Positions 1-34,159 of a DNA stretch of 34,159 nucleotides are shown here, in pieces. The notes beneath the pieces are model-generated. The model did no database searches. It worked only from the letters and a program-made list of their open reading frames with translations, and had not been told where the DNA came from. The stretch is taken from the NCBI GenBank assembly GCA_029227155.1, contig JAQXZJ010000077.1:1-34159 (forward strand), given 5' to 3'. A program made the position numbers and the translations under genes. The DNA is from Erysipelotrichaceae bacterium (GTDB taxonomy: Bacteria; Bacillota_I; Bacilli_A; Erysipelotrichales; Erysipelotrichaceae). Positions within the stretch are counted from its first letter, which is position 1. Each line of letters begins with the position of its first letter.

Positions 1-1
1 G

Positions 2-145
2 ATTCAGTCGGTCGGATATGGGGTAGCAATGGGGAATGCTTATGAAGAGGTAAAACAAGTAGCGAAGGAAGTTACTGATGATAATAACCATGATGGAATT
101 GCGGTGGTTGTCAATCGTTTGTTACAGAAGGAGGAAAAAGAATGA
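2..145 (+). CDS. Cof-type HAD-superfamily phosphatase, C-terminal end (partial)
   Basis: An open frame enters at the left edge and stops with TGA at 143-145, giving 47 residues. It reads GVAMGNAYEEVKQVA followed by VTDDNNHDGIAVVV, which is the typical end of Cof-like sugar-phosphatase HAD proteins: motif IV region, then the T-x-x-N-x-x-D-G-V/I-A signature. The catalytic N-terminal part lies outside the window, so the substrate cannot be guessed. Its stop overlaps the start of the next gene (ATGA at 142-145), which implies translational coupling. The family call is fairly safe because the closing signature is very conserved. Confidence 0.8.
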   Translation: MQSVGYGVAMGNAYEEVKQVAKEVTDDNNHDGIAVVVNRLLQKEEKE

Positions 146-1140
146 AGATTGGAATTTTAGGGTCAGGTATGATTGTACCAACTCATGCAGAAACAGTAAA
201 AGAACTAGAAGGAATTTGTGATGTTGCGATTTGTTGTGAACCATCACAAATAGAACGAGCAAAAGAATTAAAAGAAACGTATCAGATGGAATGGTTGTAT
301 ACGGATTATGATGAGATGTTAAAAAATCCTGCGATTGATACGATTTATATTGCGGTACCTAATCATTTGCATTATGAGAAGAGCTTACAGGCATTACATG
401 CGGGTAAATATGTCATTTGTGAGAAACCTTTTACTACGACTGTGAAACAGGCTCAACACTTATTTGAGGAAGCGAAGAAACATAAGGTGATGATTTGGGA
501 AGCAATTACGACTATTTATTTGCCAAATGTGTTAGATATGAAACAGAAATTAGCGAATATTGGAACCGTACGAATGGTATTCTCTAATTATTCCCAATAT
601 TCATCTCGTTATGATGCATTTTGTAAAGGAACGGTATTAAGTGCATTTGATCCTAAATGTTGTGGTGGTGCATTAGAAGATATTAATATTTATAATTTAC
701 ATTTGGTTACCTGTTTATTTGGAAAACCATCTGAAGTTCATTATTTTGCCAATATACAAAAAGATATTGATACATCTGGTATGGTGGTTTTACAATATCC
801 AACATTCCAAGCAGTTTGCATTGGGGCAAAAGATTGTGGAGCACCATCATGTACGCAAATTCAGGGAGAAAAAGGGTATATTAAGACACATACGCCACCA
901 TTTATTGTGGAGTCTTATGAATGGGCGGAAAATAAAAAAGAACCGGTGAATGTGAATTGTAATGATTCAAAACAACGGATGAAGTATGAATTGTTGGCAT
1001 TTGAAGAGATGAAACAACAACAAGATTGGGATGCTTACCATAAGGCTAAGGAACATACTTTGATTGTGGTAGAAGTGGCTCAATTGGCAAGACAAAGTGC
1101 GCATTTGTCATTTGATGCAGATCGATTAGAAGGAAGATAA
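142..1140 (+). CDS. Gfo/Idh/MocA family NAD(P)-dependent oxidoreductase
   Basis: A 332-residue protein of normal family length. The N-terminal Rossmann fold begins MKIGILGSGMIVP, a dinucleotide-binding glycine loop. The conserved CEKPF motif, whose Lys is usually the catalytic/cofactor-contacting residue, is near residue 95. The C-terminal half is the expected alpha/beta substrate domain. Members oxidise or reduce sugars, inositols or dihydrodiols with NAD(P)H in the cytosol; the substrate cannot be read from sequence. The start is set by GGAGG at 129-134 and overlaps the upstream HAD phosphatase stop by four bases, so the pair is probably one operon involved in sugar or sugar-phosphate handling. 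Confidence 0.88.
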   Translation: MKIGILGSGMIVPTHAETVKELEGICDVAICCEPSQIERAKELKETYQMEWLYTDYDEMLKNPAIDTIYIAVPNHLHYEKSLQALHAGKYVICEKPFTTTVKQAQHLFEEAKKHKVMIWEAITTIYLPNVLDMKQKLANIGTVRMVFSNYSQYSSRYDAFCKGTVLSAFDPKCCGGALEDINIYNLHLVTCLFGKPSEVHYFANIQKDIDTSGMVVLQYPTFQAVCIGAKDCGAPSCTQIQGEKGYIKTHTPPFIVESYEWAENKKEPVNVNCNDSKQRMKYELLAFEEMKQQQDWDAYHKAKEHTLIVVEVAQLARQSAHLSFDADRLEGR

Positions 1141-1141
1141 A

Positions 1142-1342
1142 ATGATTGGATTGAAACGGAATACGGTTCAATTATATGATCATGAAGTGGAATGGGAAAT
1201 AGAAGCTCAAAATACTATTTGTCGCTTGCATTCAATTTTAGTTGATGTGATTCGAGATATTCAACATGTGGGTAGTACTTCGCCTATGAAAAAGAATTGC
1301 CAGGAACAATACTATGAATATGAGATAGAAATGGGGCATTGA
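1142..1342 (+). pseudogene. GrpB/UPF0157-family remnant (N-terminal part only)
   Basis: A 66-residue frame starting one base after the oxidoreductase stop. Residues 1-47 look like the N-terminus of GrpB/UPF0157 proteins: MIGLKRNTVQLYDHEVEW, then DIQHVGSTS, the family's nucleotidyltransferase-like G-S-T signature. Full members have about 170 residues and continue with a proline-rich loop and a D-x-D-type strand. Here GSTS is followed at once by an unrelated-looking 19-residue tail and a stop, with a terminator hairpin behind. The active-site Asp residues are absent, so I treat it as a deletion remnant. The reading frame is intact and a short product may still be made. It follows the oxidoreductase closely and no separate promoter is visible. 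Confidence 0.65.
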
Positions 1343-1350
1343 TTGCCCCA
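1332..1350. terminator. Bidirectional terminator between convergent units
   Basis: TGGGGCA (1332-1338) pairs with TGCCCCA (1344-1350) around a five-base loop. TTTATT follows on the plus strand and a weaker TTTCT on the minus strand. It lies exactly between the plus-strand GrpB remnant and the minus-strand UPF0126 gene, so it can serve both. Confidence 0.7.
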
Positions 1351-1351
1351 T

Positions 1352-1996
1352 TTATTCATGTAATTTCACTTTTGGTAGGTTCCATTTATAGTAATAAGCA
1401 AGCAAGCGGATGATGATGGTTGTACTAGCACTCAAAGTAATTGCAATGGTTGGTGCAACACAACGAATACAATAATAATAGACGATTCCACCACTTAAAG
1501 CAGCGACTGCATAGATTCGTTTTCGTAAGACCATTGGAATCTTCATAGCCATCATATCTCGTAAAACACCGCCTCCAATTCCGGTAATCAAACCGATAAA
1601 TAAAACGAGGAAGGCACTGTCAAATTGATGAACAAGGGCGGTGTTAATACCAATGATAACAAATATTCCTAAACCGACGGAATCAAAGATGATGTCTGCC
1701 CAGTCTAATAAGCGACGATACTTTTTAAAAGTGATCTTATTGATATAAACCAAATAGAAGCTAAATAGACTGGTTACGATAGCGATGATTGCATAGAGCG
1801 GATGTTGGAAAGCAATCGGTGGATGAATTCCAAGTAGAATATCCCGTAGGATTCCGCCTCCTATAGCAGTTACACAACCTAAAACGATGACGCCAAATAG
1901 GTCACATTCTCGTTCCATGGCTAAAATGGAACCGGAAACAGCAAATGATATCGTTCCAACTATTTCAATGAGAAATAAAATATTTTGAATATCCAT
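1352..1996 (-). CDS. UPF0126/TRIC-family membrane protein (YadS/YvgT type)
   Basis: A 214-residue, very hydrophobic protein with six to seven membrane segments, arranged as two copies of one unit. Each copy carries the family signature: GGGILRDILLG in the first half and GGGVLRDMM in the second. Bacterial UPF0126 proteins are related to trimeric intracellular cation channels, and some have been linked to glycine transport; which role applies here cannot be told. The gene is the last of a three-gene minus-strand operon, eight bases behind the M3 peptidase, and ends at the bidirectional terminator at 1332-1350. Length and both motifs are normal. Confidence 0.85.
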   Translation of the reverse strand: MDIQNILFLIEIVGTISFAVSGSILAMERECDLFGVIVLGCVTAIGGGILRDILLGIHPPIAFQHPLYAIIAIVTSLFSFYLVYINKITFKKYRRLLDWADIIFDSVGLGIFVIIGINTALVHQFDSAFLVLFIGLITGIGGGVLRDMMAMKIPMVLRKRIYAVAALSGGIVYYYCIRCVAPTIAITLSASTTIIIRLLAYYYKWNLPKVKLHE

Positions 1997-2004
1997 AAGA
2001 AAAC

Positions 2005-3699
2005 CTATAACTTCGTATCATCGACTTGATTGAGCCAATTTGCGATATATGTTGCGATTTCATGAATACATCCATCAGTGAATGGAACGGTTAGATTGGC
2101 TTCTTTTACTAGTTCAGTAAAAGATTTGGTACCACCTAATTGGCATAAATGTAAATAATCAGGCCAAGCGGTTGGATCTTTTTGATCGAATCGTTTAAAG
2201 AACTGAAGTGCACAGACTTGTGCTAAGGTGTAATCAATATAGTAGAATGGACTAGCAAAAATGTGCCCTTGTTGGAACCACCAACCTCCACGTTCTAATA
2301 GATCACATCCTTCATAATTCTTGTGTGGTAAATATTGTTTTTCTAGCGTTCTCCAACATGCTTTTCTTTGTTGAGCATCCCATTCTACATGATGATATAC
2401 TTCATGTTGGAAATGATCGACTAAAACACCATATGGCAAGAAGGTGATCGCACTAGAAAGATGGGAAAAACGATATTTATCTGCTTGATCTTTGAAAAAG
2501 AGTTCCATCCATGGCCAAGTGATAAATTCCATGCTCATGGAGTGAATTTCACAACTTTCCATGGTTGGAAAATTTAGATCAGGAATACTGATCCAACGTG
2601 ACTGATAGCTCTGGAATGCATGTCCTGCTTCATGGGTCAATACATCAATATCACCACTGGTACCATTAAAATTAGAGAAAATAAATGGGGATTGGTAATC
2701 TTCGATGTAGGTGCAATATCCACCGCTGTCTTTTCCTTTTTTTGCGACTAAATCTAATAATTCATGTTCCATCATGTAATCAAAGAATTCTCCGGTCTCT
2801 TTTGATAGTTCATGATACATTTGATTTCCGTTTGCTAAAATTTCTTCATAACTACCTTGTGGTTTTGCATTTCCATCGGTAAATTCGAAGCTTTCATCAT
2901 AATAATGAAGCGTATCATATCCTAAACGTTTCTGTTGTCGTTGGTATAGTTGGTTTGCGATTGGTACGATTTCTTCTAGAATTTGTTTTCGATAGTTCGC
3001 AACCATAGTTTCATCATAATCTAAGCGATTCATACGATAGTATCCAAGTTCAACATAATTCTCATAACCCATTTTCTTTGCCATACGGTCACGAACATGA
3101 ACCAATTGATCATAGATGGTATCAAATTCTGTTTCATGTTCTGTGAAATAGCTCATTCTGGTATCATAAGCACGTTTCCGAAATTCACGATCATTATGCA
3201 AAGTTAAGGCTTTTAATTGTGGTAAATTATATGTTTTTCCATCAAATTCTACTTCTGCCTGTGCAATTAATTTTGAATATTCGCTGGTTAAACGATTTTC
3301 TTCTTGTAATTCTTCAATGATCGATGGATCAAAAGATTTCATGCTGTATTCCAATAATTGGAAATAGACAGCAGGGATCTGTTGCTTTAACTCTTCTAGA
3401 TAAGGGCTTTGTAATAGAGCCTGTTGAAATTCATGATTCAATTGTTGATAGAGTGGCATCTGTTGATCCCAGTATTCGTTTTCTTGCACGTAAAATGGAT
3501 CTAGGGTATTAATGCTGAAACGGATGCTGGATAATGTAGCCATGGTTGATAAATGGCGTTGTTGGGTCATGATCTGTTCAAAGCAAGCATATTGTTCAAC
3601 GCTACTTTTAGCGTTTTTAAATGATTGGATCAAACGTTGCATCTCTTTTTTAAAAGCTTCATAATCTGGTCGATGATAAGCATATTCACTAAATTTCAT
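2005..3699 (-). CDS. M3-family oligoendopeptidase (PepF-like zinc metallopeptidase)
   Basis: A 564-residue cytosolic zinc metallopeptidase with no signal peptide. The zinc site is VLTHEAGHAFQ (His356, Glu357 catalytic, His360), with a third ligand in ESCEIHSMSMEF (around Glu384), the thimet-oligopeptidase arrangement. A tyrosine/histidine-rich region near residues 465-500 (GHIFASPFYYIDY) matches the M3 substrate cleft. Members cut short peptides, typically 7-17 residues, to amino acids and dipeptides. The size fits the M3B/PepF group. It is 14 bases downstream of the flavin reductase and eight bases upstream of the UPF0126 gene, so the three are co-transcribed. Confidence 0.93.
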   Translation of the reverse strand: MKFSEYAYHRPDYEAFKKEMQRLIQSFKNAKSSVEQYACFEQIMTQQRHLSTMATLSSIRFSINTLDPFYVQENEYWDQQMPLYQQLNHEFQQALLQSPYLEELKQQIPAVYFQLLEYSMKSFDPSIIEELQEENRLTSEYSKLIAQAEVEFDGKTYNLPQLKALTLHNDREFRKRAYDTRMSYFTEHETEFDTIYDQLVHVRDRMAKKMGYENYVELGYYRMNRLDYDETMVANYRKQILEEIVPIANQLYQRQQKRLGYDTLHYYDESFEFTDGNAKPQGSYEEILANGNQMYHELSKETGEFFDYMMEHELLDLVAKKGKDSGGYCTYIEDYQSPFIFSNFNGTSGDIDVLTHEAGHAFQSYQSRWISIPDLNFPTMESCEIHSMSMEFITWPWMELFFKDQADKYRFSHLSSAITFLPYGVLVDHFQHEVYHHVEWDAQQRKACWRTLEKQYLPHKNYEGCDLLERGGWWFQQGHIFASPFYYIDYTLAQVCALQFFKRFDQKDPTAWPDYLHLCQLGGTKSFTELVKEANLTVPFTDGCIHEIATYIANWLNQVDDTKL

Positions 3700-3713
3700 A
3701 TCTAAAACTCCTT

Positions 3714-4214
3714 CTATTCATTATAATAAGCGTTTACAATTTCTCCATACAAGATTTGATGATAATCTTTTTGTGGATAGTGTCTTTCTACTGCAGGATC
3801 GTTTTCTCCATGCATATCTTGACGATAGATGATTCGACACTCAATATTTAATTCACATTCTTCAATACAAGGACTAAAAACAGCTTCGGAAGCTACAGGA
3901 TGCAGATTACATGTTGCATATTTGTCGATGTCTCTTCCTGATTTAGTACCACAGATTGTTAATGCTTCTTTCAATGATCTCTGTACAGGGATATTCAAAG
4001 TGAAATCATTGGCATTTTTTAAAATACTATGAGTATGTCGTTGTGGCCGTACATATATTGTAGCGACTGGCTTGTTCCAGACGTGTCCAATGGTAGCCCA
4101 AGCAATGGTCATGGTATTGGTTTGTTCCCCATCTGTAACAGTTAAGAAGATTCCTTGTGGTAATTGTTTCATAAAATAAGGAGCTAATTCTGCTAGCGAA
4201 ATCTTTTTTTTCAT
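3714..4214 (-). CDS. Flavin reductase-like domain protein (FMN-binding split barrel)
   Basis: A 166-residue protein. Residues near the N-terminus read GIFLTVTDGEQTNTMTIAWATIGHVWNKP, the split-barrel flavin-binding fold of the flavin-reductase family (T-M-T-x-x-W motif). It then continues VATIYVRPQRHTHSILK and FTLNIP, also typical. Family members reduce or bind FMN, often supplying reduced flavin or acting on small aromatic compounds; the substrate is unknown. A longer start is possible at a GTG (4223), but that GTG belongs to the ribosome-binding site GAGGTGAG, so the ATG at 4214 is preferred. It is the first gene of the minus-strand operon with the M3 peptidase and UPF0126 protein. Confidence 0.82.
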   Translation of the reverse strand: MKKKISLAELAPYFMKQLPQGIFLTVTDGEQTNTMTIAWATIGHVWNKPVATIYVRPQRHTHSILKNANDFTLNIPVQRSLKEALTICGTKSGRDIDKYATCNLHPVASEAVFSPCIEECELNIECRIIYRQDMHGENDPAVERHYPQKDYHQILYGEIVNAYYNE

Positions 4215-4236
4215 TTTTCTCACCTCAATTTAATAT

Positions 4237-4264
4237 ATTTTATTTTCTGCTAATTATGTGTAAA
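4237..4264 (-). promoter_or_regulatory. Promoter of the flavin reductase-pepF-UPF0126 operon
   Basis: On the minus strand TTTACA (4264-4259) and TAAAAT (4242-4237) are 16 bases apart, each a five-of-six match to the vegetative consensus. The start of transcription would lie about 20 bases before the ribosome-binding site. Confidence 0.55.
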
Positions 4265-4343
4265 AATCAAGGAATCATCGGACATTTTGTAAAAATTAGA
4301 GAAAGAATAGTCTGAATTTTGTGTGAAATATGTGAGAAAGGCG

Positions 4344-4372
4344 TTGACAGCGCTTACAATAATCGCTATACT
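4344..4372 (+). promoter_or_regulatory. Promoter of nanE-EIIC-EIID, with overlapping cre site
   Basis: TTGACA (4344-4349) and TATACT (4367-4372) are separated by exactly 17 bases, a near-perfect vegetative promoter. The sequence TTGACAGCGCTTACA (4344-4358) matches the CcpA operator consensus WTGNAARCGNWWWCA at all but one position, so it overlaps the -35 box. CcpA binding here would block RNA polymerase, giving glucose repression of the PTS operon. The site and promoter are seen; regulation is inferred from known cre behaviour. Confidence 0.85.
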
Positions 4373-4399
4373 AAAAATGTCGAAGGAGTTGAGGAGAAT

Positions 4400-5116
4400 A
4401 TGAAAAGCAAAGAACAAGTATTGAATCAAATTCGTAATCAAGTATTAGTTTCTTGTCAGGCTTATGAACCAAATCCGCATGCTACTATTAATGACATGGT
4501 AAAGATGGCATTAGCTGGACAATTGGCTGGATGTAAAGGATTTAGAGCAAATCATCCTGATTATGTTCGTGCAATCCGTAAGGCAGTTGGGGAAGAACCT
4601 GTTATTATCGGTATTTGGAAAATACATACACCTGGTAATGATGTATATATTACACCAACCATGCAAGCAGTTCGTGAATTGGTGGATGCAGGATCAGATA
4701 TTATTGCATTAGATTGTACAAATCGTGTGAATGCATATGGTAAATATTGCTATGATTTAATTCCACAGATCAAGGAAGAATATCCTGATATCGTGATCAT
4801 GGCTGACTGCTCAACCTATGAAGAAGCAAAACATGCTGCTGAATTAGGGGCTGACATTGTTGCAAGTACTTTGAGTGGATATACAGAATATACATTAGAT
4901 CGTTATCCATTAGGAACAGACTTCCAATTATTAAAAGATATGGCAACGATTCCAAATGTATTTGTATTAGCTGAAGGTAGAATCTGGACGCGCGAAGAAG
5001 CTGTTACAGCATTCGAAAGTGGAGCTAGTGCATGTGTAATCGGTACGGCTATTACAAGCCCTTGGATGATTACAGATCGTTTTGTTAAAGCTGTTAATAA
5101 ACACTTTAATCGTTAA
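4400..5116 (+). CDS. nanE: N-acetylmannosamine-6-phosphate 2-epimerase
   Basis: A 238-residue TIM-barrel protein of normal NanE length. It converts N-acetylmannosamine-6-phosphate to N-acetylglucosamine-6-phosphate in sialic acid/ManNAc catabolism. Family landmarks are all present: LVSCQA at the N-terminus, GFRAN, GIWK with the catalytic Lys at 74, DVYITPT, IIALDCTNR (Asp105), MADCSTYEEA, STLSGYTEYT, and AEGRIWT with catalytic Glu192. The start at 4400 follows GGAGTTGAGGAG; an upstream in-frame extension runs through the promoter and is not used. It leads the PTS operon, which points to a substrate that enters as ManNAc-6-P or a related amino-sugar phosphate. The GIWK in place of the usual GIIK is a small deviation. 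Confidence 0.92.
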   Translation: MKSKEQVLNQIRNQVLVSCQAYEPNPHATINDMVKMALAGQLAGCKGFRANHPDYVRAIRKAVGEEPVIIGIWKIHTPGNDVYITPTMQAVRELVDAGSDIIALDCTNRVNAYGKYCYDLIPQIKEEYPDIVIMADCSTYEEAKHAAELGADIVASTLSGYTEYTLDRYPLGTDFQLLKDMATIPNVFVLAEGRIWTREEAVTAFESGASACVIGTAITSPWMITDRFVKAVNKHFNR

Positions 5117-5144
5117 TCTAGGTTATAAAATACAAAGAATGTAA

Positions 5145-5159
5145 ATGCAAACGCATTCT
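5145..5159 (+). promoter_or_regulatory. Second cre-like site, between nanE and EIIC
   Basis: ATGCAAACGCATTCT matches the CcpA operator consensus except for the last base. It includes the inverted repeat AATGC/GCATT. It lies in the 90-base gap before the EIIC ribosome-binding site. No convincing promoter is visible in the gap, so it would act as a roadblock or by looping with the cre at 4344. Confidence 0.6.
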
Positions 5160-5206
5160 GACTATTTTTAACATAATCACATCATTTCAATAAGGAGGAA
5201 AAAAAG

Positions 5207-5977
5207 ATGGGAAACATTTTACAAGCAATTATTGCTGCATTAATTGCTGGTATCTGTGAATGGGACGTCTACGGTGGTTTCCATACACAAATCTGTCGTC
5301 CAGTCGTTGTTGGTCCTTTGATGGGTTTAGCTTTAGGTGACTTATCATTAGGTTTAACAATCGGTGCTGGTCTAGAATTCGTATTCTTAGGTGTAATTTC
5401 AGTAGGAGCTGCTATTCCACCAGATGCTACTTCAGCAACTGCTTTAGCAACTGCTGTTGCATGCGTAAGTAACGGAGCTATCAATGCTAACCAAGCGGTT
5501 ACATTGGGTGTTGCATTGGCTTCTGTTGCTCAAATGTTACAAATGTTAATTTGGACAGTAAACATCACTTGGATGCACCAAGCTGACAAATCAGCTGCTG
5601 TTGGTGACATTGATGGCGTATGTAAATGGATGTACGTATCTCTTCCATTGTGGTTCTTACAAGGTGCTATTCCAGCATTCTTGCTAGTTGCATTTGGACA
5701 AGATTTAGTTGCTGGTATCGTATTACCTGGTTGGTTAAGTGATTGGTTAACATTAGCTGGTGGTATGATCGGTGCTGTCGGATTTGCAATGTTGTTCGTA
5801 TTAATGAACAAACCAAAACTTACTCCATTCTTCATGATTGGATTCGTATTGGCTGCTGCATTAGGTATGGGATTAGTTCCAACTGCTGTTTTAGGTTTAG
5901 CTGCTGCACTTCTTTATGTAAATAACGAAGGTGGACAAGCTGCTCCTGAAAAGAAAAGAAGAAGTAGAGAAGCGTAA
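5207..5977 (+). CDS. PTS mannose/fructose/sorbose family, EIIC subunit
   Basis: A 256-residue membrane protein, normal for EIIC of the mannose family. It forms the sugar channel together with EIID. The start MGNILQAIIAALIAGICEWD and the stretch RPVVVGPLMGLALGDLSLGL followed by GAGLEFVFLGVISVGAAIPPD are the family's most conserved part. About seven to eight membrane segments are visible, and the tail is short and basic (EKKRRSREA). AAGGAGG lies just upstream of the ATG. It follows nanE by 90 bases and precedes EIID by 14, so the pair forms the membrane part of the transporter. Codon use is strongly biased to one synonymous set, as in highly expressed genes, unlike the flanking housekeeping genes. 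Confidence 0.93.
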   Translation: MGNILQAIIAALIAGICEWDVYGGFHTQICRPVVVGPLMGLALGDLSLGLTIGAGLEFVFLGVISVGAAIPPDATSATALATAVACVSNGAINANQAVTLGVALASVAQMLQMLIWTVNITWMHQADKSAAVGDIDGVCKWMYVSLPLWFLQGAIPAFLLVAFGQDLVAGIVLPGWLSDWLTLAGGMIGAVGFAMLFVLMNKPKLTPFFMIGFVLAAALGMGLVPTAVLGLAAALLYVNNEGGQAAPEKKRRSREA

Positions 5978-5991
5978 GGGGGGAAACGAAA

Positions 5992-6888
5992 ATGGCTGAA
6001 AAGAAAATTACTCAATCTGATATTAATTCAGTATATTGGCGCTCATTCTTTGATATGGGATGTATCAACTATGAACGTTTCCAAACTTTAGGTTATATCT
6101 TTGCATTCCAAAAAGTTTTCAAAAAATTATATGGCGATGATAAAGAAAAAATGACTAGAGCTTGCTTACGTCATATGGAAATGTTTAACACAATGCCTTT
6201 GTTTATTCCTGTAATTCAAGGTACAACATTGGCTTTGGAAGAAAAAATTGCTAACGCTGGACCAGATGAAGATACAACAGAACTTGAAGATTCTGTCAAC
6301 AACATTAAAGTTGGTTTGATGGGACCATTCGCTGGTATCGGTGACTCTTTAGGTTGGGGTACTATCCGTCCAATCGTATGTTCAATCGGTGCTTCTATGG
6401 CTGCTTCTGGTAGCGTTGCTGGACCAATTGTTACATTAGTATTATGGAACGTATTTAACTTTGCATTCCGTTACTATACATTAGTTTACGGTTACAAAGC
6501 TGGAACATCTATGTTATCAACAATCAAATCTTCTAACATCGTAGAAAAAATCTCTACTGGTGCTTCAGTATTAGGTTTGATGATCTTAGGTGTATTAACT
6601 GCTGCATGGGTATCATTGAAGACTGGTATCACATTCTCAGTAACAGGTACTGCTCTTGAAACAGCTGCTGATGGAACTGTTCAAGAAGTTGAAAAAGTCA
6701 TCACAACAAGTATCCAAGATGAATTGGATAAATTAATTCCTGGTATTCTTCCATTGTGCTTAGTTATGTTCTTAGCTCAATTGATGAAAAAAGGATGGAC
6801 AACAACAAAACTTATCGTATTAGTATTCGGTATCGCACTAGCTTCTACATTGATCGCAATGTTCACTGGTGTTAAGATCTTCATGTAA
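5992..6888 (+). CDS. PTS mannose/fructose/sorbose family, EIID subunit
   Basis: A 298-residue partner of EIIC. The N-terminal cytosolic part contains VYWRSFFDMGCINYERFQ, the conserved EIID opening (W-R-S/W-x-x-x-x-x-N-Y-E-R). It continues with MFNTMPLFIPVIQG and GLMGPFAGIGDSLGWGTIRP, the family's glycine-rich membrane motif. About four to five membrane segments are in the second half, the last ending at the C-terminus. The gene starts after a GGGGGG-rich ribosome-binding site at 5978-5983 and is followed by a strong terminator, so nanE-EIIC-EIID is one transcript. The cytosolic EIIA and EIIB come from a separate promoter downstream. Confidence 0.93.
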   Translation: MAEKKITQSDINSVYWRSFFDMGCINYERFQTLGYIFAFQKVFKKLYGDDKEKMTRACLRHMEMFNTMPLFIPVIQGTTLALEEKIANAGPDEDTTELEDSVNNIKVGLMGPFAGIGDSLGWGTIRPIVCSIGASMAASGSVAGPIVTLVLWNVFNFAFRYYTLVYGYKAGTSMLSTIKSSNIVEKISTGASVLGLMILGVLTAAWVSLKTGITFSVTGTALETAADGTVQEVEKVITTSIQDELDKLIPGILPLCLVMFLAQLMKKGWTTTKLIVLVFGIALASTLIAMFTGVKIFM

Positions 6889-6913
6889 TACGAACGTTGT
6901 TATTCGGATTTAT

Positions 6914-6942
6914 AAGGCTCCTCCAAATAGAGGAGCCTTTTT
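6914..6942 (+). terminator. Terminator of the nanE-EIIC-EIID operon
   Basis: AAGGCTCCTC (6914-6923) pairs perfectly with GAGGAGCCTT (6930-6939) around the loop CAAATA, followed by a run of T. This strong Rho-independent terminator separates the membrane subunits from the EIIA/EIIB genes. Confidence 0.9.
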
Positions 6943-6996
6943 AAAAAAAATAGCAATAAATTTATTTTCTTGTATAGAAAAATTTGTTTAAACATA

Positions 6997-7052
6997 GTTA
7001 CAAATGAATTCATTTGTGCTATGATTAAGTAAAGTTGGTGTAAGCGATTACA
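6997..7052 (+). promoter_or_regulatory. Promoter of EIIA-EIIB-EIIB with palindromic operator and cre
   Basis: An extended -10, TGC followed by TATGAT (7020-7025), has GTTACA (6997-7002) 17 bases upstream. The spacer holds a perfect 18-bp palindrome, ACAAATGAATTCATTTGT (7000-7017), a likely repressor site. GTGTAAGCGATTACA (7038-7052) fits the CcpA consensus with one mismatch and lies a few bases downstream of the expected transcription start, a roadblock position. The sequence elements are seen; the regulator of the palindrome is not identifiable here. Confidence 0.75.
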
Positions 7053-7094
7053 TGGCAGCTTATGAAAATTTGTATTATGTAATAGGAGGAAAAA

Positions 7095-7484
7095 ATGACA
7101 AAAATTATCTTAACAGCTCATGGTGAATTATCTAGTGCATTATTGTATTCTGTAGGTATGATTGCTGGTCAACAAGATCCAGAACAAGTTGCAGCAGTCA
7201 ATTTCTATCCAGATGACAGTTTGGAAACTTTAAAAGCACGCATTGAAGAAAAAATTGTTCAATTTAATCCAGAAGAAAATCATGTTATTATTTTCTGTGA
7301 TTTGAAATCTGGTTCACCATTCAATGCAAGTTTCTTATTATCTAAGAAATACAAAGTTACTATCGTTTATGGAATGAATTTACCAATGTTATTAGAAATC
7401 TTATTGATGAAAGATATGTATACTTCACGTGAAGAATTACAACCTGTTATCGAAATGTGCAAAGATAGCGTTGGAATGATGTAA
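7095..7484 (+). CDS. PTS mannose-family EIIA domain protein
   Basis: A 129-residue cytosolic phosphocarrier. It starts MTKIILTAHGELSSALLYSV; His9 in the AHG motif is the residue that receives phosphate from HPr. The FCDLKSGSPFNAS segment around residues 69-81 corresponds to the EIIA-Man D-x-x-G-G/S-S-P-x-N-x-A motif. It is a free-standing EIIA rather than fused to EIIB as in E. coli ManX. AGGAGG precedes the ATG. It is the first gene of the second PTS transcript and is followed after 21 bases by an EIIB. It must work with the EIIC/EIID encoded just upstream. Confidence 0.92.
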   Translation: MTKIILTAHGELSSALLYSVGMIAGQQDPEQVAAVNFYPDDSLETLKARIEEKIVQFNPEENHVIIFCDLKSGSPFNASFLLSKKYKVTIVYGMNLPMLLEILLMKDMYTSREELQPVIEMCKDSVGMM

Positions 7485-7505
7485 GAGTAAAGAGAGGAAT
7501 CAAAT

Positions 7506-7994
7506 ATGGCAGTTGAAATTTTTAGAGTTGACGAAAGAATGTTACATGGACAAGTTGTTACTACATTCTCTAAAGTATTAAATATTGATGAATATATCGT
7601 AGTTAACGATGTTGTAGCAAAAGACGAAGAACAAAGAACTTTGTTAGAATTAGCTTTACCTGTAGGCGCACAATTTGACTGTGTAAGCTGTAAAACATTT
7701 GCACAAATCGACGCAGAAAACGATTACTGGGGAGAGCATACATTTGTAGTATTCCGTTATATCGATGATGCTTTGGAATGTGTTAAATTAGGTGCTAAGA
7801 TTAAAAAATTAAATGTTGGTGGTATGTATTCTCGTCCAAATCGTCCAACAGAAGTAAAAGAAGAAATTGCATTGTTTGTCGACGATCATGATAGAGAAGT
7901 GTTCCGTGAATTGGAAAACTTAGGTGTTGAATTAACCTATCGTGTTTCATTCTATAATAATGAATTACCATTAAATAAAGTAGTAAAATACTAA
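7506..7994 (+). CDS. PTS mannose-family EIIB subunit (first copy, intact)
   Basis: A 162-residue cytosolic EIIB that takes phosphate from EIIA and passes it to the incoming sugar. The phosphorylation site RVDERMLHGQV carries His14 with the flanking Arg11 and Gln16 that the family conserves. The middle shows YIVVNDVVAKDE and LALPVGAQF, the usual EIIB-Man core. It is about half identical by eye to the next EIIB gene, and both share the block ENDYWG...TFVVFR. It lies between EIIA and the second EIIB in the same transcript, with AGAGGAAT as ribosome-binding site. Confidence 0.92.
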   Translation: MAVEIFRVDERMLHGQVVTTFSKVLNIDEYIVVNDVVAKDEEQRTLLELALPVGAQFDCVSCKTFAQIDAENDYWGEHTFVVFRYIDDALECVKLGAKIKKLNVGGMYSRPNRPTEVKEEIALFVDDHDREVFRELENLGVELTYRVSFYNNELPLNKVVKY

Positions 7995-8010
7995 AAAGGA
8001 GAAATAATAA

Positions 8011-8502
8011 ATGTCAGTAGAATTATACAAATTAGATGAGAGAATGCTACATGGACAAGTAGTTAGTACATTTGGCAGAATCTTAAAACCAGATGAATTT
8101 ATCGTTGTTAATGAAGGTGTATCAAAAGATGAAAATGCTAGAACTCTTCTTGAATTAGCACTTCCTGGTGGAGCAGAATTTGACTGTGTATCACCTAAAA
8201 CTTATGCTAAAATTAATAAAGAAAACGATTACTGGGGAACAAAAACATTCGTAGTATTCCGTCGTATTACTGATGTTGTTGAATCAATTGAAAACGGTGC
8301 TGTAATTCCTTGGTTGAATTGCGCTGGTTTCTATCAAGATCCAAATGCAACAGAACATCAAGAAAACTATGGTATCAACCTTTGGATTACGGAAACAGAT
8401 AAGAAACATTTACGTTGGTTAGAAGACCATGGTGTTGAATTGAGATATCAAGTTGCTCATACAACTCCTTCTTGTGCGTTAAAAGATAAAGTAAAATACT
8501 AA
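8011..8502 (+). CDS. PTS mannose-family EIIB subunit (second copy, intact)
   Basis: A 163-residue EIIB paralogue, 16 bases after the first. It keeps the active-site motif KLDERMLHGQV with His14, Arg11 and Gln16. The body differs from the first copy mostly after residue 100, in the part expected to face EIIC and the sugar. Two intact EIIB subunits behind one EIIA and one EIIC/EIID suggest either two sugars or different phosphorylation/regulatory roles; sequence alone cannot decide. AAAAGGAG precedes the ATG, and a strong terminator follows its stop immediately. Confidence 0.92.
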   Translation: MSVELYKLDERMLHGQVVSTFGRILKPDEFIVVNEGVSKDENARTLLELALPGGAEFDCVSPKTYAKINKENDYWGTKTFVVFRRITDVVESIENGAVIPWLNCAGFYQDPNATEHQENYGINLWITETDKKHLRWLEDHGVELRYQVAHTTPSCALKDKVKY

Positions 8503-8503
8503 G

Positions 8504-8530
8504 AAAAACAGGATGACATCCTGTTTTTTT
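8504..8530 (+). terminator. Terminator of the EIIA-EIIB-EIIB transcript
   Basis: ACAGGAT (8508-8514) pairs with ATCCTGT (8518-8524) across a GAC loop, extended by flanking A/T pairs, and is followed by eight T. It also contains the -35 box of the next gene's promoter. Confidence 0.88.
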
Positions 8531-8541
8531 TGACCTATAAT
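8513..8541 (+). promoter_or_regulatory. Promoter of the third EIIB-like gene, nested in the terminator
   Basis: ATGACA (8513-8518, five of six to TTGACA) and a perfect TATAAT (8536-8541) are exactly 17 bases apart. The -35 box spans the loop of the terminator hairpin. The transcript would start near 8548, leaving a leader of about 20 bases with TTAGGAGG. Confidence 0.75.
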
Positions 8542-8566
8542 ATATGTATATTTTAGGAGGCTATTT

Positions 8567-9052
8567 ATGAGTGTAATTCTTAACAAAGTAGATGCTAAAC
8601 TAGTTTTTGGGAAAGTTCCAAATAACTTTGGACGTTTTTTAGGGGCAGATGAGTATTTGGTTGTCAATGATGAAATCATTAATGATGATGAAAAAATGAA
8701 CTTAATGTCATTATCAATTCCAGGTGGATGCGAATTTGATGCAGTTAGTTGCAAGACTTATGCAAAAGTATTCGCAGAAAATGATTACTATGGTAAGAAG
8801 ACCATTGTTGTATTCCGTTACTTATCTGATGTAATGACTTGTGTTGATTTAGGCGTTAAAATTGATACTTTAAATTGTGCTGGTATTTATGCAGAAGAAA
8901 AAGAAAATCCAACTGCTTATGAAAAAGCATTAGTATTAACACCTTCTGAAGTGGAAGATTTAAGAAAACTACACCAATCTGGTGTTCACTTGATTTATCA
9001 ACCAACAGTACAAGAACCTGTTATTGAAGTAAAAGATTTATTGAAATTCTAA
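8567..9052 (+). CDS. EIIB-like protein lacking the phospho-histidine (third copy, degenerate)
   Basis: A 161-residue protein that aligns along its whole length with the two EIIB subunits upstream: EYLVVNDEIINDDE, SIPGGCEFDAVSCKTYAK, ENDYYGKKTIVVFR. Its active-site segment reads KVDAKLVFGKV: His14 is replaced by Phe, Arg11 by Lys, Gln16 by Lys and Glu10 by Ala. It therefore cannot carry out normal EIIB phosphotransfer. The frame is complete, has an excellent ribosome-binding site and its own promoter, and keeps the high-expression codon bias, so it is not decaying. A regulatory or scaffold role on the transporter, or on EIIA, is an inference. A terminator follows its stop. Confidence 0.85.
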   Translation: MSVILNKVDAKLVFGKVPNNFGRFLGADEYLVVNDEIINDDEKMNLMSLSIPGGCEFDAVSCKTYAKVFAENDYYGKKTIVVFRYLSDVMTCVDLGVKIDTLNCAGIYAEEKENPTAYEKALVLTPSEVEDLRKLHQSGVHLIYQPTVQEPVIEVKDLLKF

Positions 9053-9054
9053 TG

Positions 9055-9086
9055 AAAATGGCTGTTTTTAGAAACAGCCATTTTTT
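9055..9086. terminator. Bidirectional terminator between EIIB-like and PHP genes
   Basis: AAAATGGCTGTTT (9055-9067) and AAACAGCCATTTT (9072-9084) form a perfect 13-bp stem with loop TTAG, flanked by A and T runs on both sides. The stop codon of the minus-strand PHP gene (9068-9070) lies in the loop. Confidence 0.9.
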
Positions 9087-9958
9087 AAATAATTTAAGAA
9101 ATCCGTGCGGATCATATTTTCATCTTTTAAAGAATCAATGGATCCCATATGAATGGATGGTTTTGTTTTACCATGGAAATCACTTCCTAAGGTTACAATT
9201 TTATGATATTGATCTGCTAATTGTTGGTAGTATGCCATTTGTTCATAAGTATGATAACTACTATAAGCCTCAATTCCTTCAATTGGCAACTGTAGAATCT
9301 TTTCTACGATTTCTGGATGGTTTTTAAAGTTATTTCCTGGATGAGCTAGTACACAAATACCATGTGCTTCGTGAATCAATTGGATTGCTTCTTCAATTGT
9401 TGGATAGTGAATTGGTACATAAGCAGGTTTTCCAGCTGCACAGATATCCCAATAAAAGTTTACATATGGATTTTGACTACGAGCCCCATTTGGACGATAT
9501 GGTAGCAATACTGGATTATTATCATTTCTTGGATCTTGTAAAGCGACTTCTGCAATATCTTCGCCAACAACAATGCCATCTGGGCATTGTTTTTCTAATT
9601 GCTCCTTATCAATGATAATTCCCATTTCTTCTATTTTACGAACTTGAATGTCTTTCATTTGTTTCATTTGTGTCATGATCGTTTCTTCTACTTCATGAAA
9701 CCCTGGATGATTCAAATCAATTCCATAGCCTAGTAAATGCAGATTATGACCTTCAAAGGTACAATCTAATTCAACTGCAGGAATAATTTTAATAGGTGAT
9801 TGCAATGTTTGAGCATATTGAGCAGCTTTGACAGTATTATGATCAGCGATGGCGATGATCTCTAAATTTGCTTGTTGAGCTAAGTGAATGAGTTCTTCTA
9901 CTGTATATTGTCCGTCTTCACTGGTTATTGAGTGCATGTGTAAATCCATTTTTGACAT
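9068..9958 (-). CDS. PHP-domain phosphoesterase (RNase AM/YciV-like)
   Basis: A 296-residue protein of the polymerase-and-histidinol-phosphatase family. Metal-binding motifs are in order: MDLHMHS near the N-terminus (His7, His9), IAIADHNT, a Glu in IPAVELDC, CVLAHPGNN, and GSDFHGKTKP near the end. This set and the length match the YciV/TrpH group, which hydrolyses nucleoside 3',5'-bisphosphates or trims short RNA 5' ends. The exact substrate here is not certain. The start is supported by AAGGAGA eight bases upstream. It is alone on the minus strand, divergent from the tRNA-hydroxylation operon and convergent with the EIIB-like gene. Confidence 0.87.
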   Translation of the reverse strand: MSKMDLHMHSITSEDGQYTVEELIHLAQQANLEIIAIADHNTVKAAQYAQTLQSPIKIIPAVELDCTFEGHNLHLLGYGIDLNHPGFHEVEETIMTQMKQMKDIQVRKIEEMGIIIDKEQLEKQCPDGIVVGEDIAEVALQDPRNDNNPVLLPYRPNGARSQNPYVNFYWDICAAGKPAYVPIHYPTIEEAIQLIHEAHGICVLAHPGNNFKNHPEIVEKILQLPIEGIEAYSSYHTYEQMAYYQQLADQYHKIVTLGSDFHGKTKPSIHMGSIDSLKDENMIRTDFLNYLKNGCF

Positions 9959-10027
9959 ACATAAATCTCCTTTTTCTTATATTGTATTATGTCATATGAA
10001 GGTTAAAAACACAAGTTGCATTGGATG

Positions 10028-10036
10028 TGTTATACT
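10028..10036 (+). promoter_or_regulatory. Extended -10 promoter of the trhP operon
   Basis: TGT immediately before TATACT (10031-10036) is an extended -10 element about 25 bases before the ATG. No good -35 box is placed at 16-18 bases. The same TGTTATACT core precedes mutY. Confidence 0.5.
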
Positions 10037-10059
10037 TATACAGATAAAGGGAGGTAGAA

Positions 10060-10935
10060 ATGATGGCACAATTAATTGCGACTGTTCGTGACTATCATAC
10101 AATATCAAAAGCGATTGAATTAGGTATGACAGGATGTATTTTATCTTGTGATTTTTTTGCGACTCGTCAGATGGGATACTTTACGAAAGAAGAAATTGCA
10201 CAGGCGATAGTAGAATATCCTGAGTTAGCAATCTATACGAATATTAATAGGATTTTTGTAGAGGATGAACTATTAAAACTGAAAGAGTTTTTATTATGGT
10301 GTTCTCAGCATAACTTAGCGGGTATTTATTATAGTGATCCTGCTGTTTATATGTTGGCGAAAGAACTTCATATAGAGGATCGTTTGATTTATAATCAAGA
10401 TACGATCTTGACGAATCACTATGATATTCAAGAGTATTTACAATTAGGTATTCAGCGTTGTGTAATATCTAGAGAGATTACGTTAGAAGAAATAATAGCT
10501 ATTATCCAAAATTGTGGATCTCATTTAGAATTGATGATTCATGGGCATACAAATCTTTCTTATTCAAAAAGAAGACTATTAACGAATTATTTTGAAGAAA
10601 TTAAGAAAGATTATCCTGTGGATCAGATTTATTTATTAGAAGAAGAAAGTAGAAATGAAAGAATGTATATCATGCAAGATGAACAAGGGACTCATATCTT
10701 TACCGGTAAATGCTTGCAGATGGTGAAAGAGTTACCATTGTTTATGAACCAAATTGATGCAGTTAGAATTGATGGTGTCTTCATGAGTGATGAAGAAGTG
10801 CTAGATGCGATTCGTTTTTATGCTTCGATAATAAACGGGCAATCTACGGATGAAGTTTATGAAGCATGGATAGAACCACGGAAGGATCAGTATCATTCTG
10901 GTTATTTGTATACGAAGACAAATATAAGTAAGTAG
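10060..10935 (+). CDS. U32-family protein, TrhP1/YrrN-like (tRNA 5-hydroxyuridine pathway)
   Basis: A 291-residue protein related to peptidase U32 family members. It starts MMAQLIATVRDYHTISKAIELGM and contains VISREITLEEI and LMIHGHTNLSYSKRRLL, an altered form of the U32 signature seen in its larger neighbour. In Bacillus subtilis the YrrN-YrrO pair (TrhP1, TrhP2) is needed for prephenate-dependent hydroxylation of U34 in tRNA. This gene, smaller and nine bases upstream of a clear YrrO homologue, fits TrhP1 by size and order. GGGAGG lies five bases before the first of two consecutive ATGs (10060, 10063). The function is known only for the family and inferred here. Confidence 0.8.
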   Translation: MMAQLIATVRDYHTISKAIELGMTGCILSCDFFATRQMGYFTKEEIAQAIVEYPELAIYTNINRIFVEDELLKLKEFLLWCSQHNLAGIYYSDPAVYMLAKELHIEDRLIYNQDTILTNHYDIQEYLQLGIQRCVISREITLEEIIAIIQNCGSHLELMIHGHTNLSYSKRRLLTNYFEEIKKDYPVDQIYLLEEESRNERMYIMQDEQGTHIFTGKCLQMVKELPLFMNQIDAVRIDGVFMSDEEVLDAIRFYASIINGQSTDEVYEAWIEPRKDQYHSGYLYTKTNISK

Positions 10936-10944
10936 GTGAAATAG

Positions 10945-12165
10945 ATGAGTAAAATAGAATTATTGGCGCCTGCAGGGGATTTAAAACGCTTAAAAACAGC
11001 GATTCGATACGGTGCAGATGCGGTTTATATTGGAGGAAAAGAGTTAAGTTTACGTTCTCGTGCAAGTAATTTCTCGATCGAAGAGATTGCGGAAGGAGTT
11101 CGGTTTGCGAATGAATATGGTGCTAAGGTGTATGTAACTGTTAATATGATTCCACATGATGAAGATTTTGTGAATGTAAAAGAGTATTTGATTTCATTAC
11201 AACAGGCAGGTGTAGATGCTATTATTTGTGCATCTCTTCATATCATGAAGTTATGTAAAGAGGTTGCACCAAAAATGGAAGTACATGTCAGTACGCAACA
11301 GACATCAACGAATTCTTTAACCGTTGATTATTGGAAAATGTTGGGTGCTGATCGTGTTGTTCTTGCTCGAGAAGTAACATTAGAACAAATGAGAAAAGTC
11401 GCAAAGCATTCTTCTTTACCTTTAGAGGTGTTCATTCATGGAGGCATGTGTGTAAACTATTCTGGACGTTGTACTTTGAGTAATCAAATGACGTTGCGGG
11501 ATGCAAATCGAGGCGGATGTGCACAATCATGTAGATGGAAGTATCGAATCTATAATGAACAAAATGAACCAATACATGATGAAGATTGTTTATTTTCTAT
11601 GAGTTCTAAAGATTTACAGGCAGCAAGTGTGATTGGTGAACTAATGGATATGGGAATCAGTAGTTTAAAAATAGAAGGTAGAATGAAAACTGCATATTAT
11701 ATTGCTACTGTTGTAAAGGCATATCGTAATTTAATTGATACTTATCAGGCAAATGGTGTAATTGCCCAGCAACAGTTAGAAGCCTTTCAAATGGAGCTAG
11801 CAAAAGCAGAAAATAGACCAGCAAGTAGTGGGTTCTATTATGGATTACCACAAGCAAAGGATCATCTATATGGTGTAAATGGCGCGGGTGTGATTCAAGA
11901 TTTTGTAGCTACGGTTGTTAATTATGATGAAATAACACAAGTAGCTACGATTCAAGTTCGTAATCATTTTACCGTTCCTTGTGAAATGGAATTATTGAGT
12001 CCTTATTGTGATTACAAGTCGTTTACCATTGAACATCTTACAACAATGGATGGAAATGAAGTTACTGTGGCTAATCAGCCTATGCAGTTATTGAATACAA
12101 AGATTCCTTTTGCTGTAGCAAAAGAGGATATGATTCGTAAAAAGCAAAGGGAGGTTGTCAAATGA
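10945..12165 (+). CDS. trhP2: U32-family protein, TrhP2/YrrO-like tRNA hydroxylation protein
   Basis: A 406-residue U32 protein. Clear landmarks: MSKIELLAPAGDLKRLKTA at the start, GADAVYIGG, VHVSTQQ, and the full U32 signature HGGMCVNYSGRCTLSNQ with RGGCAQSCRWKY just after, whose cysteines bind an iron-sulphur cluster in the family. KDLQA and LKIEGRMKT follow. The C-terminal beta-barrel domain (around 320-406) is present. Such proteins, once called collagenase-like peptidases, install the hydroxyl of 5-hydroxyuridine at the tRNA wobble base. The gene overlaps the next one by four bases (ATGA), so they are translationally coupled. I see no sign of damage. Confidence 0.88.
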   Translation: MSKIELLAPAGDLKRLKTAIRYGADAVYIGGKELSLRSRASNFSIEEIAEGVRFANEYGAKVYVTVNMIPHDEDFVNVKEYLISLQQAGVDAIICASLHIMKLCKEVAPKMEVHVSTQQTSTNSLTVDYWKMLGADRVVLAREVTLEQMRKVAKHSSLPLEVFIHGGMCVNYSGRCTLSNQMTLRDANRGGCAQSCRWKYRIYNEQNEPIHDEDCLFSMSSKDLQAASVIGELMDMGISSLKIEGRMKTAYYIATVVKAYRNLIDTYQANGVIAQQQLEAFQMELAKAENRPASSGFYYGLPQAKDHLYGVNGAGVIQDFVATVVNYDEITQVATIQVRNHFTVPCEMELLSPYCDYKSFTIEHLTTMDGNEVTVANQPMQLLNTKIPFAVAKEDMIRKKQREVVK

Positions 12166-12899
12166 TTGTTTTTGAGGGCGCAATTTCAGTAAAGGCTGCG
12201 ATTGAATCTTCTTATCGGGTAGTACAGGAGATCTGGATGGATGAGAAGAAAAAATCAAAAGATTTCGGGTATATATTAAAAATGGCAGAGATCAAAGGAA
12301 TTCCTGTTAGACGTGTATCAAAAGAAGCATTGCAAGAAGTAGCACAAGGTCATACTCATGGTGGAGTGATTGCTTATGTGCAAAAACGTTCCTATGCTTC
12401 TTTAGATACTTTATTGCAAGCACAACAACCATTGTTTTTAGCGTTTTTAGAAGGCATTGAAGATCCATTTAATTTTGGCTATGCAATGCGTTCTCTATAT
12501 GCGAGTGGATGTCAAGGTGTGATCGTGCCGTGTCGAAACTGGAATGAGGAAGAAAGTATCATTGTTAAAAGTAGTGCAGGGGCAAGTGAAAAACTGCCGA
12601 TTTGTGTAGTTGATCAGTATGAGGAATTGATTTTAAAATTACAACAGGCTCAGGTTGCGATTATTTGTGCGATGCGTGAAGATGCGAAAACGATGTATGA
12701 GGTTGATTATAATCAGAATATCTTATTAGCTATTGGTGGTCCTTTACGGGGCTTGTCGCATCAGATTTTGCAACATTCGACACAAAATGTATATATACCT
12801 TATGCGAATGATTTTCGTAATGCATTGAATGCATCTAGCGCAATTTCTATACTTTCTTACGAAATCTATCGACAAAGACATCAAATAATGGTTAAATAG
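12162..12899 (+). CDS. TrmH/SpoU-family RNA 2'-O-methyltransferase, divergent
   Basis: A 245-residue protein. An N-terminal substrate-binding domain (HTHGGVIAYV) precedes a SPOUT domain. Motif 1 is EGIEDPFNFGYAMRSL with the conserved N-x-G-x-x-x-R. Motif 2, normally G-x-E-G-x-G, reads LAIGGPLRGLS and lacks the glutamate. Motif 3 reads IPYANDFRNALNASSA, keeping the Asn. Family members transfer methyl from SAM to a ribose in tRNA or rRNA using a trefoil-knot site. The gene overlaps trhP2, so a role in tRNA modification is likely but not proven, and the altered knot may mean an unusual target or reduced activity. RlmB-like is the nearest alternative name. Confidence 0.78.
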   Translation: MIVFEGAISVKAAIESSYRVVQEIWMDEKKKSKDFGYILKMAEIKGIPVRRVSKEALQEVAQGHTHGGVIAYVQKRSYASLDTLLQAQQPLFLAFLEGIEDPFNFGYAMRSLYASGCQGVIVPCRNWNEEESIIVKSSAGASEKLPICVVDQYEELILKLQQAQVAIICAMREDAKTMYEVDYNQNILLAIGGPLRGLSHQILQHSTQNVYIPYANDFRNALNASSAISILSYEIYRQRHQIMVK

Positions 12900-12919
12900 A
12901 TGGAAATGGAGGGATAAAT

Positions 12920-14620
12920 ATGAAAGAAGAATTATATTTGCGTGATAGAACAGCAGTGATTAATTTTACCTCTGCATATTATCAAACAGCAGGAGAACTG
13001 TTATCTAGTAAAGGCTTTTCTTTATTCTTAAAACGGTTTTTAACACACTTAGCGGTGGATGACATAGAAGTGTTTGAATGGATCGTTCGGAAAGAACCAT
13101 TAGATGAATTTATTCCTAAACTGATTCAAGTATTAAAGTTATTGATGATAATGGATGTTGAAGATTTACAACAACCAACCTTGGAAACAATGGGCTCCAT
13201 CCGTTTATTATCTTTGGTAGAAAAGGGCTATGATTATTGGCGAAAATTAGAGCGTTTCACAATTGTTAGTACTTCTAGCAGTAAAAGTTTACAATTTGCT
13301 AGTTTTATTGAAGCAGATCAGAAATTTAATGCTTTGGTTATTTCTATCTATCGTACGATCAGTGAGAAGTTACAGGGAACGAAAAATCGTGTCTATCGTC
13401 AAATGAGTGCGGGAAGCAATGGTAGTATCGTCTTACGTTCTTATCGTTGGAATATTCCTGAAGAATATCATAGTTTAAAAAATATTCCATTTATCCATAC
13501 GATCATGTTACGGACTCCTTTATTGCTATATCCACGTTCAAATAAACGTGTGGGTTCTTTTGTAGAAGTAGATGAGAATCCAATTCATCATTTTGTGGCC
13601 CATAAACAATATTGGATGTGCTATCCTGCAAAAGTGGGAAGTCTATTGATCTATATCTATTTTCATCAGGACTTTTTATCAAGTGGAGTCTCTTTGGCGA
13701 ACTTGTTTGAATTAGCTTCGGAACATGAATGTACGCATCGTAAACCAGATGCTATCGTTTTATTTGGTAATGAGGATGAAAAGAATGAAACTACCTTCTA
13801 TCATGATGTGAAGAATGATATTTGGGTTGGAAGCGTATCTTATGCGCAACGGATCGAATACTTTGGTTATTTGAAAAAAATGTCCTTGACTTTGCATAAT
13901 GTAGCGAAGATGGCAAAAGGATGGTTGCCAATTCATGGTGCAATGGTTAACATCTATCTACGTAATGGTGCTCGTAAAGGGGTCGTTTTGATTGGTGATT
14001 CTGGTGCTGGTAAATCTGAGTCGATTGAAGCATTGAAGAATTTAGGAAATGAAGAAATTGCGAAGATCGATATTATTTTTGATGATATGGGATCTTTCCA
14101 TATTGAAGATCATCAAGTATATGCTCAAGGAACGGAAATTGGTGCCTTTGTTCGTTTGGATGACTTAGATAAAGGAACTGCTTATCGTGATATGGAACGT
14201 AGTATTTTTATGAATCCTGAATCAAGCAATGCTCGGGTTATCTTGCCTTCTAGCAGTTACGATTTAATTACGAGCAATCAAGTAATTGATATGGTATTAT
14301 ATGCGAACAACTATGAAAATAAACGGGGTATGCATCGATTTGAAAATGTGAAAGAAGCAAAAGAAGTTTTTATTCAAGGAAAACGGATGGCTTTAGGTAC
14401 AACACAAGAAAAAGGATTGTCTATGACTTATTTCGCAAATCCATTTGGTCCAATGCAACAACAAGATGTTTGTGGTAAGATATTTGAAGATGTATTTGAT
14501 CAATTATATAAGAATCAAGTATATGTTGGAGAAATATATACATGTCTAGGAGTTGCAGAACATAAAGATGGTTTACAAGATGCTGCTTCACAATTGTTAG
14601 AATATTTAAAAAATAATTAA
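12920..14620 (+). CDS. HPr-kinase/PEPCK-like P-loop protein of unknown function
   Basis: A 566-residue protein that I cannot name. Residues 337-367 resemble the catalytic core of HPr kinase/phosphorylase and PEP carboxykinase: LPIHGAMVNIYL, a strand, then a P-loop GDSGAGKSE (359-367). An acidic pair (Asp388-Asp389 in IIFDDMGSF) follows in the place of the metal-binding DD of HprK. The N-terminal 330 residues have no motif I recognise, apart from NRVYRQMSAGSNGS near 156. No signal peptide or membrane segment is seen. It follows the methyltransferase gene by 20 bases behind GGAGGG and is the last gene of the tRNA-modification operon. A nucleotide-dependent kinase or phosphorylase is plausible from the fold; substrate and partner are unknown. 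Confidence 0.7.
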   Translation: MKEELYLRDRTAVINFTSAYYQTAGELLSSKGFSLFLKRFLTHLAVDDIEVFEWIVRKEPLDEFIPKLIQVLKLLMIMDVEDLQQPTLETMGSIRLLSLVEKGYDYWRKLERFTIVSTSSSKSLQFASFIEADQKFNALVISIYRTISEKLQGTKNRVYRQMSAGSNGSIVLRSYRWNIPEEYHSLKNIPFIHTIMLRTPLLLYPRSNKRVGSFVEVDENPIHHFVAHKQYWMCYPAKVGSLLIYIYFHQDFLSSGVSLANLFELASEHECTHRKPDAIVLFGNEDEKNETTFYHDVKNDIWVGSVSYAQRIEYFGYLKKMSLTLHNVAKMAKGWLPIHGAMVNIYLRNGARKGVVLIGDSGAGKSESIEALKNLGNEEIAKIDIIFDDMGSFHIEDHQVYAQGTEIGAFVRLDDLDKGTAYRDMERSIFMNPESSNARVILPSSSYDLITSNQVIDMVLYANNYENKRGMHRFENVKEAKEVFIQGKRMALGTTQEKGLSMTYFANPFGPMQQQDVCGKIFEDVFDQLYKNQVYVGEIYTCLGVAEHKDGLQDAASQLLEYLKNN

Positions 14621-14622
14621 TG

Positions 14623-14668
14623 TATAATAGGGTCCTCCTGTTACATACTAGTGACAGGGGGATTTTCT
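14623..14668 (+). promoter_or_regulatory. TATAAT box and leader hairpin burying the ribosome-binding site
   Basis: A perfect TATAAT at 14623-14628 puts the transcript start near 14635. From 14634, CCTCCTGTTAC pairs with GTGACAGGGGG (14651-14661) over 11 positions, two of them G-U, around loop ATACTA. The right arm contains the ribosome-binding site AGGGGGA of the deacetylase (ATG 14669), and the left arm is an anti-Shine-Dalgarno CCTCC. The short T-rich tail (ATTTTCT) means it could also end the upstream operon. No good -35 box was found. Confidence 0.55.
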
Positions 14669-15376
14669 ATGAAAAAAATAATTCTTATAATCAGTCTCTT
14701 CAGTATGTTATATCAACCTATTATGGGAAAAGAAACAGATGTAGATGCCTATGTATTTTCAAGAACAATTGATCCAAGTCGTCCGATGATTGCCTTAACA
14801 TTTGATGATGGGCCCTATCCGAAAGTAACAAGACGAATTTTAAATGCCTTGCAAATGAATCGATGTAAAGCTACTTTTTTTCAATTAGGAGAAAAAATGG
14901 AAAAGCATGAAGACTTGGTGGTTGAAATGGTACAAATGGGAATGCAGATAGGAAATCATTCCTATAGTCATATGATACCAAATGGTAGTAATACGACGAT
15001 GTGTATTAGTGAATTAAAACAAACGGAAACCATTATGAAGAAAATCAGTGGAATCCAAACGTATGCGATTCGTACGCCGGGTGGAGCTTATAGTGAGGCT
15101 TTGTTAGCGGAAATTCAAGGACCTATGATCTTATGGTCTATGGATACGTTGGATTGGAAACATCAAAATACGGAGAAAGTTGTGCACCATGTTTTGAAAA
15201 ATGTAAAAGATGGAGACATTATTCTGATGCATGATCTGTATGAAACAACTGCAGAAGCGGTAGAATTGATAATTCCTGAATTGTTACAACGAGGATATCA
15301 ATTGGTGACGGTGGATGAATTGTTTTATTATAAAGGAATCACACTAAAAAAACATGGATTGTATCGTCATGCATAA
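14669..15376 (+). CDS. Secreted polysaccharide deacetylase (NodB domain, carbohydrate esterase 4)
   Basis: A 235-residue protein with a signal peptide or membrane anchor at residues 1-20 (MKKIILIISLFSMLYQPIMG). The NodB domain then shows all five CE4 motifs: ALTFDDGPYP with the catalytic/metal Asp pair, GNHSYSHM with the two metal His, RTPGGAY, WSMDTLDWK, and DGDIILMHDLY near the end. Such enzymes remove N-acetyl groups from peptidoglycan or chitin-like polymers outside the cell. The start at 14669 is chosen because the upstream GTG (14651) is inside the ribosome-binding hairpin and would spoil the signal peptide. NagA, encoded next, could use amino sugars, but the two have separate promoters. 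Confidence 0.9.
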   Translation: MKKIILIISLFSMLYQPIMGKETDVDAYVFSRTIDPSRPMIALTFDDGPYPKVTRRILNALQMNRCKATFFQLGEKMEKHEDLVVEMVQMGMQIGNHSYSHMIPNGSNTTMCISELKQTETIMKKISGIQTYAIRTPGGAYSEALLAEIQGPMILWSMDTLDWKHQNTEKVVHHVLKNVKDGDIILMHDLYETTAEAVELIIPELLQRGYQLVTVDELFYYKGITLKKHGLYRHA

Positions 15377-15388
15377 TCCATGTTTTCT
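15351..15388 (+). terminator. Terminator of the polysaccharide deacetylase gene
   Basis: AACATGGATT (15351-15360) pairs with AATCCATGTT (15375-15384) around a 14-base loop, followed by TTCTCTTT. The left arm lies within the coding sequence and the stop codon is in the loop/right arm. Confidence 0.65.
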
Positions 15389-15390
15389 CT

Positions 15391-15421
15391 TTGTTCTTTC
15401 GAAAGAAAACTGTGATATAAT
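15391..15421 (+). promoter_or_regulatory. nagA promoter region with palindrome
   Basis: A perfect TATAAT (15416-15421) lies 24 bases before the ATG. TTGTTC (15391-15396) is a possible -35 box with a long 19-base spacer. The perfect 14-bp palindrome TTCTTTCGAAAGAA (15394-15407) overlaps it and is a candidate operator. Confidence 0.55.
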
Positions 15422-15444
15422 AAAACAGAATTAAGGAGGTACAA

Positions 15445-16623
15445 ATGATGTCAAAAGTCTGTATTCATAATGCAATCTTAGTAGTAGATGGAGAACAACT
15501 GTTGAATGGTGGTGCAATTGTATTCTCAGATAACAAGATTATTGGAATTTATGATCGGTGGGAGAATCAGGTTCCTGTTGATCAATTGATTGATGCGAAT
15601 GGAAACTATGTGATTCCTGGTATGATCGATGTACATATACATGGTGCAATGGGGCAGGATTTTATTCGTCCATCACAAAATTGTGTGGATGTTGTTGCCA
15701 AAAATTTAGTAAAAGATGGTTGTACTTCATTTTTTGCTTCATTAACAGTAGAATCTCATGAAGAAACTTGTCAGATATTGGATGTTCTAGGACAAGTAAA
15801 ACAGCCAGAAAATGGTGCAAATTATTTAGGTATCCACGCAGAAGGACCTTATTTATCCGCTCAATATAAAGCATTGATGAAAGAGGAATACTTAAGAGAT
15901 CCTAACTTAAAAGAATTTGATGAAATGCAACAGGCTGCACATGGGAAATTGAAATATATGACCTTTGCGCCTGAAAGAGAAGGCAGTGAAGAATTGGTTA
16001 GAAAAGCAACTGCTCAGGGTGTTCATTGCATGATTGGACATACCAATGCGAGAGTGAGTGATGTACAACGGGCATATGAAGCAGGTAGTGTTGGATTCAC
16101 CCATTTATATAATGCAATGAGTCAACATACGCATAGAAACCCAGGAACGGTTACAGGGGCTTTTTTACAAAAAAATATGATGGCAGAATTGATTTCTGAT
16201 GGATTCCATGTGGATCCAGCAGTTGTTAAAGTGACTTATGATAGTTTTGGACCAAAACGGATTGCATTGATTACCGATGCGATGCTGGGGAAAGATATGC
16301 CAGATGGAGAATATGTTTTCTCTGGATTGCATTGTATTAAAAAAGGAAAAACGGTACAAGTAAAGGAAACGGGAAGAATTTCTGGCTCTTGTATTGGTAT
16401 GAATGATGCGATTGTAAGAATGCAACAGTATACAGGATGTTCGATTAATGATCTTGTTCAAATGGCTTGTGTGAATCCAAGTTATTTAGCACAGGTATCG
16501 GATAAGAAGGGGACTTTAGAATCAGGGAAAGATGCAGATATTGTGATGCTTTCCAAAGAATTAGAGGTATTGATGACGATTGTTAGTGGAAATATTCTTT
16601 TTGACAATGGAGATCAGAAATGA
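15445..16623 (+). CDS. nagA: N-acetylglucosamine-6-phosphate deacetylase
   Basis: A 392-residue amidohydrolase of the right length for NagA. It removes acetate from GlcNAc-6-P to give glucosamine-6-P, feeding glycolysis or cell-wall synthesis. Motifs in order: VIPGMIDVHIHGAMG, GIHAEGPYLS (metal Glu), MIGHTNA and FTHLYNAMSQ (metal His), RNPGTVTGAF, LISDGFHVDP and ALITDAML (catalytic Asp). The N- and C-terminal parts form the usual small beta-sandwich. AGGAGG lies five bases before the first of two ATGs (15445, 15448). It overlaps the following membrane-protein gene by four bases (ATGA). It takes the product of nanE, so the two likely act in one pathway although 10 kb apart; nagB is not in the window. 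Confidence 0.93.
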   Translation: MMSKVCIHNAILVVDGEQLLNGGAIVFSDNKIIGIYDRWENQVPVDQLIDANGNYVIPGMIDVHIHGAMGQDFIRPSQNCVDVVAKNLVKDGCTSFFASLTVESHEETCQILDVLGQVKQPENGANYLGIHAEGPYLSAQYKALMKEEYLRDPNLKEFDEMQQAAHGKLKYMTFAPEREGSEELVRKATAQGVHCMIGHTNARVSDVQRAYEAGSVGFTHLYNAMSQHTHRNPGTVTGAFLQKNMMAELISDGFHVDPAVVKVTYDSFGPKRIALITDAMLGKDMPDGEYVFSGLHCIKKGKTVQVKETGRISGSCIGMNDAIVRMQQYTGCSINDLVQMACVNPSYLAQVSDKKGTLESGKDADIVMLSKELEVLMTIVSGNILFDNGDQK

Positions 16624-17771
16624 AAGAATATTTAACAAAAGAAACGAAAAATTTAATTTTTGTCTTAAGCGTTACTGGCATTATTCTATTATCTAGTTAT
16701 TTTATTATTTCTGAATTTGATAAAGTACAAGATTTGATTCGCATAATTGTAAAAACGACGATGCCGTTTATTATCGGATTTGCGGTTGCTTTTATTCTGG
16801 CACCATTATTATTTCGTATCGAAGCTGTGTTATTTAAGTTTTCAAAATTGAATAAAAAACAAGTGAGAGCTTTTGCAACAGCAGGTTCCATTGTATTCTT
16901 AATTTTCTGCATTACGATTTTCTTTGTTTTGATTACACCACAGATTATTTCGAGTGTGATTTCTTTATCAGCATCTATTGAGGATTACATAGCTACTGCA
17001 GAAGTTCTTTTGCATGAATTGTCAGAAATGTATCAGGCAAATATGGAAATTGTGGAATGGATCATTACTTCCTTTGAATCTGGTTTAACAGGAATTCTAC
17101 AATATCTATCCGATTATTTGCCAACGTTAATTACGAATACGATTTCAGCATCAATTAAAGCGGTTCAGTTAGCTTTTAATTTTATTGTTGGTCTAGTAGT
17201 GGCTGTTTATATTTTGTTTGACTATGAACGTTTTCATCGCCAAGCAAGGATGGTATTATATGCGATTTTACCAAATAAATATGCGGATGAATTATTACGT
17301 ATTGCCCAAATTAGTTCAGAAGTATTTAATAAATTTGTGATTGGAAAAGCGATTGATTCTTTGATTATTGGAATTTTATGTTTGATCGGATGTTTAATTT
17401 TAGGCTTCCCTTATGCATATCTAATTGCATTTGTTGTTGGTATTACGAATATGATTCCATTCTTCGGTCCATTTATTGGAGCAATCCCTTGTGCATTGTT
17501 ACTATTTTTAGTAAAACCAATCTATTTAATCTGGTTTGGATTGTTTATTCTGGTTCTTCAACAGTTAGATGGAAATGTAATTGGACCTTATATTTTAGGA
17601 GATGCATTAGGATTACCAAGTATCTGGATCATGTTTGCAGTATTAGTTGGTGGCGGATTATTTGGTGTTGTGGGAATGTTTTTAGGAGTACCGATTTTTG
17701 CTATCCTATATCTACTATTTAAAGAGTTTGTTATTCGCCGTATGCGTAAAAAGAATATGTTACAAGAATAG
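16620..17771 (+). CDS. AI-2E family transporter-like membrane protein (PerM/YdbI type)
   Basis: A 383-residue membrane protein with about eight hydrophobic segments. The family pattern is clear: two N-terminal membrane helices (ILLSSYFIISEF, then IIGFAVAFILAPLL), a third helix, a long amphipathic extracytoplasmic stretch (residues about 115-175), then a conserved C-terminal block with FIVGLVVAVYILFDYERF, ITNMIPFFGPFIGAIP and LGVPIFAILYLLF. The family name comes from TqsA, but members export or exchange varied small molecules and ions; the substrate is unknown. The start codon overlaps the nagA stop, so it is coupled to nagA, perhaps by history rather than function. Confidence 0.88.
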   Translation: MKEYLTKETKNLIFVLSVTGIILLSSYFIISEFDKVQDLIRIIVKTTMPFIIGFAVAFILAPLLFRIEAVLFKFSKLNKKQVRAFATAGSIVFLIFCITIFFVLITPQIISSVISLSASIEDYIATAEVLLHELSEMYQANMEIVEWIITSFESGLTGILQYLSDYLPTLITNTISASIKAVQLAFNFIVGLVVAVYILFDYERFHRQARMVLYAILPNKYADELLRIAQISSEVFNKFVIGKAIDSLIIGILCLIGCLILGFPYAYLIAFVVGITNMIPFFGPFIGAIPCALLLFLVKPIYLIWFGLFILVLQQLDGNVIGPYILGDALGLPSIWIMFAVLVGGGLFGVVGMFLGVPIFAILYLLFKEFVIRRMRKKNMLQE

Positions 17772-17790
17772 GAAGTTATTCCTATTTTTT
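17767..17790. terminator. Terminator after nagA/AI-2E unit
   Basis: AATAGGAA (17767-17774) and TTCCTATT (17779-17786) form a stem with loop GTTA and a run of T. It sits in the 10-base gap between convergent genes and overlaps the stop codons of both. Confidence 0.8.
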
Positions 17791-19254
17791 TATTGGCAAC
17801 ACAATGCGATTTTGTTGTGGATTCTGTTTTAAACAGGTTGTACTAGGACCATTGATGAGGCCTCCTTGATAAGTAAAACGAGAAGCATGACAAGGACAAT
17901 CCCAAGTATGTTCAAATGGATTATATTGAAGAATACATCCCATATGAGGACATTTAACATCGACTAAATAAACCTGCTTTTCGTCTCGATAGTATCCATA
18001 CCGTTTTCCTTGGATGGCAAGATAACTCCCATTGTGTAATTCTTGTTTGGAAAATCGATAAGATAAAAGCCATTGAAGGATTACGTTACAATTCTCAGTA
18101 ATATAGGAAAGGGTAAATATATCTTGTAGCCGATTTGGACGATAGTCTTCCATTGGTTGATGATTCTGATGTAAGATTGCATCTGTTAATAATAAACTTG
18201 CGGCTACAGACCAACTATTTCCCCACATATTATATCCAAAGGATACATAGGTATTCTGATGAATCGTTCCGATAAATGGCAATTGATCAAATGTATTATA
18301 GTCTTGGTTTGACCATTGATATAAAATTTGATCAGAAAATACTTGGGTTCTAAAATCAAGTTTCTGATAACGATTTTCTTTGTTCTGACCACATTTATGT
18401 TCTTCATCACAAATAAGAAGATATTTCTGTTCTTGATGTTTTATCGTGCGGATGGATAAAGGTACTTCATCAATACTGATCAGACTAAAAGTTTTTTTCC
18501 AAGGATAGGGCTTTAGTAGCAAATAACTTCTGATACACGAATAACGAGTAAAAAAGAAATGGTATTGATCAACGATTGGTGCTTGGGTACAAAAGACGAC
18601 TTTTTTGGTTTCAATAATAAACCCTTGTTCAGTAATGAGTGAAAGTGGAGCTTGATATTTTACTTCTTGGATTCGAGTATGTTCATAACAACGAATCTGA
18701 TTGATTCTGTTGATTAAGGAAAGCATGAGTTCCTTTGGATGGACCTGGTACTGTTGAAGCATAGTTAATGAATAATAAGAAGATACGGGTATTTCTTGTT
18801 TGGTGGTTGTATGAGGGATTTGTAAGGCTTGATAGATGCTTGCTTCTTTTTGTAATCGTTGTTGGTTTTCTTTTTTTCTAGTTATGAGTGTTGTTGGACA
18901 GGAAGTAAGGGCAAACGGGAAACCTTCTTTTTTCCATTGAACAATTTGTTCAATGGCCTTTTTATTAATTTCATAATATCGTTTGGCGCATTCTAATCCT
19001 TTTTTTTCAGCTAATTGATGATAGATATCTCCATGTTGAGCAGTCAGTTTACCTGTGTTCATACTAGAGGCTCCACTAGCAAATTCTTGTTGATCAACAA
19101 GCACGATATCTAAGCCACTAGATTGTAAGAAATATGCTAAGGAGATGCCTGTTAATCCTGCCCCAACAATACAGAGATCACATGAGATGTTTTCTTTTAA
19201 TGGGGGATAATGATTATTTCCTTTTATCTGATTCCAAAAAGATGTATTTAACAT
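17782..19254 (-). CDS. FAD-dependent oxidoreductase with C-terminal Rieske [2Fe-2S] domain
   Basis: A 490-residue two-domain protein. Residues 1-380 are a DAO/glycine-oxidase type flavoprotein: dinucleotide-binding loop CIVGAGLTGISLAYFL near residue 28, VDQQEFASGASSMNTGKLTAQHG after it, and a late FAD contact SFGYNMWGNSW. Residues about 420-490 are a Rieske domain: Cys435-x-His437 in CPHMGC and Cys453-x-x-His456 in CPCHASR. The same architecture is widespread in Firmicutes; its substrate is generally unknown. A start at 19254 is supported by AGGTG upstream. The gene stands alone on the minus strand, divergent from the yun cluster. Both cofactor sites are complete. Confidence 0.88.
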   Translation of the reverse strand: MLNTSFWNQIKGNNHYPPLKENISCDLCIVGAGLTGISLAYFLQSSGLDIVLVDQQEFASGASSMNTGKLTAQHGDIYHQLAEKKGLECAKRYYEINKKAIEQIVQWKKEGFPFALTSCPTTLITRKKENQQRLQKEASIYQALQIPHTTTKQEIPVSSYYSLTMLQQYQVHPKELMLSLINRINQIRCYEHTRIQEVKYQAPLSLITEQGFIIETKKVVFCTQAPIVDQYHFFFTRYSCIRSYLLLKPYPWKKTFSLISIDEVPLSIRTIKHQEQKYLLICDEEHKCGQNKENRYQKLDFRTQVFSDQILYQWSNQDYNTFDQLPFIGTIHQNTYVSFGYNMWGNSWSVAASLLLTDAILHQNHQPMEDYRPNRLQDIFTLSYITENCNVILQWLLSYRFSKQELHNGSYLAIQGKRYGYYRDEKQVYLVDVKCPHMGCILQYNPFEHTWDCPCHASRFTYQGGLINGPSTTCLKQNPQQNRIVLPIKK

Positions 19255-19345
19255 TGATTTTCACCTATTTCTTTTCTTTACTATGTGTCTGGATAGTTCT
19301 ATTTATTCAAAGATGTTCCTAAACTAGAATGGGGAGGAAATAAAT

Positions 19346-19624
19346 ATGCGGGCAAATACGATTTTACAGATGGTATTAATGACCAGCTTTTTAATAATGT
19401 TACTGATGCCTGTTATACAATATATTGCAAAAAAATCTCGTTTTTCTTTATTGACACTTTTATTATGTTGTGAATTATTATTTAGTTTTGTTTTTGTGCC
19501 TCAATGGATTTCTAGTACTTTTTTAGAAATTTCTTGTTCTTTCCTTTTTGTCGTATTCGGAGAGTTTATGGTTCGCTATATACAGAAATGTGCACAGAAT
19601 CGACATGCAGGTAAATTGGGGTGA
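19346..19624 (+). CDS. Small membrane protein of unknown function, upstream of yunC
   Basis: A 92-residue protein that I do not recognise. Three hydrophobic segments are visible: about 6-27 (LQMVLMTSFLIMLLMPVIQY), 33-52 and 57-78. A short basic tail follows (RYIQKCAQNRHAGKLG). GGGGAGG eight bases before the ATG makes translation very likely. Its stop (19622-19624) is five bases before the yunC start and overlaps the yunC ribosome-binding site region, so the two are translationally coupled. Position suggests a role with the YunB/YunC pair, possibly at the spore membrane; that is inference only. Confidence 0.7.
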   Translation: MRANTILQMVLMTSFLIMLLMPVIQYIAKKSRFSLLTLLLCCELLFSFVFVPQWISSTFLEISCSFLFVVFGEFMVRYIQKCAQNRHAGKLG

Positions 19625-19628
19625 GGAT

Positions 19629-19931
19629 ATGATTGAAATACAATTACTAGATGATAGTTGCTTGATTGGAGTAACAATTCGTTTACCAAAGGTAAAAATT
19701 GTTTTAATTTATCATACAAAAGGAATTTTAGTGAGTGATCCATTTGAACTTTCTAGTATGTGTTTTCAAAGTGCTAATGTTTTTTATGTTCCGTATGCGA
19801 CAACATTTGAGGAATTGTTGAGTTTTCGAATAACGAAATATCGGGTTCAACAAAGATATGTAATGGATTATCTGGGAATGAAAGGGATGGATGCACTATA
19901 TGCCTTACAGGAAGCTGAGAAAGACAGTTAG
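19629..19931 (+). CDS. yunC: YunC-like DUF1805 protein
   Basis: A 100-residue soluble protein matching the DUF1805/YunC family: it starts MIEIQLLDDSCLIGVTIRLPKVK, then IVLIYHTKGILVSDPFEL, the family's two conserved strands with L-P-K in the first. It ends with YVMDYLGMKGMDALYALQ, where the family has a helix ending in G-M-x-G-x-x-A-L. No enzymatic role is established for the family that I can name. The start at 19629 follows GTGAGG; the longer in-frame extension upstream lies inside the membrane-protein gene and is rejected. The next gene, yunB, starts inside its last 41 bases. In Bacillus subtilis yunB and yunC are also neighbours. Confidence 0.72.
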   Translation: MIEIQLLDDSCLIGVTIRLPKVKIVLIYHTKGILVSDPFELSSMCFQSANVFYVPYATTFEELLSFRITKYRVQQRYVMDYLGMKGMDALYALQEAEKDS

Positions 19932-20559
19932 TTTTTTTCTGATTGGAATCCTATGTTTGGTGCTTGTTCTTGGAGGATTATGGTGGGTTCGACAAATGGA
20001 TGAAGTGTTTAGTACCTATATTGAAGTATTAGAAGAAGAACAGTTGAAACATGATGTGAATGCAGTATTACAAACGGTTATTAAACAACTTTCTTATGAT
20101 CCGGAAGAACTGATGGTAATTGAAAAGAGTTCGGATGGATATATTAGTTATGTTTCATATAATAGTGTTCAATTACAGGATATATTAAATCAAGTCATTG
20201 CTTATGCTGAAAAAGAATTAGAAAAAAATGGCCATTTTCAATATGAAATGGCTTTAGGAATGTTTACAAGAAATCTATATTTAGCAAATAGTGGACCAAA
20301 GATTCAATTACATTTACAAACAGAACCTTATATGCAGGCACAATTAAATGTAAAGATGGAGCCTTATGGTATCAATAGTACTTTGATTCTTGTACAGGTA
20401 GATATGACGGTTTTTCTATATACGATCAGTCCTGTGATTAAAAAAGCATTATCTGTTCAGACAAATTTACCTTTAGTAGTCCAAGTAGTACCTGGGAAAT
20501 CACCGGTCTATTATCCTTATCAATTGACAAATCCGATTGAGATTGATACGATGAATTGA
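19891..20559 (+). CDS. yunB: Sporulation protein YunB-like
   Basis: A 222-residue protein with one N-terminal membrane anchor (around residues 12-32, FFLIGILCLVLVLGGLWWV) and an extracytoplasmic domain. Conserved YunB features follow: VNAVLQTVIKQLSYD, SSDGYISYVSYNSVQLQ, a short helix, then the G-P-K-I motif in LANSGPKIQLHLQT, and YGINSTLILVQVDMTVFL. YunB is made in the mother cell during sporulation in Bacillus and is needed for full spore formation. Its presence suggests a spore former or a descendant of one. The gene begins within yunC (41-base overlap), with GGGATGG ahead of ATG 19891; ATG 19900 is an alternative. It is clearly intact. Confidence 0.78.
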   Translation: MHYMPYRKLRKTVSFFLIGILCLVLVLGGLWWVRQMDEVFSTYIEVLEEEQLKHDVNAVLQTVIKQLSYDPEELMVIEKSSDGYISYVSYNSVQLQDILNQVIAYAEKELEKNGHFQYEMALGMFTRNLYLANSGPKIQLHLQTEPYMQAQLNVKMEPYGINSTLILVQVDMTVFLYTISPVIKKALSVQTNLPLVVQVVPGKSPVYYPYQLTNPIEIDTMN

Positions 20560-20571
20560 CAAGAGGTGATT

Positions 20572-21360
20572 ATGATGTGGATTCCATTTTCATTAGGGAA
20601 TTTACCAGCTAAATTTCGTTATCCCCAAAAGGAACAGAACTGTCCTGCTGTATTAATGGTGCATGGTTTTGATAGTAACAAAGAAGGGGACGGGCAGATG
20701 CTTGAATTATTGGCAGAACGCTTGTTACAAGCTAATATAGCGGTATTACAAGTGGATTTCTGTAGTTGTGGGGATAATCCTGCTTCGAAAAAAGAGTATT
20801 GCCTAACACGTTTAGAACAAGAGGTAAAGGCAGCCTTTCAATGGTTATTACAACAACCAATGGTTCAAAAAGATCATTGTGGAATCATTGCCCATAGTCT
20901 AGGAGCACGAGTTACATCCTTAGTGTCCAATCAACTACCGATATCTTTTTTAGTATTCTTAAATGGTGCTTTAGGTGATAAGTATCGAACACCATGGTTT
21001 TTAAAAGAAGAATTATATCGGATTGAGGAAGAATGTAAAATACAAGGATATTCCAATATGATCAAAGGGGATGGAAAGACGATCACTCTTTATCAACAAT
21101 TCATGTTGGATTTAGAAAGTTCTTGTCCGGATGATTGTCTAAAACAATATCAAAATTCTATTTTAATTGTATATGGAGAGCAGGATCCAACCGTCGATCC
21201 TCGTGTCAGTCAACAAACCTATCAGGTTTTAACTACAAATGATAAAACATTATTACCGATTCCTAATGCAAATCACACTTTCCAAGCGAAAACAGGTGAT
21301 TTAACGATTTGGAATGGTTGCATGGATCAAATCCTACCTTGGCTTTTAGCAAGAATATAA
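20572..21360 (+). CDS. Alpha/beta hydrolase (serine esterase/peptidase-like)
   Basis: A 262-residue soluble hydrolase. The oxyanion-hole strand is AVLMVHGFDSNKEG, the nucleophile elbow is IIAHSLGARV (Ser in G/A-x-S-x-G form AHSLG), the catalytic Asp lies in YGEQDPTVDP, and the His in PNANHTFQ. This matches the S33/BAAT-like ester hydrolases; the natural substrate is unknown. The ATG at 20572 (or 20575) is chosen because the GTG at 20566 is part of the ribosome-binding site AAGAGGTG. It follows yunB by 12 bases and may be its last co-transcribed gene. Confidence 0.85.
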   Translation: MMWIPFSLGNLPAKFRYPQKEQNCPAVLMVHGFDSNKEGDGQMLELLAERLLQANIAVLQVDFCSCGDNPASKKEYCLTRLEQEVKAAFQWLLQQPMVQKDHCGIIAHSLGARVTSLVSNQLPISFLVFLNGALGDKYRTPWFLKEELYRIEEECKIQGYSNMIKGDGKTITLYQQFMLDLESSCPDDCLKQYQNSILIVYGEQDPTVDPRVSQQTYQVLTTNDKTLLPIPNANHTFQAKTGDLTIWNGCMDQILPWLLARI

Positions 21361-21397
21361 AAATAAGAAGCAAATGTTATTTTCGCTTCTTATTTTT
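21361..21397. terminator. Bidirectional terminator between hydrolase and nifU genes
   Basis: AAATAAGAAGC (21361-21371) pairs with GCTTCTTATTT (21385-21395) around a 13-base loop, with T and A runs outside. It overlaps the stop codon of the minus-strand NifU gene. Confidence 0.75.
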
Positions 21398-21623
21398 CTA
21401 CATATAATTTACAACCAAGAACACCTGGAACTTCATCCATCAATAATGCTTCTACTCCACTGGTTAATGTTTCATCCAGTGACATACATCCAGCACAAGC
21501 GCCTAGCATTTTTACATAGACATAATCATCAACAACTTCTACAAATTCAATATCTCCGCCATCATATTGTAAATATGGACGAATCTTGTTAATTACTTTT
21601 TTGACTTCTTCTACATCGATCAT
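21390..21623 (-). CDS. NifU C-terminal domain protein (Nfu-type iron-sulphur scaffold)
   Basis: A 77-residue protein consisting of a NifU C-terminal domain: IDVEEVKKVINKIRPYLQYD, GGDIEFVEV, then the cluster-binding CAGC within MLGACAGCMSLDETL, and VPGV near the end. Nfu proteins carry or pass on [4Fe-4S] clusters to target enzymes in the cytosol. This organism has several Fe-S clients in view: Rnf subunits, MutY and TrhP2. The start at 21623 is chosen over a GTG that is part of the ribosome-binding site AGGTAGGTG. It lies 16 bases downstream of the DUF212 gene, so they share a transcript. Confidence 0.88.
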   Translation of the reverse strand: MIDVEEVKKVINKIRPYLQYDGGDIEFVEVVDDYVYVKMLGACAGCMSLDETLTSGVEALLMDEVPGVLGCKLYVEK

Positions 21624-21639
21624 GTGATTCACCTACCTT

Positions 21640-22098
21640 TTACCCTAAGAAAAAGTAAACTCCATAAGAAAGAATCAAACCTAAAATACAACCACCAATT
21701 ACTTCTGTCCATTTATGACCTAATACTTCTTTAATTTTCGTAAAGTAGATTGGATCATCTAACTTTATCTCAGAAAGCTCCTGTAAGTCTTTGATGAGCT
21801 GTTGTGTAATTTGAATATTCTGTCCTGCATAATAACGGACATTTGCTGCATCATAACCAACAATAATAGCAAATGCTAAAGTCACAGCAAAAACAGTCGA
21901 CTCAAAACTTTCTTGTAAACCTACAGCAAGTGCTAATGCACTTACCATGGCTGTATGAGAACTTGGAAATCCTCCACTAGAAAAACATAAATTAGGTATC
22001 CATTTGCGATGAAATACATAATAAAATACAGGCTTCAATGCTTGAGCCACGACTAGAGCAAAAAAGGCTGACCAGAAAGGATACATATGTGTTAGCAT
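21640..22098 (-). CDS. DUF212 divergent PAP2-family membrane protein (YuiD-like)
   Basis: A 152-residue protein. Key features are an N-terminal helix, VAQALKPVFYYVFHRKW, the phosphatase-like GGFPSSHTAMV (as in PAP2, with S-x-x-H), VGYDAANVRYYAGQ, and KEVLGHKWTEVIGGCILG, all hallmarks of the YuiD/DUF212 group. Four membrane segments are evident. The activity is unproven; the SSHT motif suggests a lipid phosphate substrate. ATG at 22098 is preferred because the upstream GTG is part of the ribosome-binding site GAGGTG. It shares a transcript with the NifU gene and is divergent from the S1-domain protein. Confidence 0.87.
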   Translation of the reverse strand: MLTHMYPFWSAFFALVVAQALKPVFYYVFHRKWIPNLCFSSGGFPSSHTAMVSALALAVGLQESFESTVFAVTLAFAIIVGYDAANVRYYAGQNIQITQQLIKDLQELSEIKLDDPIYFTKIKEVLGHKWTEVIGGCILGLILSYGVYFFLG

Positions 22099-22118
22099 TT
22101 TTTTCACCTCGCTTGTAT

Positions 22119-22127
22119 ATTATAACA
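22119..22127 (-). promoter_or_regulatory. Extended -10 promoter of DUF212-nifU
   Basis: On the minus strand TGT precedes TATAAT (22124-22119), an extended -10 about 15 bases upstream of the ribosome-binding site. It faces the S1-gene promoter 20 bases away. Confidence 0.6.
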
Positions 22128-22143
22128 CTATATAGATATTTTG

Positions 22144-22152
22144 TGCTATAAT
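22144..22152 (+). promoter_or_regulatory. Extended -10 promoter of the S1-protein/pgi operon
   Basis: TGC followed by TATAAT (22147-22152) is a perfect extended -10, about 11 bases before AAGGAG. The same TGCTATAAT core is used by rnfC and apbE. No good -35 box is evident. Confidence 0.65.
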
Positions 22153-22175
22153 AATCTACATAAGGAGTGATTCTT

Positions 22176-22544
22176 ATGCGATATCAAACAGGGCAGATTG
22201 TGACAGGTATTGTAACAGGAATTCAGCCATATGGTTGCTTTGTTGCTTTGGATGATCATCATACAGGACTCATACATATTTCGGAAATTTCAGAAGATTA
22301 TGTTCGTGATGTGCATTATTTTGTTAAAGTAGGTGAATCATTACAATTAAAAATCGTTGATGTTGACCCCCAAACAGGTCAATTACGATTATCATTAAAA
22401 GCATTACATAGCAATCGTGCTAGAAAATTCAAGAAATACCAACGCAAGGATAAATTGCCAAAGATGGTAATTGGATTTCGTTCATTAGAATCTCATTTAG
22501 ATGGTTGGATACAGGAAAAACTGGGAGGGAAAGAAAATGATTAA
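22176..22544 (+). CDS. S1 RNA-binding domain protein (YugI/GSP13/CvfD-like)
   Basis: A 122-residue protein. Residues 1-72 form one S1 domain: YQTGQIVTGIVTGIQPYGCF, GLIHISEIS, VGESLQLKIVDVD and LRLSLKA, the classic S1 order. A basic tail (RARKFKKYQRKDK) follows. In Firmicutes such single-S1 proteins are ribosome-associated or regulate translation under stress. ATG 22176 follows AAGGAG; the GTG at 22167 lies in the ribosome-binding site. Its end overlaps the start of pgi by eight bases, so the two are translationally coupled. Confidence 0.87.
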   Translation: MRYQTGQIVTGIVTGIQPYGCFVALDDHHTGLIHISEISEDYVRDVHYFVKVGESLQLKIVDVDPQTGQLRLSLKALHSNRARKFKKYQRKDKLPKMVIGFRSLESHLDGWIQEKLGGKEND

Positions 22545-23808
22545 AGTTGAAACAAAATATGCTTTATTACAAGAAGATTTGTTGTCGTACCAAGAAGAAG
22601 TCAATCGGATCCATGAAATGATCGATAACAAGACGGGAAAAGGAAATGATTTCTTAGGTTGGGTAGATTGGCCTGATACTTATGATAAAGAGGAATTTGA
22701 AAGAATTATTGAAGTCAGTGAAGAAGTAAAGGCAAATGCTGATGTATTATTAGTTTGTGGTATTGGTGGTAGTTATTTAGGTGCACGGAGCGCAATTGAA
22801 ATGATGAATGGCTTGTATCCACAAAGAAAACCAGAAATTATTTTTATTGGTAATACCTTCTCAAGCACTTACTTGAAACAAGTATGTGACTATATCAAAG
22901 ATAAGAGTTTCTATGTGAATGTGATCTCAAAATCAGGAACAACAACGGAGACATCGATCGCGTTCCGTTTTTTGAAAAATATGGTTGAAGAAAAATATGG
23001 AGAAGAAGCAAGTCAACGGATTATTGCGACAACGGATAAAGCAAGAGGTACGTTAAAGGCATTAGCTGCTCAAAAGGGTTATCGTACATTTGTTATTCCT
23101 GATGATATTGGTGGACGTTATTCAGTGTTTACTGCAGTTGGTTTGTTACCAATTGCTTGTGCAGGTGTTGATATTCGTGAGTTGATGCGTGGTTCTAAAG
23201 CAGCAATGGATGACTTTAGAAATCCTGATTTACATGTCAATTCTGCTTATCAATATGCTGTATTACGTCGGATGATGGAAAAACAAGGAAAATCTGCAGA
23301 AATGCTAGTTACTTATGATTTATCAATGACGATGATTACTGAATGGTGGAAACAATTATTTGGTGAATCAGAAGGTAAAGAAGGAAAAGGAATTTTACCA
23401 ACATCAGGTACATTCTCAACAGATCTACACTCTCTTGGCCAATTTGTTCAAGAAGGTAAGAAAATGTTGTTTGAAACCTTGTTGTTGGTTGAAAAACCAA
23501 TGTTAGATATGACATTCCCAACAGATGATGAAAACTTAGATAATATGAATTATTTAAGTGGTAAGAGCATTGATTGGGTGAATAAAATGGCATGTCTTGG
23601 AACATTAGAAGCACATGTAGAACAAGGAAATGTTCCTAATATTGTTTTAACATTAGAAGATAATAGTGCATATTCTTATGGATACATGATTTACTTCTTC
23701 TTCAAGGCATGTGCAATGAGTTGTTATATGTTGGATATCAATCCATTTAATCAACCAGGTGTAGAAGTATATAAAAAGAATATGTTCCGTCTTTTAGGAA
23801 AAGAATAA
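22537..23808 (+). CDS. pgi: Glucose-6-phosphate isomerase
   Basis: A 423-residue cytosolic enzyme interconverting glucose-6-P and fructose-6-P. Landmarks: GIGGSYLGARSAIE (phosphosugar site), VISKSGTTTETSIAFR, TDLHSLGQFVQEG (catalytic Glu/His region) and NPFNQPGVEVYKKNMF at the end (catalytic Lys). The length is a little shorter than E. coli Pgi (549) but normal for the Firmicutes type. The start at 22537 follows GGGAGGG; an in-frame extension upstream runs through the S1 gene and is rejected. Glycolytic entry of sugars and of fructose-6-P from amino sugars meets here. Confidence 0.94.
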   Translation: MIKVETKYALLQEDLLSYQEEVNRIHEMIDNKTGKGNDFLGWVDWPDTYDKEEFERIIEVSEEVKANADVLLVCGIGGSYLGARSAIEMMNGLYPQRKPEIIFIGNTFSSTYLKQVCDYIKDKSFYVNVISKSGTTTETSIAFRFLKNMVEEKYGEEASQRIIATTDKARGTLKALAAQKGYRTFVIPDDIGGRYSVFTAVGLLPIACAGVDIRELMRGSKAAMDDFRNPDLHVNSAYQYAVLRRMMEKQGKSAEMLVTYDLSMTMITEWWKQLFGESEGKEGKGILPTSGTFSTDLHSLGQFVQEGKKMLFETLLLVEKPMLDMTFPTDDENLDNMNYLSGKSIDWVNKMACLGTLEAHVEQGNVPNIVLTLEDNSAYSYGYMIYFFFKACAMSCYMLDINPFNQPGVEVYKKNMFRLLGKE

Positions 23809-23813
23809 TGAAT

Positions 23814-23842
23814 CAGGGATCTCTTTTAAGAGATTCCTTTTC
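23814..23842 (+). terminator. Terminator after pgi
   Basis: AGGGATCTCTT pairs with AAGAGATTCCTT with one G-U pair around a short loop, followed by TTTTC. It separates pgi from the acetyltransferase gene. Confidence 0.7.
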
Positions 23843-23880
23843 GTAGATTATAGAAAGGAATAGAAATTTATCGATTTTAT

Positions 23881-24351
23881 ATGAACATTAGAAAGGCTAA
23901 AGAATCTGATATTTCAAGATTACAGTGTTTATTACATCAAGTATGTGAAGTTCATCATGAAGGAAGAAAAGATTTATTTAAGAGTTGTGGGAGCAAATAT
24001 ACGGATGAAGAGTTGGCATTATTGCTTCAAGATCCAAAACGTCCTGTTTTTGTGGCTGTAGATGAAAAAGATGAAGTAATGGGTTATGCATTTTGTATTT
24101 TAGAAGAGTATCAAGACCATAATATTTTTACAGATCGAAAAACGCTTTATTTAGATGATCTATGTGTAGAAGAAACGAAACGTCATCAAAAAGTAGGAAA
24201 AGCATTGTTGAATTATGTGTTGCAGTATGCAAAACAGGAAGAATGTTATGAGGTAACTTTAAATGTTTGGGCTAGTAACGAAAGTGCTAGACAATTTTAT
24301 CAATCCTGTGGCTTTCAGATACAGAAAATAGGATTGGAACAAATATTATAA
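23881..24351 (+). CDS. GNAT-family N-acetyltransferase
   Basis: A 156-residue protein. It opens MNIRKAKESDISRLQ, the usual first strand and helix. VFVAVDEKDEVMGYAFC is beta strands 2-4. LYLDDLCVEETKRHQKVGKALLNYVL contains the acetyl-CoA loop, here R-H-Q-K-V-G-K-A (normally Q/R-x-x-G-x-G/A). LNVWASNESARQFYQSCGFQ closes the fold. The acceptor is unknown. The ribosome-binding site is poor: the only purine-rich block (AAAGGAA) is 20 bases before the ATG. The gene lies in the same direction as the next hydrolase, 15 bases apart, so they form a pair. Confidence 0.88.
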   Translation: MNIRKAKESDISRLQCLLHQVCEVHHEGRKDLFKSCGSKYTDEELALLLQDPKRPVFVAVDEKDEVMGYAFCILEEYQDHNIFTDRKTLYLDDLCVEETKRHQKVGKALLNYVLQYAKQEECYEVTLNVWASNESARQFYQSCGFQIQKIGLEQIL

Positions 24352-24366
24352 ACTAGGAGCTTAAAT

Positions 24367-25098
24367 ATGGAACATACAGAATATGTACACGAAATAGAAA
24401 ACAGTCAAACCATTGTTGTTTTTATTCACGGTATATTAGGAACACCTCATCATTTTGATGAGCTGATTCCATGTGTTCCAAAGGATTATTCCATTTATAA
24501 TATGTTATTGGATGGACATGGAAAAACGGTGGATGATTTTGCTAAAGCAACAATGAGTCAGTGGAAACAACAAGTTCATCAATTATTGCTAAAATTGAAA
24601 GAGCGTTATGATAATATCTTTGTGGTAGCACATTCAATGGGAACATTATTTGCTATTCAAGAAGCGATCGATCTTCCACAAGTGAAACGAATCTTTCTAT
24701 TGGCAGTACCGCTTAACATTTTTGTTCGTCCCAAAATGTTGGTAATGCTCTTTCGAATCATGACGCATCAAATCAAAGAAGATGATGTTCAAACATTAGC
24801 GGCTATGCAATGTAATAGTATTACACTGGATCAGTGTCTTTGGAAGTATCTGAAGTGGATTCCAAATTATTGGGCATTATTAAAAGAATGTCATCGAACA
24901 AAAAGAATGATGGATCAATTATCTGTTCCATGTTTTGTATTTCAATCCAAGCAAGATGAACTTGTCGCAAAATCTTCAGTTCGTTATTTGCAATCAGAAT
25001 ATATTCATTGGGAATGGTTATCGAAATCAGGACATTTCTTTTATGATCCAGAAGAATTTGAATATTTGAAGAAACGGTTTCAAAATTTTATGAAATAA
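24367..25098 (+). CDS. Alpha/beta hydrolase (carboxylesterase/monoglyceride lipase-like)
   Basis: A 243-residue soluble hydrolase. The oxyanion strand is VVFIHGILGTPHHFD, the nucleophile elbow VVAHSMGTLFA (Ser in AHSMG), the Asp lies in QSKQDELV and the His in SKSGHFFYDPEEF. This pattern fits small S33/Est-like carboxylesterases and is distinct from the hydrolase at 20572. Its substrate is unknown. It is 15 bases downstream of the acetyltransferase and ends just before a strong bidirectional terminator. Confidence 0.86.
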   Translation: MEHTEYVHEIENSQTIVVFIHGILGTPHHFDELIPCVPKDYSIYNMLLDGHGKTVDDFAKATMSQWKQQVHQLLLKLKERYDNIFVVAHSMGTLFAIQEAIDLPQVKRIFLLAVPLNIFVRPKMLVMLFRIMTHQIKEDDVQTLAAMQCNSITLDQCLWKYLKWIPNYWALLKECHRTKRMMDQLSVPCFVFQSKQDELVAKSSVRYLQSEYIHWEWLSKSGHFFYDPEEFEYLKKRFQNFMK

Positions 25099-25127
25099 AA
25101 AGATTGGTTAACGAACCAATCTTTTTT
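25097..25127. terminator. Bidirectional terminator between hydrolase and YitT genes
   Basis: AAAAAGATTGGTT (25097-25109) and AACCAATCTTTTT (25114-25126) form a perfect 13-bp stem with loop AACG. It overlaps the stop codons of both convergent genes. Confidence 0.9.
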
Positions 25128-25980
25128 CAAAACCACCAAATACTTCAGTTGTTTTATTTACGATTACAAAGGCGTTAGGATCTAATTCATGAAGATTGTT
25201 TCTTAGACGCTCTAGTTCATATTTTGAAATCACTGTTACTAAGATATGGGTATGATCTTTGGTATAAGCACCTTCTCCTTCCCAACAGGTGACGCCACGA
25301 TGCATTTCATGAAGAATCATTTGAGATACATCAGGTCTCTTAGTAAAGATCATGACGTTTAGGGCAATGTTCTGTAAATGCATTTTATCTACGACAATTC
25401 CAAAGAAAATAGAGAAGAGTGCAGAATATAAAGCAACTTGAATATTAAAGAGAATAGCGCAGACCAAATAAATACCGATATTAATCGCAATGGTAATCTT
25501 TCCTACAGACATATGTTTCCAGTAAAGAGAAGCATACATTCCTAAAATATCAGTTCCACCAGCACATGCTTCTGCTGTTAAGCAAAGTCCAACACCAGCA
25601 GCCGCAAGACAAGACCCAATTAAGATACAAGATAACATATCATTGAGAATAGGTTCTGCAGGAATGGGGATTAGGGAAAACAAAATTGCTTGGGAGAGTA
25701 CACTAATAAATGTACCGATGACAAAACGTTTAGAAATCGTATGAAAAGCTAAGATAAACAAAGGCAGGTTTAATAGAAAGTTAATAATTCCAGCGATATC
25801 AAAGGAAAACTGTAAATGAAGATATTCTACTAATATGGTACGGATAATTTGGGCTATTCCCAATAATCCGGCATTGTATAAACCTAAAGGGACAATAAAA
25901 AGATTAACTGCACATACATAAATAGCGGTTCCAATCACTACTTGAAAATAATTTTTTAATGTTGATGTATCCATTGTCAT
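25108..25980 (-). CDS. YitT-family membrane protein (DUF161/DUF2179)
   Basis: A 290-residue protein. The N-terminal 200 residues hold about five to six membrane segments with the family motifs NLFIVPLGLYNAGLLGIAQI and CAGGTDILGMYASL. The soluble C-terminus is the DUF2179 domain (VTCWEGEGAYTKDHTHILVTVIS and LDPNAFVIV), a regulatory-looking PII-like fold. Function is not firmly established for the family. The start was set at 25980 because the upstream ATG (25992) is inside the GAGGTG ribosome-binding site region. A minus-strand promoter lies at 26008-26035. Confidence 0.9.
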   Translation of the reverse strand: MTMDTSTLKNYFQVVIGTAIYVCAVNLFIVPLGLYNAGLLGIAQIIRTILVEYLHLQFSFDIAGIINFLLNLPLFILAFHTISKRFVIGTFISVLSQAILFSLIPIPAEPILNDMLSCILIGSCLAAAGVGLCLTAEACAGGTDILGMYASLYWKHMSVGKITIAINIGIYLVCAILFNIQVALYSALFSIFFGIVVDKMHLQNIALNVMIFTKRPDVSQMILHEMHRGVTCWEGEGAYTKDHTHILVTVISKYELERLRNNLHELDPNAFVIVNKTTEVFGGFEKRLVR

Positions 25981-26007
25981 AAAGCACCTCATTTTGTTAC
26001 GGATTTT

Positions 26008-26035
26008 ATTGTATCATTTCTCGGTTGAATTACAA
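26008..26035 (-). promoter_or_regulatory. Promoter of the YitT gene
   Basis: On the minus strand TTGTAA (26035-26030) and TACAAT (26013-26008) are 16 bases apart, and TGA precedes the -10, giving a weak extended -10. Confidence 0.5.
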
Positions 26036-26057
26036 CAAACATATGCAAAAATATTTG

Positions 26058-26066
26058 TGTTATACT
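26058..26066 (+). promoter_or_regulatory. Extended -10 promoter of mutY
   Basis: TGT followed by TATACT (26061-26066), about 20 bases before the ATG; the same core as upstream of the trhP operon. No good -35 box is placed correctly. Confidence 0.5.
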
Positions 26067-26085
26067 GAATATCAGAGGTGGAAGG

Positions 26086-27120
26086 ATGAATCAAGAATAT
26101 TGGATCGAACCATTAATTGCATGGTATGAAAAAGAAAAGCGCGATTTACCATGGAGGAAGCAACAAGATGCATATGCAGTATGGATCTCAGAAATAATGT
26201 TGCAACAAACTAGAGTGGAAGCAGTGATTCCTTATTATTTAAATTGGATGAAAGTATTTCCTACCATGGAAATATTAGCGAAAGCTGATCAACAACAGGT
26301 GTATCAAATGTGGCAAGGGCTTGGCTATTATTCGCGGGCTAAAAATATTCATGATTGTGCAATTGAATGTGTGAATATGAATCAAGGGAAATTGCCAGCT
26401 AGTTATCAAAAGTTATTAGTATTACCAGGAATAGGAGAATATACCGCAGCAGCAATTAGCAGTATTTGTTTCCATGAAGCACAAAGTGCTGTCGATGGCA
26501 ATGTGTTACGAGTGATGAGTCGTTTGTGGATGGATGATCAAGATATCAGTAAACAGAAAACGAAACAGAATCTAAAGAGACGTTTAGATCTGTTGATACC
26601 AAAAGAGAACCCAGGTGCTTTTAATCAGGCATTGATGGAATTAGGAGCTACCATTTGTATTCCAAATGGTGCTGCTCGTTGCAATATCTGTCCTTTAGCA
26701 TCCTTCTGTTTAAGCTATAAAACAGGTAAAGTATATGAGTATCCAATAAAAACAAGTAAGAAATCACGTAAAATTGAACAACGAATTATTTTAGTTTTGC
26801 AATATCAGGATCAATATTATATTCAAAAGCGTCCAAGTCAAGGGCTATTAGCAAATTTGTATGAATTTATCAATATAGAAAAAGTATCGCAAAAGCAATG
26901 GAAAGAAGATTTGATAAAAAGAGGAATCAAGATTCAAAAGATAAAGAAATTAACTGAATATCGACATGTTTTTACGCATATTGAATGGCAGATGAATGGT
27001 TATTTGATTCAAGTGGAACAGAAGATCGAAGGAATTTGGGTAACAAAAAAGCAAATGGAAGAATATCCATTTGCTAGCTGTTATACACCATTTAAGAACT
27101 TACTTACCGAATCCTTTTAA
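26086..27120 (+). CDS. mutY: A/G-specific adenine DNA glycosylase
   Basis: A 344-residue base-excision repair enzyme that removes adenine mispaired with 8-oxoguanine. The N-terminal HhH-GPD domain shows LPWRKQQDAYAVWISEIMLQQTRVE (catalytic Glu), LPGIGEYTAAAI (helix-hairpin-helix) and VDGNVLRVMSRL (catalytic Asp). A [4Fe-4S] loop follows: CIPNGAARCNICPLASFC, spacing C-x7-C-x2-C-x5-C, one residue longer than in E. coli but a form I have seen in Firmicutes. The C-terminal 120 residues are the NUDIX-like domain that reads 8-oxoG. Its last 21 bases overlap the convergent apbE gene. Confidence 0.94.
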   Translation: MNQEYWIEPLIAWYEKEKRDLPWRKQQDAYAVWISEIMLQQTRVEAVIPYYLNWMKVFPTMEILAKADQQQVYQMWQGLGYYSRAKNIHDCAIECVNMNQGKLPASYQKLLVLPGIGEYTAAAISSICFHEAQSAVDGNVLRVMSRLWMDDQDISKQKTKQNLKRRLDLLIPKENPGAFNQALMELGATICIPNGAARCNICPLASFCLSYKTGKVYEYPIKTSKKSRKIEQRIILVLQYQDQYYIQKRPSQGLLANLYEFINIEKVSQKQWKEDLIKRGIKIQKIKKLTEYRHVFTHIEWQMNGYLIQVEQKIEGIWVTKKQMEEYPFASCYTPFKNLLTESF

Positions 27121-28200
27121 TTGACTTTTTAGATTTTCTGTTGCAACAACAGCAAATCCATTTAATTCAATAGCACCTTCTGCTTTTTGATCCAAATCAT
27201 ATAGCCATACAGCACCGACTTCATCATCAGGATGCGTAGCATTGAAGGTTTCGATAAATTCCATACCTTTCTCTAGATCCATGACAAATAGGGCGGTCGA
27301 TAAGATATCAGCATATCCGGAGTTCTTTGTTACAATTGAAACAGAACGACACTGTTTGGCTGGATATAGTGTATTAGGATCAATGATATGACCATAGCGA
27401 ATGCCATTAGACATGTAATAGCGTTGATAATCACCGCTGGTAACAATAGAATATCCGCCATCTGTATAAACGATGGTAACACTGCTTGAACTTAGATCAT
27501 TTGGATTTCCAATTCCGGTTGCCCATGGATCGTTATTTGGCTTGGTACCAATCAAACGTACATTTCCACCGCCATTGATCGCACCAGCATATAAGCCTGC
27601 TTTTTCTAGTGCTTGGGCAGCTTTTTCAGTCGCAAAACCTTTAGCGATTCCACCAACATCTAAGGAAACATTTTCATTGGTAATAAATACCGTTTTGTTA
27701 ATTTCATCAATTTCCACATATTCCCAACCAGAGTATATTCTAGATGCTTCCAATTCTTGAATTGTTGGAATAGGTGGGTTTGCATTCCCATCCCCATTCA
27801 GTGTTTGTCCATTTTCCCGATATTCATGCCAGATGTTCATGGTTGCGCCCATCGTAGCATCAAATGCACCATCGGTTAAGGTATAGAATTCTTTTGCTAG
27901 TAACAATAATTCAATGATTGCATCATCTACAATAACAGGTTGTTTTCCTGCTTGATCATTGATCGTTTTCAAATTATTGATGCCTTCATAAGTATTGTAT
28001 TTATCAAATAACTGGTTGTAGTATTCAAATTCTTTTTTCATCTGTTCGAAATACTTATTAAATTCAGATTCTGATTTTGTATAGCCAATTAACGTAATAA
28101 CAGTATCAAATCCTAAACTAGAAGCACTATATTTTTCCATTTTTGGACTGCATCCTAATAGCAAAAATAGTACCATCATTGAAATTAATAATTTCTTCAT
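27100..28200 (-). CDS. apbE: FAD:protein FMN transferase, lipoprotein
   Basis: A 366-residue protein that attaches FMN covalently to threonines of target proteins outside the cytoplasm, using FAD as donor. The signal peptide (MKKLLISMMVLFLLLGC) ends in a lipobox with Cys17. The ApbE motifs follow: GFDTVITLIGY, DGAFDATMGATMNIW, NVSLDVGGIAKGFATEKAA, AGAINGGGNVRLIG, SIVTSGDYQRYY, HIIDPNTLYPA and ADILSTALF (metal-binding Asp and Thr). ATG 28200 is preferred over a GTG and an ATG just upstream. It is divergent from the Rnf operon, whose RnfD and RnfG are expected substrates. It overlaps mutY at its 3' end by 21 bases. Confidence 0.93.
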   Translation of the reverse strand: MKKLLISMMVLFLLLGCSPKMEKYSASSLGFDTVITLIGYTKSESEFNKYFEQMKKEFEYYNQLFDKYNTYEGINNLKTINDQAGKQPVIVDDAIIELLLLAKEFYTLTDGAFDATMGATMNIWHEYRENGQTLNGDGNANPPIPTIQELEASRIYSGWEYVEIDEINKTVFITNENVSLDVGGIAKGFATEKAAQALEKAGLYAGAINGGGNVRLIGTKPNNDPWATGIGNPNDLSSSSVTIVYTDGGYSIVTSGDYQRYYMSNGIRYGHIIDPNTLYPAKQCRSVSIVTKNSGYADILSTALFVMDLEKGMEFIETFNATHPDDEVGAVWLYDLDQKAEGAIELNGFAVVATENLKSQLKGFGK

Positions 28201-28216
28201 ATTCATCACCGCGGTT

Positions 28217-28225
28217 ATTATAGCA
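28217..28225 (-). promoter_or_regulatory. Extended -10 promoter of apbE
   Basis: On the minus strand TGC precedes TATAAT (28222-28217), identical to the rnfC core. The transcript would start just before the weak ribosome-binding site. Confidence 0.65.
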
Positions 28226-28251
28226 TAAAATGTCGTAAATTATGAGTAAAT

Positions 28252-28296
28252 AAATGATTATAGTTGATAATATAAATATTCAAATGATTATAATTG
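28252..28296 (+). repeat. Two 15-bp direct repeats between apbE and rnfC
   Basis: AAATGATTATAGTTG (28252-28266) and AAATGATTATAATTG (28282-28296) differ at one base and are spaced exactly 30 bp start to start, three helical turns. They lie between the two divergent extended -10 boxes, the second touching the rnfC promoter. A regulator site is likely; the regulator is unknown. Confidence 0.6.
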
Positions 28297-28305
28297 TGCT
28301 ATAAT
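28297..28305 (+). promoter_or_regulatory. Extended -10 promoter of the rnf operon
   Basis: TGC followed by TATAAT (28300-28305). The -35 position (28277-28282, TATTCA) is poor, so activation at the neighbouring repeats is possible. The transcript start would lie near 28312. Confidence 0.65.
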
Positions 28306-28333
28306 TGTTTGGAATCTAAAGAAGGGAGAAAAA

Positions 28334-28339
28334 ATGTAA
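28334..28339 (+). other. Start-stop element (AUG-UAA) in the rnfC leader
   Basis: An ATG at 28334 is followed directly by TAA (28337-28339), whose last A is the first base of the rnfC ATG. The ribosome-binding site GAAGGGAG lies five bases before this first ATG and ten before the rnfC start, so the minimal frame is better placed. Confidence 0.45.
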
Positions 28340-29643
28340 TGTCATTATTTACAGGAGCTATGCGTAAGCATGTAGATGGTAAAAAAGATTTGACAAACCA
28401 TACGGAGCTTGTAAAAGTACAAGCTGGTGAAAAGGTGTACATTCCTTTAATCAATATGGGATCTACAAAAGTAGATGTATTGGTTAAAGAAGGTGACACA
28501 GTATCAGTCGGCACCAAAATTGCAATGCGCAATGATAACTTTGTGGTTCCGATTTTTTCAAGTGTTTCAGGTACTGTTGTTGGGGTAGAAAAAAGAATGC
28601 ACAGTTGCTTGAAATTAGTTGAGCATTTGGTTATTGCAAACGACGGAAAATATACCAAAAAGTATGATATCCAACCATTAGATTGGAGAAAAGCAACAAG
28701 AGAAGAACTTGTTGAATTCATGATGAATAGTGGTATGGTCGGTTGTGGAGGAGCTGGATTCCCAACTTACATCAAATATAAGTTCGCTAAAGATATTCAT
28801 ACATTGATTATCAATGATGTAGAATGTGAACCTTATATTACAGCAGATTATCGTGAATCTGAAATCCATATGCCTTTATTGTTAGAAGGTGTTTCTGCAA
28901 TGAAGAAGATGTGTGGAGCAAAAGTTGCTTATATTGCAATTAAGGAAACGAAAAAAGAATTGATTGCAAAATTAAAAGAAGCTGTTGCTAATGTTGAAGG
29001 AGTAGAAGTAAAAGAAGTTCCTGATGTTTATCCAATGGGATGGGAACGTACGTTGGTTTATGAAATTACAAAACAACGTTATGACAAATTGCCTTCAGAA
29101 TTAGGTATTATTGTGAATAATGCGACAACTGCAGTATCTTTTGCAAAAGCATTGACAACAGGAGAACCTATCGTTTCTAAAATCGTAACATTCTCTGGAG
29201 ATGCTTTGGTAAAGTGTGCAAATGTGGAAGTTCCAGTTGGGGTTCCTGTTGGGGAAATTATTCAACAATTAGGTGGTTACAGCAAAGAAAATATTCACTT
29301 GATTGCTGGTGGCCCTATGATGGGAAAGGCAATTGTGAATGATCAATTTGTAATTCATGCATATACCAATGCGGTAACTGTGCTTGAAGCAAAGGAAGAA
29401 AAAGAAATTGGATGTTTGAGATGTGGTCGTTGTAACGATTACTGTCCTGCAGGTATTCAACCAGTTCGTTTGAATAATGCAGCAAAGATTAAAGATATTG
29501 ATATGATCGAAAAACTAGAAGTTCAACGTTGTATTGAATGTGGTATGTGTACCTATGTTTGTCCTTCTCATATCAAAGTAACAGAAGGTGTTAGAAAAGC
29601 AAAACAAGTCTTGGCAATGGCACCTAAAAAGGGAGGTAAATAA
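28339..29643 (+). CDS. rnfC: Rnf complex subunit C (NADH-side, two [4Fe-4S])
   Basis: A 434-residue peripheral subunit that passes electrons to or from NAD+. An N-terminal barrel (KVYIPLINMGSTKVDVLVKEGDTV) precedes the NADH/FMN Rossmann-like domain with GCGGAGFPTYIKYKFA, VECEPYITADYRE and the SLBB domain (GEIIQQLGGYSKENI). Two ferredoxin motifs follow, CLRCGRCNDYCPAGIQP and CIECGMCTYVCPSHI. Length and order are standard for RnfC. The start follows a start-stop element (see 28334) and GAAGGGAG. It is the first gene of the operon, in the order common in clostridia (C-D-G-E-A-B). Electrons pass ultimately between ferredoxin and NAD, coupled to Na+ or H+ pumping. Confidence 0.94.
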   Translation: MSLFTGAMRKHVDGKKDLTNHTELVKVQAGEKVYIPLINMGSTKVDVLVKEGDTVSVGTKIAMRNDNFVVPIFSSVSGTVVGVEKRMHSCLKLVEHLVIANDGKYTKKYDIQPLDWRKATREELVEFMMNSGMVGCGGAGFPTYIKYKFAKDIHTLIINDVECEPYITADYRESEIHMPLLLEGVSAMKKMCGAKVAYIAIKETKKELIAKLKEAVANVEGVEVKEVPDVYPMGWERTLVYEITKQRYDKLPSELGIIVNNATTAVSFAKALTTGEPIVSKIVTFSGDALVKCANVEVPVGVPVGEIIQQLGGYSKENIHLIAGGPMMGKAIVNDQFVIHAYTNAVTVLEAKEEKEIGCLRCGRCNDYCPAGIQPVRLNNAAKIKDIDMIEKLEVQRCIECGMCTYVCPSHIKVTEGVRKAKQVLAMAPKKGGK

Positions 29644-29644
29644 G

Positions 29645-31129
29645 ATGAAATTTAAATTGAATCCGGCTCCTAATTACCATTGCGGTGCAAGCACAAGAAA
29701 GATCATGCTGGAATTAACAATCGCTTTATTGGTTGTTTTTGCCTTTGGATTGTTCCATCAATTTACAGCTCATGGAATGAAGAATGTGATCCATGTATGT
29801 GCGTTGATGTTAAGTAGTGTTGCAACCGCAGTGATTGTTGAAATGCTTTGGGCTGTATGTGTAGTGAAGGTGAATCCGGTTGCTTATATTCGGGATTCTT
29901 TCCCTTGGGTAACATCAATTATCTTAGTATTGATGGTTCCTGCAAATACGAATATTTATCCAATTATTATTGGTACTTTATTTGCAATTGTGGTTGCTAA
30001 ATTATTCTTTGGTGGATTTGGTCAAAATGTATTCAATCCAGCTGCTATCGGTTGTGCAATTATTTTCTCATTTTTTGCAACAAGTTTAGCTGCGGATGTT
30101 CAAACATTTGCAACTCCTACTAAGACAATTGCGGCAACTTATGGTTGGGTAATGAATGATCCTTCATTGATTGGTGAATTCTTAGATAAGTTTGGTGGTT
30201 TATGGGGGCTTTTCATTGGCTCTTATGATGGAGCAATCGGTGAAACTTGCACAGCTTTAATTTTATTGTGCGGTGTCTATCTTGCTGTTCGTAAAGTCAT
30301 TGACTGGAGAGTTCCTGTATTCTACTTAGGTACAGTATTTGTATTGGCTAGCATTATTGGTCTTGTTCATGGTGCTGGTATCTGGTATCCTGTTTTCCAT
30401 GTTTTAACAGGTGGTGTAGTGTTCGGTGCTGTATTTATGGCAACTGACCCTGTTACAAATCCAACAACAAATGCCGGAAAAGTTATTTTCGCAATTGGTT
30501 GTGGATTGTTAACTGTTTTAATTCGTGTAAAAGGAAGCTTACCAGAAGGTGTATTATATTCTATTTTATTGATGAATATGTTAACTCCTTGGATTGAACG
30601 TGCTTGTGCAGGTGTTCAATATCAATTAGGTAAAAAACTATTGCCTTTATTAACCGGACTTGTGGCTGTTTCTGTTGGTTTGGTATTTGCAGTAGCGAAT
30701 ATGATTGCTCCTGTGGTTCCTGAAATTCCAAAGGTTCCTGAATTCTTAAATGCCGATAAGCATTTCACAATGGCAGATTCATTTGAAGAATATCCTGCAA
30801 AAGTTGTGAATAAAGCAAAAGATGGAGACTATGTCGTTTATAAAGTGGAAGCAAACGGATATGCATTTGGTCATTATGATGATCCAGAACCAAATATCTT
30901 CTTGATTACGATCGATCCAGCTTCTAGAACGGTTGTAAAAGTTGCCTACGAAAAATTTAATGATACGGAATATGTAGGAGATAATACAATGGATTCTCGT
31001 TTCTTATCACAATTTGAAGGTATGTCAATTGATGATGATAATGCTGGTGTTGATACCGTAACAAATGCAACGATCACATCACAATCAGTAATTAGTGCTG
31101 TACAGGCTGCTGTACAGGCTGCACGTTAG
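29645..31129 (+). CDS. rnfD: Rnf complex subunit D with extra C-terminal FMN-binding domain
   Basis: A 494-residue protein, against roughly 310-350 for usual RnfD. Residues 1-355 are a standard RnfD: about ten membrane segments, HCGASTRKIMLELTIALL at the start, the flavin-attachment region GAIGETCTAL (Thr201 the likely FMN site) and FMATDPVTNPTT. Residues 356-494 are an added, water-soluble domain that matches FMN-binding proteins such as RnfG: GDYVVYKVEANGYAFG, FLITIDPASRTVVKVAYE, FLSQFEGM and finally VDTVTNATITSQSV, the flavinylation signature with Thr476. There is no stop or gap between the parts, so it is a true fusion. A separate RnfG follows 12 bases downstream. Start 29645 follows GGGAGG; a longer in-frame extension overlaps rnfC and is rejected. 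Confidence 0.92.
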   Translation: MKFKLNPAPNYHCGASTRKIMLELTIALLVVFAFGLFHQFTAHGMKNVIHVCALMLSSVATAVIVEMLWAVCVVKVNPVAYIRDSFPWVTSIILVLMVPANTNIYPIIIGTLFAIVVAKLFFGGFGQNVFNPAAIGCAIIFSFFATSLAADVQTFATPTKTIAATYGWVMNDPSLIGEFLDKFGGLWGLFIGSYDGAIGETCTALILLCGVYLAVRKVIDWRVPVFYLGTVFVLASIIGLVHGAGIWYPVFHVLTGGVVFGAVFMATDPVTNPTTNAGKVIFAIGCGLLTVLIRVKGSLPEGVLYSILLMNMLTPWIERACAGVQYQLGKKLLPLLTGLVAVSVGLVFAVANMIAPVVPEIPKVPEFLNADKHFTMADSFEEYPAKVVNKAKDGDYVVYKVEANGYAFGHYDDPEPNIFLITIDPASRTVVKVAYEKFNDTEYVGDNTMDSRFLSQFEGMSIDDDNAGVDTVTNATITSQSVISAVQAAVQAAR

Positions 31130-31141
31130 GGAGGTAAGGTT

Positions 31142-31654
31142 ATGAAAAGAGCAATTTATTTAGCATGTTTCTTAGCCATTGTAAGTGCCCTAGCTGGCGG
31201 TGCTTTGACTTTGGCAAATGATATGACGATTGATCGGATCAATGAAAATAAAGTCGCTGTAGATAAAGCTAACTTGGAAATCATTTATCCAGGTGCTACT
31301 TTTACACCAGTTGAGAATTTTAAAGATGATTCAGGTAAAATTGTTTCTATTTATCAAGCAGGTGAACAAGGTTATGTTTACAAATTGGCAGTTGATGGAT
31401 TTGGTGGAAAAGGTTCTATTGAATTCATGATTGGTTTTGGTTCAGATGGTAAAGTATCTGGATTTACGGTATTGTCTTGTTTAGATACTAAAGACATTGG
31501 TACGAAAGTACAAGAACCTGATTTTGCAAATAAGATCATTGGTTCTGACATTGGTTCAAAAGTGGATACTATTTCTGGATCAACGGTATCTAGTAGTGCT
31601 GTTGTTGGTGGTATTGATATTGCGGCTGGACATTATTCAGCTAACTTTAAGTAG
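31142..31654 (+). CDS. rnfG: Rnf complex subunit G (covalent FMN)
   Basis: A 170-residue protein with one N-terminal membrane anchor (LACFLAIVSALAGGALTLA) and an extracytoplasmic FMN-binding domain. Landmarks are YVYKLAVDGFGGKGSIEFMIGF, the CLDTKDIGTKVQEPDFANKI block, and the flavinylation motif DTISGSTVSSSAV, where Thr148 should carry FMN attached by ApbE. Length is normal. It follows rnfD by 12 bases with GGAGG and is 11 bases before rnfE. With the RnfD fusion it gives the complex two RnfG-like domains. Confidence 0.92.
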   Translation: MKRAIYLACFLAIVSALAGGALTLANDMTIDRINENKVAVDKANLEIIYPGATFTPVENFKDDSGKIVSIYQAGEQGYVYKLAVDGFGGKGSIEFMIGFGSDGKVSGFTVLSCLDTKDIGTKVQEPDFANKIIGSDIGSKVDTISGSTVSSSAVVGGIDIAAGHYSANFK

Positions 31655-31665
31655 GAGGTAAGAAC

Positions 31666-32334
31666 ATGGAAAACAAAAAACCAAATTTCTTTCAGAGTTT
31701 GATTCTTGAAAACCCAGTCTTTGTCCTTTACTTAGGTATCTGTTCAATCTTGGGTGTTTCAACATCTTTAGATAATGCGATTGGTATGAGTATCATCGTA
31801 TTTGTTGTCTTGTTATTTTCTAATATTATTGTAAGTTTATTACGTAAAATTACACCAAATGAAATTCGTATTCCAGTATACATCGTAATTATTGCTACGT
31901 TGGTATCTGTTGCTGAAATGTTTATCAAAGCATATGCACCAAGCTTGTATACATCAATGGGAGCATTCATTTCTTTGGTTGTTGTTAACTGTATTATTCT
32001 TGGACGTGCAGAAGCATGTGCAAGTAAGAATAACGTATGGGTTTCTATTAAAGATGCTTGTGTTATGGGAGCAGGATATGCAGTTGCTATTTTGTCAATC
32101 TCTGTTCTTCGTCAATTCTTTACAACAGGTGGATTGAGTTTCTCAAATCCATTGAATATGGCAAAAATCTTTGAGTTTACTTTAATTCCAGAAGAATTCA
32201 CAATTGCTTTATTTGGTAAACCTGTAGGAGCATTTATTACATTTGGTATTCTAGCAGCTGTCTTTGCGGCTTATAAGAATAGTCATGATCAAAAAGTCGC
32301 TGCCGCATTGAAGAAAGCAAAGGAGGCTAAATAA
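31666..32334 (+). CDS. rnfE: Rnf complex subunit E
   Basis: A 222-residue integral membrane protein with six membrane segments. NFFQSLILENPVFVLYLGICSILGV opens it, followed by RIPVYIVIIATLVSVAEM, SLYTSMGAFISLVVVNCIILGRAEACA (the conserved Cys that contributes, with RnfA, to an intramembrane iron-sulphur cluster) and PVGAFITFG near the end. The half-inverted pair RnfA/RnfE forms the core of the ion-translocating part. It is two bases before rnfA, with the AAGGAGG of rnfA inside its end. Confidence 0.94.
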   Translation: MENKKPNFFQSLILENPVFVLYLGICSILGVSTSLDNAIGMSIIVFVVLLFSNIIVSLLRKITPNEIRIPVYIVIIATLVSVAEMFIKAYAPSLYTSMGAFISLVVVNCIILGRAEACASKNNVWVSIKDACVMGAGYAVAILSISVLRQFFTTGGLSFSNPLNMAKIFEFTLIPEEFTIALFGKPVGAFITFGILAAVFAAYKNSHDQKVAAALKKAKEAK

Positions 32335-32336
32335 TT

Positions 32337-32912
32337 ATGGGTGAACTACTAACATTATTCTTATCGACTGTATTGATCGATAATATCATTTTGTCTCATT
32401 TCTTGGGTATGTGCCCTTTTATGGGAGTAAGTAAAAACAGAAGTTCTGCATTAGGTATGGGATTTGCTGTACTATTTGTTATTGTTGGTGCTTCCATCTT
32501 CACATTTGGTTTATACCATTTAGTTTTGGTTAATTTTGGATTAGAATATTTAGAGTTGATTACTTTCATTTTGGTAATTGCTTGTTTTGTTCAATTCACA
32601 GAATTGTTCTTAAAGAAATTCTCTCCAGCTTTATATAAGAGCTTAGGAATTTTCTTGCCATTGATTACAACAAACTGTGCAGTTTTATATGTTGCATTGG
32701 ATAATATTACCAATAACTATTCTTTTGTTGAAACACTTGTTAACAGTGTTGGTGTATCTGTCGGATTTATGTTGGTGTTATATATTTTCTCAACAATTCG
32801 GGAACGTTTAGATGTTTCTAAACCATTGAAGAGTTTTGTAGGAAATCCACTAGCATTGATTACTGCAGGCTTAATGGCATTAGCGTTCAGCGGATTGGCC
32901 GGTTTGATCTAA
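32337..32912 (+). CDS. rnfA: Rnf complex subunit A
   Basis: A 191-residue membrane protein with six helices, the partner of RnfE. It starts ELLTLFLSTVLIDNIILSHFLGMCPFMGVSKN, the highly conserved RnfA opening with the Cys that binds the intramembrane cluster. It also shows KSLGIFLPLITTNCAVLYVAL and the family's ending GLMALAFSGLAGLI. Length and conserved cysteines are normal. The next small gene begins one base after its stop (TAAG-ATG). Confidence 0.94.
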   Translation: MGELLTLFLSTVLIDNIILSHFLGMCPFMGVSKNRSSALGMGFAVLFVIVGASIFTFGLYHLVLVNFGLEYLELITFILVIACFVQFTELFLKKFSPALYKSLGIFLPLITTNCAVLYVALDNITNNYSFVETLVNSVGVSVGFMLVLYIFSTIRERLDVSKPLKSFVGNPLALITAGLMALAFSGLAGLI

Positions 32913-32913
32913 G

Positions 32914-33108
32914 ATGCAATCAATTGTTGGTTTGTTTGTTGTTCTAGGTGGCTTAGGTTCTCTATACGCAGTTCTTTATTATTTTAATAAGAAGACCCCA
33001 GAACCAGAAGGCTGTGAAGAAATAGAACAACATTGTAGTGGATGTGGTATCACTTCATGTGGTCGTCATCCAAGTCATAATGAAGTAAAGGAGAATAAAC
33101 CATGTTAA
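32914..33108 (+). CDS. Cysteine-rich small membrane protein between rnfA and rnfB
   Basis: A 64-residue protein I cannot assign to a named family. Residues 4-24 are a membrane helix (IVGLFVVLGGLGSLYAVLYYF). The rest is polar with five cysteines: Cys34, then HCSGCGITSCGRHP (Cys41, 44, 49) and a terminal Cys64, suitable for metal or cluster binding. The layout, a short N-terminal helix then a Cys cluster, resembles NqrM, which delivers iron to the NqrDE intramembrane cluster, and FeoB-associated Cys-rich proteins; this is analogy, not homology shown. Its stop overlaps the rnfB ATG by seven bases and the rnfB ribosome-binding site AAAGGAG lies within it, so it must be translated with rnfA and rnfB. 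Confidence 0.75.
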   Translation: MQSIVGLFVVLGGLGSLYAVLYYFNKKTPEPEGCEEIEQHCSGCGITSCGRHPSHNEVKENKPC

Positions 33109-33410
33109 ATGCAATTTTAGTTACATTGGTTATTGGTGCTTTGTTGGGATTGATTTTAGGAATTGCTTCTAAAGTATTTGAAGTCAAAGAAGATCCAAGA
33201 TTAGCAAAAGTTACAGAAATGTTACCAGGATACAATTGCGGTGGATGTGGATTTGCTGGATGTTCTAGCATGGCTGCTGCTTTGGTTAATCAGGATGTTT
33301 CAACAACAAGTCATTGTAAACCATGTAAAAAAGAACAACGTTTGGCTATCGTTCAATATTTGAATGAAACACCTGGTCCAAATGGTGAACTTTGTAAAGT
33401 AAAAGATTAA
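33102..33410 (+). CDS. rnfB: Rnf complex subunit B, short form without ferredoxin domains
   Basis: A 102-residue protein, versus about 190-330 for usual RnfB. Residues 1-25 are the membrane helix (LNAILVTLVIGALLGLILG) and 26-80 the conserved cluster-binding domain: LPGYNCGGCGFAGCSSMAAAL, with Cys46, Cys49, Cys54 and Cys72 in the [4Fe-4S] pattern C-x2-C-x4-C-x17-C; Cys75 and Cys98 are extra. The two-ferredoxin C-terminal part that accepts electrons from ferredoxin is missing. The frame ends in a stop followed after eight bases by a strong terminator, so this is not a frameshift or edge effect. The lost function must be supplied in trans or is not needed. Confidence 0.88.
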   Translation: MLNAILVTLVIGALLGLILGIASKVFEVKEDPRLAKVTEMLPGYNCGGCGFAGCSSMAAALVNQDVSTTSHCKPCKKEQRLAIVQYLNETPGPNGELCKVKD

Positions 33411-33418
33411 AATCAAAG

Positions 33419-33447
33419 AAGGTCTATATTGATAGACCTTTTTTTAA
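33419..33447 (+). terminator. Terminator of the rnf operon
   Basis: AAGGTCTAT (33419-33427) pairs perfectly with ATAGACCTT (33432-33440) around loop ATTG, followed by a T run. Its right arm also holds the -35 box of the next promoter. Confidence 0.9.
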
Positions 33448-33461
33448 TTTGAATGTATAAT
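33433..33461 (+). promoter_or_regulatory. Promoter of the DNA alkylation repair gene, nested in the rnf terminator
   Basis: TAGACC (33433-33438, four of six to TTGACA) and a perfect TATAAT (33456-33461) are exactly 17 bases apart. The -35 box lies in the right arm of the terminator hairpin, as with the promoter at 8513. Confidence 0.6.
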
Positions 33462-33487
33462 AGAGTTGTTTGAAAGGAAGAATGCTA

Positions 33488-34159
33488 ATGCCTGATTGTG
33501 ATTCCGTAAGAAAAACGCTTCTTACATTGGTTGATGAACCATATCGTGAATTTCATGCTCATCTGATTCCAGGGATGAATAATAATTTAGGCATTCGTAC
33601 TCCACAATTGAGAAAACTGGCAAAACAGATTGCGAAAGATGAGGGATTGCATTATTTAAATCATGCACCTGAAGAATATTATGAAGAAATTCTATTAGAA
33701 GGAATGGTAATCGGCTATGTGAATTGTGATGTTTCATCACGCTTAGAGGCAATCGAGGCATATCTACCTAAAATTGATAATTGGGCCACTTGTGATATGT
33801 TTGTGAGTACACTCAAATTTACTAAGAAACAACAACAAGTAGTATGGGATTGGTTACAACCTTTTGTGTTTAGTACAAGGGAATTTGAAGTTCGTTTTGC
33901 AATTGTAATGATATTGAGTTACTATTTGTATGACCCGTATTTAGATTTGTGTTATTCTGTATTCGATCAGATCAAACATCAAGGTTATTATGTGAAAATG
34001 GCACTTGCTTGGGCAGTATCGATAGCATATATAAAAGAACCAGAGCGGACTCTGATTTATTTGCAGCATTGTAAACTGGATGATTGGACTTTTCATAAAG
34101 CAATACAAAAAATAAGAGAGTCTCATCGAGTGAATGATCAACAAAAAGCATTATTACAA
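33488..34159 (+). CDS. DNA alkylation repair protein, AlkD-like (partial at right edge)
   Basis: 224 codons are present and the frame runs off the window. The HEAT-repeat glycosylase family is recognised by IPGMNNNLGIRTPQLRKLAK at the start, LLEGMVIGYV, DNWATCDMF (the conserved N-W-x-x-C-D motif), FEVRFAIVMILSYY, YYVKMALAWAVSIAYIK and TFHKAIQKIRES. These remove 3-methyladenine and 7-methylguanine from DNA without base flipping. The C-terminal few residues are missing only because of the edge. ATG 33488 is preferred to the in-frame ATG 33482 from the spacing to AAAGGA. It has its own promoter overlapping the rnf terminator. Confidence 0.88.
   Translation, partial: MPDCDSVRKTLLTLVDEPYREFHAHLIPGMNNNLGIRTPQLRKLAKQIAKDEGLHYLNHAPEEYYEEILLEGMVIGYVNCDVSSRLEAIEAYLPKIDNWATCDMFVSTLKFTKKQQQVVWDWLQPFVFSTREFEVRFAIVMILSYYLYDPYLDLCYSVFDQIKHQGYYVKMALAWAVSIAYIKEPERTLIYLQHCKLDDWTFHKAIQKIRESHRVNDQQKALLQ

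Follow-up and report, generated by a model that had tools for sequence, protein, structure and literature searches.

The rnf operon of the window (the whole analysed stretch of 34,159 nucleotides from an Erysipelotrichaceae bacterium) encodes an RnfB without ferredoxin-accepting domains, which consists, as the first-pass annotation had proposed, of a membrane helix and one [4Fe-4S] domain, is 102 residues long and has no Fer4 domain. This one-cluster RnfB is the normal form across the class Bacilli, and the Rnf of this organism is probably a complete and functional complex of a lineage-specific type, with direct docking of ferredoxin and a microprotein as partner. The microprotein, a cysteine-rich protein of 64 amino acids that we call Cys64, is apparently undescribed so far and is the real lead here.

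Anatomy of the operon and of its RnfB

The operon lies on the forward strand at the 3' end of the window in the order rnfC, rnfD, rnfG, rnfE, rnfA, a gene of 64 codons and rnfB. The subunits other than RnfB had been described as intact and are indeed all whole according to Pfam and NCBIfam. RnfC (28339–29643, with 28339 as the likely start of an ORF that opens at 28294; Pfam and NCBIfam) carries a normal NADH/FMN domain and two [4Fe-4S] motifs, RnfD (29645–31129, likely start at 29645, ORF opening at 29588; Pfam) has a C-terminal FMN_bind domain with the motif TNATIT, RnfG (31142–31654; Pfam) has one FMN_bind domain with the motif SGSTVS, and RnfE (31666–32334) and RnfA (32337–32912) were both recognized by Pfam as well as NCBIfam. 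An ApbE flavin transferase is encoded divergently from the operon on the reverse strand (27100–28209; Pfam and NCBIfam). The gene for Cys64 (32914–33108, forward strand) is located between rnfA and rnfB, and as its last 7 bases overlap the start of rnfB (CCATGTTAA), both genes are probably translationally coupled. The rnfB gene itself (33102–33410, forward strand) begins with ATG and ends with TAA at 33408–33410, and about 8 bases further on an intrinsic terminator on the same strand (hairpin stem 33415–33444 with a U tract, −14.1 kcal/mol, z = −4.3) closes the operon. The terminator was thus found right after the stop as previously claimed, and because this strong hairpin occupies the stretch, no remnant of RnfB follows. 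Past the terminator, at 33470–34159, there is a gene for DNA alkylation repair (PF08713) that is open at the window end.

RnfB was characterized by ORF call, Pfam, alignment and AlphaFold. Its membrane helix comprises residues 2–25 and is followed by the [4Fe-4S] domain with the cysteines C46, C49, C54 and C72 and by a basic C-terminal helix or tail (KPCKKEQR...TPGPNG). Pfam finds the FeS domain PF04060 alone (residues 41–67, 40.2 bits at a cut-off of 23) and no Fer4 in the ORF, nor is there any downstream of the stop. Both the architecture, an N-terminal membrane helix and then an FeS domain of the pattern C-x2-C-x4-C-x(15-17)-C, and the position in an rnf operon that also encodes RnfC, D, G, E and A are those of an RnfB, but the C-terminal Fer4 domains typical of the subunit (2–7 clusters) are missing. 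Such domains are not obligatory, as the RnfB of Thermotoga maritima does without them. The NCBIfam RnfB models align to the protein through the N-terminal 75–90 positions only, and its score for the rnfB subfamily TIGR01944 (60.6 bits) is below the curated cut-off of 68.7 because only positions 6–92 of 190 can match. In an alignment of 24 short RnfB 18 columns are invariant, all four cluster cysteines among them, and the tail is conserved as well, often as YLxxTPGPDG. The AlphaFold model (pLDDT 89.7, tail included) shows no disordered end, and its best fold matches are the RnfB of Acetobacterium woodii (probability 1.00, E 1.4e-3) and the [4Fe-4S] domain of the corrinoid iron-sulfur protein, to which FdI of Clostridium tetanomorphum has likewise been likened (PMC9588780). 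The solved RnfB chains 9eri_B, 7zc6_B and 8ahx_B align with residues 1–74.

A full-length RnfB cut by a false stop, be it a sequencing error or a pseudogene, would explain the short length and nothing more, and we consider this practically out of the question: RnfB has equal length in genomes of the same genus and in about 120 other genomes, the tail TPGPDG is conserved and the terminator follows directly. In two relatives from the same genus the homologue likewise has 102 amino acids (about 70% identity), and the short RnfB recurs in dozens of other genomes, so that the stop at 33408–33410 is no sequencing error. There is also no full-length RnfB elsewhere in the source genome (1.64 Mb, 98% complete), in which a search with PF04060 gave two further proteins, a hydrogenase-like one and an FeS protein of 395 amino acids. 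Both are larger and lack the membrane anchor of RnfB, and a second RnfB copy was therefore rejected.

Distribution and phylogeny of the short RnfB

Of 392 genomes from across the phylum 125 bear an RnfB, and in 121 of them the short form is the only one, with ORFs of mostly 90–135 residues. It is also present in most of the RnfB carriers among 60 relatives, where a minority, mostly from one family, has 260–270 residues. The named loci with a short RnfB belong to Erysipelotrichaceae (Holdemanella biformis, Solobacterium), Candidatus Stoquefichus, Massilimicrobiota, Acholeplasma, Izemoplasma and Anaeroplasmataceae; for Clostridia, Bacteroidota, Thermodesulfobacteriota, Spirochaetota and others every RnfB among the best 80 matches listed is long. 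Full-text searches of the openly accessible literature, with subscription papers outside their scope, gave no report of a short RnfB in Bacilli.

To take the operon history independently of RnfB itself, this subunit was left out and a quick tree without bootstrap was reconstructed from RnfA, RnfE and RnfC of 92 loci, with the genus of the window represented by locus L024. A single branch (SH-aLRT 100) separates the 49 short-RnfB operons from all others with one state change, and the clade of short RnfB that had been looked for thus exists. As these operons form a single branch, the short RnfB is, judged from this tree, an old operon type and no recent truncation. Classical long-RnfB operons from members of the taxonomic order to which the window belongs (L053, L055–L061) group with Clostridia in the same tree, which suggests that whole-operon exchange is behind them.

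Several variants were seen in addition. Two loci (L157, 7625–8188, reverse strand; L158, 6782–7333, forward strand) encode an RnfB with duplicated FdI, which has 183–187 residues, two tandem FeS domains and no Fer4 domain seen. Three genomes of one genus (G083, G153 and G177; e.g. L160, 1339–7250) each show three short RnfB matches, and this genus has one operon with an RnfG of 669 residues and without a linked microprotein. In Acholeplasmataceae loci such as L078 (4540–5527) about 1 kb lies between rnfG and rnfE, probably with a further gene.

Electron path and flavin domains

It had been expected that an RnfB of this kind changes the accepted electron path of Rnf, which is not supported, as a one-cluster RnfB already works in T. 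maritima (PMC7414866). This RnfB has 10.56 kDa and one predicted [4Fe-4S] cluster, the authors adding that the cluster number ‘remains to be established’ (PMC7414866), and it is described as FdI only in the C. tetanomorphum paper (PMC9588780). The purified T. maritima Rnf oxidised ferredoxin from C. pasteurianum, and it also reduced NAD+ and pumped Na+ (PMC7414866); the accepted path thus becomes shorter but does not change. Both systems share the RnfB cut to FdI and the operon order rnfCDGEAB. T. maritima, compared here by its published description, differs from the window in belonging to another phylum and lying outside the short-RnfB clade, in that no microprotein is reported between its rnfA and rnfB, and in its RnfD, which has no flavin-domain fusion according to the reported mass of 34.6 kDa. 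Canonical Rnf, as found in A. woodii, C. tetanomorphum and Azotobacter, has the same six subunits and the same FdI/B8 cysteine motif, but in addition to the FdI/B8 cluster its RnfB holds two to seven more [4Fe-4S] clusters on ferredoxin domains at the C-terminus. The N-terminal cluster domain (FdI, B8 in A. woodii) is treated in structural papers as the electron donor to RnfA/E (PMC9588780, PMC11889175), and in A. woodii B8 reaches in between RnfA and RnfE, and the clusters mutated away to test the pathway included that of B8 (PMC11889175). Since FdI/B8 is already the last cytoplasmic station of the accepted path, the short form only drops the upstream wire.

From the two alternatives offered previously for the electron input, docking of ferredoxin straight onto the short RnfB is best supported and a takeover by another protein less so. 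For this organism we infer that the mobile FdI domain is most likely the direct docking site of ferredoxin. RnfB would be pared to its membrane helix and this mobile one-cluster domain; soluble ferredoxin would dock on FdI beside a basic patch past the fourth cysteine and reduce the single [4Fe-4S] cluster, FdI would swing into the groove of RnfA/E and reduce the [2Fe-2S] there, and the electrons would then follow the standard U-shaped route from the RnfG FMN via RnfD and RnfC to NAD+ with ion pumping, or the reverse. Past the fourth cysteine most short RnfB have K/R-P-x-K/N, whereas the long forms have P-V-G-G, and the mean charge of the 15 residues behind it is +0.80 in short and −0.61 in long RnfB (p ~1e-9, ignoring kinship). 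The genome encodes PFOR and a small 2[4Fe-4S] ferredoxin, which is acidic by inspection. From the sequences, a basic docking patch for ferredoxin on the short RnfB can reasonably be inferred. Compensation through added ferredoxin domains of RnfC was rejected, as Pfam finds none in the window RnfC and the RnfC tail lengths are similar. In the literature searched we found no experiments on any Bacilli Rnf.

The FMN_bind domain added to the window RnfD would also fit a pump in which ferredoxin is no longer the main partner, NADH or another carrier feeding it and the electrons leaving to the outside via the extra flavin domains of RnfD and RnfG. A multi-flavinylated RnfG has been proposed to serve external acceptors (PMC8238504), and long versions of both subunits are common in short-RnfB operons: RnfD exceeds 440 amino acids in 30/54 short-RnfB loci versus 1/59 long ones, and RnfG exceeds 250 amino acids in 13/52 versus 2/57. 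The extra flavin domains are thus enriched in short-RnfB operons, not required, and the RnfD fusion does not always accompany the short RnfB as had been supposed, so that an obligatory coupling was rejected. However, many short-RnfB operons have neither extension, with an RnfD of about 365–380 and an RnfG of about 170 amino acids (L026, L032, L034, L043), all core subunits from ferredoxin to NAD are kept, PFOR and ferredoxin are present, and the short-RnfB Rnf of T. maritima works with ferredoxin (PMC7414866). An outward transfer in place of ferredoxin oxidation is in our opinion improbable, and direct ferredoxin docking is preferred. The relatives have the added flavin domains on either RnfD or RnfG, or lack them on both, and the window has one on RnfD besides that of RnfG itself.

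The Cys64 microprotein

The model of Cys64 shows a membrane helix at residues 2–27, which is followed by C34, C41, C44 and C49, and is disordered beyond the helix. In the alignment the family has the pattern N-x2-T-P-x-P-x-G-C-E-x5-C-x-G-C-x4-C past the helix, with three cysteines invariant, and no Pfam or NCBIfam family covers it. In a published rnf list of Peloplasma one gene number is skipped at the place of the microprotein, as known from the numbering alone.

As linked we counted any ORF in the rnfA–rnfB gap with a hydrophobic stretch and then C-x2-C-x(2-6)-C. Such an ORF is present in 55 of 56 short-RnfB loci and in none of 41 long ones, and the suspected co-occurrence of the short RnfB with the cysteine-rich 64-mer is therefore near-perfect. 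At the genome level a profile detects Cys64 in 113 of the 121 genomes with a short RnfB, in none of four with only long forms and in two of 267 without RnfB, both being weak matches (113/121 vs 2/271, Fisher p ~1e-85, inflated by kinship). Six of the eight profile-negative short-RnfB genomes hold a shorter, diverged copy in the rnfA–rnfB gap, the smallest with 35 residues, and no copy was found in two of the 121 (G170 and G234). In nine genomes from four families rnfA abuts or overlaps rnfB and the operon has no microprotein, and each of them has a stand-alone copy elsewhere. Cys64 is thus kept in trans, which speaks for a functional link with Rnf and against mere operon inertia. Where inspected, the neighbours of stand-alone copies are housekeeping genes (tRNA synthetases, signal peptidase II, phosphoglucomutase, PDH E1), and a role of these homologues in another redox complex was rejected on this basis.

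What Cys64 does is a guess from its architecture and linkage. Our first choice, for which we see the chances as evenly balanced, is a membrane-bound factor similar to NqrM that would deliver iron or iron-sulfur to RnfA/E or RnfB as a partner dedicated to the short-RnfB type of Rnf. NqrM seems to be needed for insertion of the intramembrane [2Fe-2S] of Nqr (review PMC12174285), and NqrM (PF04400, DUF539) and Cys64 are both small proteins from pump operons with one membrane helix and then a four-cysteine segment, the spacing being C-x11-C-x-C-x3-C in NqrM versus C-x6-C-x2-C-x4-C in Cys64. Pfam gave no PF04400 match in the Cys64 alignment members, and against two NqrM sequences, from Klebsiella and Aeromonas chromosomes, hhalign aligned only the membrane helix (14%) without a significant match. 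Membership of Cys64 in the NqrM family is not supported by these results; as the spacing differs and no profile match is significant, NqrM is an analogue and not the same family. A profile search with PF04400 found nothing in 168 genomes of rnf-bearing phyla. With sizes of 5.4 and 4.9 Mb, the entries CP125156.1 and NZ_AP026896.1 of the plasmid collection are evidently chromosomes. FeoB-associated cysteine-rich membrane proteins (PF12669) also combine a tiny membrane helix with a cysteine cluster and match weakly in 7/24 Cys64 relatives (best E 0.008), but the window protein has no match and the genome search was negative, so that this assignment is not supported either.

The cysteines of Cys64 could also hold an iron-sulfur cluster of their own, with Cys64 as a seventh Rnf subunit that would, together with the short RnfB, stand in for the lost ferredoxin domains as electron entry or relay. 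They lie directly past the membrane helix and are accompanied by a basic residue of the kind usual on a cytoplasmic face, their C-x2-C-x4-C spacing is that of the RnfB FeS domain, the profile has a weak similarity (28%) to the RnfB N-terminus, and the protein accompanies short but not long RnfB. Nevertheless, the minimal members (35–57 amino acids) have three cysteines only, which are too few for a stable [4Fe-4S] cluster without a partner ligand and fit transient metal binding or delivery better than a permanent four-cysteine cluster. The two genomes without a visible copy and the disorder in the model also speak against a subunit, and the published T. maritima order rnfCDGEAB names no extra gene (PMC7414866). 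We regard a relay subunit as rather unlikely, and equally doubtful is the broader proposal that the Bacilli Rnf is a distinct type, in which a seventh component, a membrane microprotein of 35–80 residues (C-x2-C-x(2-5)-C), would complete the electron input of the one-cluster RnfB via a further metal centre where the electrons enter RnfA/E. Besides the preferred delivery factor and these relay models, the rest of the probability falls to something else, for example assembly without metal.

In summary the short RnfB gives ferredoxin the most minimal entry into Rnf that is possible, and this is no oddity of Thermotoga but standard in a class with many gut bacteria and wall-less relatives. The working core of the pump thereby comes down to a single mobile cluster. 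The short RnfB comes with a conserved microprotein that rnf annotations have passed over. If Cys64 is a true maturation factor, it would be the Rnf counterpart of NqrM and fill a gap in what is known about the assembly of the intramembrane [2Fe-2S] of Rnf; Cys64 could then also matter for making the Rnf complex in a foreign host.
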